A stretch of DNA of 64,000 nt from Aliarcobacter butzleri (GCF_900187115.1 NZ_LT906455.1:558001-622000); one strand, 5' to 3'; counted from the first letter of the stretch, positions 1 to 64,000 are shown. Made by a program: numbers and translations. The notes: a model not told the origin generated them from the sequence alone.

Positions 1-1
1 T

Positions 2-568
2 ATATCTCCTCTTGAAAATGCTTATCCAGCACTAAAAGAGACACCAAAAGATATAAAATATATTTTAGTTTTAGGAAACGGACATAAAACAAATGATAAT
101 TTTCCTATAACATCTGAACTAAATACAACAGCTATAAATAGACTTATTGAAGGTATAAGACACTATAAAAACTTAGAAAATTCAAAACTAATAGTTTCTG
201 GTTATAGTTTTGATGATGTAAATTCTCATGCTCAAATGCAAAAAAAATTAGCAATAAGTTTAGGAGTAAATGAAGCAGATATTATTACTCTTGATACTCC
301 AAAAGATACAAAAGAAGAAGCAATAGAAGCTAAAAAAATAGTAGGAAATCAAAAACTTATTCTTGTAACAACAGCAAGTCATATGAAAAGAGCTGTTATG
401 TTGTTTGAAAAAGAAGACTTAAATATAATTGCTAGTCCTACAAATCATAAATTTTTTACAAGCACTTATCCAACTTCATATTTTAATGCAACAAATATCA
501 AAAAAGTTGAGTTGGCATTTCACGAATATTTAGGAATGGTTTATTCTTATGTAAAAGGTGAAATCTAG
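2..568 (+). CDS. YdcF/ElyC-like DUF218 domain protein (5' end outside window)
   Basis: The reading frame is open from the left edge of the window, so only the C-terminal ~188 residues are visible. They carry the DUF218 pattern: a hydrophobic strand followed by a Gly-rich turn (VLGNGHKTND), an SGY strand (LIVSGY), and late in the protein the VTTASHMKRA helix that is conserved in YdcF, SanA and ElyC proteins. These are inner-membrane-associated proteins linked to cell-envelope processes, with no firmly assigned reaction. The gene ends 56 nt before the metal ABC transporter pair, so it could belong to the same transcript. The family call is good. The N-terminus, any membrane anchor and the exact role cannot be judged here. 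Confidence 0.8.
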   Translation: MSPLENAYPALKETPKDIKYILVLGNGHKTNDNFPITSELNTTAINRLIEGIRHYKNLENSKLIVSGYSFDDVNSHAQMQKKLAISLGVNEADIITLDTPKDTKEEAIEAKKIVGNQKLILVTTASHMKRAVMLFEKEDLNIIASPTNHKFFTSTYPTSYFNATNIKKVELAFHEYLGMVYSYVKGEI

Positions 569-624
569 AAAGATTAATCCACATTTAGATAAAATTGCAA
601 CAAAGTTGCAAATAGAGGTTTTTA

Positions 625-1365
625 GTGGAATTAATAAATATAAGTAATCTATCTTTTAAATATCAAAAAACAAATGTATTAGAAAATATAAATTTATCTA
701 TCAAAAGTGATGATTTTTTGGCTATTATTGGACCAAATGGTGGTGGAAAATCAACTCTTTTAAAACTCATTTTAGGTTTATTAGAACCTCAAAGTGGAAC
801 AATAATAAAAAATATTAAAACAAGCCAAATGGGATATGTTCCTCAAAATACAAACTTAAATATGGATTTTCCAATAACTGCACTTGAGATTGTTTTGATG
901 GGACATACAACTTCAAAAAGAAAAATATTTGGTTACTCAAAAGAGGATATTGCTTGTGCTAAATTATCTTTAGAACAAGTTGGAATGAGTGCATACGCAA
1001 ACTCTAAAATTGGAGATTTAAGTGGAGGACAAAGACAAAGAGTTTTTATAGCACGAGCACTTTGTTCTAATCCAAAAATTATGCTTTTAGATGAACCAAC
1101 GGCAAGTATTGATGTAAAAGGACAACAAGAGATATATGATTTATTACAAGAGCTAAATAAACAAATATGTGTTGTTGTTGTAAGTCACGATATTTCGGTT
1201 TTATTAAATTATGCTAAAAATGTAGCACATATAAATAAAAATATAGTTTATCACTCTTTAGAAAATATTCAAAAAAATTTAACAACACAAAATGAACATT
1301 TATGCGAAGTTGAACTTCTTTCGGCTTTAGGTAAAACTCAAATTTGTTGTAATCATACTCACTAA
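625..1365 (+). CDS. Metal ABC transporter ATP-binding protein (ZnuC/MntB-like)
   Basis: ATPase subunit of an ABC importer of the zinc/manganese/iron family. It has a Walker A at residues 36-44 (GPNGGGKST), an ABC signature LSGGQ from residue 132 and a Walker B with Asp156-Glu157. The start is GTG with AGAGG six bases upstream. The next gene encodes the matching membrane permease 13 nt downstream, so the two form an operon. No substrate-binding lipoprotein (ZnuA type) is present in the window, so the substrate cannot be fixed; zinc or manganese is most likely. The last residues contain a Cys-Cys-Asn-His-Thr-His cluster, which is unusual for this subunit and looks able to bind metal. Confidence 0.88.
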   Translation: MELINISNLSFKYQKTNVLENINLSIKSDDFLAIIGPNGGGKSTLLKLILGLLEPQSGTIIKNIKTSQMGYVPQNTNLNMDFPITALEIVLMGHTTSKRKIFGYSKEDIACAKLSLEQVGMSAYANSKIGDLSGGQRQRVFIARALCSNPKIMLLDEPTASIDVKGQQEIYDLLQELNKQICVVVVSHDISVLLNYAKNVAHINKNIVYHSLENIQKNLTTQNEHLCEVELLSALGKTQICCNHTH

Positions 1366-1378
1366 AGGTAAAAATATA

Positions 1379-2179
1379 ATGTTTGAAATTTTACAATATG
1401 ATTTTATTCAAAATGCTTTGATATCAGGGATTCTTATCTCTATTGCTGCAGGAATTATAGGTTCTCTTGTAGTTGTAAATAAAGTTACATTTCTAACAGG
1501 TGGAATAGCTCATAGCTCTTATGGTGGAATTGGGCTTGCTATTTATTTAGGAATTCCTGTACTTTTGGGAGCAACAATTTTTGCGGTGATTACAGCTATT
1601 TTAATAGCTTTTATAACTTTAAAAAATAGAACAAGAATAGATGCAATTATTGGTATGATGTGGGCAAGTGGTATGGCAATAGGAATTATTTTTGTCGATT
1701 TAACTCCTGGCTATAATGTAGATTTAATGAGTTATTTGTTTGGAAGTATTATTGCAGTTTCTCATCAAGATATTATTTATATGACTCTTTTAGATGTTTT
1801 TATAATTGCAATTGTTGTATTTTTTTATAAACAAATACTTGCAGTTTCATATGATAGTGAATTTGCAAGTCTTAGAGGAATAAATGTAGAGTTTTTTTAT
1901 ACACTGATTTTGATTCTATCAGCACTTTGTGTTGTTGCTGCAATTAAAGCAGTTGGACTTATACTTGTTATTGCACTTCTTACAATTCCAACTTATTTAG
2001 CAGAAACTTTTGCAAGTAGACTTTCAAATATGATGATAATTAGCGCTATTTTAGCTACAATATTCACTATTATTGGACTTGTTGTTTCATATCTTTATGA
2101 TATTAGTTCAGGTGCAAGTATTATTATGGTGGCAGTTGTGATTTTAGGAGTTGTGAAACTTTTGAAATTAAAAAAATAA
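1379..2179 (+). CDS. Metal ABC transporter permease (ZnuB/MntC-like, ABC-3 family)
   Basis: Integral membrane partner of the preceding ATPase. The 266 residues are almost entirely hydrophobic, with about eight membrane segments, and show the ABC-3 family hallmarks: an early GGIAHSSYGGIGLA segment and a late segment rich in Ile/Leu/Ala with the KAVGLILVIALLTIP motif. It would form the metal channel in the inner membrane. The gene starts 13 nt after the ATPase stop codon, behind an AAAGG site. Metal specificity (zinc, manganese or iron) is not readable from the sequence because the binding protein is missing from this locus. Confidence 0.88.
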   Translation: MFEILQYDFIQNALISGILISIAAGIIGSLVVVNKVTFLTGGIAHSSYGGIGLAIYLGIPVLLGATIFAVITAILIAFITLKNRTRIDAIIGMMWASGMAIGIIFVDLTPGYNVDLMSYLFGSIIAVSHQDIIYMTLLDVFIIAIVVFFYKQILAVSYDSEFASLRGINVEFFYTLILILSALCVVAAIKAVGLILVIALLTIPTYLAETFASRLSNMMIISAILATIFTIIGLVVSYLYDISSGASIIMVAVVILGVVKLLKLKK

Positions 2180-2202
2180 AAAATAAAATCGGAAAGACCA
2201 AA

Positions 2203-3027
2203 ATGAATGAAAAAATAGAAATAGGAAAAATAAATACTTTAAAAGTAAATAGAGTAAGTGAACCAGGAATATATTTGATAAGTGGCGATGAAACAGAAGT
2301 TTTATTGCCAAATGCTTATGTTGAAAAATCAATGTTAGTTGATAGTTTGTTAGATGTGTTTATTTATACAGATAGTGAGGATAGACTTGTAGCAACTACT
2401 TTAAAGCCATATTTATACCTACATGAATTTGCTTTTTTAAAAGTTGTAGATACTGCAAAATTTGGAGCATTTGTTGATATTGGTTTACCAAAAGATATTT
2501 TAGTTCCAAAAAATAGACAAAAAAGTAGTTTTTTTGTTGGTTCATACAAAGTTTTACAATTACAACTAGATGAAAAAACAAATAGACTTATAGCTTCTGA
2601 AAAATATGATTTATTAAAAAAAATAAGAAACTTAGAAAAAAATGATGAAGTAGAAATAATCCTTTATTCTAAAACACCATTAGGTTATAAAGTAATTGTA
2701 AATAATCGTTATGAAGGTATGATTTTCCATAGTGAAGTTTTTGAAAATTTAAAAATTGGTGACAAAAAAAGAGCTTATGTAAAAAATGTGAGAGAAGACA
2801 ATAAACTTGATATATCTTTACAAAAAATAGGTCAAAAAATAGTAGATGATAAAGTTTTTGAAGTTTTAGAAAAAAATGATGGAAAACTGAATTTTACATA
2901 TAAAAGTGAAGCAGAAGATATAAAAGAAGTTTTTGGAATAAGTAAAAAATCTTTTAAAGCATCTTTAACAAAACTTTTAAGTGAAAACAAAATAATTTTA
3001 GAAGAAAATTGCATAAGGATAAAATAA
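2203..3027 (+). CDS. S1 RNA-binding domain protein, CvfB/YitL-like
   Basis: A 274-residue cytoplasmic protein with the layout of the CvfB family: tandem OB-fold/S1-like modules and a C-terminal winged-helix-like tail. The clearest S1 module is around residues 75-115, where FLKVVDTAKFGAFVDIGL has the usual alternation of S1 strands; a second lies near residues 145-210. CvfB proteins bind RNA and influence virulence-factor or stress gene expression in Firmicutes, but no precise reaction is known. The gene starts 23 nt after the permease and may be read from the same transcript. Confidence in the domain is high; in the specific function it is low. Confidence 0.75.
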   Translation: MNEKIEIGKINTLKVNRVSEPGIYLISGDETEVLLPNAYVEKSMLVDSLLDVFIYTDSEDRLVATTLKPYLYLHEFAFLKVVDTAKFGAFVDIGLPKDILVPKNRQKSSFFVGSYKVLQLQLDEKTNRLIASEKYDLLKKIRNLEKNDEVEIILYSKTPLGYKVIVNNRYEGMIFHSEVFENLKIGDKKRAYVKNVREDNKLDISLQKIGQKIVDDKVFEVLEKNDGKLNFTYKSEAEDIKEVFGISKKSFKASLTKLLSENKIILEENCIRIK

Positions 3028-3071
3028 AAAATATCTTGATTTAGAATAAGAGTATTTTTATCCGATTTCAC

Positions 3072-3077
3072 TATAAT
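3072..3077 (+). promoter_or_regulatory. Likely -10 box of the tpx promoter
   Basis: A perfect TATAAT lies 30 bases before the tpx start codon, in the gap after the S1-domain gene. No convincing -35 box is present at normal spacing. This is common for vegetative promoters in Campylobacterota, which rely on an extended -10 and AT-rich upstream DNA. Confidence 0.5.
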
Positions 3078-3107
3078 TTCAAAAATATATTAATAAAGGA
3101 TTTATAA

Positions 3108-3647
3108 ATGGCAACAGTAAAATTTAAAGGTGAACTTGAAGTAACTTTAAATGGTACAGAATTAAATGTTGGTGATATTGCTCCAGTTGTTACAGTTGTA
3201 GGACAAGATTTAAGTGATATTACTATTGGTGGACAAAATGGAAAAGCTCAAGTTATTGTAGTTGTTCCTTCTTTAGATACAGGTGTTTGTGCAACTGAAA
3301 CTAGAAGATTTAATAGCGAAGCAGCAAAAATTGAAAATGCAGAAGTTATTGTAGTTTCTATGGATTTACCATTTGCTATGAAAAGATTTTGTACAACTGA
3401 AGGAATAGAAAACTTAAAAGTTGGTTCAGATTTTAGAGCAAAAGCTTTTGCTAAATCTTATGGTGTTTTACAAGCAAATGGACCATTGGCAGGACTTACA
3501 GCTCGAGCAGTATTTATCATAAATGCTTCTGGAAAAATTGTTTATAAACAAATAGTTCCAGAAATTACGGCTGAACCAGATTATGAAGCAGTTTTAGAAG
3601 CTGCAAAAGGTGCTACATCAACTTCTTGTTGTGGAAGTTGTCACTAA
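3108..3647 (+). CDS. tpx: Thiol peroxidase Tpx (atypical 2-Cys peroxiredoxin)
   Basis: Reduces hydrogen peroxide and organic peroxides using thioredoxin. The peroxidatic cysteine is Cys61 in PSLDTGVCATETRRFN and the resolving cysteine is Cys95 in RFCTTEGIENL. Those are the standard Tpx positions and spacing. The first ~165 residues have the usual family length. The protein then ends in an extra Ser-Cys-Cys-Gly-Ser-Cys-His tail, which normal Tpx enzymes lack and which could bind metal or act as an extra redox site. The gene has its own -10 box and is closed by a strong hairpin, so it is probably monocistronic. Confidence 0.95.
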   Translation: MATVKFKGELEVTLNGTELNVGDIAPVVTVVGQDLSDITIGGQNGKAQVIVVVPSLDTGVCATETRRFNSEAAKIENAEVIVVSMDLPFAMKRFCTTEGIENLKVGSDFRAKAFAKSYGVLQANGPLAGLTARAVFIINASGKIVYKQIVPEITAEPDYEAVLEAAKGATSTSCCGSCH

Positions 3648-3649
3648 TT

Positions 3650-3675
3650 TTTAAAGCCACTTTTGTGGCTTTAAA
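3650..3675 (+). terminator. Rho-independent terminator after tpx
   Basis: An 11-bp perfect stem (TTTAAAGCCAC / GTGGCTTTAAA) with a TTTT loop starts two bases after the tpx stop codon. The stem is symmetrical and flanked by T runs on the left, so it may act in both directions. Confidence 0.75.
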
Positions 3676-3718
3676 CTTCCATATTCTTCTTTTTTTCTTT
3701 CGATTAACCAAAAATAGT

Positions 3719-3724
3719 TATAAT
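3719..3724 (+). promoter_or_regulatory. Likely -10 box of the Sel1/Hcp-like gene
   Basis: TATAAT located 35 bases upstream of the start codon, between the tpx terminator and a good AAAGGAG ribosome-binding site. A T-rich stretch sits where the -35 box would be. No clear TTGACA is seen. Confidence 0.45.
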
Positions 3725-3758
3725 ATGTACAATAATAATTTTTTATAAAGGAGAAATT

Positions 3759-4487
3759 ATGTTCAAAAATTTATTTAAAACGATGCTTTTATTGAGTTTA
3801 GGATTTTTAACGTTAAATGCTTCAGTTGTAAATGATGGATTTGAAGAGTTAGAAAAAGGAAATGTTTTAGAAGCTGCAAATATTTTTCAAAACAGTTGTA
3901 ATGAAGGTGCAAGTTCTGGTTGTTATAATCTAGGACTTATGTATTACAAAGGTGATAAAATTGCGAAAAATTATCCAAAAGCAGTACAACTTTTTTCAAA
4001 AGCTTGTGATTTAGGACATACAAATGCTTGTTACAATTTGGCTTATATGTATGAAAATGCACAAGAAGTAAAAGACTCTTTTAAAGCTGTTGAACTATAT
4101 GAAAAACTTTGTAATCAAGGAATTAGTGCAGCTTGTTATAATCTTGGAACTATGTATGAAACTGGTGATGGAGTTGAAAGACACACTTTTAAAGCGGTTG
4201 AATTTTTAACAAAAGCTTGTGATTTGAATCATGCAAAAGCTTGTTATAACCTAGCTGTAAAATACCAAAATGAAGATGGAGTTGAAAAAGCACCTTTAAA
4301 AGCTGCAAACTTATATATAAAATCTTGTGATTTAGGAAATGCATCAGCTTGTTATAATCTTGGAATTATGTATAGCGATGGTAAATTTTTTGCAAAAAAT
4401 AGTGCAAATGCAAAAGAGTATTTTAGAAGAGCTTGTGATATGAATTTTGATGAAGCTTGTAAAGCTTACAATAATCTCAATAAATAA
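3759..4487 (+). CDS. Secreted cysteine-rich Sel1-repeat protein (Hcp-like)
   Basis: A 242-residue protein with an N-terminal signal peptide (about residues 1-21, ending LNA) followed by about six Sel1/TPR-like repeats of 36 residues. Each repeat carries two cysteines in the pattern SC-x6-7-CYNLGxMY, as in the Helicobacter cysteine-rich proteins HcpA-E, where the pair forms one disulfide per repeat. Such proteins are periplasmic or secreted; penicillin binding has been reported for some Hcps, but the general role is unclear. The gene has its own promoter and terminator. The family call is strong; the biological role is open. Confidence 0.88.
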   Translation: MFKNLFKTMLLLSLGFLTLNASVVNDGFEELEKGNVLEAANIFQNSCNEGASSGCYNLGLMYYKGDKIAKNYPKAVQLFSKACDLGHTNACYNLAYMYENAQEVKDSFKAVELYEKLCNQGISAACYNLGTMYETGDGVERHTFKAVEFLTKACDLNHAKACYNLAVKYQNEDGVEKAPLKAANLYIKSCDLGNASACYNLGIMYSDGKFFAKNSANAKEYFRRACDMNFDEACKAYNNLNK

Positions 4488-4490
4488 ATT

Positions 4491-4530
4491 AAAAAAGGCA
4501 ATTCAACTATTTAGTTGAAATTGCTTTTTT
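4491..4530. terminator. Bidirectional terminator between convergent genes
   Basis: A long hairpin with arms AAAAAAGGCAATT-CAACTA and TAGTTGAAATTGCTTTTTT (one bulge) ends in T runs on both strands. It follows the Sel1 gene and overlaps the last codons of the leftward transporter gene, so it can stop transcription from both sides. Confidence 0.85.
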
Positions 4531-5484
4531 ATCTAATTTTGTAAAAATACGAATATAAATTATCTCAGCTATTAGTTCTATAAATGTTTGAGTTACAATA
4601 ACTGCTGGAAGTAGTGGCAAAGCATTTGGTACGGCTAATGCTAAAGGTAAAATAACTAAAGAGTTTCTTGTTGATGAACTAAAAGCTATTGAAACTTTTT
4701 CCTCTTTTTTTAATTTAAATAGTTTTCCTACACTTAATCCAACCATTGGAGCAATAATTGCAAATGCCACATAAATAGGAATAACATATAAAATATCATT
4801 TATTGCTAAACTTAACCTTGGAACAACAGCTAAAATAACAATAAATAGAACTAAAGCAGTTGATGGAACTGGTAAAATATTAAATACATCTACGATTTTT
4901 TCTCCAAAATTACTTTTCTTAGACCAAATTTGAAATATAGTTGCAAGAGAAAATGGAATTAAAATCAAAAAAATAAATGCTTCAATAAATGGTGAAATTT
5001 CTACAAGCAAAGAAGCTTCTTTTCCTAAAAAGATGTTTAGATAAATTGGTAATAATGACATTTGAACTATTAATAAAATCGGAGTTGAGCTAAGAAGAAG
5101 TTTTGCATTTGCTTTTCCTAGATGTGAAAATGTAACAACATAATCAATACAAGGAGTTAATAAAACAAACAAAACTCCCAATTTTAAAAGTGGATTATCT
5201 GGTAAAAATTGTATAAGACTAAAAACAATAATTGGAATAATAATAAAATTTGAAAAAAGCAAAGCAAAAATAAATTTAATATTTTTAAACACCGAAGTTA
5301 GCTCTGATATAGGAACTTGTAAAAAAGTTACAAATAGCATTAGCGCTAAAGCTGGATTGATTGCTGTTTCAAAATATGATGTATTTGGAATAAAAAAAGT
5401 AATTAATATACTAATACTAATAGCTATAAAATATATTATAATTTGCTGATTTTCTAATAGTTCTTTTATCTTTGAAAAATTCAT
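4507..5484 (-). CDS. Bile acid:sodium symporter/ACR3-type transporter
   Basis: An inner-membrane transporter of the BASS superfamily with about ten membrane segments. It resembles ACR3 arsenite exporters: LLTPCIDYVVTFSHLGKAN has the ACR3-type Pro-Cys in the fourth segment, and FSSSTRNSLVILPLALAVP matches the conserved segment of arsenic-resistance members. No arsR or arsC lies nearby, so arsenite export is only a likely function; another anion is possible. I placed the start at the ATG preceded by AAGGA five bases upstream. An upstream in-frame start ten codons earlier lacks a ribosome-binding site. The stop codon lies within a bidirectional terminator. Confidence 0.78.
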   Translation of the reverse strand: MNFSKIKELLENQQIIIYFIAISISILITFFIPNTSYFETAINPALALMLFVTFLQVPISELTSVFKNIKFIFALLFSNFIIIPIIVFSLIQFLPDNPLLKLGVLFVLLTPCIDYVVTFSHLGKANAKLLLSSTPILLIVQMSLLPIYLNIFLGKEASLLVEISPFIEAFIFLILIPFSLATIFQIWSKKSNFGEKIVDVFNILPVPSTALVLFIVILAVVPRLSLAINDILYVIPIYVAFAIIAPMVGLSVGKLFKLKKEEKVSIAFSSSTRNSLVILPLALAVPNALPLLPAVIVTQTFIELIAEIIYIRIFTKLDKKAISTK

Positions 5485-5566
5485 ATATATCCTTATTTTC
5501 TTGTTTTGAATCAATGATACTGATATTTATAATAGCTAAAATCAAATAAAAAATTTAGGAGAATTT

Positions 5567-6757
5567 ATGTTTTCTTGGTACAAAAAATTTACCTCACAGC
5601 CACATCAACCTTTTTTTGTAAATGGTGTTTTATTTTTTGCTCTTTTTATGATGCTATTTATTTTGATTTATTCAAATCTTTTAAATGTTCAAGCGCCATT
5701 ACTTGTATATCATGCTTATAGTTTGGTATTTGTTGTTTTTATTCAGTTCTTTTTAGGCTTTTTATTTGTTGTTTTTCCAAAATTCTTGATGCAAAGTGAA
5801 ATTGCTTCAAAAGATTATATGCGACTATTTTATATATATTTTATTTCAAGTTTGGGAATATTTTTAAGTTTAATCTTTTATTCTAAAATCACTATTGTTT
5901 TTCAAGTTTTACTTTTAATTGCACAAATTCTTAGTTTTAATCTTCTTTATAATATTCATAAAAAAAGTGTTATTAAAGTAAAAGAAGATACTAAATGGGT
6001 TTTAATATCTTTTTTCGTAGGACTTATTTCTCATTTTGTGTTTTTGGTTTCAAATTTAGATTTTATAAATTCATATTTTTTCTCAAAACTTTCGATTAAT
6101 AGTGGATTTTATCTTTTTTTATTTATGATTATTTTTACTATTGCTCAAAGAATGATTCCTTTTTTTACAACGGCAAAAGCTCCAAATTATGTGATAAATA
6201 AAAGCCCAAAAATAGTTCAAACAATCTTTTTATTATTAATTTTAAAAGTTTTTTTATTGTCTTTTGAAAATGCAAAATTAAATCTTATTGCTGATATTCC
6301 ACTTTTATACGTGATAACAAAAGAGTTGATAAGATGGAAATTACCATTATTTAAAGTTCCTTCTATTGTTTGGGTTTTATATCTTGGACTTTATTGGATA
6401 GTTGTTGCTTTTTTTATTTCTATTATAGAAAGTGTATTTGCATTTATTGCTCCAAATTTTTATTTTGAAAAAGCAGTTATTCATACTTTAGCTTTAGGAT
6501 ATTTTGTAACATTGCTTCTTGGTTTTGGAACAAGAGTTATTTTAGGACATTCTGGAAAAGTAATCATCGCAAATAAATTTGCAACTTTTATATTTATTGT
6601 TATGCAATTTGTTGTATTACTTAGAATTTTTTCTTCTATTAGCACAAATTTTGGATTTGATTATGTGTTCTTTATAAATTTGACAGTATTTTTATTACTT
6701 ATACTATTATTTTTATGGTCAAGTAGATATGTTACTATTCTAATAGAAGGTAAATAA
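5567..6757 (+). CDS. NnrS family heme-copper membrane protein
   Basis: A 396-residue polytopic membrane protein with about eleven to twelve hydrophobic segments. NnrS features are the opening HQPFFVNGVLFFALFM (family HPFRPFF-like start), the RMIPFFT motif near the middle, and HTLALGYFVTLLLGFGTRVILGH near the end. NnrS proteins contain heme and copper and protect against nitric oxide stress in denitrifiers, but the reaction is unknown. It starts behind TAGGAG and stands alone: the left neighbour is divergent and the next gene is 250 bp away. No nitric-oxide reductase genes are nearby. Confidence 0.85.
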   Translation: MFSWYKKFTSQPHQPFFVNGVLFFALFMMLFILIYSNLLNVQAPLLVYHAYSLVFVVFIQFFLGFLFVVFPKFLMQSEIASKDYMRLFYIYFISSLGIFLSLIFYSKITIVFQVLLLIAQILSFNLLYNIHKKSVIKVKEDTKWVLISFFVGLISHFVFLVSNLDFINSYFFSKLSINSGFYLFLFMIIFTIAQRMIPFFTTAKAPNYVINKSPKIVQTIFLLLILKVFLLSFENAKLNLIADIPLLYVITKELIRWKLPLFKVPSIVWVLYLGLYWIVVAFFISIIESVFAFIAPNFYFEKAVIHTLALGYFVTLLLGFGTRVILGHSGKVIIANKFATFIFIVMQFVVLLRIFSSISTNFGFDYVFFINLTVFLLLILLFLWSSRYVTILIEGK

Positions 6758-7007
6758 CAAACAATAACATTTAAGAATTAATAATATAAAATGAAAGGAG
6801 AATTTTTTATGTAGTTTCATTATAAAATAATTTATAATAGCAAAGAATTGTTCAAATCTAAAATATCTATAAAAAATAGTTGGAAAAAAGATTAGTGTTA
6901 TTTTTACGTGAAATGTAATTAAAAATTTGATTTAGAATTAAAATTAATTTATTTATAAATATTAGAATGAAATTTATAATGCTACTATGGATTAAAAGGG
7001 TATGTTT
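6758..7007. other. 250-bp AT-rich intergenic region with a start-stop minigene and IR
   Basis: No protein gene is evident here. A well-placed AGGAG (6796-6800) is followed eight bases later by ATG (6809) and immediately by TAG. AATGAAA and TTTCATT around it form a 7-bp inverted repeat that would enclose the AGGAG and ATG in its loop. Further right, a TATAAT at 6975-6980 could drive msrP. Confidence 0.5.
6975..6980 (+). promoter_or_regulatory. Likely -10 box of the msrPQ promoter
   Basis: TATAAT 28 bases upstream of the assigned msrP start, followed by a purine-rich AAAAGGG ribosome-binding site. The upstream 25 bases are AT-rich with no clear -35 element. Confidence 0.45.
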
Positions 7008-7934
7008 ATGAAAATGATAAGAAAAAAATCTTGGCAAATAAATGAAAATCTTGTAACGCCTCAAGAGTTTTTTGAAAAAAGAAGAAGTTTTATAAAACTT
7101 GGAGCAGCATCATTAGTCTCAAGTGGAATGATATTAGAACTTTTAGCAAATGAAAAAGACTCTTTGCCACCTTTAAAACTAAATAGTTTTGAGCAAATAA
7201 CTTCTCATAATAATTTTTATGAATTTACTACAAATCAAAGTGCAGTTAAAGATATGGCACACACTTTGAAAACTAAAAACTGGAAAGTAACAATTGATGG
7301 TTTAGTTGAAAAAACGATGGAAATTGATTTAGATGATTTGAAAAAAATGTTTGATATTGAAGAGAGAATTTATAGATTTAGATGTGTTGAAGGTTGGTCT
7401 ATGGTTGTTCCGTGGAATGGATTTGCACTTTCTAGTTTAATAAAAAAAGTAAAACCACTTTCAAGTGCAAAATATTTAAGATTTGAAACATTAGTTGATA
7501 AAGATAGTTTTCCAGATCAAAACAGAGGCGTATTTTCAACCCTTGATTATCCTTATGTTGAAGGATTACGAATGGATGAAGCTATGAATGATTTATCTTT
7601 TTTAGCTACTGGACTTTATGGACAAAATTTACCAAAACAAAATGGTGCTCCAATAAGACTTGTTGTACCTTGGAAATATGGATTTAAGTCAATTAAATCA
7701 ATTGTAAGAATCTCATTTGTAGAAAAAGAACCACTTAATACTTGGCAAATACAAAATCCAAAAGAGTATGGTTTTTATGCAAATGTAAATCCAAATGTTG
7801 ACCATCCAAGATGGTCTCAAAAAAAAGAGAGAGTTTTAGGAAGTTTTTTAAAACAAAATACTTTAATGTTTAATGGTTACGAAAATGAAGTAGCAAGTTT
7901 GTATAAAAATATGGATTTAACAAAGTATTTTTAG
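7008..7934 (+). CDS. msrP: Protein-methionine-sulfoxide reductase catalytic subunit MsrP
   Basis: Periplasmic molybdopterin enzyme (YedY family) that reduces methionine sulfoxide in oxidised envelope proteins. With the start used here, a twin-arginine signal lies near residues 25-32 (RRSFIKLG). The molybdenum-ligand cysteine is Cys126 in YRFRCVEGWSM. PWNGFAL and VPWKYGFKSIKSI are conserved family segments. I chose the ATG seven bases after AAGGG; the ATG six bases earlier overlaps that site too closely. The stop codon overlaps the GTG of msrQ (TAGTG), so the two are translationally coupled, and MsrQ supplies the electrons. Total length is normal for the family. Confidence 0.93.
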   Translation: MKMIRKKSWQINENLVTPQEFFEKRRSFIKLGAASLVSSGMILELLANEKDSLPPLKLNSFEQITSHNNFYEFTTNQSAVKDMAHTLKTKNWKVTIDGLVEKTMEIDLDDLKKMFDIEERIYRFRCVEGWSMVVPWNGFALSSLIKKVKPLSSAKYLRFETLVDKDSFPDQNRGVFSTLDYPYVEGLRMDEAMNDLSFLATGLYGQNLPKQNGAPIRLVVPWKYGFKSIKSIVRISFVEKEPLNTWQIQNPKEYGFYANVNPNVDHPRWSQKKERVLGSFLKQNTLMFNGYENEVASLYKNMDLTKYF

Positions 7935-8500
7935 TGGCACGATTTTTTATATATTTATTAAGTTTAGCTCCTCTTGTTTACTTAAATATTAGCTTATTTA
8001 TATTTGATAATGTAAATGACCCAATTAAGTACATCTATACAATAACAGGTGCAACAGCAACATTAATACTATTTCTTACAATCTCGATTTCTCTCATAAG
8101 AGATAGAATAAACCTAATAAAATATAGAAAAGAAGTAGGACTTTTAGGATTTTTTTATGCTTTATTACATCTTTTAAATTTTGTAGTTTTAGATGCTTCT
8201 TTTGATTTAGATTTTATTATAAAAGAGACTATTGAAAAACCATTTATATATCTTGGAATGATTGCTTTTTTTATAGTTTTATTTATGTCAATAACTTCAA
8301 CAAAACAACTTTTTAGGAAATATAATAAATATCATAAACTAATATATTTAGCTTTGATTTTAATAACAATTCACTGGATAATGGCACAAAAATCAGTAAA
8401 TATTCCCCAATATATTTACATTCTAATTATAATTTTTATAGGTTTTTCAAAATTATTTCAACAAGTTATAAAAAATATTAAAATAAATAGTTTAAGTTAA
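7934..8500 (+). CDS. msrQ: MsrQ heme-binding membrane subunit
   Basis: Membrane b-type cytochrome that passes electrons from the quinone pool to MsrP. The 188 residues contain about six hydrophobic segments; histidines in ALLHLLNFV, YHKLIYLAL and ITIHWIMAQK are the expected heme ligands of the ferric-reductase-like (YedZ) fold. The GTG start shares its first base with the msrP stop codon. It closes the two-gene operon: the next 250 bp carry a separate transcription unit. Confidence 0.9.
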   Translation: MARFFIYLLSLAPLVYLNISLFIFDNVNDPIKYIYTITGATATLILFLTISISLIRDRINLIKYRKEVGLLGFFYALLHLLNFVVLDASFDLDFIIKETIEKPFIYLGMIAFFIVLFMSITSTKQLFRKYNKYHKLIYLALILITIHWIMAQKSVNIPQYIYILIIIFIGFSKLFQQVIKNIKINSLS

Positions 8501-8518
8501 CTCTCCATTAATTTATGG

Positions 8519-8550
8519 TTGAATTTTAGTTAATCGTGAGTTACTATAAT
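8519..8550 (+). promoter_or_regulatory. Promoter for the candidate small RNA
   Basis: TTGAAT at 8519-8524 and a perfect TATAAT at 8545-8550, separated by 20 bases. The spacing is a little long, so the -35 assignment is weak. The -10 is convincing because no protein gene begins until about 200 bases downstream while a strong terminator lies in between. Confidence 0.45.
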
Positions 8551-8556
8551 TTTTTT

Positions 8557-8675
8557 ATGGATAAGTAATTGAGCAACTTATTCATATGAGTATTTTAAGA
8601 TGAGATTTCTTAAATAGATAATTTTTTATGTTTCCTTGTGTAAAAGGGCGCTTCCCCTAGGCGTCCTTTTTTTTT
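8557..8675 (+). ncRNA. Candidate ~120-nt small RNA with C/U-rich terminator loop
   Basis: Between msrQ and the helicase gene a promoter-like TATAAT is followed by about 120 bases with no credible reading frame, ending in a strong GC-rich terminator that cannot belong to a protein gene. Predicted elements by eye are a hairpin with arms ATAAGT/ACTTAT, a hairpin TTTAAGA/TCTTAAA (8594-8613 region), and the terminator hairpin, whose loop TTCCCCTAG is C/U-rich. A C/U-rich terminator loop is the targeting element of the Helicobacter small RNA RepG, which binds G-runs in a chemoreceptor mRNA. Similarity to RepG here is only of architecture, not proven homology. Confidence 0.55.
8642..8675 (+). terminator. 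Strong rho-independent terminator of the candidate small RNA
   Basis: Ten-base-pair stem AAAAGGGCGC / GCGTCCTTTT (one G-U pair), nine-base loop, and a run of nine T's. It is the most GC-rich hairpin in this part of the window and sits 74 bases before the helicase start. Confidence 0.88.
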
Positions 8676-8749
8676 CTATCTTTTTAACCCCTTTTATGTT
8701 ACTATTCCCAAATGATTTCACTTTTTAAACACACAAACGAATAATTTTT

Positions 8750-10795
8750 ATGCCTTTATCAAATTTAAATCAAGAACAATTACAAGCAGCAACTTGCCAT
8801 CAAGGATTTAATCTAATAATTGCGAGTGCAGGAACAGGAAAAACTTCAACAATTGTTGGAAGAATTGCTTATTTATTAAATAGTGGGATAAATCCAAAAG
8901 AGATTTTACTTTTAACTTTCACAAATAAAGCAGCAGCAGAGATGATAAATAGAGTTGCTAAATTTTTTGGAAAAGATATAGCAAAAGAGATTATGGCAGG
9001 AACTTTTCACTCTGTTTCATATAAACTTCTAAAAGAACTAAATGTAAATATTACTTTAAAACAACCAAATGAACTAAAAACACTTTTCAAATCAATTTAT
9101 GAAAAAAGAGTTTTTTTTGATAGAAGTGATGAGGTTTCACCTTATGATGGTGGATATTTATATGATATGTACTCTTTATATTTAAATTCAAATGATGGAG
9201 AAGATTTTGCTTCTTGGATAGTATCAAAAAACTCTTCTCATGAAATATATACTTTGATTTATGAAGATGTTGTTGATGAATTTAACGAACTAAAAACAAA
9301 ATATGGTTATGTAAATTTTGATGATTTACTTACAACTATGCTTAAAATTTTAAAAGAGAAAGATTTTGATTTTAAAGAGATACTTGTTGATGAGTACCAA
9401 GATACAAATCCTCTTCAAGGAAGACTTCTTGATTCTTTTAGACCAAAATCACTTTTTTGTGTTGGAGATTATGACCAAAGTATTTATGCTTTTAATGGCT
9501 CTGATATAGGAATAATCTCTACATTCTCAACAAGATACAAAGATGCAAATGTTTTTACTTTAAGAAAAAACTATCGTTCAACAAAACCTATTTTGGATTT
9601 AGCAACAAAAGTTATAGAGTTTAATGAAAGAGTTTATGAAAAAAAACTCGAAGTTGTAAGAAAAGAAGATATTTATAAACCAAAACTTTTGGCTTTTAAT
9701 GAACTTTTTTCACAATATGAATATATTTCAGAGCTTATTTCAAAAAGTCAAACACCTCATAGTGAAATAGCAATAATATACAGAAACAACTCAAGTGCAG
9801 ATGGAATAGAAGCAAATTTAAGAGAATTTGGAATTGCTGCTAAAAGAAAAGGTGGAATGAGTTTTTTTGACTCAGTTGAAGTAAAATTTATACTTGATAT
9901 TTTAGTGATGCAAGTTTCTCACAATGATATGATGGCATTTATTCATATAGTTGAACATGGAAAAGGAATAGGAAAAGCTATTGCAAAAGATATTTTTGAT
10001 GCTTTAATTAAACTTGGTGATGGAGATATTATAAGAGGATTATTTCAACCTAGAATTGATATCTCAAATCCTTATGAAACAAAAGTAAAAAATCAACAAT
10101 TAGGGCTTTTTGATGATTTTATAGAGTTAGGTTCAATTTCAAAATTTAAAGATTGTAACTTTGAAGAGACATTTTTAAGTAATCCTATATTAAAACATCC
10201 AAAGTTAAGCGTTGATGGTGGAAAATATCTTTATGATATTTATTTACTTTTAAAACATTTAAGAAGAACAAAAATTCCTGAAACATTAGTTGCAAGTATA
10301 TCTTCTTCGATGGCATATTCAAAACTAAAAGATTTTTTAGCAACAAAAAGAGCAACACAAAAAGATGGAACAATAAACGATATTCAAAAAACAAAAGCAT
10401 TAGCAAAAATAAATAGAAAAGCGATGCTTTTAAAAAATCTAGCAAGAAATTTTAATGATTTATCGAAGTTTATAAACTCTATGATTTTAGGTGGAAGCGA
10501 AATGAGTGAAGGTGAGGGTGTAAATCTACTTTCTATTCACGCAAGTAAAGGTTTAGAGTTTAAAGAAGTTTATGTAATAGATTTGATGGATGGAAGATTT
10601 CCAAATAGAAAACTTATGAGTAAAGGTGGAAGCTTAGAAGAAGAACGAAGGCTTTTTTATGTTGCAGTGACGCGTGCGAAAGATATTTTGTATTTATCTT
10701 ATGCAAAATATGACAAAATAAAAAAGATGACATTTGTAGCAAGTCCCTTTTTAAAAGAAGCAGGAATGGCTATAAATGAAGAAGAGGATTCTTAA
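8750..10795 (+). CDS. UvrD/Rep/PcrA-type ATP-dependent DNA helicase
   Basis: Superfamily 1A 3'-5' DNA helicase of 681 residues. All motifs are visible in order: the Q-motif LNQEQLQAA at the N-terminus, Walker A ASAGTGKTS, motif Ia TFTNKAAAEM, Walker B LVDEYQDTN, motif III GDYDQSIYAFNG, motif IV LRKNYRST, motif V LLSIHASKGLEF, and motif VI EERRLFYVAVTRAK. It acts in DNA repair or replication restart. Length and motif set fit the single UvrD-like helicase found in Campylobacterota, but Rep versus UvrD cannot be settled by eye. The start ATG has no clear Shine-Dalgarno site, so expression may be low. It probably shares no operon with its neighbours. Confidence 0.92.
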   Translation: MPLSNLNQEQLQAATCHQGFNLIIASAGTGKTSTIVGRIAYLLNSGINPKEILLLTFTNKAAAEMINRVAKFFGKDIAKEIMAGTFHSVSYKLLKELNVNITLKQPNELKTLFKSIYEKRVFFDRSDEVSPYDGGYLYDMYSLYLNSNDGEDFASWIVSKNSSHEIYTLIYEDVVDEFNELKTKYGYVNFDDLLTTMLKILKEKDFDFKEILVDEYQDTNPLQGRLLDSFRPKSLFCVGDYDQSIYAFNGSDIGIISTFSTRYKDANVFTLRKNYRSTKPILDLATKVIEFNERVYEKKLEVVRKEDIYKPKLLAFNELFSQYEYISELISKSQTPHSEIAIIYRNNSSADGIEANLREFGIAAKRKGGMSFFDSVEVKFILDILVMQVSHNDMMAFIHIVEHGKGIGKAIAKDIFDALIKLGDGDIIRGLFQPRIDISNPYETKVKNQQLGLFDDFIELGSISKFKDCNFEETFLSNPILKHPKLSVDGGKYLYDIYLLLKHLRRTKIPETLVASISSSMAYSKLKDFLATKRATQKDGTINDIQKTKALAKINRKAMLLKNLARNFNDLSKFINSMILGGSEMSEGEGVNLLSIHASKGLEFKEVYVIDLMDGRFPNRKLMSKGGSLEEERRLFYVAVTRAKDILYLSYAKYDKIKKMTFVASPFLKEAGMAINEEEDS

Positions 10796-10841
10796 CTTTA
10801 AGTCAATTATAATAGAATATAAATATTTTTTTAGGTAGAAA

Positions 10842-11999
10842 ATGGAAAAAATTATTTTAATAATAACAGTATGTATGATAATTATGGCAGCTCCAATTAT
10901 CTCAAAAATGATAAAAACACCAGTTGTTGTTATAGAGATAACATTGGGATTACTTTGTGGATATTTGGGCTTAATTTACAGTGATGAAACTTTAAAATTA
11001 GTTGCTAAATTTGGATTTGTATATTTGATGTTTCTAGCAGGGCTTGAGATAAACTTTAAGCTTGTAAAAATTATAAAAGCAACTTTGGCTGTAAATGTAA
11101 TACTATATTTTATTTTATTGTACACAATCTCTGGACTTGTTTGTTGGTTATTTGGTTTAGGACTTACTTATTTTGTAGCTCTTCCAATTTTCTCTTTGGG
11201 TATGATAATGATGCTTTTAAAAGAGTATGGAAAAGAACAACCTTGGCTAAATCTTGCCTTATCAATTGGGGTTGTTGGAGAAATTATTAGTATTTTAGCT
11301 TTAACCTTATTTAGTGGTTGGACAGAGTATGGATTTACAAGTAATTTCTTCTACTCAATTTTAACTATTGCATTAGTTATTGTAGCTATTATTTTACTTT
11401 TAAGAGTTTCTTATGTTCTTTTTTGGTGGTTCCCTGAGATAAGAAATTTTATTATTCCAGAAAATCAAGATGATAAACATGACCAAGATATAAGATTTTC
11501 TTTATCTTTATTATTAATTTTTGTTTCTATTATGTTAATACTAAAAATTGATGTTGTTTTAGGAGCATTTACAACTGGACTATTTTTTAAGATGTTTTTT
11601 AACCAAAAACATGAATTATTAGAAAAAATAGAGTCTTTTGGATATGGTTTTTTTGCACCAATATTTTTTATCTATACAGGTTCAACTGTAAAACTTGATA
11701 TGGTAACTTTAGAGATTTTACATCATGCTATTTTTATTATGTGTGCAATTATAACTATTAGATTAATTAGTTCATATTTAGTTTTTTATAATTATTTAAA
11801 ATTTAAACAAACTATGCTTTTTGCTCTTAGTGATTCAATGCCATTAACTTTTATGGTTGCAATTGCAATGCTTTCATATAACTATGGACTTATATCTCAA
11901 GATGAATATTTTTCATTTATAATTGCAAGTATAATAGATGGTCTATTTCTTATGATTTTAATCAGAAAACTATACAAATATTTTATTCCTCACACTTAA
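10842..11999 (+). CDS. Cation:proton antiporter, CPA2 (KefB/NapA-like) family
   Basis: A 385-residue inner-membrane protein with about twelve hydrophobic segments arranged as in the Na+/H+ exchanger domain: the early segment with KTPVVVIEITLGLLCGYLGL, the FGFVYLMFLAGLEINF segment, and a late segment of the family core. It would exchange sodium or potassium for protons. The soluble TrkA-N regulatory domain of full Kef systems is absent, which is normal for short NapA-type members. Start ATG lies behind TTAGG. The gene ends before a 28-bp palindrome. Confidence 0.83.
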   Translation: MEKIILIITVCMIIMAAPIISKMIKTPVVVIEITLGLLCGYLGLIYSDETLKLVAKFGFVYLMFLAGLEINFKLVKIIKATLAVNVILYFILLYTISGLVCWLFGLGLTYFVALPIFSLGMIMMLLKEYGKEQPWLNLALSIGVVGEIISILALTLFSGWTEYGFTSNFFYSILTIALVIVAIILLLRVSYVLFWWFPEIRNFIIPENQDDKHDQDIRFSLSLLLIFVSIMLILKIDVVLGAFTTGLFFKMFFNQKHELLEKIESFGYGFFAPIFFIYTGSTVKLDMVTLEILHHAIFIMCAIITIRLISSYLVFYNYLKFKQTMLFALSDSMPLTFMVAIAMLSYNYGLISQDEYFSFIIASIIDGLFLMILIRKLYKYFIPHT

Positions 12000-12019
12000 A
12001 TTTCTAAAATTTTTCTAAA

Positions 12020-12047
12020 CAAATAATGAATATTTATTCATTATTTG
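12020..12047. terminator. 28-bp perfect inverted repeat after the antiporter gene
   Basis: Two 13-base arms, CAAATAATGAATA and TATTCATTATTTG, are separated by TT. A short T-rich run follows (TTCTTTTTAT). It most likely terminates the antiporter transcript, but the perfect symmetry also fits an operator ahead of the sox operon. Confidence 0.6.
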
Positions 12048-12183
12048 GATTCTTTTTATAAAATTAAATATCTTCTATAAGCCCCATGTATCAATGCTAT
12101 TCTAATGCTACTAAAGCCCTAAAATTCGCTATTTTTTTATAAGAAAACTTAATAATTTAAGTTTCATTTTATATTTTAATATC

Positions 12184-12189
12184 TATAAT
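12184..12189 (+). promoter_or_regulatory. Likely -10 box of the sox operon promoter
   Basis: TATAAT 52 bases before the soxC start, followed by an exceptionally strong TAGGAGGTGA ribosome-binding site at 12228-12237. No good -35 box is visible. The ~100 bases upstream contain a short direct repeat, AATGCTA (12094 and 12105 region), that could be an activator site. Confidence 0.45.
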
Positions 12190-12240
12190 GATTTTATTAA
12201 GAAATTAATATAAAGATTTTTATATTTTAGGAGGTGAAAG

Positions 12241-13575
12241 TTGAAAAAGAGCGATGTTTTGGATATTAAAAAAGACTCAGATTTTGTTATTCAAACAAGT
12301 AGGAGAGAATTCTTCAAAAAAACTGCAATTTATTCTGCTGGAGCCTTAAGTGTAAGTTCAGTATTGTCGCCAGTTTCTCTAAAAGCTGATGACCCTGCGA
12401 TTATTAATGAGGCGCCTTGGGGACAAAAATTGGGTGATCCTGTAGACAAAAATTTATATGGTGTACCATCACCTTATGAGCATAATAATATTAGAAGAAC
12501 TCATGATTTATTTTCATCAGGAGATCCATATGCATCTGTATCTATGTGTCCAATCCACGAATCTGAAGGAATTATTACTCCAAATGGATTATTTTTCACA
12601 AGAAATCATGGTGGAACAGCTCATGTTGATCCAAATGAATGGAGATTAATGATTCATGGAAAAGTTAAAAAAGAGATAGTTTTAACTTTAGATGATTTAA
12701 AAAAATATCCAAGTGAAACAAGAATTTATTTTATTGAGTGTCCTGCAAATGGAAGTCCAGAGTGGAGAGGTCCACAATTTAATAGTTTACAATTTATGAA
12801 AGGTCTTATGAGTGCTGCACAATGGACTGGAGTTATGTTAAAAACAATTCTAGATGACTTAGGACTAGAAAAAGATGCAGTTTGGATGTTAGCTGAAGGA
12901 AGTGATAATGCCTCAAATCCTAGAACAATTCCAGTTGAAAAAGCACTTGATGATGTTATGGTTGTTTGGGCTCAAAATGGTGAAGCTTTAAGACCTGAAC
13001 AAGGTTATCCTGTAAGACTTATTGTTCCAGGATGGGAAGGTAATTTAAATACTAAATGGTTAAGAAGATTAGAATTTAGTGATAAACCTTGGCATTCAAA
13101 AGAAGAAACTTCAAAATATACAATGCTTCAAAAATCTGGAAAAGCTATTCGATATTTTTGGGTAAATGAGGTAAATTCAGTAATCACTAGTCCCTGTCCA
13201 GAAAAGCCATGGACAAACCTTAAAAAAGGTGAGTTAGTGGAAATTGAAGGTCTTGCTTGGTCTGGTCATGGAACTATTAAAGGTGTTGATATTTCTTTTG
13301 ATGGTGGAGATAATTGGGTTGAAGCAAAACTTAAAGGTTTAGTTTTACCAAAATCTTGGACTAGATTTAGTTATATGATTAGATGGGAAGGCAAACCTTT
13401 AATATTAGCAAGTAGGTCTTATGATGATTTTGGAAATATTCAACCAACAATTGATCAAGAAACAAGCGCAGTTGGTGTTGAATCAGTTTATCACAGAAAT
13501 GCAATTGTAACTTGGGAAATTACTGAAAAAGGAGAGTGTAACAATGTTCAAATTAGAAAACACAAAAAAGCTTAA
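12241..13575 (+). CDS. soxC: Sulfane dehydrogenase molybdopterin subunit SoxC
   Basis: Periplasmic sulfite-oxidase-family molybdoenzyme that, with SoxD, removes electrons from the sulfane sulfur on SoxY. A twin-arginine signal RREFFKKTAIYSAGA is near residues 21-35. The molybdenum-ligand cysteine is Cys167 in FIECPANGSPEWRG. The C-terminal half has the Mo-cofactor dimerisation domain (GLAWSGHGTIKGVDISFDGG). The TTG start is supported by a near-perfect AGGAGGTGA four bases upstream. The 444-residue length is typical. The soxD start lies 32 bases inside this gene, implying tight coupling. soxC is the first gene of the operon, unlike the split sox clusters of many relatives. Confidence 0.95.
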   Translation: MKKSDVLDIKKDSDFVIQTSRREFFKKTAIYSAGALSVSSVLSPVSLKADDPAIINEAPWGQKLGDPVDKNLYGVPSPYEHNNIRRTHDLFSSGDPYASVSMCPIHESEGIITPNGLFFTRNHGGTAHVDPNEWRLMIHGKVKKEIVLTLDDLKKYPSETRIYFIECPANGSPEWRGPQFNSLQFMKGLMSAAQWTGVMLKTILDDLGLEKDAVWMLAEGSDNASNPRTIPVEKALDDVMVVWAQNGEALRPEQGYPVRLIVPGWEGNLNTKWLRRLEFSDKPWHSKEETSKYTMLQKSGKAIRYFWVNEVNSVITSPCPEKPWTNLKKGELVEIEGLAWSGHGTIKGVDISFDGGDNWVEAKLKGLVLPKSWTRFSYMIRWEGKPLILASRSYDDFGNIQPTIDQETSAVGVESVYHRNAIVTWEITEKGECNNVQIRKHKKA

Positions 13576-14728
13576 AAATACTCTTCTTGGTATAAGTTTA
13601 GTAAGTTTTTTAGCAACAACTGCAATAGCGGCTTCTAAAGAAACTTCAGTTGATGGTGCTGTTAAGTATCCTCTTAAAGATGGGAAATATTCATCTTATT
13701 ATGTTAATACGCAAACAGTAAAAGATTCAAATATTGGAAGAATACCAACTATTAAAGAAGTTAAAGCATGGGACGTAGATGTTAGACCTGATGGAACAGG
13801 TTTACCTGAATTTGATATGAAAAATGGTGAAATAGTTCTTGGTGAAGATGGAAAACCTAAAAAAGCAGAAGGTTCTGTTGAGTTAGGAAATGAACTTTAT
13901 GATGCGCAATGTGTTATGTGTCATGGTGATTTTGGTTCAGGAGGAAAAGGTTATCCTATGCTTGCTGGTGGTTCTAAAGAATCATTAAAGGTTCAAAGAT
14001 TAAACCCAGCAGATGAACATCCAAATCCAGATACACCAGTAAGAACAATTGGTTCATATTGGCCATATGCAAGTACGCTTTATTGGTATGTTCAGGATTC
14101 TATGCCATTTACTCATCCAAAAAGTTTAACAAATAGTGAAACTTATGCGATAACGGCTTATTTATTGTCTGTAAATAATATTACTATTGATGGTGAAGAA
14201 CTTGATGATGAGTATGTTTTAGATAAAGAAAAACTTATGAAAGTAATAATGCCAAATCATGATGGGTTCTATCCAGAAGTTGATACAAAAAATCCAAGAG
14301 ATGGCGTTAAAAATATGACAGCATTATTATCTAATCCAAAAATATATGGAACTGGAACAAGATGTATGAAAGATTGTATAAAAGAAGATACAAACAATCT
14401 TTTAATGAAAATAAATATTGATTTAACAGCAAATGCAAATCAAGCAATGTCAGTTGAAAGAAGTTTACCTAACATCAAAGCTGATTCTGTAAAACCTGGG
14501 CAAGTTGATTATCAATCAAGTTGTTCTGTTTGTCATGAAAATGCTGCTATTGGAGCACCTGTTTTAGGAGATAAAGTTGCTTGGACTAAAGTACTTGAGA
14601 AAGGAGTTGATAAAGTTTATTTTAATGCAATAAATGGTGTAAATGCTATGCCTCCTAAGGGAGGAACTGATTTTAGTGACGAAAAAATAAAAGAAATAAT
14701 CGATTATATGATTAATTCTAGTAAATAA
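13544..14728 (+). CDS. soxD: SoxD diheme-type c cytochrome subunit of sulfane dehydrogenase
   Basis: Electron-accepting cytochrome partner of SoxC. After a signal peptide (about residues 1-30, ending IAA) there are two heme-binding sites: C123-V-M-C126-H127 in the first cytochrome domain and C327-S-V-C330-H331 in the second. A further Cys pair (CMKDC) lies between them and is not a heme motif. The start overlaps soxC by 32 bases and has GGAGAG upstream. The 394 residues correspond to the long, two-domain SoxD form. Confidence 0.93.
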   Translation: MFKLENTKKLKNTLLGISLVSFLATTAIAASKETSVDGAVKYPLKDGKYSSYYVNTQTVKDSNIGRIPTIKEVKAWDVDVRPDGTGLPEFDMKNGEIVLGEDGKPKKAEGSVELGNELYDAQCVMCHGDFGSGGKGYPMLAGGSKESLKVQRLNPADEHPNPDTPVRTIGSYWPYASTLYWYVQDSMPFTHPKSLTNSETYAITAYLLSVNNITIDGEELDDEYVLDKEKLMKVIMPNHDGFYPEVDTKNPRDGVKNMTALLSNPKIYGTGTRCMKDCIKEDTNNLLMKINIDLTANANQAMSVERSLPNIKADSVKPGQVDYQSSCSVCHENAAIGAPVLGDKVAWTKVLEKGVDKVYFNAINGVNAMPPKGGTDFSDEKIKEIIDYMINSSK

Positions 14729-14742
14729 TAAAGGAGAGTATT

Positions 14743-15096
14743 ATGAGTCTAATCAAGAATTTAGTAAAAGCAATAGCAGTAAGTGCAGTTATAGCAATTA
14801 GTAGCTTTGCAATAGATGCTGATTTAGTTAAAAAAGGTGAAAAGATTTTCACAACTAATACACAAGGTAATTGTATAGCATGTCATGCAATAAATGGTAA
14901 AACTTTAGATGGACCTGGTAGCATGGGACCTGTTTTACAGTATTTGTCTTTGTGGCCTGAAGAAGCGTTGTATGATAAAATTTATGACCCATACATTTCT
15001 AATCCAATTTCTGCCATGCCAGCATTTGGAAAGAATGGTTGGTTAAGTGATGATGAAATTAAAGCACTAGTTGCTTATTTAAAAACAATAAATTAA
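14743..15096 (+). CDS. soxX: SoxX monoheme cytochrome c
   Basis: Small subunit of the SoxAX complex, which oxidatively couples thiosulfate to SoxY. A signal peptide covers about residues 1-24. A single heme motif C44-I-A-C47-H48 is followed by GPGSMGPVLQYLSLWPEE, typical of SoxX, and a late AMPAFG that supplies the methionine ligand. Length 117 is on the short side, as in the minimal SoxX form. Ribosome-binding site AAAGGAGAG; 14 nt after soxD. Confidence 0.92.
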   Translation: MSLIKNLVKAIAVSAVIAISSFAIDADLVKKGEKIFTTNTQGNCIACHAINGKTLDGPGSMGPVLQYLSLWPEEALYDKIYDPYISNPISAMPAFGKNGWLSDDEIKALVAYLKTIN

Positions 15097-15111
15097 TAAA
15101 AAGGAAAAAAA

Positions 15112-15564
15112 ATGATTAACAGAAGAAATTTTTTAGGTTTAGGATTAGCTGCATTAGCAATAGCTGCAGTTCCTGGTAGATTAAGTGCTATTGATTTTAG
15201 AGAGACAAAACCAAAAGCTTGGACAGCTACAAAAGTTGATGATGCAATAAAAGAACTTTTTGGATCATCTACTTTAGTTGATGGTGGAATTAACTTAAGT
15301 GCTCCTGATATTGCTGAAAATGGTGCAGTTATTCCAGTATCTTTTAGTACAGAGTTAAAAGCTACAAAAATTGCAGTATTTCAAGATGCAAATCCTGAAA
15401 GTGCAGTTGCTGTATTTAATCTAAATGAATTTAGTGTTCCTGATTTTGCAATAAGAATTAAAATGGCAAAAACAGGAACTGTAACAGTTGTTGCAGAAGC
15501 AGATGGAAAATTACATTCGGCTTCTAAATTAGTAAAAGTTACAATTGGTGGATGCGGTGGTTGA
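15112..15564 (+). CDS. soxY: SoxY thiosulfate carrier subunit
   Basis: Sulfur-carrier subunit of SoxYZ. It has a twin-arginine signal (NRRNFLGLGLAALAIAA) and ends in GGCGG, with Cys148 on the flexible swinging arm that carries the sulfur intermediates through the cycle. Length 150 is typical. Exported, presumably together with SoxZ, through the Tat pathway. It is the only soxY in the window, so the same carrier must serve SoxAX, SoxB and SoxCD if no second copy exists elsewhere. Confidence 0.96.
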   Translation: MINRRNFLGLGLAALAIAAVPGRLSAIDFRETKPKAWTATKVDDAIKELFGSSTLVDGGINLSAPDIAENGAVIPVSFSTELKATKIAVFQDANPESAVAVFNLNEFSVPDFAIRIKMAKTGTVTVVAEADGKLHSASKLVKVTIGGCGG

Positions 15565-15621
15565 TTTAATTTCAACTAAACAAATAAAATAACAAATAAA
15601 AAATAATATAAAGGAAATAAA

Positions 15622-15927
15622 ATGGCAGGTACTACAAAAATTAAAGCAAAATTAAAAGATGGAATAGTTGAAGTTAAAGCATTAGCTACTCACCCAATGT
15701 TAAGTTATCAAGAAGCAGAAAGAGCTAAAAAAGAACCTAACTTTATTACTTACGTTATTGCGAAAGTTGGAGATAAAGTTGTTTATGAAGCATCTACTTC
15801 TCAGTTTTTATCAAAAGACCCATATTTGAAATTTTCATTTAAGGGTGCAAATGTAGGTGATACAATTGAACTAACATGGAAAGATTTAAAAGGTAATACA
15901 GACGTAAGTAGCGAACAAATCAAATAA
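15622..15927 (+). CDS. soxZ: SoxZ sulfur-carrier scaffold subunit
   Basis: Partner of SoxY. The 101-residue immunoglobulin-like protein has no signal peptide, as expected for a subunit co-exported with SoxY. It contains the family motifs IVEVKALATHPM near the start and FSFKGANVGDTIELTWKD near the end. It follows soxY by 57 nt, behind AAAGGAA. Confidence 0.95.
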   Translation: MAGTTKIKAKLKDGIVEVKALATHPMLSYQEAERAKKEPNFITYVIAKVGDKVVYEASTSQFLSKDPYLKFSFKGANVGDTIELTWKDLKGNTDVSSEQIK

Positions 15928-15964
15928 TTGCTTAAAAAAGTGATTAATTTTTAAAGGAGAGACC

Positions 15965-16879
15965 ATGTTATCAAAAGTAGTAAAATCAACAGCTCTTTTA
16001 GTATTAGCGGCATATTCATTAAATGCCGCTAATTATAATGCAGGAGCAGAAAAAGATAGACTTGCATTAATTAAATATTTTGAATCTAAATTTGCTGATC
16101 CAGAAAAAAATAGTAATAGATTTTTCCCTTATTCAACACAAGAAGAGTTAAAAAATGATTATGAAAAAAATCTAAAGCATCACGATTTTAATATTGGAAC
16201 ATATGCTTTTTCAAAAGATGCAAAAGCTCAATATGAAGCAATAAAAGAGATGCCACCATATGAAGATGCTATTGATGCTGGAGAAGAATTATATAAAAAA
16301 ACATTTGCAAATGGTAAATCATTTGCTTCATGTTTTCCTGATACGACAGCTATGAATCTTTTTCCTTATTATAATGAAAAGAAAAATGATGTTGTAACTT
16401 TAACATCTGCTGTTAATGATTGTTTAAGAGATAATGGTGAAAAAGAGTGGAATACACAAAAAGGTGATATGGCAAATTTACAAGCTTATTTAGTAAACCA
16501 AACTAAAGAAGCTGGAAAAAAATTTGATATTAAAATCCAAAGTGAAGCTGCAAAAAAAGCTTATGAAGCTGGAAAAGAGTTCTATTATTCACAAAGAGGT
16601 TATTTAAAAATGTCTTGTGCTACTTGTCACGTTCAAGGTGCTGGACAAAGAGTTAGAAATGAAAAACTTTCAACTTTAACAGGACAAATTACTCAATTTC
16701 CAGTGCATAGACTAAGATGGGAAGAATTAGGTACATTAGAGCGAAGATTATCAGGTTGTATTGTTGACCAAGGACAAGTTGCACCAAAAGATGAAAGTAA
16801 AGAGATGAAACAACTTGCTTATTTCTTAGCTTATATGTCAAATGGTATGAATATTGATGGTCCAGATATAAGAAAGTAA
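15965..16879 (+). CDS. soxA: SoxA thiosulfate-oxidising cytochrome c (single CXXCH)
   Basis: Catalytic subunit of SoxAX. A signal peptide spans about residues 1-21. Only one heme motif is present, C218-A-T-C221-H222; the N-terminal domain has lost its motif and keeps a lone cysteine in SFASCFPDT. The active-site ligand is Cys265 in RRLSGCIVDQGQ, which becomes a persulfide in characterised SoxA proteins. This is the monoheme SoxA type. Ribosome-binding site AAAGGAG six bases upstream. The next gene follows within 15 nt. Confidence 0.95.
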   Translation: MLSKVVKSTALLVLAAYSLNAANYNAGAEKDRLALIKYFESKFADPEKNSNRFFPYSTQEELKNDYEKNLKHHDFNIGTYAFSKDAKAQYEAIKEMPPYEDAIDAGEELYKKTFANGKSFASCFPDTTAMNLFPYYNEKKNDVVTLTSAVNDCLRDNGEKEWNTQKGDMANLQAYLVNQTKEAGKKFDIKIQSEAAKKAYEAGKEFYYSQRGYLKMSCATCHVQGAGQRVRNEKLSTLTGQITQFPVHRLRWEELGTLERRLSGCIVDQGQVAPKDESKEMKQLAYFLAYMSNGMNIDGPDIRK

Positions 16880-16892
16880 TGAGGTGAAGAAA

Positions 16893-17312
16893 ATGAAAAA
16901 TAGTGTTTTAAAATTCGCAACAGTTACAGCATTAGTTCTAGGACTAACAACTTTAGGTGCTTCGGAATTATCTAAATTAGATGTTAAAAAAGAGTGTAAT
17001 GTTGAAGCAAATGGTGTTGAAAAAGTTATTGCAACAGCAGCAAAATATAATGAAATAGCAGTTAAACATCAAGTTGAATTTATGAGACTGGGGATGAAAG
17101 CTAGTCAATATATTGAAGCAGTTAACAATTCATTGAAAAATGGATTAAAAACTATTGATATTGTTGATGCAAAAGGTAAAAAAACTGAAGAAGCAACGAT
17201 TGAGTTTGGAGCTTGGCGAGCTTGTTCTTTTGCAATTGGTGCAGTAGTTCAAGAAGAAGAAGCTAAAACTACTTGGAAATTAGCAAGTCCTAGTGATGGC
17301 TATAAATATTAG
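16893..17312 (+). CDS. Small secreted protein of unknown function between soxA and soxB
   Basis: A 139-residue protein with a clear signal peptide (about residues 1-24, ending TLGAS) and a helical mature part with two cysteines (KKECNVEAN and WRACSFAIG) that could form a disulfide. I do not recognise a characterised family. Its place directly after soxA suggests a SoxAX-interacting role, similar in idea to the SoxK/SAXB proteins of other sulfur oxidisers, but no sequence match is claimed. The start is the ATG six bases after GAGGTG; a GTG three codons upstream lies inside that ribosome-binding site. A hairpin follows, so the gene closes the first part of the sox operon. Confidence 0.82.
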   Translation: MKNSVLKFATVTALVLGLTTLGASELSKLDVKKECNVEANGVEKVIATAAKYNEIAVKHQVEFMRLGMKASQYIEAVNNSLKNGLKTIDIVDAKGKKTEEATIEFGAWRACSFAIGAVVQEEEAKTTWKLASPSDGYKY

Positions 17313-17337
17313 AGATATTTAATAGTTATTGTTTTTG

Positions 17338-17370
17338 AAAAAGTCAAGATTGTGTTTCTTGGCTTTTTTT
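17338..17370 (+). terminator. Terminator between the small sox-associated gene and soxB
   Basis: Twelve-base-pair stem (AAAAAGTCAAGA / TCTTGGCTTTTT, one G-T pair) followed by T's. It implies that soxB is transcribed partly or wholly from its own promoter in the next 70 bases. Confidence 0.8.
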
Positions 17371-17443
17371 ATTATCAAAATAATATGTATATTAAAGCTT
17401 TTTGAGTTTATGTTTATATACAAATCTATAAAAAGGTAAGAAA

Positions 17444-19210
17444 ATGAGTAAATTAAGTCGAAGAGAATTTATTTACATGATGGCTGTACTTGGTGCTGCT
17501 CCAGTATTTGCAAATTCGCATACAAGAATGGTAGGAACGAGTGCTAAATTAGAAGATTATTATAAATTAAAACCATTTGGAAATGCAAGATTATTGCATA
17601 TGACAGATTCTCATGCACAACTACTTCCTGTATATTTTAGAGAACCAAGTGTTAATCTTGGATTTTTTAGTAATTTTGGAAAACCACCTCATATAGTTGG
17701 TGAAACATTTCTTGATTATTATGGAATCAAAGGTAATAAAAGGCTTGAATATGCATATTCATGTGTAAATTTTGAAAAACATGCAAAAGCCATGGGAAAA
17801 ACTGGTGGTTTTGCTCAAATTAAAACAGTTGTAGATTTTCTAAGAGATAGTTTTGGAAAAGATAAAACTCTTTTATTAGATGGTGGAGATACTTGGCAAG
17901 GAACAGCAACAGCTCTTTGGACAAGAGGAAAAGATATGGTTGGTGCAATGAATTTACTTGGTGTTGATGTTGCTGTTGGACATTGGGAATTTACATATAA
18001 AGCTGAAGAAGTTTTAGCAAATGTAAAAGAACTTAAAGCTGAATTTTTAGCTCAAAATATTTTTGTTAAAGAAGATTCTTTAATGAATGGGGTAGAAGCT
18101 TATGATGAAGATAGTGGATTAGCATTTAAACCTTATACAATTAAAGAATTAGGTAAATCAAGAGTTGCAATTATTGGACAAGCATTTCCTTATACGACTA
18201 TTGCAAATCCACAAAGATTTATTCCTGATTGGACATTTGGAATTAAAGATGACAAAATGCAAGAGCTTGTAAATAAAATCAAAGCAGAAGAAAAACCAGA
18301 TGCAATCATTGTTTTATCTCATAATGGTTTTGATACAGATAAAAAAATGGCAGAAATTTGTACAGGAATAGATTTTATTATGGGTGGACATACTCATGAT
18401 GGTGTTCCTGAAGCAGTACCAGTTAAAAATGCAAGTGGAACAACTTATGTTTGTAACGCTGGAAGTAATGGTAAATTTTTAAACGTTTTAGATTTAGATA
18501 TTCAAAATGGAAAAATCAAAGATTTTAAATTTACGTTATTACCAATTTTTTCTGATTTAATAGCTGAAGATAAAGCTATGAAAAAATATATCGAAGATGT
18601 AAGACTTCCATATTTAAAAGAACTTACAAGAGAAATTGCGACAACAGAACAGACTTTATTTAGAAGAGGAAATTTCAATGGTTCTTGGGATCAAATTATT
18701 TGTGATGCACTTCTAGAAGTTAAAGAAGCACAAATTTCGCTAAGTCCAGGATTTAGATGGGGAACTTCTGTTATGCCAGGACAAGCAATTACTTTTGATG
18801 ATTTGATGACACAAACAGCTATGACATATCCCGAAACTTATGCAAGAGATATAAGTGGAAAAGATATAAAAGATATTTTAGAAGATGTTGCTGATAACTT
18901 ATTTAATGAAGATCCATTTTATCAACAAGGTGGAGATATGGTAAGAACAGGTGGAATTTCATATAAAATCAATCCAAAAGCAAAAATGGGTGAAAGAATT
19001 TCTGATATTGTTCTTACAAAAACAGGAGAAAAACTTGATGCTTCAAAAGCATATAAAGTTGCTGGTTGGTCAACTGTTGGAGCTCAAAGTGATGGTGAAC
19101 CTATTTGGGAAACAGTTGAAACATATTTAAAAAATATAAAACATATTAGTAAAGTTAAAATAGATACTCCTGATATTATTGGAGTAAAAGGTAATCCTGG
19201 AATTATCTAA
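17444..19210 (+). CDS. soxB: SoxB thiosulfohydrolase
   Basis: Dimanganese hydrolase that releases sulfate from SoxY-bound thiosulfonate. A twin-arginine-type signal SRREFIYMMAVLGAAP begins at residue 5. The 5'-nucleotidase-family metal motifs are present in SoxB form: MTDSHAQ (Asp55, His57), DGGDTWQG, the SoxB signature GHWEFTY, LSHNGFD and GGHTHDG. The 588-residue length is normal. Ribosome-binding site AAAAAGG. It is separated from the rest of the operon by a terminator and is followed by another. Confidence 0.96.
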   Translation: MSKLSRREFIYMMAVLGAAPVFANSHTRMVGTSAKLEDYYKLKPFGNARLLHMTDSHAQLLPVYFREPSVNLGFFSNFGKPPHIVGETFLDYYGIKGNKRLEYAYSCVNFEKHAKAMGKTGGFAQIKTVVDFLRDSFGKDKTLLLDGGDTWQGTATALWTRGKDMVGAMNLLGVDVAVGHWEFTYKAEEVLANVKELKAEFLAQNIFVKEDSLMNGVEAYDEDSGLAFKPYTIKELGKSRVAIIGQAFPYTTIANPQRFIPDWTFGIKDDKMQELVNKIKAEEKPDAIIVLSHNGFDTDKKMAEICTGIDFIMGGHTHDGVPEAVPVKNASGTTYVCNAGSNGKFLNVLDLDIQNGKIKDFKFTLLPIFSDLIAEDKAMKKYIEDVRLPYLKELTREIATTEQTLFRRGNFNGSWDQIICDALLEVKEAQISLSPGFRWGTSVMPGQAITFDDLMTQTAMTYPETYARDISGKDIKDILEDVADNLFNEDPFYQQGGDMVRTGGISYKINPKAKMGERISDIVLTKTGEKLDASKAYKVAGWSTVGAQSDGEPIWETVETYLKNIKHISKVKIDTPDIIGVKGNPGII

Positions 19211-19214
19211 TTTT

Positions 19215-19246
19215 AAAAGTATAAAGAACTTTCTTTATACTTTTTT
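19215..19246 (+). terminator. Terminator after soxB
   Basis: Thirteen-base-pair stem AAAAGTATAAAGA / TCTTTATACTTTT with a four-base loop and a T run, five bases after the soxB stop codon. Confidence 0.85.
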
Positions 19247-19296
19247 CAATTTAATAGATATTTTATTGAAATATTTTTTAAGTTGAAAGGAAAACA

Positions 19297-20091
19297 ATGA
19301 AAATTATATTTTTATCTCTTTTATTTATTTTAAATCTTTTTGCAGATTTTAAAGAGGGAGAAACTCTTTTTAAAAGCAAATGTTCATCGTGTCATATTGA
19401 TTATATTTTTATGAATGTTTTAAAAGAAAATTTCTTTGAAAAAAATAATAAGTTACTAAATCTTAAAGCACCAACTGTAAATATGATTGTTTATGCAATT
19501 ATGGACAGTCCTAAAAAAATAGGTGATTCTAATGATATAGAAATGCAAGAGATGGAAATAGAAAACTATTTAAAATCATATTTAGAAAATCCTGATAGAT
19601 TTAACTCTATTTGTGATGAACATATTTTACCTTTTTATGATAATAAAATGAGTATGAAAGGGGAGTTAAAAGATGAAGATTATAAAAATTTAACAAACTA
19701 TTTTATGCTATATAAAGATAATTTAACAATATCAAATAAAGAGATTGAAAAATCTTTTTCTTCTACAAATGAAAAAGAGATTATAGAAAAAGCAAAAAAA
19801 GAGAATAAAAAAATAATAGTTTATGCAAGTTCAAAATCTTGTTTTTTTTGTAAAAGAATGGATAGAGATGTTTTAAATTTAGATGAAGTAAAAAAAGAGA
19901 TGAATAAACATTATATCTTTGTAAAAAATGATATGGATGAATCAACTTTACCTTTTGATTTACAAAAGGTTTATAAAAAAATTACACCAACATTTTTTAT
20001 TTTATCAAAAGATGGAACTTATATAAAACAGTATCCAGGTGCTTGGATAAAAAGTGATTTTTTAGAAATTTTAAAAGAGAATAACAAATGA
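19297..20091 (+). CDS. Cytochrome c-thioredoxin fusion protein (SoxW-like C-terminus)
   Basis: A periplasmic two-domain redox protein. Residues 1-16 form a signal peptide. A heme motif C29-S-S-C32-H33 opens a cytochrome-c-like domain of about 120 residues. From about residue 150 a thioredoxin fold follows, with the active site C182-F-F-C185 in SKSCFFCKRM and a cis-proline in KKITPTFF. The C-terminal domain resembles SoxW/DsbD-gamma-type thioredoxins that keep SoxY thiols reduced. The cytochrome domain suggests direct electron exchange with heme proteins. Fusion of both in one chain is unusual. The stop overlaps the next gene by 4 nt (ATGA). Confidence 0.83.
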   Translation: MKIIFLSLLFILNLFADFKEGETLFKSKCSSCHIDYIFMNVLKENFFEKNNKLLNLKAPTVNMIVYAIMDSPKKIGDSNDIEMQEMEIENYLKSYLENPDRFNSICDEHILPFYDNKMSMKGELKDEDYKNLTNYFMLYKDNLTISNKEIEKSFSSTNEKEIIEKAKKENKKIIVYASSKSCFFCKRMDRDVLNLDEVKKEMNKHYIFVKNDMDESTLPFDLQKVYKKITPTFFILSKDGTYIKQYPGAWIKSDFLEILKENNK

Positions 20092-20522
20092 AAGTTTTAG
20101 AAACTTTTAGTGCTACAAAAGAAGCACATGGTTTTATAAGACCAAAAGTAAAAGAACTAAATTTAATAGAGAATTTTGGAATAGAAAATGATAAATTTGC
20201 AGGGAAAAAACTTGAACAAACTGTTATGATAGTTGGATTAAAATCTTATGAAATAGCACGTCAACAAAATATAAATTTAGAGTTTGGGAGTTTAGGAGAA
20301 AACATTTTATTGGATTTTGATCCACATGATTTTGAAATCGGAACAAATTTCATAATTGGTGATGCAATTATTGAAATAACTCAAGTTTGTAGCGTTTGTA
20401 GTCATTTGAGTGTTTTTGATAAAACTTTGCCACAATTGTTAAAAGCTCATAGGGGAGTTTATTGTAAGATAATTAAAAGTGGTTTTATACATAAAAATAT
20501 GGAAATAAAAATAAAAGGATAA
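20088..20522 (+). CDS. MOSC domain protein
   Basis: A 144-residue cytoplasmic protein made of one MOSC (molybdenum cofactor sulfurase C-terminal) domain. GSLGENILLDF is the conserved Gly-Glu-Asn segment. Cysteines in TQVCSVCSHLSVF occupy the position of the conserved MOSC cysteine. MOSC proteins bind molybdenum cofactor and carry persulfide sulfur. In this locus it could service SoxC or a sulfur-transfer step; that is inference. It is translationally coupled to the preceding cytochrome-thioredoxin gene and is followed three bases later by the DsrE-like gene. Confidence 0.83.
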   Translation: MKVLETFSATKEAHGFIRPKVKELNLIENFGIENDKFAGKKLEQTVMIVGLKSYEIARQQNINLEFGSLGENILLDFDPHDFEIGTNFIIGDAIIEITQVCSVCSHLSVFDKTLPQLLKAHRGVYCKIIKSGFIHKNMEIKIKG

Positions 20523-20525
20523 ATA

Positions 20526-20966
20526 ATGATTAAAAAATTTGTATTAATTTCTTTGTTGGCAATATTTTCATTTGCCGAATCAAAATTTAGTGATCCTCAA
20601 CCAACTTTTGAAAATCCAAGAAAAGTAGTTTACTCTTTATATGTTGGTGATTTAGAAACAGTTAATCATACAATTGGTTCTATGTATAATATTCTAAAAG
20701 AGTATCCAAGTGAGAGTTTAAAAATAGTTGTTGTTGCTTATGGAAAAGGTTTACGAACTTTAAAAAAAGATTATGACAAAAAAACTCTTGATAGAATCAA
20801 ATCTTTGATGGAATATGATGTAGAGTTTGTAGCTTGCAGAAATACAATGGAGACTATGAAATGGACTGAAAAAGATTTTATAGATGGTATTTCTTATACT
20901 CAAGCTGGAATTGTTGAGGTTATTGAAAAACAACAAGAAGGGTATATTGGAATAACTGCTTATTAA
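20526..20966 (+). CDS. Periplasmic DsrE/DsrF-like family protein
   Basis: A 146-residue protein with a signal peptide (residues 1-17, ending SFA) and a DsrE-like alpha/beta fold: the first strand KVVYSLYVGDLETVNHTIGS, the strand KIVVVAYGKGLR, and VEFVACRNTM with Cys104 at the position of the persulfide-carrying cysteine in this superfamily. DsrE-like proteins move sulfur between partners. A secreted form next to sox genes suggests a periplasmic sulfur relay or binding role. It sits in a short-spaced run with the MOSC and hydrolase genes. Confidence 0.83.
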   Translation: MIKKFVLISLLAIFSFAESKFSDPQPTFENPRKVVYSLYVGDLETVNHTIGSMYNILKEYPSESLKIVVVAYGKGLRTLKKDYDKKTLDRIKSLMEYDVEFVACRNTMETMKWTEKDFIDGISYTQAGIVEVIEKQQEGYIGITAY

Positions 20967-20983
20967 AATAAAAGGAGAATAAA

Positions 20984-21775
20984 ATGTTAAAAAAAACTTT
21001 AATAATATCAAGTTTAATTTTGGTTTCAAATCTATCTTTAAATGCAGCAAAAATCTCTAAAGATGATTGTTCAAAAAAAGGCGAAAGTTTTATTTATGCT
21101 GGAAATGAATGTATCCAATATAAAAAATTTTTAGGTGAAGAAGAGGGTGCTTTAAATATTATTGTTCATGGAACTTGGAACGAAGGAACAGATACTTTAG
21201 CAAGATATTCACCATTTGTAGAAGATTTAGCTATGAGAACAGATATAACAACAATTGCAGTTGCACTTCCAGGATATTCTCAAAGTTCTACAAATAATTT
21301 TCCATCACTTTCAAGTAAAGGTGTAGAAAACTTAGGTGCTAAAAAAGAGTATGTAGAGTTTGTTGCTTCTTTAGTTGAGGCTTTAAAAGAGAAATTTAAA
21401 GCAAATAAAATTACATATATTGGGCATAGTGCAGGTTGTATGATGGGTGCAACAATAACAGGTTTAAAACCAGATTTAATAAATAATCTTGTTTGTGCTG
21501 GTGGAGTTTATAATATCCACGAAAAGAGTAAAGAAAAAGATTTAATCTCAATAGTTGATGTTTTAGATAATGTATCAAAAAATACAAAATTTGTACTTCT
21601 TTATGGAACAGCTGATGACATATCAAAACCTCAAGTTACAAAAGATTTCTATAACTTAGCAAAAAATAAAGGCTTTGATGTAAAACTTGTAGAAGCAAAA
21701 GATGCTGTTCATATTGATTTAGATATGACAACAGAAGCAAAAGATTCAATAGAAGAGATTGTTACAGATGATTGA
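20984..21775 (+). CDS. Secreted alpha/beta hydrolase
   Basis: A 263-residue alpha/beta-hydrolase-fold protein with a signal peptide (about residues 1-21, ending LNA). The oxyanion region is IVHGTWNEG, the nucleophile elbow is GHSAG with Ser149, the acid is probably in YGTADD, and the catalytic histidine is His243 in DAVHIDLD. The substrate is unknown; esterase, lipase or thioesterase activity is possible. It is the last gene of the rightward sox accessory operon and ends at a palindromic terminator. Confidence 0.82.
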   Translation: MLKKTLIISSLILVSNLSLNAAKISKDDCSKKGESFIYAGNECIQYKKFLGEEEGALNIIVHGTWNEGTDTLARYSPFVEDLAMRTDITTIAVALPGYSQSSTNNFPSLSSKGVENLGAKKEYVEFVASLVEALKEKFKANKITYIGHSAGCMMGATITGLKPDLINNLVCAGGVYNIHEKSKEKDLISIVDVLDNVSKNTKFVLLYGTADDISKPQVTKDFYNLAKNKGFDVKLVEAKDAVHIDLDMTTEAKDSIEEIVTDD

Positions 21776-21777
21776 TA

Positions 21778-21801
21778 AAAATAGGTTTTAAAACCTATTT
21801 T
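21778..21801. terminator. Bidirectional terminator (24-bp perfect palindrome)
   Basis: A perfect palindrome with arms AAAATAGGTTTT and AAAACCTATTTT, starting two bases after the hydrolase stop codon and four bases from the stop codon of the opposing DJ-1/PfpI gene. T's flank it on both strands. Confidence 0.8.
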
Positions 21802-21805
21802 TACT

Positions 21806-22372
21806 CTATTTTGATAATAACTCGTGGAATTTAGCTAACCACTCAGGATGTGCTGGCCAAGCGGCAGCTGTAACTAAATTTCCATCAACAATGGCACTTT
21901 CAAATCCAATATCTGCCCATTTCCCACCACTTAAGTCAACATCAGGAGAACAAGCTGGATAACAAGAGCATGTTTTATTTTCAATAATCTTTGCAGCTGT
22001 TAAAAGTAAAATTCCATGACAAACTGAAGCAATAGGTTTATTTATTTTATTAAAATTCTGAACAATTTCAATAACTCTTGAATTTAGCCTAATATATTCA
22101 GGAGCTCGTCCTCCAGGTATTAATAAACCATCATAAACAAATTCATTAATATCATCAAAAGTTGCATTTAAAGTAAAATTATGACCAGGTTTTTCAGTAT
22201 AAGTTTGGTCACCTTCAAAATCATGAATTGCAGTTTTTATTTGTTCTCCTGCTTTTTTATTAGGACAAACAACATCTACACTATAACCTAACATTTTTAA
22301 ACATTGATAAGGAACCATAAGTTCATAATCTTCAACAAAATCTCCAGCTAAAATCAGAATTTTTTTTGACAT
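21806..22372 (-). CDS. DJ-1/PfpI family protein
   Basis: A 188-residue protein of the class I glutamine amidotransferase-like superfamily, with the DJ-1/PfpI nucleophile elbow ASVCHG (Cys118-His119) and the motif GLLIPGGRAPEY. Family members include glyoxalases/deglycases, proteases and redox sensors; which applies here is not readable. A good AAAGGAA site precedes the ATG. It lies convergent to the sox accessory operon and 74 nt downstream of the metallo-beta-lactamase-fold gene on the same strand, so the two may be cotranscribed. Confidence 0.86.
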   Translation of the reverse strand: MSKKILILAGDFVEDYELMVPYQCLKMLGYSVDVVCPNKKAGEQIKTAIHDFEGDQTYTEKPGHNFTLNATFDDINEFVYDGLLIPGGRAPEYIRLNSRVIEIVQNFNKINKPIASVCHGILLLTAAKIIENKTCSCYPACSPDVDLSGGKWADIGFESAIVDGNLVTAAAWPAHPEWLAKFHELLSK

Positions 22373-22446
22373 AATTTTTCCTTTATTTGAATTTAGGAAG
22401 ATTTTATATGAAAATGAATTAAAATAATATTTATTTAAAAAAGAAA

Positions 22447-23364
22447 TTAATCCTCTTCATAAAACTCTAATTCTCTGTATGCATCATAAACATTTCTGCT
22501 ATTTAATTCATCATACAAAGCTTTGTCTTTAAACTCTTCCATCGTAACAACTTTTGCTATTTCATTTCCTGTTACTTCATTTTCAATTGCTTGCATTACT
22601 CTTTGTTTTAAAAGAGTGAAATATTTTACCATTTCATCTGTTGCAGTTTTTGAGGTATCTAGTCCATGTCCTGGAATCAAAATATCCCATTTTTTAGAGT
22701 TTATCATTTCAATAGCTTTTAAAGCACCAATAACTGAACCATCTCTATTTGACGTTACTCTACCATTCATTACTAAATCACCAGAAAATAAAACTTTTTC
22801 ATTTGGTAAATAAACAAACAAATCGTCTGAAGTATGAGCTTTTAAACCAGTTGGAATAATATTAATTTCTTTATTTCCTATTTTTAAAGTAGTTGTTTCA
22901 TTTATAACTTTATCTATAGGAACAAATTTTGTTTTTATTTTATTTTCTTCAGAAAGTACATTTAATCCTCTAATTTGAGAAGTTGTATTAAACTCTATAT
23001 TTATTGATTTTGGACCATAAATTGTTGCATTAAATTTTTCTTTGTAAAAACTATTTCCTAACCAGTGATCATCGTGGCTGTGCGTAATTATTACATTTTT
23101 TACTGGAAGATTTTCTATTTTTTTCATAGTTTCATATGCTTGTTTTGCAAAGTCATAACTAACACCTGAATCAATTAGTGTATAACTATCTTTTGTTTTT
23201 ATATAACAACTATTAGACATAAATCCACCATTTTCTTTTGAGGGAGCTTCAAGTTTTCCAAAAAAACACCAAATATCAGAAGAAACTTTTGTAGCTTTTA
23301 GATTATAGTCAAAAGCAAAAATGTAATTTGATACAAGAATTAAAACTAGAATATTTTTTAGCAT
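22447..23364 (-). CDS. Periplasmic metallo-beta-lactamase-fold hydrolase (SoxH-like)
   Basis: A 305-residue exported metallohydrolase: signal peptide of about residues 1-17 (ending IFA) and the zinc motif H95-S-H97-D98-D99-H100 in THSHDDHWLGN. Later ligands lie in LFSGDLV and IPGHGLDT. MBL-fold enzymes of this type sit next to sox genes in several sulfur oxidisers and are called SoxH there; their reaction is unknown. A sulfur-related thioester or persulfide hydrolase is plausible from context only. The start has AAAGGAG upstream. Confidence 0.83.
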   Translation of the reverse strand: MLKNILVLILVSNYIFAFDYNLKATKVSSDIWCFFGKLEAPSKENGGFMSNSCYIKTKDSYTLIDSGVSYDFAKQAYETMKKIENLPVKNVIITHSHDDHWLGNSFYKEKFNATIYGPKSINIEFNTTSQIRGLNVLSEENKIKTKFVPIDKVINETTTLKIGNKEINIIPTGLKAHTSDDLFVYLPNEKVLFSGDLVMNGRVTSNRDGSVIGALKAIEMINSKKWDILIPGHGLDTSKTATDEMVKYFTLLKQRVMQAIENEVTGNEIAKVVTMEEFKDKALYDELNSRNVYDAYRELEFYEED

Positions 23365-23453
23365 ACAACTCCTTTTTTACGACATAATAAAATATTATAT
23401 TATAATGTCTCTTTGTATAAGTAATAGTTTTAACTTTAAAGAGGTGAGATAAA

Positions 23454-24506
23454 ATGGATAAGAAAAAACAGATGGTATTTAATTTAAACAATTTTCTTTT
23501 AGCAATGAGTAATATCTTAGATTTTAAAGAGTTTGATTTAAAAAATACTAAATTAAATCATTTTAAAAGAGTTTCTTATATAGCTCTAAATTTAGGAATA
23601 AAATTTAATTTTGAACCTAAAATAATGGCAGATTTATGCTCTTTAACTTTGGTTTATACTTTAAAAAAAAATGATTTAGAGAAATTACCTTTTTTAAATG
23701 GAAAAGAATTTTTAGAAAATAGTTTGATAAAAGAGATTATAGATTTCTCTTCAAAGTTAGACAAGATGTTTAATTTAGATGATAATCAAATAGAAAATAG
23801 AGTTAAAGCAATAGAATTTGTAAAAGAGAATAAAGAAAATTTTTCAAATGAATTAATAAATAATTTTTTAGAAGTTTCATCACAAATATCTTTTTGGTTG
23901 GATTTACAATATGAAAATGAGATTTTGATGTATATTTATTCATCTTTACACGATTTTACGACGGTTTCAGATTTTGAAGAAATTTTAAATTTAACAACTA
24001 TATTTCATAAATTAGAAAATAAAAACTCACAACTTCTTCAAAGAGCAAATATAATAACAGATGAATTTAATTTTGAACATAAAGATAAACAAATATTTTT
24101 AATAGCTACATCTTTACAAAATATTGGAAAAATGATGATTCCAAGTTCCATTTTAAATAAAAAAGAGAAACTATCTTCAAGTGAGTTAGAAATTATAAAA
24201 TCATATCCTTACCATACAAAAAGAGTTTTAAGTTCAATTATGGGATTTACAGATATTTTATCTCTTGTAATAAAAGTACAAGAAAGATTAGATGGAAGTG
24301 GTTATATTTATGGATTTGAAGCTAAAAGTTTAAGTTTAAAAGATAGGTTATTAATTTCTTTAGTAATTTATAATGCTTTAAGAGAAGATAGAAGTTATAG
24401 AAATGCTTTTAGTCACGAAGAAGCAATAAAAATTATGGAAAATGAAGCAAAAATAGGCAAAATTGATGAAAGTTTGATTGGAATTTTTGATAATGTTTTT
24501 AAATAA
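23454..24506 (+). CDS. HD-GYP-like domain protein lacking metal ligands
   Basis: A 350-residue cytoplasmic protein. The last ~150 residues follow the HD-GYP c-di-GMP phosphodiesterase fold (IGKMMIPSSILNKKEKLSSSE, LDGSGYIYG, NALREDRSYRNAFSHEEAI). The metal and signature positions are changed: the HD pair is Gln222-Asn223 (SLQNIGK), the HHE triad is Val275-Gln276-Glu277, GYP is GYI, and the later Asp is Ile in VIYNALRED. It is therefore probably inactive and may sense or scaffold. The N-terminal ~190 helical residues match no family I know. It is transcribed away from the MBL-fold gene, behind GAGGTGAG, and ends at a hairpin shared with the rhodanese gene. Confidence 0.78.
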   Translation: MDKKKQMVFNLNNFLLAMSNILDFKEFDLKNTKLNHFKRVSYIALNLGIKFNFEPKIMADLCSLTLVYTLKKNDLEKLPFLNGKEFLENSLIKEIIDFSSKLDKMFNLDDNQIENRVKAIEFVKENKENFSNELINNFLEVSSQISFWLDLQYENEILMYIYSSLHDFTTVSDFEEILNLTTIFHKLENKNSQLLQRANIITDEFNFEHKDKQIFLIATSLQNIGKMMIPSSILNKKEKLSSSELEIIKSYPYHTKRVLSSIMGFTDILSLVIKVQERLDGSGYIYGFEAKSLSLKDRLLISLVIYNALREDRSYRNAFSHEEAIKIMENEAKIGKIDESLIGIFDNVFK

Positions 24507-24528
24507 AATTGGAGGAAACTCCAATTTT
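24505..24528. terminator. Bidirectional terminator with GAAA loop
   Basis: Ten-base-pair perfect stem AAAATTGGAG / CTCCAATTTT closed by GAAA. It begins at the stop codon of the HD-GYP-like gene and ends two bases before the stop codon of the opposing rhodanese gene. Confidence 0.85.
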
Positions 24529-24529
24529 A

Positions 24530-25204
24530 TTAAGGTTTTACAGTTGTAAGCCCTAAACTTAACCAAGACTGCATTCCGCCTCTATACCATTTTAACTTTT
24601 CTTCTGGATAACCAATAGCTGTTAAAGCTTTCATAGATTCAGGTGATTGTCCACACCAAGCTCCATTACAAAACATTAGGATAGTTTTTGCATTTGAAAA
24701 GTCATATTTTCCATTTACTTTTTTTACACCTAACATCTCTACATACTCTTCAAACTCATCTGGATATTGAGATTGTTTCATGTAAATATAAGGGATATTT
24801 ACAGCACTTGGAATAGTTTCATGGTAAAACCAATTTTCAGTTCTTGAATCTACTAACATCATATTTTTATTTGTTTTAGCTTTTTCTATAAACTCTAAAA
24901 CTTCAACTTCTCCAAAAGTTTCAACTTTATCAGAATATTTCATAGGTGAAATTTTACCCATATATGTTACAAATGCTCTTTTACAATTTGCATTTACACT
25001 CTCAGAGGCTTGATGTTCTCCCCCATATACAACTTTTGGGTCAAAACCTACATCTTTGCACTCTTCTTTTTTTTCTCTTTTTATTGTAACTGTTTTATTC
25101 TCATCTTTTGAATTTTTATAAGTTACTTCTACACCACTTGTTTGTAAATCAGCAGCAAATATAAGACTTGCTAGCACTGTACTTCCTAAAACTATTTTAA
25201 TCAT
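24530..25204 (-). CDS. Secreted rhodanese-like domain protein
   Basis: A 224-residue periplasmic sulfurtransferase candidate. Signal peptide of about residues 1-18 (ending FAA). A rhodanese domain fills residues 95-220, with MLVDSRTENWFYHETIPSA as the first motif and the active-site loop C179-N-G-A-W-C184-G-Q. The loop holds a second cysteine at the +5 position, which is not the usual rhodanese arrangement and could form a disulfide with the catalytic Cys179. Two further cysteines lie in the N-terminal extension (EECKDVGF, NANCKRAF). Its location at the end of the sox island suggests sulfur transfer in the periplasm. Confidence 0.86.
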   Translation of the reverse strand: MIKIVLGSTVLASLIFAADLQTSGVEVTYKNSKDENKTVTIKREKKEECKDVGFDPKVVYGGEHQASESVNANCKRAFVTYMGKISPMKYSDKVETFGEVEVLEFIEKAKTNKNMMLVDSRTENWFYHETIPSAVNIPYIYMKQSQYPDEFEEYVEMLGVKKVNGKYDFSNAKTILMFCNGAWCGQSPESMKALTAIGYPEEKLKWYRGGMQSWLSLGLTTVKP

Positions 25205-25351
25205 TATCTCTCCTTAATAATAAAATGTGGAATAGTTAGATTATAACAAAAATTAATAAAAAATAACATTTTTATATAGCATAGCTATTTTAGAAATTTA
25301 TAATGGGTATTTTGGGAAAATTGCAAAATTTCATCATAAGTAAAAACTAGA

Positions 25352-25357
25352 TATAAT
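25352..25357 (+). promoter_or_regulatory. Likely -10 box of valS
   Basis: TATAAT 33 bases upstream of the valS start, with an AT-rich upstream region and no strong -35 box. The gap between the divergent rhodanese and valS genes (185 bp) must hold both promoters. Confidence 0.45.
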
Positions 25358-25389
25358 CTAACTTATTTCAAAAAATTATAGGATTTTTA

Positions 25390-28005
<2,616 letters not shown>

Positions 28006-28032
28006 AAATTTCTAGAGAAAAGGAAATATAAA

Positions 28033-28851
28033 ATGAAGAGTCTATTTTTAGGAATGTTTGTAATATTTATTTTAACAGGTTGTGCTTCAAAAAAAGATTT
28101 CCGAAATATGACTACTGATGAGATGAAAAAAGATTGTAATGGAAAAGATGAATTCAAATCTTGTTTTAGATTAGGAAAAGAGTATTTTAAAAACAATGAT
28201 ATGAATCTTGCATTAACATACTATTCAAAAGGTTGTGATGGTTATTATGAAATAGGATTTATAAATAAAAAACGTGTAATTAGAGAAGATATCCATAGTT
28301 GTATAAAAGAAGCTGAAATATTAAAAGATAAAAAAGAATATAGAAATAGTGGAACAAAAAGTAAATTAATTTATGTTGCAGATTATTATTTTGAGAGTAA
28401 TGACCTCACAAAAGCATATGAATATTATGAAGATTCTTTGAAATATCAATCTATACTTTTTGAACAAGAAATATATTCAAAACAAATATTTTTTAATATG
28501 AGTCAAATTTTATTGAAAGGAACTGATAAAATACAACAAAATATTAAGCTATCCGAAGTATATTATATTAAATCTTTACAATATGAAATATATAATATTA
28601 TACGTAAAGCTTTAATAGTTCAAATAAGATTAAATAAAATCTATCCGACCATAGAAGTAGATACAGAAATTTCAGCTGATGGAAAAATTTTAAATACAAT
28701 TATAACTACAATACCGAAAGATGAAAATATAAGTTCAAAAGTTTATAAATTATTGCAAGAACAGACTTTTAACTCGATACCAAAAGAGTATAATTTACAA
28801 CAAATTAAAGTTAATAAAGTTACTTTAAAAACTAATGCAAATCAGAAATAA
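28033..28851 (+). CDS. Lipoprotein with Sel1/TPR-like region
   Basis: A 272-residue predicted outer-envelope lipoprotein: lipobox LTGC with Cys17 as the first mature residue. Residues 35-75 (DCNGKDEFKSCFRLGKEYF) look like a degenerate Sel1 repeat with paired cysteines, akin to Hcp proteins. The remainder is a helical region followed by a C-terminal beta-rich part that I do not recognise. It follows valS by 27 nt behind AAAAGGAA, so it may be read through from valS. Function unknown. Confidence 0.72.
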   Translation: MKSLFLGMFVIFILTGCASKKDFRNMTTDEMKKDCNGKDEFKSCFRLGKEYFKNNDMNLALTYYSKGCDGYYEIGFINKKRVIREDIHSCIKEAEILKDKKEYRNSGTKSKLIYVADYYFESNDLTKAYEYYEDSLKYQSILFEQEIYSKQIFFNMSQILLKGTDKIQQNIKLSEVYYIKSLQYEIYNIIRKALIVQIRLNKIYPTIEVDTEISADGKILNTIITTIPKDENISSKVYKLLQEQTFNSIPKEYNLQQIKVNKVTLKTNANQK

Positions 28852-28866
28852 GTAAATTTTTTACTT
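28850..28866 (+). terminator. Weak hairpin after the lipoprotein gene
   Basis: Seven-base-pair AT-rich stem AAGTAAA / TTTACTT with a TTT loop immediately after the stop codon. It is weak, so termination here is uncertain. Confidence 0.35.
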
Positions 28867-29011
28867 TTCCAATGTGCATATTGGGGAAAAATATTTATAT
28901 TTAGATCTTTGTAAAATCGAAATTAAACTTATTTCATCAATACTTTATACAAAAATCTAAAGATGGATACAAAAAATAAAAATTTAATTAAAGAAATAGA
29001 AAAGGAAAAAA

Positions 29012-29206
29012 ATGCTCGATAATAAAAAAAGAATAAATATAAAAGCTGGTTTAAAAGTAAATGTTGTACTAAAACAAGACCAAATAACAGGTAAACTTAC
29101 AAGTGGAATTGTAAAAGATATACTTACAAATTCACCAACTCATCCACATGGAATAAAAGTGCGACTTCAAGATGGACAAGTTGGAAGAGTTCAGGAAATC
29201 TTATAG
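29012..29206 (+). CDS. YwbE family small protein (DUF2196)
   Basis: A 64-residue protein matching the YwbE family throughout: KAGLKVNVVLKQDQ, then TSGIVKDILTNSPTHPHGIKV and a C-terminal VGRVQEI. Members are small, basic, cytoplasmic and probably single-domain beta barrels of unknown function. AAAAGGAAAA precedes the ATG. It sits alone between the lipoprotein and a convergent gene. Confidence 0.86.
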   Translation: MLDNKKRINIKAGLKVNVVLKQDQITGKLTSGIVKDILTNSPTHPHGIKVRLQDGQVGRVQEIL

Positions 29207-29243
29207 TAAATTGGTAAGATTTGGGCTATAAACAAAATCAAAC

Positions 29244-30098
29244 CTATTTAACTAAAACCCTATATAAAAACCTAAAACCAAACAATCCTAAAATAGTTAC
29301 AAAAAACCATAAAAGATTATCAAAAAACTTCTCTTTTGCTTTTTCATAAAGTTCAAAATATACTTTTTCTATGTTTGTATTTACATAGATTGTAGCATTT
29401 GATTTCCAACTATTACTTATGTCATTTGCTTGTTCTTCAAGATATATTGGAACTAACTCTTTAAACCATAAAGGAGTTGTATAATTTACATTATCATTAG
29501 AAACTTGTGCTAAAGTTTTGTCAAAATATATTGTTGCTTGTGTATCTACAACTTTTTCAAATTGATTTGTTGCTTTAAATTTTATCGTAAGGCTATTTTG
29601 ATTTTTGAAATTTTTATTTGGTAAAAAAGTATATATATCTTGACTTGGAACGATAGATTTATTATCTTCATTTGGAATAGAACCATTTAAAGTTAATAAC
29701 TCTTTTTCAAAATCATCACTTTGAGTAATAACTACAAATCTTCCAAGAGTTTCATCGATAATAGCATTTGTAACTTCCCAAAGTTGACTTTTATCCAAGT
29801 CGTTTGAAGTTTTTACTAAATCTTCTTCTTTTATTTCAAATGTACTATTATCAACTTTAATACTTTTAAAATCGCTATTAAAAGTTTGATTTATAATAGA
29901 TAAAATTTCAGGATTTGTTTTATCTTCTAAAAATTTTTTTAGATTTTCTTGTAGATAAATCGAAGTAGTTTTTGTTTTTAGTAAAGATGAAGAGATAGTA
30001 TCTTCTTTCATCTTTTCAAAATTTATCCAAAAATCCCATACAAAAAATGTAAGAGAAAAAATAGATAAAATTATATATAAAAGTTTTGATTTAAGCAT
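29244..30098 (-). CDS. Stand-alone LapD/MoxY-type periplasmic sensor domain protein
   Basis: A 284-residue inner-membrane protein: one N-terminal transmembrane helix (residues 5-25), about 225 periplasmic residues, and a C-terminal helix (residues 262-280). The stretch ISNSWKSNATIYVNTNIEKV matches the LapD_MoxY_N module, which in other proteins is followed by HAMP and GGDEF/EAL output domains. Here the chain ends six residues after the second helix and no output domain follows. It is six bases downstream of the YajR-like transporter gene on the same strand, so the two are an operon. It may signal through a partner or be a degenerate receptor. Confidence 0.72.
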   Translation of the reverse strand: MLKSKLLYIILSIFSLTFFVWDFWINFEKMKEDTISSSLLKTKTTSIYLQENLKKFLEDKTNPEILSIINQTFNSDFKSIKVDNSTFEIKEEDLVKTSNDLDKSQLWEVTNAIIDETLGRFVVITQSDDFEKELLTLNGSIPNEDNKSIVPSQDIYTFLPNKNFKNQNSLTIKFKATNQFEKVVDTQATIYFDKTLAQVSNDNVNYTTPLWFKELVPIYLEEQANDISNSWKSNATIYVNTNIEKVYFELYEKAKEKFFDNLLWFFVTILGLFGFRFLYRVLVK

Positions 30099-30104
30099 AT
30101 TTTA

Positions 30105-31418
30105 TCACTTTAAAAGAGCTCTTATCTCTTCTTCACTAATCTTTTCATCATCATATTTTATAGCTATAATATTTTCTGTATTATTTATATACCACTCATC
30201 GATTGCATCATTTTGATTTAGTTTTCCACTATTTTCAAGTTTGTATTCATCTAAATTTAAATAAACAGATTTTGTTTTTGATGGATTTGGCATAGTCAAA
30301 ATCAAAATCCCCCATAAAACACAAATAACAGCGATGATAATAGAAAATGTTGATAAATTAAGGTTATCAAGCATTATTCCACCCAAAAGTCCACCAACAA
30401 ATGTTCCTAAATATCCAAATGAATTAAATACTCCTAAAACACTTCCTCTTTGATGAACTTTTGCAAATTTTGAAGCAAGTGATTGCATGATTGGTTCGTG
30501 CATATTAAAACCAATAAAAAATATAACTACACCAATTACAAAAACAACGGAACTAGAACTAAATCCTATAACTAAATATGAAATTATAAAAAATAAAATT
30601 CCAAGAGCTAAAATCTCTTTGAACTTACCTTTCTTTTCTGCAATAATAGCAGCAGGTGCCATAGATAAAAGTCCAAATATCATAGCAGGAAGATAAACAT
30701 ACCAAAGCTCTTTTTTCTCCCAACCATAAGTTTTTGTTAAGATGATAGGAATTACTAAAAATGCAAATGTCATCAAAGCTTTTTGTAAAAAGTTTGTGAT
30801 ATTCATTCTATTTATATTTGTATTTCCTAAAACATCTGATAATCTTAATTTGTCATTATATGTATGAGTTATTATTGGAGGATTTGGAACTTTTTTTACT
30901 AAAATGTAAATAGAAATAAGAGCTAAAAACATTGTAATATAAAATAAAACTGGAACACCTATAAATCCACCAATTAACGGTCCAGCTAACATTGCTATTG
31001 CAAAAGCAAGTCCTATAAAAGAACCCATTAAAGCCATAGCTTTTGATCTTTCGTGTTCTTTTACTAAATCACTTATCATAGCAGTTACAACTGCTCCAAT
31101 AGCACCAGAACCTTGTAAAAGTCGACCTAACATCAAAGTATAAATATCAGTTGCAATAGCGCAAATAAGAGAACCAATTGCAAAAAGTAAAAGTCCAGTG
31201 ATGATTGTACCTTTTCTTCCTAATTTATCACTCATTACTCCAAAAGGAACTTGAAAAACAACTTGTGTTAAAGCATAACCACCAACAACGATACCAACTA
31301 AAGTTGCATTTGCACCATCTAAAGATAAAGCATATACAGAAATAACTGGTAATACAATAAAAAGTCCAAAGAATCTAAGGGCTATGATAAAACTCAAAGG
31401 CATTACAGATTTAATCAT
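30105..31418 (-). CDS. MFS transporter, YajR-like
   Basis: A 437-residue major facilitator with twelve membrane segments. The YajR-type motif set is visible: motif A GVMSDKLGRKGTI, FGLFIVLPVISVYALSLDGA, and RLLQGSGAIGAVVTAMISDL. After the last helix a soluble C-terminal tail of about 60 residues (DAIDEWYINNTENIIAIKYDDE) corresponds to the YAM-like ferredoxin-fold domain of YajR, though shortened. Substrate unknown; drug or metabolite efflux by proton antiport is likely. AGGATT precedes the start. Confidence 0.87.
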   Translation of the reverse strand: MIKSVMPLSFIIALRFFGLFIVLPVISVYALSLDGANATLVGIVVGGYALTQVVFQVPFGVMSDKLGRKGTIITGLLLFAIGSLICAIATDIYTLMLGRLLQGSGAIGAVVTAMISDLVKEHERSKAMALMGSFIGLAFAIAMLAGPLIGGFIGVPVLFYITMFLALISIYILVKKVPNPPIITHTYNDKLRLSDVLGNTNINRMNITNFLQKALMTFAFLVIPIILTKTYGWEKKELWYVYLPAMIFGLLSMAPAAIIAEKKGKFKEILALGILFFIISYLVIGFSSSSVVFVIGVVIFFIGFNMHEPIMQSLASKFAKVHQRGSVLGVFNSFGYLGTFVGGLLGGIMLDNLNLSTFSIIIAVICVLWGILILTMPNPSKTKSVYLNLDEYKLENSGKLNQNDAIDEWYINNTENIIAIKYDDEKISEEEIRALLK

Positions 31419-31495
31419 TAATAATCCTAAATATATTATAATTTTGGTTTATTATATAAAAAATTCGATAATAACTAGTATAAAAAGGACAAAGA

Positions 31496-32095
31496 TTGAA
31501 AATCGTTTTAGCCTCAGCAAATAAGGGAAAAATAAAAGAGTTCGAAAGACTTCTTCCAAATGATGAAATAGTAGCATTTAGTGAAATTTTAGGAAAAATT
31601 GAAATTGATGAAGATAAAGATACTTTTAAAGGTAACGCTATAAAAAAAGCACAAACAATCTATGATGAACTTCAAAAAATTAATTTTGGTGATGTTGTTG
31701 TGATTTCAGATGATTCAGGAATTAGTGTACCAGTTTTAGGAAATGCTCCAGGAGTTTATAGTGCTAGATATGCAGGACTTAATGCAAGTGATAAAGAAAA
31801 TAACGAAAAATTAAAAGCTGAATTAAATAAATTAGGTTTAGAAAAAACTCCTGCTTTTTATACAGCTTGTATTGCAATAGTTTATAAAAATGAAGTTTAT
31901 ACAGTTCATGGTTGGATGTATGGTGAAGTTTTAAATAAAGAGATAGGAACAAATGGTTTTGGATATGATCCTATGTTTATTCCAAATGGATATGATAAAA
32001 CGTTAGGTGAATTAGATGAAGGAGTTAAAAAAGAGTTTTCTCATAGAAGTAAAGCTTTAAAACTTGCAATGAAAGTTTTAGAAGTTATTCTTTAG
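31496..32095 (+). CDS. rdgB: XTP/dITP diphosphatase RdgB/HAM1
   Basis: House-cleaning enzyme that hydrolyses dITP and XTP to monophosphates, preventing mutagenic incorporation. The N-terminal [14 protein letters not shown], the catalytic region [26 protein letters not shown], and [22 protein letters not shown] are characteristic. Length 199 is normal. The start codon is TTG, with AAAAAGG upstream. The last 11 bases overlap the 3' end of the convergent pseudopilin-like gene. Confidence 0.95.
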
Positions 32096-32405
32096 TAATT
32101 TGTTTATGGATTGAAATATCAAAATCTTTTGCTTTTACGAAAATATCTACAATATTTGAATCAATAAGTTTAGTAGCATAAATATCAAATAATTCATCTT
32201 CAATTTGAAGGTGAGTTATATCTTTTAAATCATAATTCTTTACAAAATCTTCAAAAAAATTTAGATGATTTTTTGCTTGAATATATAAATATTGGTTTGA
32301 TAAATTTTGATTTTTTAAGGCTTTTGTCTCTAAAATCAAAACACCTAAATATGAAAAAGTAGAGATTAGTACAATAGTAATCAAAAGTGTATAAGCTTTT
32401 TTCAT
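32085..32405 (-). CDS. Small membrane-anchored protein, pseudopilin-like operon member
   Basis: A 106-residue protein with one N-terminal hydrophobic helix (residues 6-27) preceded by a two-lysine start and followed by a hydrophilic domain. It lacks a clear prepilin-peptidase site (no Gly or Glu at the usual positions) but sits at the end of a three-gene run of tiny prepilin-like proteins. It overlaps the preceding gene by 4 nt and rdgB convergently by 11 nt. Probably a minor pseudopilin-like or assembly component; function inferred from context only. Confidence 0.65.
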
Positions 32406-32743
32406 AAACTAAATTCCCAAGTTTGCATAATCTTATCTTTAAAATTTATATAAATTGTGATTTGTTTTGAAGTTTTCATAATATTAAACTCTTTTACATC
32501 TTTTAATAAAAGATTATTTTCAAAATATAAATTACCATTTGAAAATTGTAGATTTGAGATATTGTATTTGTTTTTTTCTATAAAAACTTTTGTTGCTAAA
32601 AAATTTATTTTATCAATTTCTAACTCTTGATTGTATTTATTTTCTAAACTCAATTCTTTTGTAAAAAGTGTTGAATATATTATAACTATCGAAGAGATTA
32701 TTAAAGTTATGATTATTTCAAGAAGAGAAAAACTATTTTTCAT
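32402..32743 (-). CDS. Small pseudopilin-like protein (prepilin N-terminus)
   Basis: A 113-residue protein whose start, MKNSFSLLEIIITLIISSI, fits the type IV prepilin/pseudopilin pattern: a short leader, Phe at +1 in some families, Glu at +5 and a hydrophobic helix. The usual Gly before the cleavage site is replaced by Ser. The rest is a short beta-rich globular part. It overlaps both neighbours (4 and 11 nt) and probably belongs to a type II-secretion-like or pilus-like apparatus whose main genes are elsewhere. Confidence 0.72.
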   Translation of the reverse strand: MKNSFSLLEIIITLIISSIVIIYSTLFTKELSLENKYNQELEIDKINFLATKVFIEKNKYNISNLQFSNGNLYFENNLLLKDVKEFNIMKTSKQITIYINFKDKIMQTWEFSL

Positions 32744-33020
32744 ACTTAAAAAGTTTTATACTTTCATTTTCAAATTGATATTTTGTAACAGTTATATTTT
32801 CAATAATTTCTTTATTTTTTATAAGTTGTAAAGTTTTAGCTGAGTTTTGAAAACTTCCATAATTTTTTGTATCAAATAGATTTTCTAAATTATTTAACAA
32901 CATAAAGTTTTTTGAAGAATTTTCATCATAATAAGTTGAGTATTTAAACCCAATTATTACGATAAGCAAAAGAGTGATACTAACTAATGTTTCAATTAAA
33001 GTAAAACTATTTTTCTGCAA
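32733..33020 (-). CDS. Small pseudopilin-like protein (FTLIET N-terminus)
   Basis: A 95-residue protein starting MQKNSFTLIETLVSITLLL, which carries the prepilin signature FTLIE with Glu five residues after the cleavage position; again Ser replaces Gly at -1. The mature part is only about 70 residues. The start lies 14 bases inside proC on the same strand, so translation is coupled to proline biosynthesis. Together with the two following genes it makes a compact pseudopilin set. Confidence 0.75.
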   Translation of the reverse strand: MQKNSFTLIETLVSITLLLIVIIGFKYSTYYDENSSKNFMLLNNLENLFDTKNYGSFQNSAKTLQLIKNKEIIENITVTKYQFENESIKLFKYEK

Positions 33021-33771
33021 GTTTTAATGCTTTGTTAAAAGAGCTTTCAACCGCTTTTATCATAGCACTTCTTACTCCAGCTTCTTCAAGTTGAGCAAAT
33101 CCTGCTGCTGTTGTTCCCCCTGGACTCATAACAGAATCTTTTATAACTGCTGGATGAGAGTGTCTTAAAAGTGAAGCAGTTCCACTAAATAATCCTTGAA
33201 CTAAATGAGCACTTAAATGTCTTTCTAATCCAGCTTTTACTGCACCATCAGCTAAACTTTCAGCGATTAATGCTAAAAATGCAGGACCAGAACCTGTAAT
33301 TGCACTTGCAATATCAAGTTGAGTTTCTGTATTTACCCAAAGAGCTTCTCCAATACAAGAAAAAATCTCCATAGCAACAGCTTTTGATTCAATATCACCA
33401 GTTATTGTTGTCATAGAGTTATGCACACTTGCTGCAATATTTGGCATAGTTCTGATATAGTGGGTTGCTTTTATCTGTTTTTTTAGAAAATCAAGTTTTG
33501 TTCCAGCTAAAATAGATAATAATACATTTGCACTTCCAATAAGTCTTACAGAAACACTCTCTAAAGCATAAGGTTTTACGCAAAATATAACAATTTTATC
33601 TGTGATATCTTCTTTATCTTCTAATTGTTTTATTGTTATTTGAGGTATTTTTTCCTGTATAAGTTTTAATTTCTCAATATCTCTTCCAATCATCTCAACT
33701 TCGTACTTTTTTATAAGTCCTTTAGCTAGTGCTTGAGCCATAATACCATTACCTATTAGTGTAAGTTTCAT
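33007..33771 (-). CDS. proC: Pyrroline-5-carboxylate reductase
   Basis: Last step of proline synthesis: NAD(P)H reduction of pyrroline-5-carboxylate. The N-terminal Rossmann motif is LIGNGIMAQALAKGL. Conserved C-terminal segments are TAITGSGPAFLALIAESLADGAVKAGL and SPGGTTAAGFAQLEEAGVR. Length 254 is slightly short but all core motifs are present. A strong AAAGGAA precedes the ATG. First gene of a leftward operon that continues into the pseudopilin genes. Confidence 0.95.
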   Translation of the reverse strand: MKLTLIGNGIMAQALAKGLIKKYEVEMIGRDIEKLKLIQEKIPQITIKQLEDKEDITDKIVIFCVKPYALESVSVRLIGSANVLLSILAGTKLDFLKKQIKATHYIRTMPNIAASVHNSMTTITGDIESKAVAMEIFSCIGEALWVNTETQLDIASAITGSGPAFLALIAESLADGAVKAGLERHLSAHLVQGLFSGTASLLRHSHPAVIKDSVMSPGGTTAAGFAQLEEAGVRSAMIKAVESSFNKALKLAEK

Positions 33772-33867
33772 CTATATTCCTTTCTTGAACTAGTTTGATT
33801 TATTATAGCAGATAATTCCTAAGCTGTAATTAGATAAAATGTGTTTTTTATGATAAAGGATATTAGA

Positions 33868-34521
33868 ATGATAAAAAGTTTGAAGCTAAAGGGTTTGTTA
33901 TTAGTTACTTGTGCTACTTTTGTATTTACAGGTTGTTCTTCAAAAAGTGAGCAGGAATATAATAAACCAGCACTTTATTGGTATAACAAGATGATGAAGC
34001 AAATAGCATCGGGAGATTTAGATGAAGCTGATGATACATATACATCATTAGAGAGTGAACATAGAAATTCACCATATATTCCAACAGCAATTATGATTTT
34101 AGTAAATGCGCATATTGAGGAAGAAGAGTATGCTTTAGCAAATTTTTATTTGGATGAATATATCAAAAAATTTGGATTGAGCAAAGATATTGATTATGCA
34201 AGATATTTAAAAATCAAAGCAAATTTTTTAGGATTTAAATATCAATTTAGAGATCAACAACTAATAGATGATACTTTAAGTCAAATCCAAGAGTTTAAAG
34301 AAAAATATAAAAACTCACCATACATGCCTTTAGTTGACACTATAAATTCAAGATTATATATGTCAAAAGCTAGTTTTGACCAAGAAATATCTGAACTTTA
34401 TACAAGAAGAGATAAACCTCTTGGAACAGAGTTCTATGAAGAAAAAGTAAGAGGTTCTTGGGTTGATAGTTCTGAAATTGAACCTGTAAAAGTACCATTT
34501 TATAGAGCTCTTTTCGAATAA
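33868..34521 (+). CDS. bamD: Outer membrane assembly lipoprotein BamD
   Basis: Essential lipoprotein of the BAM complex that folds outer-membrane proteins. With the start used here (ATG seven bases after AAAGGA) it has 217 residues, a signal sequence and the lipobox FTGC. TPR-like helices follow: PALYWYNKMMKQIASGDLDEAD, SPYIPTAIMILVNAHIEEEEYALANFYLDEYIKKF, as in BamD. An in-frame ATG nine codons upstream lacks a ribosome-binding site. It is followed 42 nt later by lon. Confidence 0.88.
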   Translation: MIKSLKLKGLLLVTCATFVFTGCSSKSEQEYNKPALYWYNKMMKQIASGDLDEADDTYTSLESEHRNSPYIPTAIMILVNAHIEEEEYALANFYLDEYIKKFGLSKDIDYARYLKIKANFLGFKYQFRDQQLIDDTLSQIQEFKEKYKNSPYMPLVDTINSRLYMSKASFDQEISELYTRRDKPLGTEFYEEKVRGSWVDSSEIEPVKVPFYRALFE

Positions 34522-34563
34522 AAATTTAATACGATTTATAAATTTTAGGAGTTAAATTAAAAT

Positions 34564-36981
34564 ATGGAATTAAAAAATTATGAAGAATTTCCACAAACTA
34601 TACCACTAATTATTGAAGATGATATATTTTTATACCCTTTTATGATTGCTCCTTTATTTTTAAGTAATGAGCAAAATGTAAAAGCTGTTGAATATGCAAT
34701 AGACCATAATAAACTAGTTATGGTTACAGTTTCAAAACCAGCAAAAGAAGGTAAAAGAGAAAAAGACTCTTTTTATGATGTTGGAGTTGTAGGAAACATT
34801 ATGAGAAAAGTATCTTTACCTGATGGTAAAATAAAAGTACTTTTCCAAGGTTTAACTAAAGGAAAAATTTTAGATTTTGCAAGTGAACAACCATTATTTG
34901 TAAATGTTGATACTTTAAAAAATGAAGAATCAAATGAAGAGAATATAAAATCTGTAATTGAAGTATTGATAGAAAATGTAAAAAAATTATCAAAATTGAA
35001 TATTAAATTTCCTGCTGATTTAGTAAAAACTATAGAAGAAAATGATGATCCTGTAAGAATTGCAGATTTAATATCATCTGTTTTAAAAGTAAAAAAAGAA
35101 GAAGCTTATAAACTATTTTCTCAAACAAATATTGAACAAAGATTATTTGATATTATAGAAGTTATTAAAAAAGAGATAGAATCATTTAAAATCCAAAAAG
35201 AGATTACTCAAAAAGTAAACTCAAAAATAGAAAAAACACACAAAGATTATTTTTTAAAAGAGCAAATAAAAGCTATTCAAAAAGAACTTGGAACAGATAA
35301 TCAAAAAGAAATAGAGATAAAATCTTATAAAAAGAGATTGAAAGCCAAAAAAGAGTTTATGTCAAAAGAAGCTTATAAAGAGACAAAAAAACAACTTGAA
35401 AAATTAAGCAGAATGAACCCTGATTCTCCTGATGCTTCTTTACTTCAAACTTATGTAGAACAAGTTTTAGATATTCCTTTTGGAGAATATGCAAACGAAA
35501 AGATTTCTGTAAAGAATGTAGAAGAACAACTAAATAAAGATCATTATTCATTAATTAAAGCAAAAGAGAGAATTAGTGAATATTTTGCAGTAAAACAACT
35601 ACTTGAACAAAGAAATTTAGAAGATTTAAAATCTAAAGGTACTGTTTTATGTTTTGTAGGACCTCCAGGAGTTGGTAAAACTTCTTTAGCAAACTCTATT
35701 TCTCAAGCACTAAAACGACCTTTAATAAGAGTAGCTTTAGGTGGAATGGAAGATGTAAACGAGTTAAGAGGACATAGAAGAACTTATGTTGGAGCAATGC
35801 CAGGAAGATTAATCAAAGGATTAATTGATGCAAAAAAAATGAATCCAGTTATGGTTTTAGATGAGATTGATAAACTTGGCTCTAATCATAGAGGTGATCC
35901 AACAGCTGTAATGTTAGAGATTTTAGACCCAGAACAAAACCATGAATTTAGAGATTTATATTTAAACTTTCCAGTTGATTTATCTCAAGTTATATTTGTA
36001 TCAACAGCAAATGATGCTAGAAGAATTCCTGCACCTTTAAGAGATAGAATGGAATTTATAGAGATATCTTCTTATACTCCAGAAGAAAAGTATCATATTG
36101 CAAAAGATTATTTGATTCCTCAAGAGTTAGAAAAACACGGACTTCAAAAAAGTGAAGTAAGTATCAATAAAGCAACTATTGAATTAATCATATCAAAATA
36201 TACAAGAGAAGCTGGGGTAAGAAATTTAAGACGAGTTTTCTCAAAACTATTTAGAAAAGTTGTAAAACAAATTTTAAATGACCCAACAATAGAAAAAGTA
36301 ACTATTGGAACAAAAGATTTAAAAGCTTATTTAGATAATCCAATTTTTGAAATTGATCCAGCAGAAAAGAAAAACTCTATTGGAATTGCAAATGGATTGG
36401 CTTGGACAGCAGTTGGTGGGGATGTTTTAAAAATCGAAGCAATTAAGCTAAAAGGAAAAGGAAATCTAACTGTTACAGGAAATCTTGGTGATGTAATGAA
36501 AGAGTCTTCAAGAATTTCATATTCTGTTGTAAAAGTTTTAATAGATAATAAAGTTCTAAAAATTGATGAAAAGATTATTCCTAAATCTGTAAAAGAAGAA
36601 GAGGAAAATGAAAAGCTTGATTGTAGTGAAATATATAAAAGATATGATATTCATTTACATATTCCAGAAGGTGCAACACCAAAAGATGGACCAAGTGCAG
36701 GTATAACTATGGCACTTGCAATAGCTTCAATTTTAAGTGATAAAGCTATAAAAGCAGATGTTGCAATGACAGGAGAACTTACACTTTCTGGTAAAGTTTT
36801 ACCAATTGGTGGATTAAAAGAGAAACTAATTGCAGCATATAAAGCAAAAATGAAAAAAGCTTTAGTTCCTAGAAAAAATTTTGATAGAGATTTGGATGAA
36901 ATTCCAGATGAAGTAAAAAATGCAATGGAAATAAAAGCTGTTGATACAATAGAAGATGTTTTAAAAGAGGCTTTAGTTTAA
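34564..36981 (+). CDS. lon: ATP-dependent protease Lon
   Basis: Cytoplasmic AAA+ serine protease. It has an N-terminal LON substrate domain (TIPLIIEDDIFLYPFMIAPLFL), a coiled coil, an AAA domain with Walker A G366-PPGVGKT373 and Walker B VMVLDEIDK, and a protease domain with the Ser711-Lys754 dyad in KDGPSAGITMA and GGLKEKLIAA. Length 805 is normal. AGGAG precedes the ATG. The rhomboid gene begins three bases after the stop, then the phosphatase overlaps by 4 nt, so bamD-lon-rhomboid-phosphatase look like one operon. Confidence 0.97.
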   Translation: MELKNYEEFPQTIPLIIEDDIFLYPFMIAPLFLSNEQNVKAVEYAIDHNKLVMVTVSKPAKEGKREKDSFYDVGVVGNIMRKVSLPDGKIKVLFQGLTKGKILDFASEQPLFVNVDTLKNEESNEENIKSVIEVLIENVKKLSKLNIKFPADLVKTIEENDDPVRIADLISSVLKVKKEEAYKLFSQTNIEQRLFDIIEVIKKEIESFKIQKEITQKVNSKIEKTHKDYFLKEQIKAIQKELGTDNQKEIEIKSYKKRLKAKKEFMSKEAYKETKKQLEKLSRMNPDSPDASLLQTYVEQVLDIPFGEYANEKISVKNVEEQLNKDHYSLIKAKERISEYFAVKQLLEQRNLEDLKSKGTVLCFVGPPGVGKTSLANSISQALKRPLIRVALGGMEDVNELRGHRRTYVGAMPGRLIKGLIDAKKMNPVMVLDEIDKLGSNHRGDPTAVMLEILDPEQNHEFRDLYLNFPVDLSQVIFVSTANDARRIPAPLRDRMEFIEISSYTPEEKYHIAKDYLIPQELEKHGLQKSEVSINKATIELIISKYTREAGVRNLRRVFSKLFRKVVKQILNDPTIEKVTIGTKDLKAYLDNPIFEIDPAEKKNSIGIANGLAWTAVGGDVLKIEAIKLKGKGNLTVTGNLGDVMKESSRISYSVVKVLIDNKVLKIDEKIIPKSVKEEEENEKLDCSEIYKRYDIHLHIPEGATPKDGPSAGITMALAIASILSDKAIKADVAMTGELTLSGKVLPIGGLKEKLIAAYKAKMKKALVPRKNFDRDLDEIPDEVKNAMEIKAVDTIEDVLKEALV

Positions 36982-36984
36982 TAG

Positions 36985-37548
36985 ATGCTAAACTTTAGTA
37001 AAAAAGATTTTACAGCAACAAATGTAATTATTATAATTACAGTTTTATTTTATTTAATCCAAATAAATGTACAACAAGGAAGTTTATTATTTGGATTAAA
37101 TTTATACTTTTTAATTGGTGGTTTTTATTGGCAACCACTAACTTCTATCTTTTCTCACGGTGGAATCGCTCACTTAGCTATGAATATGTTTGTACTTTGG
37201 CAATTTGGTAATTATGTAGAAAGATCAAGAGGTGCAAAAGCTTTTGTTTTATTGTATTTAATAACAGGAGTTTTAACCTCTCTTTTCTCATTTTTATATA
37301 TCTTTTTTTTAGATATTACTGTAAATTTAGTAGGAGCAAGTGGAGCAATTTGTGCTATTTTAGGATATGTTGCATATTTTGATAAAGTTCAAAGAAGTGG
37401 AATTATAACTTGGATTTTATTAATTTCTGTTGCTCCTTTACTTATTGGACTTCCTATTGCTTGGTATGCTCACTTTATTGGACTAGCTATTGGATTTATT
37501 TATGCAATAATTGATAAATCTATACTTTTAAAAAAATATAAAAGATGA
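36985..37548 (+). CDS. Rhomboid family intramembrane serine protease
   Basis: A 187-residue, six-helix membrane protease. Catalytic serine in LVGASGAICAILGY and catalytic histidine in WYAHFIGLAIGF. The oxyanion/loop motif HGGIAHLAMNMFVLWQFG is present. The first helix ends early, giving the compact core form. It starts three bases after lon and overlaps the phosphatase gene by 4 nt. Substrate unknown. Confidence 0.93.
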   Translation: MLNFSKKDFTATNVIIIITVLFYLIQINVQQGSLLFGLNLYFLIGGFYWQPLTSIFSHGGIAHLAMNMFVLWQFGNYVERSRGAKAFVLLYLITGVLTSLFSFLYIFFLDITVNLVGASGAICAILGYVAYFDKVQRSGIITWILLISVAPLLIGLPIAWYAHFIGLAIGFIYAIIDKSILLKKYKR

Positions 37549-38003
37549 AGAGATCAATTTTATTTGTATGCTTAGGAAACATTTGTCGTTCTCCTTTAGC
37601 TCATGGTATTGCACAAGAATATATAAACAAAGAACAGCTTGATATTTTAGTAGATAGTGCTGGAACGGGCTCTTGGCATATTGGTGAAGCTCCTTGTGAA
37701 AATTCAATAAAAGTTGCATTGTTAAATGGTGTTGATATATCAAAGCAAAAAGCAAGGCAAGTAAAAAAAGATGATTTTCAAAAGTTTGATTTTGTTATTG
37801 CACTTGATGATAATAACTTAAAAGATTTGAAGAATTTAGGTTGTAAAAATCCTCTAAAACTTGGAGATTTTGGATATGAAGGAGCTTGTGTTCCTGACCC
37901 ATACTACTTTAGAGATTTTGAAGATTTTAAAAATGTTTATTCTATGATTGAAACTTGTGTTAAAAATTTGATTGATGACTTAATTAATAATGATATAGCA
38001 TAA
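37545..38003 (+). CDS. Low molecular weight protein-tyrosine phosphatase
   Basis: A 152-residue phosphatase with the P-loop CLGNICRS (Cys10-Leu-Gly-Asn-Ile-Cys-Arg16) at the N-terminus and the general-acid Asp in PDPYYFRD. These enzymes remove phosphate from protein tyrosines, often tyrosine kinases of capsule export. No such kinase is nearby. The start overlaps the rhomboid stop by 4 nt (ATGA), so translation is coupled. Confidence 0.95.
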   Translation: MKRSILFVCLGNICRSPLAHGIAQEYINKEQLDILVDSAGTGSWHIGEAPCENSIKVALLNGVDISKQKARQVKKDDFQKFDFVIALDDNNLKDLKNLGCKNPLKLGDFGYEGACVPDPYYFRDFEDFKNVYSMIETCVKNLIDDLINNDIA

Positions 38004-38042
38004 TATTAGCTACAATTACGGAAAAACGTTATAGGGATAAAG

Positions 38043-39332
38043 ATGAATAAAGCAACTACTTTTTATGAAATACAAGATGCAGTAGCATTTAATAACCCAA
38101 TAGATGAAAAAAATGAGTTTTATACAGATTTCTCAGGATTTAGAAAAGGCTTTAACGAAAAAAAGATTTTTAAATATCTAAATATCAAGCCTACAACAAA
38201 AGAGTGTAATAAAATATCTCAAACATTAAAACTTTTTTTAAGTGGACATAGAGGTACGGGAAAAACAACAGAATTATTAAAATTAAAAAATGAAATTGAT
38301 GAAACAACTTGCTTTTTTTCAGTATTTTGTGATTTAAGTGATGAGGAACTAGATGTAAATAATATTGATTTTATAGATATTATTATTCTAATTCTAGAAA
38401 AATTAACTAAAACATTAGATGATAAAAAGATTGATATTCCAAAAGCAAATATAGAACCTTTTTATGATTGGTATGAACAAAGAATTACTGAAATAAATAA
38501 TCAAACTGATGAATCAGCTTCTATTGAAGTTGAGGGAAAAGCTGGAATAGATTTATTTTCTTTATTCTCATTAGTAAGTAAAACAAAAGGTAAATTATCT
38601 GGTTCAAATAGTACAAAAGAGACTATTAGAAAAGTATTTAAAAATAAATTTTCAGATTTTAGTTTAAAATTTAATGAGTTTATTTTAGATATAAAAGGTT
38701 ATTTACTAAAAAATGAAATTTCAAAAGATTTACTTTTTATTATTGATGGTTTTGAAAAAATTGGAAGTTTAGAAGATAGGAAAAAAATATTAATTGATAA
38801 TTCAAATAAATTTGTTGAAATAAAAGCAAATATGATTATTACTTTGCCAATTGAGCTTTTTTCAGAGGTTTCAAGATTAAAAGAGTTTGCTAGTCATATT
38901 TCTTTTCCCCTAATTTCTTTAGATAATAATTCAAAAGAGAGATTTAAAGAGTTTATATATAAAAGAATAGAAAAAAGTCTCTTTGATAGCGAACAAACAG
39001 TTGAAAAAATCATTTATTATGGTGCTGGGTCTCCAAGAGAAACATTAAAAATAATTTTAGAAGCTTATGTTCAAGCAGAAGGAGAAATTATAGATTTAAA
39101 AAGTGTACAAGATGCTCAAAAATCTATAAGTGAAGAGTTGATGAAATATCTTGATGAAAAAGAAATTTCACTTTTAAAACAAGTATATACTAAAACTAAA
39201 ATACCTTTTAGTGATGAACTTGCAAAACTACTCATTAAAAAAGTGCTTTTAGATTATGAAGATGGACTTGAAAGAAAAATAAATCCAATTTTATTAGATA
39301 ATCAAGATTTTATTAATCTAATAAAGGCTTGA
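38043..39332 (+). CDS. P-loop ATPase of a two-gene ATPase/TPR module
   Basis: A 429-residue cytoplasmic P-loop NTPase. Walker A is G68-HRGTGKTT76 and Walker B is LLFIIDGFEK with Asp235. After the NTPase core an ORC/STAND-like helical region follows (YGAGSPRETLKIILEAYVQA) with a C-terminal winged-helix-like tail (ALLKQVYTKTKIPFSDEL-like). The closest general type is a STAND/AAA signal ATPase, but no specific family was recognised. It is preceded by ATAGGGATAAAG and is coupled by a four-base overlap region to the TPR partner gene, so the two surely act together. A defence or signalling role is possible but unproven. Confidence 0.78.
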   Translation: MNKATTFYEIQDAVAFNNPIDEKNEFYTDFSGFRKGFNEKKIFKYLNIKPTTKECNKISQTLKLFLSGHRGTGKTTELLKLKNEIDETTCFFSVFCDLSDEELDVNNIDFIDIIILILEKLTKTLDDKKIDIPKANIEPFYDWYEQRITEINNQTDESASIEVEGKAGIDLFSLFSLVSKTKGKLSGSNSTKETIRKVFKNKFSDFSLKFNEFILDIKGYLLKNEISKDLLFIIDGFEKIGSLEDRKKILIDNSNKFVEIKANMIITLPIELFSEVSRLKEFASHISFPLISLDNNSKERFKEFIYKRIEKSLFDSEQTVEKIIYYGAGSPRETLKIILEAYVQAEGEIIDLKSVQDAQKSISEELMKYLDEKEISLLKQVYTKTKIPFSDELAKLLIKKVLLDYEDGLERKINPILLDNQDFINLIKA

Positions 39333-39334
39333 TT

Positions 39335-41017
39335 TTGAGTAGTGAGTTAAAGTTTGAAGAGTTACAAAAAAAACTAAAAAAAGTTTTAAATACAAATAGA
39401 TTTAGATTTATTTTTATTTTTTATCCAAATGAAAATTTAAGAGAAGAGATAAAAAATCATATTTGCGAAAGTTTTACTTCTTCAAATCAAATAACTCTTA
39501 ACCTAAAAGATAATACTTATCAAGATATTGCACCAATACTCTATGAAAATGATAAAAGTTTTATTTTCATAGATGATTTTTTTGATGTATTAGATAATGC
39601 TGATTTATATAATGGATTCAATCAAAGAAGAGATAAAATAGCGTCTAAAAATATAAATCTTATTTGTTTTGTGAATTCAAATTTTAAAGAGAAGTTTTTC
39701 CAAACATCAATAGAATATATTCCTGATTTAATTGAATTTAAAAATGCTATTTTTGAAATAGAAACACCAAATAATTATGAAAACAGATTAATATTAAAAG
39801 AAGTTTTAAGTAGTTCATATAGCTCTTTGGGTGGATTAACAACACAAAGTAAAAAAGAAGAACTTCAAAGATTACTTCTAAAACTTAATGACGTAGAAAA
39901 CGTTGTAGAAAAATTAAATTTATTTTCTCAAATAACGACAATATATAGAGATGTAGGAGAATTTAAAAAAGCTTTAGAATATCAAGAAAAAATTTTAAAA
40001 TTAGAAGAAGAGAATTTAGAAAAAAATCATCCTAATTTAGCATCAACTTACAATAATATTTCCACAATTTATCATGAAATGGAAGAGTTAGAAAAAGCAT
40101 TAGAATATCAAAAAAAAGCAATAGATTTAAAAGAAGCCATTTTAAAAAAGAACTATCCTGATTTGGCAATAAGTTATAATAATATTTCTATGATTTACCA
40201 AGATATGGGAGATTTAAAAAAGGCGTTAGAATACCAACAAAAAGCTTTAGAAATTAGAGAAAAGTTTTCAGAAGTTGGAAAATCAGATTTAGCTACATCA
40301 TATAATAATATTTCGGTAATTTATAAAAATATAGGAAACTTAAATAAGGCTTTAGAATATCAACAAAAAGCTTTAAAGATATTTGAAGAAATTTTAGAAG
40401 AAAATCATCCTAATTTAGCTACATCATATAGTAATATTTCAATAATTTATCAAGAAATAGGAGACTTAAAAAAAGCATTAGAATACCAAGAAAAAGCTCT
40501 AAAATTAAGAGAAGAAATTTTGGGATATAGGCATCCTGATTTAGCAACAAGTTATAATAACATTTCTACGATTTACAAAAGTATGGGAGAGTTAAAAAAA
40601 GCATTGGAATATCAAGAAAAAGCCTTAAAATTAAGAGAAGATATTTTAGGGTGGAAACACCCTCTTTTAATAAGCTGTTATAACAATATATCGTTAATTT
40701 ATCAAGATATGGGAGAGTTAAAAAAAGCTTTGGGATATCAAGAGAAAGCCTTAAAATTAGGAGAAGAAATTTTAGGAGATAAACATCCTGATTTAGCAAT
40801 AAGTTATAATAATATATCAGCAATTTATAAAGATTTAAAAGAGTGTTTAAAAGCAAAAGGGTATATTCAAAAAGCAATTGATATTTGGCAGGAGTATGAA
40901 TATTATTATAAAGAATTAGCTAATGCTAAAAAATTTATAAAAGAGATTGAATTAAATATAAAAAAAGAGAATAAACTTCCTTTCAATAAAAAAGGAAGAT
41001 TTTGTAAAGATATTTAG
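39335..41017 (+). CDS. TPR-repeat protein with degenerate ATPase-like N-terminus
   Basis: A 560-residue protein. Residues ~20-140 look like a P-loop fold without a Walker A (RFIFIFYPNENLREEIK) but with a Walker-B-like KSFIFIDDFFDVLD. Eight 42-residue kinesin-light-chain-type TPR units follow (consensus YNNISxIYxxMGxLKKALEYQEKALKL), then a short basic tail. I chose the TTG seven bases after AAAGG; the TTG two codons earlier overlaps the ATPase stop but sits one base from that site. Such TPR arrays bind partner proteins and are typical of STAND-ATPase sensors. Here the ATPase and repeats are on separate chains. Confidence 0.78.
   Translation: MSSELKFEELQKKLKKVLNTNRFRFIFIFYPNENLREEIKNHICESFTSSNQITLNLKDNTYQDIAPILYENDKSFIFIDDFFDVLDNADLYNGFNQRRDKIASKNINLICFVNSNFKEKFFQTSIEYIPDLIEFKNAIFEIETPNNYENRLILKEVLSSSYSSLGGLTTQSKKEELQRLLLKLNDVENVVEKLNLFSQITTIYRDVGEFKKALEYQEKILKLEEENLEKNHPNLASTYNNISTIYHEMEELEKALEYQKKAIDLKEAILKKNYPDLAISYNNISMIYQDMGDLKKALEYQQKALEIREKFSEVGKSDLATSYNNISVIYKNIGNLNKALEYQQKALKIFEEILEENHPNLATSYSNISIIYQEIGDLKKALEYQEKALKLREEILGYRHPDLATSYNNISTIYKSMGELKKALEYQEKALKLREDILGWKHPLLISCYNNISLIYQDMGELKKALGYQEKALKLGEEILGDKHPDLAISYNNISAIYKDLKECLKAKGYIQKAIDIWQEYEYYYKELANAKKFIKEIELNIKKENKLPFNKKGRFCKDI
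39911..40918 (+). repeat. Eight tandem 126-bp coding repeats
   Basis: In-frame repeats in the TPR gene, with unit starts at 39911, 40037, 40163, 40289, 40415, 40541, 40667 and 40793, each exactly 126 bp (42 residues). The middle units are strongly similar at DNA level (TATAATAATATTTC, AAAGCTTTAGAATATCAA-like blocks), so copy number could change by recombination. Confidence 0.9.
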
Positions 41018-41069
41018 AATTTTTACTTTCTATTGAAACTTCTCTTAAGAACTTAATAAAAGACAAAAT

Positions 41070-41501
41070 TTAATTACCTAATTTAGATAATATTTTGTTA
41101 CAAATTTTAATAATATCTTCTTGCTCTTCGCTACTTAGTTCAATTTTACACTCCATATTTTTGAAAATATGAGCTGTTTTATCTTTCAAATCTTTCCCTT
41201 CTTTTGTTAATTTTATTATTTTCCCTCGTTCATCGCTTAATGATTGCGTTCTGATAATATACGATTTTTCTTCTAACCTTTTTAAAATAGGTGTTAGTGT
41301 AGCCGAATCAAAAAATGTCTCTTTGCTTATATCTTTTATTAGTATATTGTCATTGTTCCAAAGTGTCATCATCACCAAATATTGAGGATAAGTTAGTTGA
41401 AATTCTTCCAAATGAGGTCTATACTCTCTAATCATTGCGTTTGATGTTGAATTCAATAAAAAGCAAATCATTTTAGAGAAATCAAATTCTTTATTTTTCA
41501 T
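41070..41501 (-). CDS. MarR-family regulator, OhrR-like (one-cysteine peroxide sensor type)
   Basis: A 143-residue winged-helix regulator. It fits the OhrR subgroup: Cys13 in KMICFLLNS at the sensing position, IREYRPHLEEFQLTYPQYLVMMTLW, the DNA-binding segment FFDSATLTPILKRLEEKSYI and the wing SLSDERGKIIKLT. OhrR proteins release DNA when the cysteine is oxidised by organic peroxide. It is divergent from a cupin gene across a 138-bp region with two TTGTGTACAAA boxes, one of them covering its own -35, which points to autoregulation and control of the cupin gene. Confidence 0.87.
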   Translation of the reverse strand: MKNKEFDFSKMICFLLNSTSNAMIREYRPHLEEFQLTYPQYLVMMTLWNNDNILIKDISKETFFDSATLTPILKRLEEKSYIIRTQSLSDERGKIIKLTKEGKDLKDKTAHIFKNMECKIELSSEEQEDIIKICNKILSKLGN

Positions 41502-41527
41502 ATTTTACCTTTGAAACTTTATGAATA

Positions 41528-41555
41528 ATTATAACAAAACATATCTTGTGTACAA
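41528..41555 (-). promoter_or_regulatory. Promoter of the OhrR-like regulator gene
   Basis: On the minus strand TTGTAC (41555-41550) is followed after 16 bases by TATAAT (41533-41528). The -35 lies inside the first TTGTGTACAAA box, so a bound repressor would block it. Confidence 0.7.
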
Positions 41556-41556
41556 A
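41546..41556. promoter_or_regulatory. Operator box 1, TTGTGTACAAA
   Basis: Near-palindromic box identical to a second copy 48 bases to the right. It overlaps the -35 of the leftward regulator promoter and lies just upstream of the -35 of the rightward cupin promoter. OhrR operators in other bacteria are different AT-rich palindromes, so the match to this regulator is by position. Confidence 0.72.
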
Positions 41557-41560
41557 CTAA

Positions 41561-41589
41561 TTGACAAATAAATAGATTTTTGTTAATAT
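41561..41589 (+). promoter_or_regulatory. Strong promoter of the cupin gene
   Basis: Consensus TTGACA at 41561-41566, a 17-base spacer and TAATAT at 41584-41589. It is the best sigma-70-type promoter in the window. An operator box follows directly and would cover the transcription start. Confidence 0.8.
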
Positions 41590-41593
41590 TGCT

Positions 41594-41604
41594 TTGTGTA
41601 CAAA
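41594..41604. promoter_or_regulatory. Operator box 2, TTGTGTACAAA
   Basis: Second exact copy of the box, part of the longer near-palindrome TTTGTGTACAAAA. It starts five bases after the -10 of the cupin promoter, the classic position for repression by blocking the start site. Confidence 0.72.
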
Positions 41605-41639
41605 ATATTAGTTAACAAAATAAATATAAAAGGATAAAT

Positions 41640-41963
41640 ATGCAATTAGCAAACTTCAATGGAATAGTCTCAAATTTATTAGATAATATTACTCCTGTAG
41701 AAATTACAAAAGGCGTGAGCCAATACATACTTTGGAAAAACAATGATGGAAAATTAACAGCTATTTATAAATTTGAAAAAAATAGTAAATTACCATTTCT
41801 TGATGAACATAACTTATTTGATGAACATATTTTTGTAATATCGGGAGTTTTTAATGATGGTAACAAAAAATATAAAGAGGGTTCATTTATAATAAATCCT
41901 AAAGGAACTTCTCACATTCCTCAATCAGAAGAAGGATGTACTATTTTAGTAACAAATGAATAA
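41640..41963 (+). CDS. Small cupin-domain protein (ChrR-like cupin)
   Basis: A 107-residue single cupin barrel. The first motif is partly visible in PFLDEHNLFDEHIFVISGVFNDG and the second in GSFIINPKGTSHIPQSEEG; His and Glu residues there can bind a metal. It resembles the ChrR/anti-ECFsigma cupin that quenches or senses reactive species. The gene sits behind a consensus promoter with an operator, so it is probably the main target of the divergent OhrR-like regulator. Confidence 0.8.
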   Translation: MQLANFNGIVSNLLDNITPVEITKGVSQYILWKNNDGKLTAIYKFEKNSKLPFLDEHNLFDEHIFVISGVFNDGNKKYKEGSFIINPKGTSHIPQSEEGCTILVTNE

Positions 41964-42026
41964 TGATTTAAAACTAAAAGTGCTTAATAAATTTAAGCAT
42001 TTTTGATTTATTGTAGTAAAAGTAGT

Positions 42027-42275
42027 TTAACTTTTTTTCTTTTTTTGTGGTAATAATTCAACAACTTCGATATCAAAAGCTTTTGCAATTTTACATAAAT
42101 GTATTAAATTATAACTTGAACCATGTTTTCTTGTTTCAATCTTTGCAATATAATTTGGAGAAGAAAAATCTAAAATATTTGCTAATTTTAATTGACTAAT
42201 TTTTCTTTGAATTCTCTCTTTCTTTACATTTTTTACAATTTCATCTAAAAAGAGCTCTGGATTTTCTTCAAACAA
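42027..42275 (-). CDS. XRE-family helix-turn-helix regulator
   Basis: An 82-residue DNA-binding protein. The helix-turn-helix lies around residues 22-52 (RKISQLKLANILDFSSPNYIAKIE). The tail ends in a basic run. The start is a TTG six bases after AGGTG; a GTG three codons upstream overlaps that site. Stand-alone XRE proteins of this size often regulate neighbouring genes or are antitoxins. No toxin gene is seen beside it, and its target is unknown. Confidence 0.8.
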   Translation of the reverse strand: MFEENPELFLDEIVKNVKKERIQRKISQLKLANILDFSSPNYIAKIETRKHGSSYNLIHLCKIAKAFDIEVVELLPQKKKKS

Positions 42276-42419
42276 GAAAAACACCTATAAGTTTTTTATG
42301 GGTATTATAGTAATAAATAATAATTTTTTACAAACACTTATAAGTTTCTATTAATAAACTCTAAAGTAGAATAAGAGTATTTATTTTACTTATTAATTTT
42401 ATATTATAAAAGGTTATTT

Positions 42420-42803
42420 ATGAACAAGGAAATTATATTAACTAAAGATGTAATGATAGTCTCAGAAACAGACGAAAAAGGCAATATTCTGTATGCAAAT
42501 GCTGATTTTTGTAAAATTGCTGGTTTTTCAAGAGAGGAACTAATTGGAAAACCTCATAATTTAGTTAGACACTCTGATATGCCAAAAGATGCGTTTGGAG
42601 ATTTATGGAAAACAATAAATAATGGAAATATTTGGAAAGGAATAGTGAAAAATAAAACTAAACAAGGGGAGTTTTATTGGGTAAATGCAACTGTTTATCC
42701 TTCAAAAACAGTTGATGGAAGAAAAAGATACATTTCTGTTAGAGTAAAACCAACTCAAGAAGAAATAGATACTGCGACTAAACTTTATTTAAATATGAAA
42801 TGA
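42420..42803 (+). CDS. Aer/CetB-type PAS domain protein
   Basis: A 127-residue protein that is a single PAS domain of the Aer/CetB group: GNILYANADFCKIAGFSREE, the PHNLVRHSDMPKDAF loop and NGNIWKGIVKNKTKQGEFYW. This PAS type binds FAD in Aer and reports cellular redox or energy state. In Campylobacter CetB is the separate PAS partner of the receptor CetA. Here the next gene, 9 bases downstream, is a soluble chemoreceptor, giving a split two-protein energy-taxis module. Confidence 0.85.
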   Translation: MNKEIILTKDVMIVSETDEKGNILYANADFCKIAGFSREELIGKPHNLVRHSDMPKDAFGDLWKTINNGNIWKGIVKNKTKQGEFYWVNATVYPSKTVDGRKRYISVRVKPTQEEIDTATKLYLNMK

Positions 42804-42812
42804 GAGTGTAAA

Positions 42813-44081
42813 ATGTTTTTTAGTAAAAAAAAAGATAATCAAAATATTTTAATGGCATTAGATAATATAGAAAAATATTTAAAAAATGATATAAATTATT
42901 TACCAGATATAAATTTTGAAGTAAAAGAGAAAAATAAAGAAATAAAAAATAAATTAGATTCAATCTTTTCTTTGCTGAATAAAAAAAATAATGAAGAATT
43001 TATGATTTATGGTGAACTAATGTTAGTTTGTGAAAAAATAACTAATGGATTAATTGGTGATAAAATTTTTCATGTTAATACTTCAAATGAAAAATTGAAT
43101 TACATAGCTAAAACTATAAATATTTTAGTGGATAATTTAAAAAATGTAATAGAACAAATAATTAGTACTTTAAATGACTATTCTAATTATAATTATTTGA
43201 ATAAACTTAGTACAAATTCAATATCTAATGATTTTGAGCGAGTATTTAGTGGAATTAATAAACTGCAAGAAACAATAACTGTTATGTTAGTGGAAAATAA
43301 ATCAAATGGATTAACGTTAGATAAAAGCTCAAATATTCTTCTTTCAAATGTTGACAAACTAAATTTGAGTTCAAATGAAGCTGCAGTATCTTTAGAACAA
43401 ACAGCATCATCAATTGAAGAAATAGCTTTAAATATTAAAAATAATACAAGAAGTATTATAGAAATGGCTGATTATTCTTCAAATCTTAAAGAATCTGTAA
43501 AAGAGGGTGAGATTTTTGCAAATCAAACAACTCAGGCAATGGATGAAATAAATACACAAGTAAATTTAATAACCCAATCAATTAGTGCAATTGATCAAAT
43601 AGCATTTCAAACAAATATTTTGTCTTTAAATGCAGCTGTTGAAGCTGCAACTGCTGGAGAAGCTGGAAAAGGTTTTGCTGTTGTTGCTCAAGAAGTAAGA
43701 AGTCTTGCAAACCGTTCATTAGATGTAGCAAAAAATATAAAAATAATAGTAGAAAATGCAAAAGATAAAGCAAATCAAGGGAAAAATATATCAAATATGA
43801 TGATAGAAGGATATAAAGAATTAAATGAAAATGTAACAAATACTATGAATTTAATTCAAAATATAGAAAGCTCAAGTAAAGAGCAATTAAAAAGTATAGA
43901 GCAAATAAATAAAGCTATAAATCAACTTGATTATCAAACACAACAAAATGCACAAATAGCTTCTAAAACACATGATATAGCTTTAATTACTGATGAAATA
44001 GCAAAATTAGTTGTAAATAATGCTAATTCTAAAGAATTTATTGGAAAAATGGAAGTTCAACCTAAAGAGTGCTTAAATTAA
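42813..44081 (+). CDS. Soluble methyl-accepting chemotaxis protein, partner of the PAS protein
   Basis: A 422-residue receptor-type signalling protein without transmembrane helices. Residues ~90-130 look like a HAMP-like or helical linker. The signalling hairpin contains the universally conserved tip [34 protein letters not shown]. The N-terminal ~90 helical residues are unfamiliar. It follows the CetB-like PAS gene by 9 bases and so probably receives its signal. CheA/CheW coupling would be in the cytoplasm. Its stop codon lies in a hairpin loop shared with the convergent receptor gene. Confidence 0.86.
43599..43708 (+). repeat. Inverted-repeat arm 1 in chemoreceptor signalling hairpin
   Basis: The 110 bases encoding the receptor tip are about 92% identical, by hand count (nine differences), to the reverse complement of 44430-44539 in the convergent receptor gene. 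The spacer is about 720 bases. Confidence 0.8.
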
Positions 44082-44093
44082 TTAAGCACTTTT
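44065..44093. terminator. Bidirectional terminator whose loop holds both stop codons
   Basis: Twelve-base-pair stem AAGAGTGCTTAA / TTAAGCACTTTT (one G-T pair), five-base loop. The stop codon of the rightward chemoreceptor (44079-44081) and of the leftward one (44078-44080) overlap inside the loop, so each coding region runs through one arm. Confidence 0.78.
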
Positions 44094-45616
44094 AGGGTAT
44101 CAATAAGTTTATTTGAGATTTCTATTAGTTCATTAGAATTTTCTTTTGTTTTTTCAGCTTCTTTTTCTGTATTACTTGCACTAGTTGAAACTCTTACCAT
44201 ATTATTTGTAATTTGATTTAAAGTATGACTTGTTTCATTTGCTGTACTTGCTAACTCATTTGTAATATTTTTTTGTTCTTTTACTGCACCTGATATATCT
44301 GATGACATTGAACTTATTTTTTCAACTATATTATCAATTTGATGAATAGAATCAAGAGAATTTTTTACTAAAGATTGAATATATTCAATAGCAGCTGTTA
44401 TATCTTTTGCTGCATCATTTGATCTAGTAGCAAGATTTCGTACCTCTTGTGCAACAACTGCAAATCCTTTTCCAGCTTCACCAGCAGTTGCAGCTTCAAC
44501 AGCTGCATTTAATGATAAAATATTTGTTTGAAATGCTATTTGTGTGATTATGTTGATTGTTTCACCAATTTTTGTTGATTCTTCATTCAATTTAACTATT
44601 GCAAGTGCTGTACTTTTTGATTGTTCTTTTGCTTCTAAAGCAATTCTTTCACTATGTAAAGTTGTATCAGCAATATTTGTAATAGATGATAAGACAAACT
44701 CTATTTTTTTAGATAGTTCTTGAACAGCTTGATTTAACTCTTCAATAGATACTGTTGTTTCTTGAGAGCTTCCCATACTTACTTTTGCTTCTTTTACCAT
44801 TGTATTTGAAGCATTTTTTAAAAGAGTTAAAGATTTTGTTAAATCTTCAATCTCTTTTCCTATTTGATTCATTGTATTTTTTTTCAAAGTTATATCAGTA
44901 GCATATTTTACAACTTTAAAAGGATCTCCATCTAAATCTAAAATAGGATTATAACTTGCTTGTATCCAAACTCTTCTTCCATCTTTTCCTATTCTTAGGT
45001 ATTCTCCTGCGTCATATTCACCTCTATTTAATTTTTGCCAAAACTCTTTATAAGCATTTGAATTTCTATATGATTCTTCACAAAAAATACTATGATGTTT
45101 TCCAACAATTTCATTTAACGAATAACCTAAAGTATCTAAAAAGTTTTTATTTGCATTTACAACTATACCATTCATATCAAACTCTATAACCGCTTGAGAT
45201 TTATTTATAGCATTTACTTGTCCAAGATAATATAAATCTTTTAATCTTCTTTTTGTTACGTCTTGTGCAAGTTTAATAACTTCTTTAACTCTTCCGTTGT
45301 TATCAGTTATTGGTAAATAAGATGCTCGTAAAAAAACAGCTTCACCATCTTTTTTTATTCTTTTAAATTCTGCTGTTATAGATTCACCTGCATTTAAAGT
45401 GTTCCAAGCCTCTTGATAATCTTTACTTTCAACAAATTTTTTCTCACAAAATATTTTATGATGTTTTCCTATTATTTCATTTAATGTATATCCCATAATA
45501 TCAAGAAAATTTTTATTAGCTTCTATTATTGTTCCATCTGGTTTGAATTTTATTACTGCATAATTTTGATCGATAGCTTTTAGTTGAAGTTTATCCTCTT
45601 TATTTGAAAAAAACAT
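44078..45616 (-). CDS. Soluble double-PAS methyl-accepting chemotaxis protein
   Basis: A 512-residue cytoplasmic receptor. Two PAS domains lie at about residues 15-115 and 135-240; each has [23 protein letters not shown]-type cores, the same IGKHH start and the W-hooked repeat ([13 protein letters not shown]). A signalling hairpin fills the C-terminal half, with the conserved tip [24 protein letters not shown]. No membrane segments, so it senses an internal signal such as redox state. It is convergent with the preceding soluble receptor and has a good TAGGAG site. Confidence 0.9.
44430..44539 (-). repeat. Inverted-repeat arm 2 in chemoreceptor signalling hairpin
   Basis: Reverse-complement counterpart of 43599-43708. 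Both encode the receptor tip, so protein conservation is expected; the DNA match also includes many third positions. Confidence 0.8.
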
Positions 45617-45748
45617 AAATTCTCCTATAATAATTATTTTAAGATTCTATCTAGTATAGAATTAAATTAATGTTAATAAAAGAATTATAAAATTTGATGA
45701 ATTAATATTAAAAAATAATTATTTTAAATAGTATAAAAGAGGTTAAGA

Positions 45749-45973
45749 ATGATAGATAAAAAGTATGAAAAATATGTTTTTGCTTTTTTCATGGGAACAA
45801 TTATGAGTTTTATAATGAGCTTTATAATTTCATTTATAAATTTAGGTTTAGTTGATGGTTTTTTCTTTAAATGGATGGAGGCATTTTTTAAAGCAGCTGT
45901 TTGTGCTATTCCGATAATATCAGTTGTTGCACCATTAGTAAAAAAAGTTGTTGTAAAAGTAATAAGAGATTAA
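45749..45973 (+). CDS. DUF2798 family small membrane protein
   Basis: A 74-residue protein with two membrane segments (about residues 9-31 and 44-64) in the DUF2798 pattern: FAFFMGTIMSFIMSFIISFINLG and a central FKAAVCAIPIISVVAPLVKK. Function unknown. AAAGAGG precedes the ATG. It starts 28 nt before the EamA transporter, so they are probably cotranscribed. Confidence 0.8.
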   Translation: MIDKKYEKYVFAFFMGTIMSFIMSFIISFINLGLVDGFFFKWMEAFFKAAVCAIPIISVVAPLVKKVVVKVIRD

Positions 45974-46000
45974 AAAAGTTATAAAATTTAAAGGTGGACT

Positions 46001-46873
46001 ATGAAAAGTTTGAGTTTTGATTTAAAACTTATAGGATTAGTTTTTGTAGTTTTACTATTTTTTGCTTCAAATTCTATTTTAGCTAGAATGGCAATTAATA
46101 CACAAGATATTGATGCTTTTTCTTTTACTTTTTTAAGAATAATATCTGCTATGATAGTTCTTTTAGTTATTTACTTTTATAAAAATAAAAATCTAAAAAT
46201 AGATTTGAAATCTAACTATCTTAGCGGATTTATGTTTTTTTTATATTCAATTTGTTTTTCATATTCTTACATAAATATGCTTGCTGGTGTAGGAACTTTG
46301 ATTTTATTTGCAGTTGTTCAATTAACTATGATTATTTTGGCTTTGTTTTTTAATGAGAAATTAACTTTTAATAAAATTGTTGGAATATTCATAGCTTTTG
46401 GTGGATTAATATATCTTTTATATCCAAAAAGTGATTTTACAGTCTCATATTTTCATACGTTTTTGATGTTTTTATCAGGAATTGGTTGGGCAGTTTTTAG
46501 TGTTCTTGGAAAAAAATCAAAAAGCGCAACTTTAAATACAACAGATAGTTTTTTCAAAGCTTTTATTTTTACTATAATCTTTGCTATTTTTTATTTAACT
46601 TTTTTTGGAAATAGTTTTAAAATAAATTCTACTACTTTTTTTATTGCAACTATTTCAGGTTCAATAACAACTGCTTTTGGAGTTTTTATTTGGTATACAG
46701 TTTTACCAAAAATACAGATTATGACAGCAAGTATTATCCAGTTATTAGTACCAATAATTGCTATATTTTTAAGTATTATATTTTTAGGTGAAACTCTAAG
46801 TTTTGAGCTATTCTTTTCAACTATTATTATCCTTTTAGGAATATTTATAGCTTTATACAAGAAAAAAATATAG
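46001..46873 (+). CDS. EamA/DMT family transporter
   Basis: A 290-residue protein with ten membrane segments forming two EamA repeats: the first ends in FALFFNEKLTFNKIVGIFIAFGGLIYLLYPK and the second in SIIFLGETLSFELFFSTIIILLGIFIALYK. Drug/metabolite transporters export amino acids, nucleosides or drugs; the substrate is not predictable. AAAGGTGG precedes the ATG. It is followed by a terminator hairpin. Confidence 0.88.
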   Translation: MKSLSFDLKLIGLVFVVLLFFASNSILARMAINTQDIDAFSFTFLRIISAMIVLLVIYFYKNKNLKIDLKSNYLSGFMFFLYSICFSYSYINMLAGVGTLILFAVVQLTMIILALFFNEKLTFNKIVGIFIAFGGLIYLLYPKSDFTVSYFHTFLMFLSGIGWAVFSVLGKKSKSATLNTTDSFFKAFIFTIIFAIFYLTFFGNSFKINSTTFFIATISGSITTAFGVFIWYTVLPKIQIMTASIIQLLVPIIAIFLSIIFLGETLSFELFFSTIIILLGIFIALYKKKI

Positions 46874-46890
46874 CCTAAAAAGGCTATATT
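46867..46890 (+). terminator. Terminator after the EamA gene
   Basis: Ten-base-pair stem AATATAGCCT / AGGCTATATT with an AAAA loop, spanning the stop codon of the transporter. Also overlaps the stop codon of the short leftward frame described below. Confidence 0.7.
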
Positions 46891-46990
46891 ATTTAAAAGG
46901 GATTGTAAATTCTATATTTACATCAGAATAAGATTTATTTTCATGTAGCGTTGAACATTTTTGTGTAAAAGCTAAGTACGAACTTTTCAT
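46889..46990 (-). pseudogene. Possible 3' gene remnant or 33-residue small ORF
   Basis: On the minus strand a 33-codon frame begins with ATG and ends within the EamA terminator. Codon use and composition look protein-like (KSSYLAFTQKCSTLHENK). The frame also continues a few codons upstream of the ATG (SIDILDFD) before meeting stops, which fits the tail of a decayed gene. No ribosome-binding site is visible and I do not recognise a family. It could also be chance. Confidence 0.3.
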
Positions 46991-47027
46991 ATCAAAGTCT
47001 AAAATATCAATGCTAGTTTATTAGAGT

Positions 47028-47057
47028 AAAACTAAGAACAAAAAAGTTCTTAGTTTT
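47028..47057. terminator. Bidirectional terminator downstream of the biotin carboxylase gene
   Basis: Twelve-base-pair stem AAAACTAAGAAC / GTTCTTAGTTTT with a six-A loop. It lies seven bases beyond the stop codon of the leftward biotin carboxylase gene. Confidence 0.85.
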
Positions 47058-47063
47058 TATAAT

Positions 47064-48515
47064 TTAGATTCTTGCTTTGATGTTATTTTTATTGATAGTA
47101 TCAATTAATTGAGTAAGTTTAGCAACTTTTTCTTCTTCTTCTTTGATATTATCTTCACTATGAAGTGTGAAAAGTTCCATTTTTGTATCAAGATAATTTG
47201 TAGTAAATACACCATCTTTAAAATCTTGATCTCTTACTATTTCTCTATGTAAAGGAATATTTGTAGGGAAACCTTCAATGTAAAACTCATCTAAAGCTCT
47301 TTTTGCTTTTTTAACAGCACCTTCCCAATCTAAAGCCCAAACAATTAGTTTTCCAACCATAGAATCATAGTTTGGTGGAACTTTGTATCCTGTATAAAGT
47401 GCAGAGTCAAGTCTTACTCCTGGACCACCTGGAGTTAAATATTTACTAACTGTTCCAACTGATGGCATAAACCCTTTTTGTGGATTTTCAGCATTTATTC
47501 TGAATTCTATTGAATATCCTCTAAAGTTAATCTCTTCTTGTAAGAATATCATCTTATCACCTTCAGCAATTTGAATCATTCTTTGAATAATATCAACTCC
47601 TGTGATAGTTTCAGTTACTGGATGCTCAACTTGAACTCTTGTATTCATCTCAATAAAATAGATGTTGTCATCTGGATCAAGTAAAAACTCAACTGTTCCA
47701 ACACTTTCATAACCAAGTTTGAACATAGCTTTTGTAGCGATTCTATATAACTCTTTTCTAGCTTCATTATTTAATCTTGGAGAAGGAGCAATTTCAATAA
47801 CTTTTTGGTGTCTTCTTTGAATAGAACAATCTCTTTCACCTAAGTGAAGAACATTTCCATATTTATCTGCAATAACTTGAATTTCTATATGTCTTGGATT
47901 TTCAACATATTTTTCAATAAATGCTTCCCCTCGACCAAAATATTTTTTAGCTTCATTTGAGGCACTTTCAAATAGCTCTTTGAAGTCTTTTTCTTCTCTT
48001 ACTATTCTCATTCCTCTTCCTCCACCACCAAATGCAGCTTTGATGATAACTGGGAAACCAATTTGTTTTGCTATTTTAGCACCTTCTTCAATATCAATAA
48101 TTGGTTCATCAGTACCTTCAAGAACAGGAACACCAACTTTTTTCATAGCTACTTTTGATGCCATTTTATCACCAAAAAGTTCTATGTGTTCAGGTTTTGG
48201 ACCAATAAAAATAATTCCATTTTCTTCACAAGCTCTTGCAAAATCTGCATTTTCACTTAAGAAACCATATCCTGGGTGAATTGCATCACATTCTGCTTTT
48301 TTTGCAATTGAGATAATCTTACTGTAATCAAGGTATGCTTGAACAACATCTCCCATAATTGGGTAACATTCGTCTGCTTTTCTTACCCAAATTCCTTCAA
48401 CATCAACTTCTGAAAATATCGCAACACTCTTTATCTCAAGCTCTTTACAAGCTCTAATAATTCTTAGTGCAATCTCTCCTCTATTTGCAATAAGTACTTT
48501 TTGAATTTTTTTCAT
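47064..48515 (-). CDS. Biotin carboxylase subunit (AccC/PycA/CfiB family)
   Basis: ATP-grasp enzyme that carboxylates biotin on a carrier protein. Motifs include the N-terminal ANRGEIALRIIRACKEL, the ATP-grasp glycine loop FGGGGRGMRIV, GERDCSIQRRHQK and EMNTRVQVEHPVTE. The chain has 483 residues, about 35 longer than classical AccC. The TNYLDTK extension and overall pattern recall the stand-alone subunits of pyruvate carboxylase (PycA) and 2-oxoglutarate carboxylase. No biotin carrier or transcarboxylase gene is adjacent, so acetyl-CoA, pyruvate or 2-oxoglutarate as acceptor cannot be told apart here. AAGGG precedes the ATG. Confidence 0.9.
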   Translation of the reverse strand: MKKIQKVLIANRGEIALRIIRACKELEIKSVAIFSEVDVEGIWVRKADECYPIMGDVVQAYLDYSKIISIAKKAECDAIHPGYGFLSENADFARACEENGIIFIGPKPEHIELFGDKMASKVAMKKVGVPVLEGTDEPIIDIEEGAKIAKQIGFPVIIKAAFGGGGRGMRIVREEKDFKELFESASNEAKKYFGRGEAFIEKYVENPRHIEIQVIADKYGNVLHLGERDCSIQRRHQKVIEIAPSPRLNNEARKELYRIATKAMFKLGYESVGTVEFLLDPDDNIYFIEMNTRVQVEHPVTETITGVDIIQRMIQIAEGDKMIFLQEEINFRGYSIEFRINAENPQKGFMPSVGTVSKYLTPGGPGVRLDSALYTGYKVPPNYDSMVGKLIVWALDWEGAVKKAKRALDEFYIEGFPTNIPLHREIVRDQDFKDGVFTTNYLDTKMELFTLHSEDNIKEEEEKVAKLTQLIDTINKNNIKARI

Positions 48516-48763
48516 TTATCTATACCCTTAATTTTTAATATTTGAAATTGTAGAGTTTTTTTTAAATAATTTCTTTTTAATTATTGCTAATTTTATAGTT
48601 GGATATTGCTAATTTATAATTTTTATCTTATTAACTAGAATAAAAATTTTTATTTTGAGTTATTTAAAAGTAAAAAAATGAAGTGTAATTATGTTAGTAA
48701 AAAAGTGATTTTAAGTGTAGAATTATTAGCTTAGATAATATGAGACATAAAGCTACAATAAGT
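48516..48763. other. 248-bp intergenic region between biotin carboxylase and sufT-like genes
   Basis: Very AT-rich with no credible reading frame and no strong hairpin. A direct repeat ATTGCTAATTT (48583 and 48605, 22-base period) lies upstream of the leftward biotin carboxylase gene and could be a two-turn regulator site. The biotin carboxylase promoter must be here. Confidence 0.5.
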
Positions 48764-49117
48764 TTAAAAACCTATTGCAGCTCCACTAACTCCCATTATC
48801 TCTTTTGCATCTTCACTCATCATTGAAGGGTCCCAAACAGGTTCAAATACAAGATTTACTTTTACTTCATCTACTTCATCAACAGCCATTGTTACATATC
48901 TTACTTGTTCTAGTAAACTATCTGCAACAGGACAAGTTGGACTTGTAAGTGTCATATCTATCTCGCAATATAAATAATTACTTCTCTCTTCAAGATTTAT
49001 TTCATATATTAATCCAAGATTGTAAACATCTGCTGGAATTTCTGGGTCATATACTTTTTTTAAATTTTCTATTATTTTTTCTTTTACATTTTCTAAATCA
49101 AAAACTTTATCTTCCAT
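48764..49117 (-). CDS. sufT: Fe-S assembly factor, SufT/MIP18 (DUF59) family
   Basis: A 117-residue DUF59 protein: the family motif DPEIPADVYNLGLIY begins at residue 24 and the conserved cysteine is Cys62 in TLTSPTCPVADSL. SufT-type proteins help mature Fe-S enzymes under high demand. Last gene of the suf operon, 9 bases after sufE, with AAGGA before the ATG. The symbol follows its place in the suf operon. Confidence 0.85.
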   Translation of the reverse strand: MEDKVFDLENVKEKIIENLKKVYDPEIPADVYNLGLIYEINLEERSNYLYCEIDMTLTSPTCPVADSLLEQVRYVTMAVDEVDEVKVNLVFEPVWDPSMMSEDAKEIMGVSGAAIGF

Positions 49118-49126
49118 TTTAAATCC

Positions 49127-49537
49127 TTAAGCTTTTAAAGCATACTCTTTTATTTTTTTTATCATTCCAATAACTCCACTTTGTCTATTTGGAGTTATAA
49201 CTTCACTTAAATTTAGTTCATGAACTATGTCCATATCAACATCTTTTAATTCTTGTATAGTTGAACCAGAAAAAATTTGAAGTATCATATAAACTAAACC
49301 TTTTACTATTATTGCATCACTTGTTCCGTAAAAATACAATTTTCCATCTTTATTTTCACAAGTTAACCAAACTTGAGAAGTACAACCATGAACTATATTT
49401 TCAGGAGTTTTATCTTTTTCATCAAACTCTTCTAACTTTTTACCTAAATCTATAATATATTCATATTTTGCTAGTTCATCATCAAAAAAATCTAAATCAT
49501 CTTTTATCTCTTCAACTCTTTGTTCTATTGTACTCAT
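49127..49537 (-). CDS. sufE: SufE sulfur-acceptor protein
   Basis: Accepts persulfide sulfur from SufS and passes it to SufB. The catalytic cysteine is Cys52 in IVHGCTSQVWLT. The C-terminal domain has the usual SGSTIQELKDVD and GVIGMIKKIKE. Length 136 is typical. One base separates it from the sufS stop codon; AAGGGATTGAT precedes the ATG. Confidence 0.93.
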   Translation of the reverse strand: MSTIEQRVEEIKDDLDFFDDELAKYEYIIDLGKKLEEFDEKDKTPENIVHGCTSQVWLTCENKDGKLYFYGTSDAIIVKGLVYMILQIFSGSTIQELKDVDMDIVHELNLSEVITPNRQSGVIGMIKKIKEYALKA

Positions 49538-49538
49538 A

Positions 49539-50723
49539 TCAATCCCTTAACATATTCAAAGCTTTTTTTAGTGCAGTTATAAGATTATCAACATCTACAT
49601 AATCATTATAAAAAGAGATACTAACTCTTATTGTTCCTTTTATTCCAAGTTTTTTCATAATTGGTTGAGCACAGTGATGACCAACTCTTACTGCAACTTT
49701 CATCTTATCTAAAAGTATTCCAATATCATCGTGAACTATACCTTTGAAATTGAAACTTCTACTTCCTACACAATTTTCTAAATCATTATAAAATACAATA
49801 TCAGGAAGTTTTGCTAGCTCTTCATCTAAATATTTAAAAACATTGTGTTCTATGCTTTGTATATTTTCATATTTTACATAATTTAAGTATTCTAAAGCTT
49901 TTCCAAATCCTATAACACCAGCTATATTTTGAGTTCCTGCTTCAAATTTATAAGGAGAATCAAGTAAAGTTGAACCACTAAAATCAACTTCGTGAATAGT
50001 TGCTCCTCCTGTTTGATATGGTTTTACACTTTTTAAATATTTTTCTTTTATATAAATTGCTCCAACTCCTGTTGGTGCAAAAGTTTTGTGTCCTGAAATT
50101 GCAAAAAAATCAACATCAAGTGCTTGTACATCAATACTTGTATGGGCTAAACTTTGAGCACCATCAATCATAACTATTGCACCATAAGAGTGTGCAAGTT
50201 TCGTAATAGCTTCTATATCATGGATTTTTCCAAAAGCATTTGAAATATGTGTGATACTTACAAAAGCATTTGGGTTTGCTTTTAAAAGTTCTTCAAAATG
50301 ATTCATATCAAAATTTAAGTTATCATCACAATTTACAACTTCTAGTCCCAAACCTAAAGTTCTTCCTTGCATATGCCAAGGAACAATATTTGAGTGGTGC
50401 TCTAAACTTGAAATTATTACAGTTTTAAAATCTTTTGCAAATGAAGTTGCTATAAAATTTAAAGATTCTGTAACACCTTTTGTGAAGATGATTTCTTCTT
50501 TTTTAGAAGCATTAATAAACTCTTTTAATATTTTTCTAGTTTTTTCAAACTCTAAAGTTGCTTTGTTTGCATCACCAAAGTTACTTCTATGTGTATTTGA
50601 ACAATAGTGCTCATAATACTCAACTTGCGAATCAATAACACTTTTAGGTTTTTGTGTTGTTGCTCCATTGTCTAAATATGTAGTTTTAGAATTTTGAAAA
50701 TATGGAAAATCATTTTTAAACAT
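49539..50723 (-). CDS. sufS: Cysteine desulfurase SufS
   Basis: PLP-dependent group II cysteine desulfurase supplying sulfur to SUF. The PLP lysine is Lys213 in SGHKTFAPTGVGAIY, and the persulfide cysteine is Cys351 in VGHHCAQPIM, the short-loop SufS form. It lies between sufD (8-nt overlap) and sufE. AAAAAGGAAAAAT precedes the start. Clearly distinct from the NifS encoded at 54.2 kb, which is a group I enzyme. Confidence 0.95.
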   Translation of the reverse strand: MFKNDFPYFQNSKTTYLDNGATTQKPKSVIDSQVEYYEHYCSNTHRSNFGDANKATLEFEKTRKILKEFINASKKEEIIFTKGVTESLNFIATSFAKDFKTVIISSLEHHSNIVPWHMQGRTLGLGLEVVNCDDNLNFDMNHFEELLKANPNAFVSITHISNAFGKIHDIEAITKLAHSYGAIVMIDGAQSLAHTSIDVQALDVDFFAISGHKTFAPTGVGAIYIKEKYLKSVKPYQTGGATIHEVDFSGSTLLDSPYKFEAGTQNIAGVIGFGKALEYLNYVKYENIQSIEHNVFKYLDEELAKLPDIVFYNDLENCVGSRSFNFKGIVHDDIGILLDKMKVAVRVGHHCAQPIMKKLGIKGTIRVSISFYNDYVDVDNLITALKKALNMLRD

Positions 50724-51747
50724 ATTTTTCCTTTTTATAGTTTTCTATAAACTCTTTTATTTTTTCATCTTTTATATTATCTTTGATTGAACTTTCAAAT
50801 GCGTTAAGAAGCATATCATAAGCTTTTTCTTTTCTAATTCCTCTTGATTGAAGATATAAAAGTTGTTCTTCATTTAAAGTTCCAGTTGTTGTTCCATGAC
50901 TTGCTTCTAGTTCATCTATATATATTTCAAGATGAGGTTGTGCAAAAATAGTTGCATCATCACTTAATAAAATTGTATTACAATTTTGAAATGCTTTCGT
51001 AAATTGTGCATTTTGATTTACAATAGATTTTATTTTTATAACAGCTCTTGATTTATCTTTTAAACTATTTTTATAATTTACAAAGCTTGTTGAATTTTTC
51101 TCATTGTGAATAGTTTTTACTAAAGTTGAAGTATTAGAACTATCTTTTAGTTTTGTTAAACCATTTAATTCATAATTTATAAACTCTTTATTTATGATAT
51201 TTTCAAAGCTATTTACTATAAATCCTTCACCAAACTCAAAATTTGAGATTTCAAGATTTGAATTTTCATTTTGCTCACAAGAAGTAGCAAAAATCATAGA
51301 ATTTGATAAATCTATATCTTGGATTTTTACATACTCTAAAGAAGCATTTTTTTCTAAAACTATATTTCTATTAACTGCAAAACAAGAGTTATTTGAACTA
51401 TTTACAAAAAGCTCAATAATAGAAGCTTTGATATTTTCTTTTACTTCGATTCTAAGAGAATTTGTAAAAAAAGTTTCATCTTCTTTCATATTCTGAATTA
51501 AAATAATTGGTTCATTTATATCTTTGTCTATAACTAAAACTTTTTGGTTTTCATCAAAGTTTTTTACAATAGAAAATAAAATTGATTCATAAGAGTTTTC
51601 ATCTTTTATTGTCTTTAGATTTTTATCAAATTCAAAACTTTTAACATTTTTAAAATCATAAGAGAATAGGGCTTCAAAATTTATTTTTAAAAACTCTTCA
51701 TCTCTTTTTTTCGGAAGAGTGATTGTTTTTATTTCATCTATTTTCAT
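50716..51747 (-). CDS. sufD: Fe-S assembly protein SufD
   Basis: Scaffold-complex subunit of SufBC2D. The divergent 343-residue chain is recognisable by its C-terminal beta-helix: AQPHLEIYIDELEASHGTTTGTLNEEQLLYLQSRGI, with the conserved His-Gly-Thr segment, and by gene order. The N-terminal half is poorly conserved, as usual. It overlaps sufC by 14 nt and sufS by 8 nt. Confidence 0.92.
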   Translation of the reverse strand: MKIDEIKTITLPKKRDEEFLKINFEALFSYDFKNVKSFEFDKNLKTIKDENSYESILFSIVKNFDENQKVLVIDKDINEPIILIQNMKEDETFFTNSLRIEVKENIKASIIELFVNSSNNSCFAVNRNIVLEKNASLEYVKIQDIDLSNSMIFATSCEQNENSNLEISNFEFGEGFIVNSFENIINKEFINYELNGLTKLKDSSNTSTLVKTIHNEKNSTSFVNYKNSLKDKSRAVIKIKSIVNQNAQFTKAFQNCNTILLSDDATIFAQPHLEIYIDELEASHGTTTGTLNEEQLLYLQSRGIRKEKAYDMLLNAFESSIKDNIKDEKIKEFIENYKKEKYV

Positions 51748-52504
51748 CTTTTATTCCTATTGCTTCATAACCTTTTTCATCTAGTTCTAAAGCTAAGTTA
51801 TAATCTCCTGTTTTTGCTATTTTTCCATCATTTAAAATATGAACAAAATCTGGTTTTATTAATTCAATTAATCTATCATAGTGAGTAATCATCAAAATAG
51901 AACGTTTTCCATCAAGCATAGAATTTATAACATTTGCAACAGTTTTAATAGCATCAACATCAAGTCCACTATCGATTTCATCAAGCATAATCAAATCAGG
52001 TTGCAACATAAGAAGCTGAACTAGTTCATTTCTTTTCTTTTCTCCTCCACTAAAACCATCATTTAAATCTCTTTGTAGAAGTTTTCTATCAATATTAAAT
52101 TTTGCTGTTTCTTCTTTTATATGTTTTAAAAATTCCATTGCATCAATTGGTTCTAGTCCTTGGTAAACTCTTTTTTCATTTAAAGCTGTTTTTAAAAAAT
52201 AGCTATTATTTACTCCTGGAACTTCAACTGGACTTTGAAAACTCATAAAAATACCTTCATTTGCTCTTTGTGCAACATCCATTTCAAGTAAGTTTTTATT
52301 TTTATAAGTGATTTTTCCTTCATTTACAACACAGTCATAATGAGCACTTAAAGTTTTTACTAAAGTTGATTTTCCTGCACCATTTGTTCCCATAAGAACA
52401 TGAACTTCACCTTCATTTATCTCTAAATTTAGACCTTTTAAAATCTCTTTATCTTTTATACTAACTTTTAAATCTTCAATTTTTAATAATAATTTTTTAC
52501 TCAT
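51734..52504 (-). CDS. sufC: SufC ABC-type ATPase
   Basis: ATPase of the SufBC2D scaffold. Walker A at residues 39-47 (GTNGAGKST), signature FSGGEKKRNE and Walker B LIMLDEIDSGLD are in SufC form (EIDSGLD instead of EPTS). Length 256 is typical. It starts three bases after sufB, behind GTGGGG. Confidence 0.96.
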   Translation of the reverse strand: MSKKLLLKIEDLKVSIKDKEILKGLNLEINEGEVHVLMGTNGAGKSTLVKTLSAHYDCVVNEGKITYKNKNLLEMDVAQRANEGIFMSFQSPVEVPGVNNSYFLKTALNEKRVYQGLEPIDAMEFLKHIKEETAKFNIDRKLLQRDLNDGFSGGEKKRNELVQLLMLQPDLIMLDEIDSGLDVDAIKTVANVINSMLDGKRSILMITHYDRLIELIKPDFVHILNDGKIAKTGDYNLALELDEKGYEAIGIKDENR

Positions 52505-52507
52505 AAT

Positions 52508-53944
52508 TTACCCCACACTTCCTTCAAGTGATATATTTAATAACTCTTTTGCCTCCGCAGCAAACTCCATTGGTAACTCTTTTAAAACCTCTTTACAAAA
52601 ACCATTTACTATCATAGCTATTGCATTTTCTTCATCAATTCCTCTTTGATTTAAGTAAAAAAGTTGTTCATCAGATATTTTTGAAGTTGTTGCTTCATGC
52701 TCTATATTTGCACTACTATTTCTTATTTCATGATATGGATATGTATGAGCTTGACATTTGTGTCCTATTAAAAGTGAGTCACACTCAGATATATTTCTTG
52801 CATTTTGTGCATTTTTTCCAACTTTTACAAGTCCTCTATATGCATTTACTCCATGCATTGCTGAAATACCTTTTGAAATAATAGTTGATTTTGTATTTTT
52901 TCCAAGATGAATCATTTTTGTTCCAGTATCTGCTTGTTGAGATTTTGAAGCAATTGCAACTGAATAAAATTCTCCAACACTATTATCTCCTTGAAGTACA
53001 CAAGATGGATATTTCCAAGTTATAGCACTTCCAGTTTCAACTTGTGTCCAAGAGATTTTTGAATTATCTCCTTTACACAAACCTCTTTTAGTAACAAAGT
53101 TTAAGATTCCACCTTTTCCTTTATCATCTCCTGGAAACCAGTTTTGAATAGTTGAATATTTTATATGAGCATTTTTTAATGCACATAATTCAACAACTGC
53201 TGCGTGAAGTTGTCTTTCATCTCTTGTTGGAGCAGAACAACCTTCATTGTAAGATACATAACTATTTTCATCACAGATTATTAAAGTTCTTTCAAATTGT
53301 CCTGTATTTAAAGCATTTATTCTAAAATAAGTTGAAAGTTCCATTGGACATCTTGTATTTGGTGGAATATATACAAAACTTCCATCTGTAAATACTGCAC
53401 TATTTAAACAGGAAAAATAATTGTCAACAGTTGGAACAACACTTGCTAAATAATTTTTTACAAGTTCTGGATATTTGTGTGCTGCTTCACTAATTGAACA
53501 AAATATAATTCCTAATTTTTCAAGTTCTTCTTGATAAGTTGTTTTTACAGAAACTGAATCAAATACTGCATCAACTGCAACACCAGCTAACTGTTTTTGC
53601 TCTTCAAGTGGAATTCCAAGTTTTTCATAAGTTTTTAAAATTTCTGGGTCAACTTCATCAAGTGAATTCAAAGCTTTTTTAGGTGCTGAATAATAAGCTA
53701 TATCTTGGTAATCAATTTTTGGATATTTTAAATTCGCCCAAGTTGGCTCTTCCATTTTTAACCATTTTTCATAAGCTTTTAATCTAAAATCTAAAAGCCA
53801 AGAAGGCTCATCTTTTTTAGCACTAATTGCTCTTATAACATCCTCATTTAAACCTTTTTCAAATGTATCACTTTGAACTAAAGTTTCAAATCCTAATTTA
53901 TACTCTTTGTTTATTACGTCATGTATTTGCTGATTGTCACTCAT
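52508..53944 (-). CDS. sufB: Fe-S scaffold protein SufB
   Basis: Core scaffold on which the SUF cluster is built. The beta-helix core includes [33 protein letters not shown] and the late [23 protein letters not shown]. The start used here is the ATG with GGAG five bases upstream, giving 478 residues; a TTG eleven codons further upstream lies inside the inverted repeat and has no ribosome-binding site. It is the first gene of the leftward suf operon. sufA is absent. Confidence 0.95.
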
Positions 53945-53965
53945 GACTACTCCATATTTCTTTTT

Positions 53966-53992
53966 TAAATAGGACAATTTATATCCTATTTA
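53966..53992. promoter_or_regulatory. Inverted repeat operator TAAATAGGA-N9-TCCTATTTA upstream of sufB
   Basis: Two perfect nine-base arms with a nine-base spacer. A leftward -10-like GATAAT (54002-53997) would place the transcription start at about 53990, so the repeat would cover the start site. Similar half-sites recur upstream of nifS. Confidence 0.65.
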
Positions 53993-54112
53993 GAATATTA
54001 TCATATTTAGTATACAATGTAAAGGCATATAATTCAATAAATCCTAAAATTTAATACTATTGATGATAAAATAATATCTTATTTTTATTTAGTGATTAAT
54101 TAAGACAAATTT

Positions 54113-55370
<1,258 letters not shown>

Positions 55371-55400
55371 AAATTTGAAGAATATTTAAAGGAAAATAAA

Positions 55401-56381
55401 ATGGCAAAAAATAGTTTAATTAGTGGTTCAATTTGGGATGAATACTCAAATCAAGTAGTAAATAGAATGAATAATCCAAAACACCAAGGTGAAATTACAG
55501 AAGAAAGAGCGGCTGAACTTGGTGCAAGATTAATTGTTGCAGATTTTGGAGCAGAATCATGTGGTGATGCAGTTAGACTTTATTGGGCAGTAGATGAAAA
55601 AACGCACAAAATATTAGAATCAAAATTTAAATCTTTTGGATGTGGTACTGCTATTGCTTCAAGTGATGTTATGGCTGAACTTTGTATTGGAAAAACTGTT
55701 GATGAAGCTGTAAAAATTACAAATATTGATGTTGAATTTGCTTTAAGAGATAATCCAGAAACACCAGCTGTTCCACCTCAAAAAATGCACTGTTCCGTTA
55801 TGGCTTATGATGTTATTAAAAAAGCAGCAGCAGAATATAAAGGTGTTGATATTGACTCTTTTGAAGAAGAACAAATTGTTTGTGAGTGTGCAAGAGTTTC
55901 ATTAGCAACATTAAAAGAAGTTATTAGAATAAATGATTTAAAAACAGTTGAAGAAATAACTGATTACACAAAAGCTGGAGCATTTTGTAAATCATGTATT
56001 AGACCTGGTGGACATGAAGAAAAAGATATATATTTAGTTGATGTTTTAAGAGATGTAAGAGCAGAAATGGAACAAGAAAAACTTAAAAATGCTGCAAATG
56101 CAAGTGCTGCTGGAACTATATCTTTTAGTGAAATGACATTAGTTCAAAGAATAAAAGCAATTGATAGTGTTCTTGATGAAGATATTAGACCTATGCTTGT
56201 AATGGATGGTGGAAATATGGAAATTATTGATATAAAAGAAAATTTACCACATTATGATTTATATATTAGATATTTAGGTTCTTGTTCTGGTTGTGCTTCT
56301 GGAAGTACTGGAACTTTATATGCAATCGAGTCAATTTTACAACAAAAAATTGATGATAATATAAGAGTTTTACCAATTTAA
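55401..56381 (+). CDS. nifU: NIF-type Fe-S scaffold NifU (three domains)
   Basis: Full-length modular NifU of 326 residues. The IscU-like N-terminus has the cluster cysteines Cys54, Cys81 and Cys131. A central [2Fe-2S] BFD-like domain uses Cys161, Cys163, Cys196 and Cys199 (CECARVS ... FCKSCIRPGG). The C-terminal Nfu domain contains the CSGCAS motif. The central ferredoxin-like domain is the NIF hallmark. AAAGGAA precedes the ATG. A strong terminator follows. Confidence 0.96.
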   Translation: MAKNSLISGSIWDEYSNQVVNRMNNPKHQGEITEERAAELGARLIVADFGAESCGDAVRLYWAVDEKTHKILESKFKSFGCGTAIASSDVMAELCIGKTVDEAVKITNIDVEFALRDNPETPAVPPQKMHCSVMAYDVIKKAAAEYKGVDIDSFEEEQIVCECARVSLATLKEVIRINDLKTVEEITDYTKAGAFCKSCIRPGGHEEKDIYLVDVLRDVRAEMEQEKLKNAANASAAGTISFSEMTLVQRIKAIDSVLDEDIRPMLVMDGGNMEIIDIKENLPHYDLYIRYLGSCSGCASGSTGTLYAIESILQQKIDDNIRVLPI

Positions 56382-56402
56382 GTAGATTATGTCTTAGTTT
56401 AG

Positions 56403-56436
56403 AAAGGGAAGTTACATTTGTAGCTTCCCTTTTTTA
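56403..56436 (+). terminator. Terminator after nifU
   Basis: Thirteen-base-pair stem AAAGGGAAGTTAC / GTAGCTTCCCTTT (one G-T pair) with an ATTT loop and a T run. Confidence 0.9.
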
Positions 56437-56511
56437 TTGTTTTTGTATTATTAATTGTAGATTAAGTAATTTATATTATCATATTCAATAATCTTCAAAA
56501 AAGGATTTTAT

Positions 56512-57135
56512 GTGTTTACTATATACAATAATGGTACAGTTGGATTTAGAAGTACATCAGACAATTTATATAATTTACAAACTGTTGAAGAAGCTGAACC
56601 TGTTAGATTTGAACCAAAAGATGGATTAGTTCAAGATTTTTCAAATGAGTTAAATAAACAACATAAACAAGATTTTTTAGAGTCTTATAAAAAGATAGCA
56701 AATCTTGATACTTTAGAACCAGTTTATCAAATAAAAGATATTATGACTAAAGATGTAATTTATATGGACAATAAATCAACGGTTGAAGATGTATATAATA
56801 CTATTAGAAGTAAAAAAGTTCATCAAATCCCTATTACAGCTTTTGGCAAAAAAATAATCGGAATTGTAAACAAAAAAGTTATATTAAATCTTTTAATGAA
56901 TGATATTGAAAACGCTCAAGAGATTTTGAAAAGAAAAATAGAAGACATTTATCTTCCTGAGATTTTAACAGCAGAACCAGAATCTGATGTTAGAAAAGTT
57001 GTTCAAATTATGCTTGATTTAAAACTTGATGCTATTCCAATAGTTGATGAAAATGATGTTTTGATGGGTATTGTTTCTAAAACAGATATTTTAAAAGCAG
57101 TTTCCCATCTTCCAAAATTGCAACTTTGGTCATAA
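56512..57135 (+). CDS. CBS-domain pair protein
   Basis: A 207-residue cytoplasmic protein. Two CBS domains occupy residues ~78-140 and ~145-205 (IKDIMTKDVIYMDNKSTVEDV; DAIPIVDENDVLMGIVSKTDILKAV). They bind adenosine nucleotides or related ligands and regulate partner activity. The N-terminal ~70 residues (TIYNNGTVGFRST) are Arcobacter-like and unknown. The start is a GTG, six bases after AAGGA; the ATG two bases upstream is out of frame. It stands between nifU and a convergent cyclase gene. Confidence 0.87.
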   Translation: MFTIYNNGTVGFRSTSDNLYNLQTVEEAEPVRFEPKDGLVQDFSNELNKQHKQDFLESYKKIANLDTLEPVYQIKDIMTKDVIYMDNKSTVEDVYNTIRSKKVHQIPITAFGKKIIGIVNKKVILNLLMNDIENAQEILKRKIEDIYLPEILTAEPESDVRKVVQIMLDLKLDAIPIVDENDVLMGIVSKTDILKAVSHLPKLQLWS

Positions 57136-57136
57136 A

Positions 57137-58384
57137 TTACAACTCTATTTCATCATCAAAAATTACTTTATTTCTACCTTTATTTTTCGCTTTATAAAGT
57201 AATTTATCTGCACTAGCTTCTGCTTCAGCAAATGAGTGGTACTTATTTCTAAAAGCCACTCCAGCTGAAAATTCTATTTGTAATTGTTGAGTTTTATATA
57301 TAAAAACATGATTTTGTAAAGCAGTTTTTACTCTTTTTATATATCTTTGGATTTCTGTTTCACTTTGATAATTTACAAGTGCAACAAACTCTTCCCCACC
57401 ATATCGTGATATGATATCTTCTTTTCTAGTTAAATCTTTTAAAATTGTTGCAAAATTTTTTAATATTGCATCACCACAAGCATGACCATAAACATCATTT
57501 ATATTTTTAAAATGGTCAATATCAATAAAAACTATCGCAAAATCTGAACCAAAAATAGTGAACTGTTTTTCTACTTTTTTCACTTCTTCTTGATAAGCTC
57601 TTCTATTTAGTAATGAAGTTAAAAAATCAAATTGTTGCTCTTCTTTTACTAAAATAAGTTCTTTTTGTAACTCTTCTATTTGTCTATTTAAAAATTTAAA
57701 TTTTTCTATATTATTTGAAAGAATTTTATTATTTTCTTTTATTGAATTTTCTATTTTATATATTGTATCTATAAGTTTTTTTTGAACAACTCTTAACTCT
57801 CTATGCGAAGAGTTTGAAATATTTAGATTTATTAAATCATCTTTTATTCTTACAATTTCATCTGTTGAAGAATCACTATCATTTAAAGTTTTATCAAAAT
57901 ATCTACTCATCAAAGAAGTTAATTTTACAATATCGTTTGTTTTATCTTTTAAAACTTTTCTATCAGCATCAATTCTTTGACTTGCAAACTCTTTTAGTTT
58001 AAAAATAGTATTTTTATTTGTAAGTTTTTTAGGATTTTTCATAATTTCACAAATAAAATCTTCTATATTTTCTATGTAATCAAAATTTATAGAAGGAGTT
58101 AAAATATCATTAAAAACTTCAATTAATGCTTTTAGTTCTTCCGCAGTTGTTCTTTTTGTTAAAATACTAGATAATTTATTGAATGAATCAACTTTTAATT
58201 GGCTTTTTTCATCTGTTGTTAAAGAGTTTTTAATTTTATCAAAAAGTTTAAATTCATCTAATTTTATATCTAGAATATCAGCTTGCTTTTTAAATTCTAT
58301 AAAATAATTTTCAGGAGTTGTCTCTAAATCCTGATTTTTTAATTCGGAAAGCGTATTTTTTGTTATCTCTTTAATATTTTCCAT
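57137..58384 (-). CDS. Diguanylate cyclase (GGDEF domain)
   Basis: A 415-residue cyclase with an active-type GGEEF motif (SRYGGEEFVALV) in the last ~170 residues; an inhibitory I-site RKED sits five residues upstream, so product feedback is likely. The first ~240 residues are helical with a long coiled coil (residues 180-240) and no transmembrane segment, so it is a cytoplasmic sensor with unknown input. No clear ribosome-binding site. It ends two bases from the convergent CBS gene. Confidence 0.9.
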   Translation of the reverse strand: MENIKEITKNTLSELKNQDLETTPENYFIEFKKQADILDIKLDEFKLFDKIKNSLTTDEKSQLKVDSFNKLSSILTKRTTAEELKALIEVFNDILTPSINFDYIENIEDFICEIMKNPKKLTNKNTIFKLKEFASQRIDADRKVLKDKTNDIVKLTSLMSRYFDKTLNDSDSSTDEIVRIKDDLINLNISNSSHRELRVVQKKLIDTIYKIENSIKENNKILSNNIEKFKFLNRQIEELQKELILVKEEQQFDFLTSLLNRRAYQEEVKKVEKQFTIFGSDFAIVFIDIDHFKNINDVYGHACGDAILKNFATILKDLTRKEDIISRYGGEEFVALVNYQSETEIQRYIKRVKTALQNHVFIYKTQQLQIEFSAGVAFRNKYHSFAEAEASADKLLYKAKNKGRNKVIFDDEIEL

Positions 58385-58458
58385 AAAGCAATTTAGCCTT
58401 TAAATTTATATTATAAACTTGTGTTATAATGATAACTTAATTTTTATTAGGAAAGCGA

Positions 58459-59859
58459 ATGTCAAATCAAAATAATCAAAATAATCAAATTTTAAAAAAT
58501 ACAAATGCACAAATCTTAGATGAATTTAATGCTTCAATTATGTTTGATAAAGAACTTTATGCACAAGATATAAAAGGTTCTATTGCTCATTCAAAAATGT
58601 TAGCTTCTCAAGGTATCTTAACAAATGAAGAACAAAAAGCTATAGAAAAAGGACTTTTTCAAGTTAAAAGTGAAATTGAAAGTGGTGAATTTAAATTTTC
58701 TTTAGCTTATGAAGATATTCATATGGCAGTTGAAACTAGACTTACTGAAATTATTGGAGAGCCTGGAAAAAAACTTCATACAGCACGAAGTAGAAATGAC
58801 CAAGTTTGTACAGATTTTACATTATATGTTCAAGATAAAACTTTGAGCATCAAAGAACAATTAAAAGAGTTGGTAGCAACTTTTGTTGATATTGCTAGTC
58901 TTCATACAACTACGCTAATTCCGGGAATGACACATTTACAACATGCACAACCGCTTAATTTTGGATTTCATTTATTAGCTTATGCAAATATGTTTAAAAG
59001 AGATTATGAAAGATTTGAAAGTTCTTTTGAAAGAAATAACTATTCTCCTTTAGGAAGTGCAGCACTTGCTGGAACTCCTCATAATATAAATAGAGAACTA
59101 ACTGCACAAACTTTAGGATTTACTGCTCCAACTTTAAATGCTATGGATACAGTTTCAAATAGAGATTTTGCACTTGAAATTTTATTTAATATAAGTACAA
59201 CTATGATGCATATTAGTAGAATTTCAGAAGAACTTATTTTATGGTCATCTTATGAATTCCAATTTGTAAGAATGAGTGACCAATACGCAACTACAAGCTC
59301 TATTATGCCACAAAAGAAAAATCCAGATGTTCCTGAATTATTAAGAGGAAAAACAGGTCGAGTTTATGGAAATTTAATTTCACTTTTAACAGTAATGAAA
59401 GGTTTACCATTAGCTTATAATAAAGATACGCAAGAGGATAAAGAAGGGGTTTTTGATTCAGTTAAAACTGTTGAAATTTCTATTTCAATTTTAAATGAAG
59501 TTATCAAAACAATGATAGTAAATGTAGATAAAATGCAAAATGCTTGCAAAATAGGTCACTTAACAGCGACTGATTTAGCTGATTATTTAGTTCAAAAACA
59601 AAATATGCCATTTAGAACTGCTTATTATATTACAAAAGATGTTGTTGCTCTTGCAAATAGTTTAAATAAAGATATTAGTGAACTTTCAATTGATGAAATT
59701 AGAAAAGCAAATGATGAGTTAAAAAATATAAATGAAGATATCGTTTTATATTTAGATTTAAAAAATTCAATGAATGCTAGAAACTCTTTTGGGGGAACAT
59801 CAACAAAACAAACAGAAAGTCAAATAGAATATTTTAAAAAGTGGCTAGAGAATAAATAG
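58459..59859 (+). CDS. argH: Argininosuccinate lyase
   Basis: Last step of arginine synthesis: splits argininosuccinate into arginine and fumarate. The catalytic loop [18 protein letters not shown] includes Ser281. The other signatures ([36 protein letters not shown]) are present. Length 466 is normal. It starts with a polar extension ([15 protein letters not shown]) before the family core. TTAGGAAAG precedes the ATG. Confidence 0.96.
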
Positions 59860-59861
59860 AA

Positions 59862-59887
59862 ATAAGATGAGAAAAAACTCATCTTAT
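59862..59887. terminator. Bidirectional terminator between argH and cheV
   Basis: Ten-base-pair stem ATAAGATGAG / CTCATCTTAT with a six-A loop, immediately after argH and overlapping the last codons of the leftward cheV gene. Confidence 0.72.
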
Positions 59888-60787
59888 AAGAAATCTTTTT
59901 GTTAGGTCATATAAAGTTGAAATGTCAGTTTTCCCAACAAATCCATCAACTCCAATTTGGTTCATTTTCCCTCTTACTGCATCTGTTGTCATAGATGAAT
60001 TTACAACTACAGGAATGTGAGAATATTTACTGTTATTTTTGATAAATGAAGCTACTTGATAACCATCAGTTCCAGGCATTTCAATATCTGTAACTACCAT
60101 CCCAACTTCAGAAGGATTTAACTCTTCTAATCTTGAAATTAAAAGTCCACCATTTGCATAAACTTCATATTTAACTCCAGTTTTTTGGAAGAATTTAGTT
60201 AAAACTTCTCTTGCAACTCCAGAGTCTTCAGCAGCTAAAACTACTTTATTTGAGTGTAGTTCTTCTCCGACATATTTTCTAACATCATCATCTCCATCAT
60301 CTGTCCATTTAATGTCTCTTAAAAGTTGTTCAGCATTAAATACAGTACATAACTCATCTTTGTTATTTACTTTAACATAAGTTGTATATGTGATTTTAGA
60401 GTTTGTTTCTTCTGTATGTCTTAAATCTTGAGTTGTTTTTTCAACTATATCAAGCATATCTTTAACTAAAAAACCAATTTTTTTATGATTGAATTCACAA
60501 AAAATAATTAGTTTGTAATCTCTAACATCTAAAGCTTTTAATCCAAGCCAAGCGTCAAGATTGATTAACGTTACAGGTTCACCTCTAATTGTCGCAATTC
60601 CTGCGATTATATCTGAATCTTTAGGTGTATCATTTATCGCCACCTCTTCAGTTATTATAAAAGCTTTAACTTTTGCTATATTAATTGCGTAAATATTATT
60701 ATGACCAGTGTAAAATACTGCTAATTGCTGAACATTTCTCAAATGTCCTTGTGTCATTTGTTCAACACTACCACTAATACCGCTCAT
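59879..60787 (-). CDS. cheV: CheV chemotaxis coupling protein
   Basis: A 302-residue adaptor with a CheW-like domain (residues ~20-160, NLDAWLGLKALDVRDYKLI) and a C-terminal receiver domain (residues ~175-300) with the phosphorylatable Asp in VVTDIEMPGTDGYQ and the early AAEDSGVAREVL acidic pair. It couples receptors to CheA and tunes adaptation. AAAGGA precedes the ATG. It is not beside the PAS-chemoreceptor cluster at 42-45 kb but works in the same pathway. Confidence 0.94.
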   Translation of the reverse strand: MSGISGSVEQMTQGHLRNVQQLAVFYTGHNNIYAINIAKVKAFIITEEVAINDTPKDSDIIAGIATIRGEPVTLINLDAWLGLKALDVRDYKLIIFCEFNHKKIGFLVKDMLDIVEKTTQDLRHTEETNSKITYTTYVKVNNKDELCTVFNAEQLLRDIKWTDDGDDDVRKYVGEELHSNKVVLAAEDSGVAREVLTKFFQKTGVKYEVYANGGLLISRLEELNPSEVGMVVTDIEMPGTDGYQVASFIKNNSKYSHIPVVVNSSMTTDAVRGKMNQIGVDGFVGKTDISTLYDLTKRFLIR

Positions 60788-60837
60788 GAAAATCCTTTAT
60801 CGTGTAAGTTAATTATTATATAATTTTAAAACTTTAA

Positions 60838-61497
60838 CTAATCTTTAGCTTTTTTCATTTTTTTTAATAGTTTCTGAACTGTTACAGATGCCATCATTAA
60901 CCCAAAAGAAGCAGTAACTCCTTCAAAACTTCCTTTTTCTACACATAAAGGAACTTCTGATGAAAAGACAACTTTAAACTTCTTTTTAAAGCCTTGATTT
61001 TTTAATTCAGTTCTTACTTTTTTTATAAATTGGTCGTTATAAGTATCCCAAATAGATATATATTCAAGTTTAGTAGCATCTATTCTTTTTGCTCCTCCAC
61101 TTGTACTTATAACTTTTGTAAAATGCTTTTTAATCAAATGAACTTTAGGTTTTATATCATCAATTGCATCTAAAATATAATCATAAGATGAAAAATCGAA
61201 GTTATCAATCCATTCAGGAGTAACTTTTACATGAATTGGAGTAACTTCTGGATATTTTTCTTTTAAAACTTCAACTTTTATTCTTCCTATATTTCCGTGG
61301 CTTCCCAATTGTCTATTCATATTTGAATCTTCATAAGTATCAAAATCAACTATTGTGATATTTGTAATTCCAGTATTGTAAAGTGCATCAAGAGCAAAAC
61401 TTCCAATTCCCCCAACACCAAATAATATTAACTTTACATCTTTAAACTTATCAAATGTTTCTTGTCCAAATAGTTTTATTGTTCTATCATATTTCAT
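60838..61497 (-). CDS. tcdA: ThiF/E1-like protein, TcdA family
   Basis: A 219-residue ATP-dependent E1-like enzyme. The nucleotide-binding loop is FGVGGIGSFALDAL, followed by VDFDTYEDSNMNRQ and the family's SSEVPLCVEKGSFEGVTASFG. TcdA cyclises t6A at position 37 of tRNAs that read ANN codons. The match over the first 200 residues is good but the family also contains MoeB-like enzymes; tRNA modification is the favoured role. GAAGAAG precedes the ATG. Confidence 0.82.
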   Translation of the reverse strand: MKYDRTIKLFGQETFDKFKDVKLILFGVGGIGSFALDALYNTGITNITIVDFDTYEDSNMNRQLGSHGNIGRIKVEVLKEKYPEVTPIHVKVTPEWIDNFDFSSYDYILDAIDDIKPKVHLIKKHFTKVISTSGGAKRIDATKLEYISIWDTYNDQFIKKVRTELKNQGFKKKFKVVFSSEVPLCVEKGSFEGVTASFGLMMASVTVQKLLKKMKKAKD

Positions 61498-61559
61498 ACT
61501 AAACTTCTTCTTTACAAATTTTTGGCTATTATATCACAAATATATTTATTGGAGATGTG

Positions 61560-62045
61560 ATGGAAAAGGAACCAATGACCCTAGCAGGTTATAATAAAGT
61601 AACAGCAGAATTAGATTTTTTGAAAAAAACAGAAAGACCTGAAACTGTAATTGCATTAGATGAAGCTAGACAGTTAGGCGATTTAAAAGAAAATGCCGAA
61701 TATCACTCTGCAAAAGAAAAATTAAAGTTAATTGACATTCAAATTGCAGAGTTAAATGCAGTAATTTCAAAGGCAGTTATTATTGATCCAACAACTTTAC
61801 CTCATGATAGAGTAAGTTTTGGGTCAACTATTGACTTAGTTGATGTCGATACAGATGAAGAATTTACTTACACAATAGTTGGTGGAGTAGAATCAAGTGC
61901 TGAAAAAGGAATGATATCTTTTAATTCACCTTTAGCAAAACAACTTATGGGAAAAGAAGCAGGTGATGAATTAAACGCAACACTTCCTGGCGGAGCTAAA
62001 ACTTTTGAAATCTTAAAAGTTTACTACAAAGAGATAAGTTTATAA
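61560..62045 (+). CDS. greA: Transcript cleavage factor GreA
   Basis: A 161-residue factor that restarts stalled RNA polymerase. It has the N-terminal coiled coil with the acidic tip (ALDEARQLGDLKENAEYHSAKEKLK) and the C-terminal FKBP-like domain (VGGVESSAEKGMISFNSPLAKQLMGKEAGDEL). I chose the ATG five bases after GGAG; a GTG one codon upstream is less well spaced. It is followed 12 bases later by the phosphoesterase gene. Confidence 0.96.
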   Translation: MEKEPMTLAGYNKVTAELDFLKKTERPETVIALDEARQLGDLKENAEYHSAKEKLKLIDIQIAELNAVISKAVIIDPTTLPHDRVSFGSTIDLVDVDTDEEFTYTIVGGVESSAEKGMISFNSPLAKQLMGKEAGDELNATLPGGAKTFEILKVYYKEISL

Positions 62046-62057
62046 AGAAAATAGCCG

Positions 62058-62756
62058 ATGAATCTTCAAATTAAAGATGAGGCTATTTTTGTAGCTGATT
62101 CTCACTTCAATCAAAAAAATCAAGAGTTTTTACAATTATTAAAAAAAATTGAAAATAAAGAGATAAATATTTCGCAACTTTTTTTAATGGGTGATATTTT
62201 TGATTTCTTATCATGTGAATGTAAATATTTTATAAAACAAAATATTGAAGTTATAACTCTTTTGAATAAATTATCTAATGATATAGAAATTATTTACTTA
62301 GAAGGAAACCACGATTTTAATCTACAAAATCTTTTTTCAAATATAAAAGTAATAAAAAGAGAGAATCAACCTTTTTTTGTAAAAATAGAAGAAAAAAAAG
62401 TTGCTTTATCTCATGGAGATAATTTTTTAGATTGGAAATATGAACTATTTTGTAAACTAATAAGAAATAGTATATTTTTAAAGTTTATGAATTTTATAGA
62501 TATAAATTTTTTTATTTCAAAAAAACTTGAACAAGCTTTATTAAACAAAAACATTTGTCATAATATTTTAAACTTCGAGAATATTGTAGAAAAAAGAGTA
62601 AAAAATTATAGTGATGATATTATTATCGAAGGACATTATCATCAAGGTAAAACTCTAATTTTTAAAAATCAAAAATATATAAATATTGCATCTCTTTGTT
62701 GTCAAAAAGAGTATTTAAGATTTAAAAATGATGAATTTATAAAAGAAATGATTTAA
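62058..62756 (+). CDS. LpxH-like metallophosphoesterase
   Basis: A 232-residue calcineurin-type phosphoesterase with all metal motifs: ADSHF at the start, MGDIFDFL, GNHDFN, LSHGDNF and GHYHQG. It resembles UDP-2,3-diacylglucosamine diphosphatase (LpxH) of lipid A synthesis, but the sequence is more divergent than the LpxH of Enterobacteria, so a related role in lipid A is likely rather than certain. No strong Shine-Dalgarno site precedes the ATG; it probably depends on coupling to greA. Confidence 0.8.
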   Translation: MNLQIKDEAIFVADSHFNQKNQEFLQLLKKIENKEINISQLFLMGDIFDFLSCECKYFIKQNIEVITLLNKLSNDIEIIYLEGNHDFNLQNLFSNIKVIKRENQPFFVKIEEKKVALSHGDNFLDWKYELFCKLIRNSIFLKFMNFIDINFFISKKLEQALLNKNICHNILNFENIVEKRVKNYSDDIIIEGHYHQGKTLIFKNQKYINIASLCCQKEYLRFKNDEFIKEMI

Positions 62757-62767
62757 AAGGATAATTT

Positions 62768-64000
62768 TTGGCAAAATTTAAAGTAGTAAGTGATTATGAA
62801 CCAAGTGGAGATCAACCAAAAGCTATAGAAGCATTAAGTAGCTCAATAAAAGCTGGTAATCAATACAACACACTTTTAGGAGTAACTGGAAGTGGTAAAA
62901 CTTATACTATTGCAAAAGTTATAGAAAAAGTTCAAAAGCCAACTTTGATTATGACACATAATAAAACTTTGGCTGCTCAGTTATACTCAGAGTTTAAACA
63001 ATTTTTCCCAAATAATCATGTTGAATATTTTATATCTTACTACGATTATTATCAACCAGAAGCTTATATTCCAAGAAGCGATTTGTTTATAGAAAAAGAT
63101 AGTTCAATAAATGATGAACTTGAAAGATTAAGACTTAGTGCAACTGCTTCACTTTTATCATTTGATGATGTAATTGTAATTGCTTCAGTATCAGCAAATT
63201 ATGGTTTGGGAAATCCAAGCGAATATAAAGCGATGGTTCAAAGAGTTGAAGTTGGATTTAATTATTCTCAAAAAGAGTTTTTATTAAAACTAATAGAAAT
63301 GGGATATAAAAGAAATGATAAATTTTTTGATAGAGCAGATTTTAGAGTAAATGGAGATGTAATAGATATTTTTCCAGCATATTTTGAAGATGAATTTATA
63401 AGGGTTGAGTTTTTTGGTGATGAGGTTGAATCTATTACAAAACACGAATATATAACAAATACAAAAACAAAAGATTTAAATGAAGTAATTATTTATTCAG
63501 TAAATCCTTTCGTTGTAACACAAGAAAATCTTGGTCGTGCTGTAAAAGAAATCGAAGAAGAGTTAGAGCGAAGACTTGATTTTTTCCAAAAAGAGCAAAA
63601 ACTTGTTGAGTATCAAAGACTTAAACAAAGAGTTGAGTTTGATTTAGAGATGATTGAAGGAACTGGAATGTGTAAAGGAATAGAAAACTATGCACGACAT
63701 TTAACAGGTCAAAAAGCTGGAGAAACTCCATACTCTCTTTTAGATTATTTTGAACAAATGGATGAAGATTTTTTACTTGTTGTTGATGAATCACACGTAT
63801 CTTTACCACAATTTCGTGGAATGCATGCAGCTGATAGAAGCCGAAAAGAAGTTTTAGTTGAGTATGGATTTAGACTTCCAAGCGCACTTGATAATAGACC
63901 ACTTAAATTTGATGAATTTATCAACAAAGCACCACATTATGTATTTGTAAGTGCAACTCCAAATGAACTTGAACTTGAAATGAGTTCAGTTGTTGCTGAA
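62768..64000 (+). CDS. uvrB: Excinuclease ABC subunit UvrB (3' end outside window)
   Basis: The frame is open to the right edge, showing the first 411 residues. It has TGSGKT (Walker A) in [16 protein letters not shown], the beta-hairpin [12 protein letters not shown] that clamps the damaged strand, [20 protein letters not shown] and the Walker [10 protein letters not shown]. UvrB is the damage-verifying helicase of nucleotide excision repair. The start is TTG, seven bases after AAAGG, in [16 protein letters not shown]. About 260 more residues lie beyond the window. Confidence 0.97.

Follow-up and report, generated by a model that had tools for sequence, protein, structure and literature searches.

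A two-gene P-loop ATPase and TPR-array module in Aliarcobacter butzleri, a candidate mobile receptor of the STAND/NLR type

Positions 38,043 to 41,017 of the window, by which we mean the whole 64,000-nucleotide stretch of Aliarcobacter butzleri DNA that was analyzed, hold two genes, here called A and T. With slightly more confidence than doubt, we read them as a mobile intracellular receptor made of two subunits, of the STAND/NLR type and probably engaged in conflict with phages or other invaders. Gene A encodes a P-loop ATPase. The product of gene T begins with an N-domain of ~165 residues, which a short linker joins to eight TPRs of 42 residues each and a short tail.

Motifs and domains of the two genes

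The features are as follows, with positions counted from the first letter of the window.

37941..37963, plus strand: left border, the end of the recipient's own LMW-PTP (low-molecular-weight phosphatase) gene, TCTATGATTGAAACTTGTGTTAA, identical in the empty-site relative (G001/L032)
37964..38042, plus strand: foreign LMW-PTP 3' end and 39-nt spacer, resembling the module carrier G018 (junction sequences)
38043..39332, plus strand: gene A, a 429-aa P-loop ATPase (STAND/KAP/AAA+-like), from its ORF, homologues, and motifs
38244..38267, plus strand: gene A Walker A, GHRGTGKT, residues 68-75, with G68, G71, G73, and K74 invariant in 9 homologues
38733..38756, plus strand: gene A Walker B, LFIIDGFE, residues 231-238, with I233 and D235 invariant
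38964..38966, plus strand: gene A Arg308, invariant in 9 homologues, a candidate arginine finger
39027..39038, plus strand: gene A GSPR motif, residues 329-332, putatively sensor-2/GxP-like, with R332 invariant
39335..41017, plus strand: gene T, 560 aa, starting at a TTG that follows the A stop by 2 nt; start and ribosome-binding site conserved in L010
39335..39829, plus strand: T N-domain, residues 1-165, without Walker A (motifs, predicted strand-helix alternation)
39902..40909, plus strand: TPR array of T, residues 190-525, with eight units of 42 aa, of which 1 and 8 are conserved caps and 2-7 turn over
40910..41014, plus strand: C-terminal tail of T, residues 526-560, common only to the window and the G018 homologue
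41019..41075, unstranded: right border, where the LMW-PTP 3' end recurs as a displaced copy and passes into host sequence almost identical to that of the empty site (junction sequences)

The Walker A and B motifs of gene A, which a first-pass annotation of this DNA had called intact, are present and invariant across nine homologues from two phyla, as are T267-P269, R308, R332, and N414-P415; this invariance is as would be expected for a working ATPase. Identity to gene A is 84% in G018, 46-50% at three Campylobacterales/Nitratifractor MAG loci, 26-27% in G056, and 22-24% on cyanobacterial plasmids. The Pfam models AAA_16 and NACHT stay below their cut-offs on the window protein (17.7 of 32.6 bits and 15.6 of 26.7 bits, respectively), and the best curated family, Sll1717 (NF047389), reaches 31.6 bits over residues 52-372 against a cut-off of 75. 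Remote homologues pass KAP_NTPase (24.8 and 34.4 bits, cut-off 20), and because a cyanobacterial homologue lies above the cut-offs of KAP_NTPase, AAA_22, and NPHP3_N, we place gene A among the STAND/KAP-like P-loop ATPases. The AF2 model of gene A is poor (pLDDT 58); Foldseek with this model returned weak, non-significant AAA+ matches (HslU, RFC, TnsC, and RuvB), and a PDB sequence search with the gene A profile found nothing. A search for effector domains in A and T found none, which bears out the earlier statement that no recognizable effector is encoded.

The homologue L010, which is 84% identical, shares both the TTG start of gene T and its AAAGG ribosome-binding site, and TTG at 39335, 2 nt past the A stop, is most likely the start; because it is conserved, the proposed coupling of T at the stop codon of A, with the two genes on the same strand, holds. 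The T N-domain carries conserved stretches (FRF, IDDF, FNQRRDK-AS, and IPDL-EF), and AF2 predicts alternating strands and helices at residues 24-30, 33-46, 51-54, 62-71, 74-79, 89-104, 108-114, 115-128, and 139-141. From this model we infer a strand/helix order like that of P-loop domains, in which IDDF would stand where Walker B is expected. No family model matches the N-domain above its cut-off, a profile comparison with gene A is non-significant (E 0.33), a PDB sequence search gave chance matches only, and Foldseek with T is uninformative on the N-domain, as TPRs dominate its matches. Thus, of the Walker-A-less, ATPase-like N-terminus that had been described, the absence of Walker A stands in five homologues, while the likeness to an ATPase comes from the predicted strand/helix order.

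Insertion, distribution, and relatives of the module

Judged from its borders and its occurrence, the A-T module is an accessory, inserted mobile block. In the relative G001, whose site is empty, the LMW-PTP gene is directly followed by a MarR-type gene, with flanks 97% (left) and 95% (right) identical to those of the window. In the window, the last LMW-PTP codons are replaced by a G018-like 3' end, after which come A and T, and the original LMW-PTP 3' end sits behind T as an imperfect direct repeat; the genes flanking the module are those for LMW-PTP and the MarR-type regulator. No integrase was found within the inserted block. The module of G018 also lies behind LMW-PTP, ahead of selO, and G017 has LMW-PTP and then selO without the module; elsewhere, it lies beside hydrogenase and hypF genes or between a TRAP-transporter gene and dnaK. 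The GC content of the module is 0.234 versus 0.270 for the window. Between the window and G018, dS is 0.35 for A versus 0.46-0.81 for its neighbors, a low value that, taken by itself, is only suggestive of horizontal transfer of A.

We note that what lies behind the LMW-PTP gene (the gene itself is at window 37545-38003 and recurs in L032-L044) comprises a MarR-type gene, selO, chemoreceptor genes, other ORFs, or the A-T module; since it differs between related genomes, the position may be an insertion hotspot. In a Nitratifractor MAG (L017:7261-9707), the module has hydrogenase genes on one side and hypF on the other, all on the same strand, and may therefore have inserted into that operon.

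The two genes travel together. T is the next gene after all six intact A genes found in Campylobacterota (window, L010, L011, L017/L022, L020, and L021), with both genes open in every pair, and this conserved pairing is more than chance. Across the phylum samples (397 and 387 genomes), strong hits to A coincide with strong hits to T in two genomes, with a broken T remnant in G287 as the one addition. Within the family, gene A turned up in 2 of 104 genomes; in the class the count is 3 of 298 (one a weak match), and among relatives 3 of 60. Scanning genome contigs with the single A protein gave no relatives, while an alignment query gave three; weak genome hits to the A6 profile have E values of 1e-4 to 1e-3 and cover short stretches. 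Presence in every relative with a fixed repeat number, as part of a housekeeping family, had been named as the outcome that would speak against a sensor; the module is instead rare and patchy, and repeat number varies in almost every homologue. Scans of viral contigs, with A and the T N-domain as queries, gave no homologue at the sensitivity used, and neither did the phage records searched. A separate locus in G287 (L018:3650-3835) holds an orphan T N-domain interrupted by a stop, beside a Crp-type regulator and without an ATPase gene, which appears to be a decayed copy of the module.

A profile built from Campylobacterota A proteins only, with matches that cover most of their length, also reaches beyond that phylum, where the gene A family recurs in conflict-type settings, as judged from the company it keeps (TIR, MoxR, and STAND-WD40). 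This profile matches a Nostoc plasmid protein in its C-terminal part (E 1e-22), an ATPase-TIR fusion in Calothrix (E 2e-22), and, more weakly, an Acidisarcina plasmid protein near CHAT and TPR genes (E 2e-9). The Nostoc protein (L029:3388-7260, Nostoc sp. C057 plasmid p057_J) is 974 aa long, is annotated as SAV_2336 N-terminal-related, and directly follows a MoxR ATPase gene. Its C-terminal 400 residues are a gene-A-type ATPase, and a vWA-like stretch in it was read by eye, with none reported by Pfam at the threshold used. The Calothrix locus (L023:6926-10381, Calothrix sp. NIES-4101 plasmid4) holds two neighboring genes of the A-type ATPase family, the second with a C-terminal TIR (PF13676, E 1.5e-33), and a protein with an nSTAND1 domain is encoded downstream of the two. 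On Acaryochloris and Nostoc plasmids, the gene after A encodes a protein whose N-domain looks similar to that of T and precedes TPR-like, STAND, and WD40 parts. Homology of this partner's N-domain to that of T is at best tentative: the motif order is colinear, but the hhalign E value of 0.22 is non-significant, and the better-ranked HMM comparisons rank at ~1e-3 to 1e-2 among shuffles.

Turnover and diversification of the TPR array

Eight TPRs of 42 residues and of the kinesin-light-chain type had been proposed for gene T, and the TPR_10 model of Pfam matches T in 8 stretches (E 4e-78); the repeats are of the TPR_10/TPR_12 (kinesin-light-chain) type. AF2 predicts the TPR part of T at high confidence, and it resembles LGN, kinesin light chain, and consensus TPRs. 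At the DNA level, TRF reports an array at 39949-40834 with a period of 126 and 74% matches between units, and the most similar pair of window units reaches 78% nucleotide and 76% amino-acid identity. The window units are therefore similar rather than nearly identical, and the description of near-identical DNA repeats was mistaken for the window (74-78%). Such identity is seen solely in the relative L021, where two adjacent units are 99% identical in DNA and one pair is 100% identical in amino acids. Elsewhere in the window, a tandem repeat with a period of 108 (4130-4373) encodes Sel1-like repeats of the YNLGIMYQNEDGVEKAPLKAANLYTKACDLENA type within the ORF at 3759-4487.

Repeat number over the six loci is 8 (window), 6 (G018), 7, 6, 4, and at least 9, so the predicted copy number variation is seen among species (4 to 9+), each represented by one genome. 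Comparison of the window with G018 suggests where the array changes. The first and last repeats are reciprocal best matches, as expected of orthologous units, whereas window repeats 2-7 are 64-76% identical to each other and 55-62% identical to any G018 repeat. Identity between the two proteins is 85% in the T N-domain versus 57% in the TPR region, with dN of 0.079 versus 0.295, respectively.

TPR ligand positions are variable in general. The greatest variability in the TPR is at positions 2, 5, 9, 12, and 13, together with 33 and 34, all on its concave face, and several of the former five contact ligands in cocrystals (PMC1261162). We compared adjacent inner repeats at positions 2, 5, 9, 12, and 13 in five proteins (15 pairs pooled); the per-column profile had already been inspected before this test was run, and position 5, a conserved Asn here, was left in the tested set. 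At these ligand-facing positions, pN is 0.39 versus a pS of 0.26 (Fisher p 0.0009), whereas the remaining TPR positions are constrained (pN 0.145, p 4e-7); when five columns are drawn at random, 0.3% of draws reach a pN of 0.39 (p 0.003). The window's own repeats have an overall dN/dS of 0.39, and the excess at ligand-facing positions therefore leans on the pooled homologues. Together, these comparisons support the view that the inner repeats of T diversify at ligand-facing positions, the same regime as in fungal NLR TPRs, whose repeats diversify at the interaction surface (PMC4986451).

Interpretation and comparison with known systems

The first-pass annotation had proposed a split sensor. 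In favor of a sensor are a rare, patchy, inserted module, diversification at the ligand face, and the conflict-type relatives of A. The link to phages fared less well: PADLOC gives no match for A, and its matches for T are weak or to generic TPRs; there is no defence island around the A-T genes, and no phage or viral homologue was found. In the mechanism that we propose, gene A would be a constant NTP switch and gene T the recognizer, with its fixed N-domain probably docking on A. The concave face of the TPR array would bind a peptide or protein trigger, and specificity would shift by duplication, loss, and substitution of repeats at ligand-facing positions. Binding of the trigger would then release ATP-dependent assembly of A and T. 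Since neither protein carries an effector domain, the output would come from this assembly itself or from a partner recruited from elsewhere. Within this mechanism, we infer the A-T contact, the docking of the putative pseudo-ATPase, oligomerization, an invader as the trigger, and the output.

One alternative is a pair serving a host process. In an accessory chaperone, scaffold, or regulatory pair, the ATPase would remodel a complex recruited by the TPR protein, and the diversity of the array would reflect different clients and have no part in immunity. Pairs of TPR proteins and ATPases commonly serve as scaffolds, the TPRs of T fold most nearly like LGN, kinesin light chain, and consensus TPRs with no effector domain attached, and copies of the module adjoin unrelated genes such as those for hydrogenase maturation. 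We nevertheless consider such a pair rather unlikely, given the sporadic presence of the module, the empty site in a near relative, neighbors that vary by site, diversification concentrated at ligand-facing positions, and A relatives that carry TIR or sit behind MoxR genes.

A receptor of the same molecular layout might instead be directed at self/non-self recognition or at competitors (secreted toxins or contact-dependent signals) and lie outside phage or plasmid defence. TPR arrays that are internally repeated and diversifying typify fungal NLRs, where the context is non-self recognition (PMC4986451), and nothing specific to phages was seen for A-T; but no linked toxin, immunity, or secretion genes occur among the neighbors read in the window and G018, and we regard this role as improbable. 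The rarity of the module and the isolated, broken T N-domain remnant in G287 would suit a decaying or selfish cassette with no present function, kept by transfer alone. That both genes are open in six of six pairs, and that dN/dS between the window and G018 is purifying (A 0.26, T N-domain 0.14), makes such a cassette very improbable.

Returning to the mobile two-subunit receptor, a more far-reaching form of it can be put forward only tentatively, as a possibility: an NLR-like immune receptor split in two, its constant ATPase serving a separate recognizer whose array is rewritten by recombination and selection, the whole moving as a 3-kb cassette, with TPRs in Campylobacterota and a related ATPase with STAND-WD40 or TIR in cyanobacteria. 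If the receptor reading is right, the switch and recognizer of an NLR-type receptor are split onto two small proteins, each testable alone; the array is a bacterial case of recognition diversifying through repeat turnover; and an uncharacterized ATPase family takes its place in the conflict systems of two or more phyla. The sister module, 84% identical but with a different array, would offer the same switch with two specificities and, together with the clean empty site, suits experiments.

Among described systems, DS-41 (DefensePredictor, PMC13092281; NF053860) resembles gene A in being a P-loop ATPase with weak similarity around Walker A, but it was rejected as the family of gene A, which scores 27.9 bits against a cut-off of 370 and has a different partner. 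As a separate observation, a close relative of the anti-phage ATPase of DS-41 (363 of 370 bits) is encoded in a genome of the window's family (G310, L064:5282-8164), and the 440-aa gene behind it has no TPRs. In iSTAND/MoxR-vWA ternary conflict systems, an inactive STAND module has been proposed as the sensing component (PMC7159879). A relative of gene A recalls these systems in forming the C-terminal part of the Nostoc protein behind a MoxR gene, whereas A-T consists of two genes only, with no MoxR or vWA gene beside it or among its flanks (LMW-PTP and MarR-type in the window, LMW-PTP and selO in G018). Single-chain STAND/NLR receptors such as fungal NLRs (PMC4986451) likewise join an NTPase to a TPR array, with polymorphic repeat number and a diversifying interaction surface. 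Gene A shares Walker A and B with them, with no curated STAND, NACHT, or AAA_16 model above its cut-off. A-T differs in placing the switch and the superstructure-forming repeats on two proteins, the repeats being on gene T, and in having no effector domain; the between-repeat identity used for fungal NLRs is 85% (PMC4986451), and the best in the window is 76%.

The nearest published description of the layout is the nSTAND2 two-gene conflict operon (PMC8195603), a mobile operon for an active STAND subunit and an inactive one, to which variable modules are attached, GT4 or HEPN being the commonest (eLife 2021, PMC8195603, Fig. 6C). No GT4 or HEPN module was found on T, which gave only TPR families and sub-threshold noise; the published partner is fused to such effectors, whereas T carries TPRs alone. 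The nSTAND2 layout matches and the effector type differs, the MoxR and vWA genes of iSTAND systems are absent, and DS-41 is distinct; an anti-phage role of A-T is kept as a hypothesis. The likeness to nSTAND2 is one of layout: both are mobile two-gene operons with one active ATPase (for A-T, from six paired loci, an empty site, and intact motifs) and a partner that carries the variable part and that, in the case of T, has no Walker A and a P-loop-like predicted strand order, with no significant profile match to a STAND domain.
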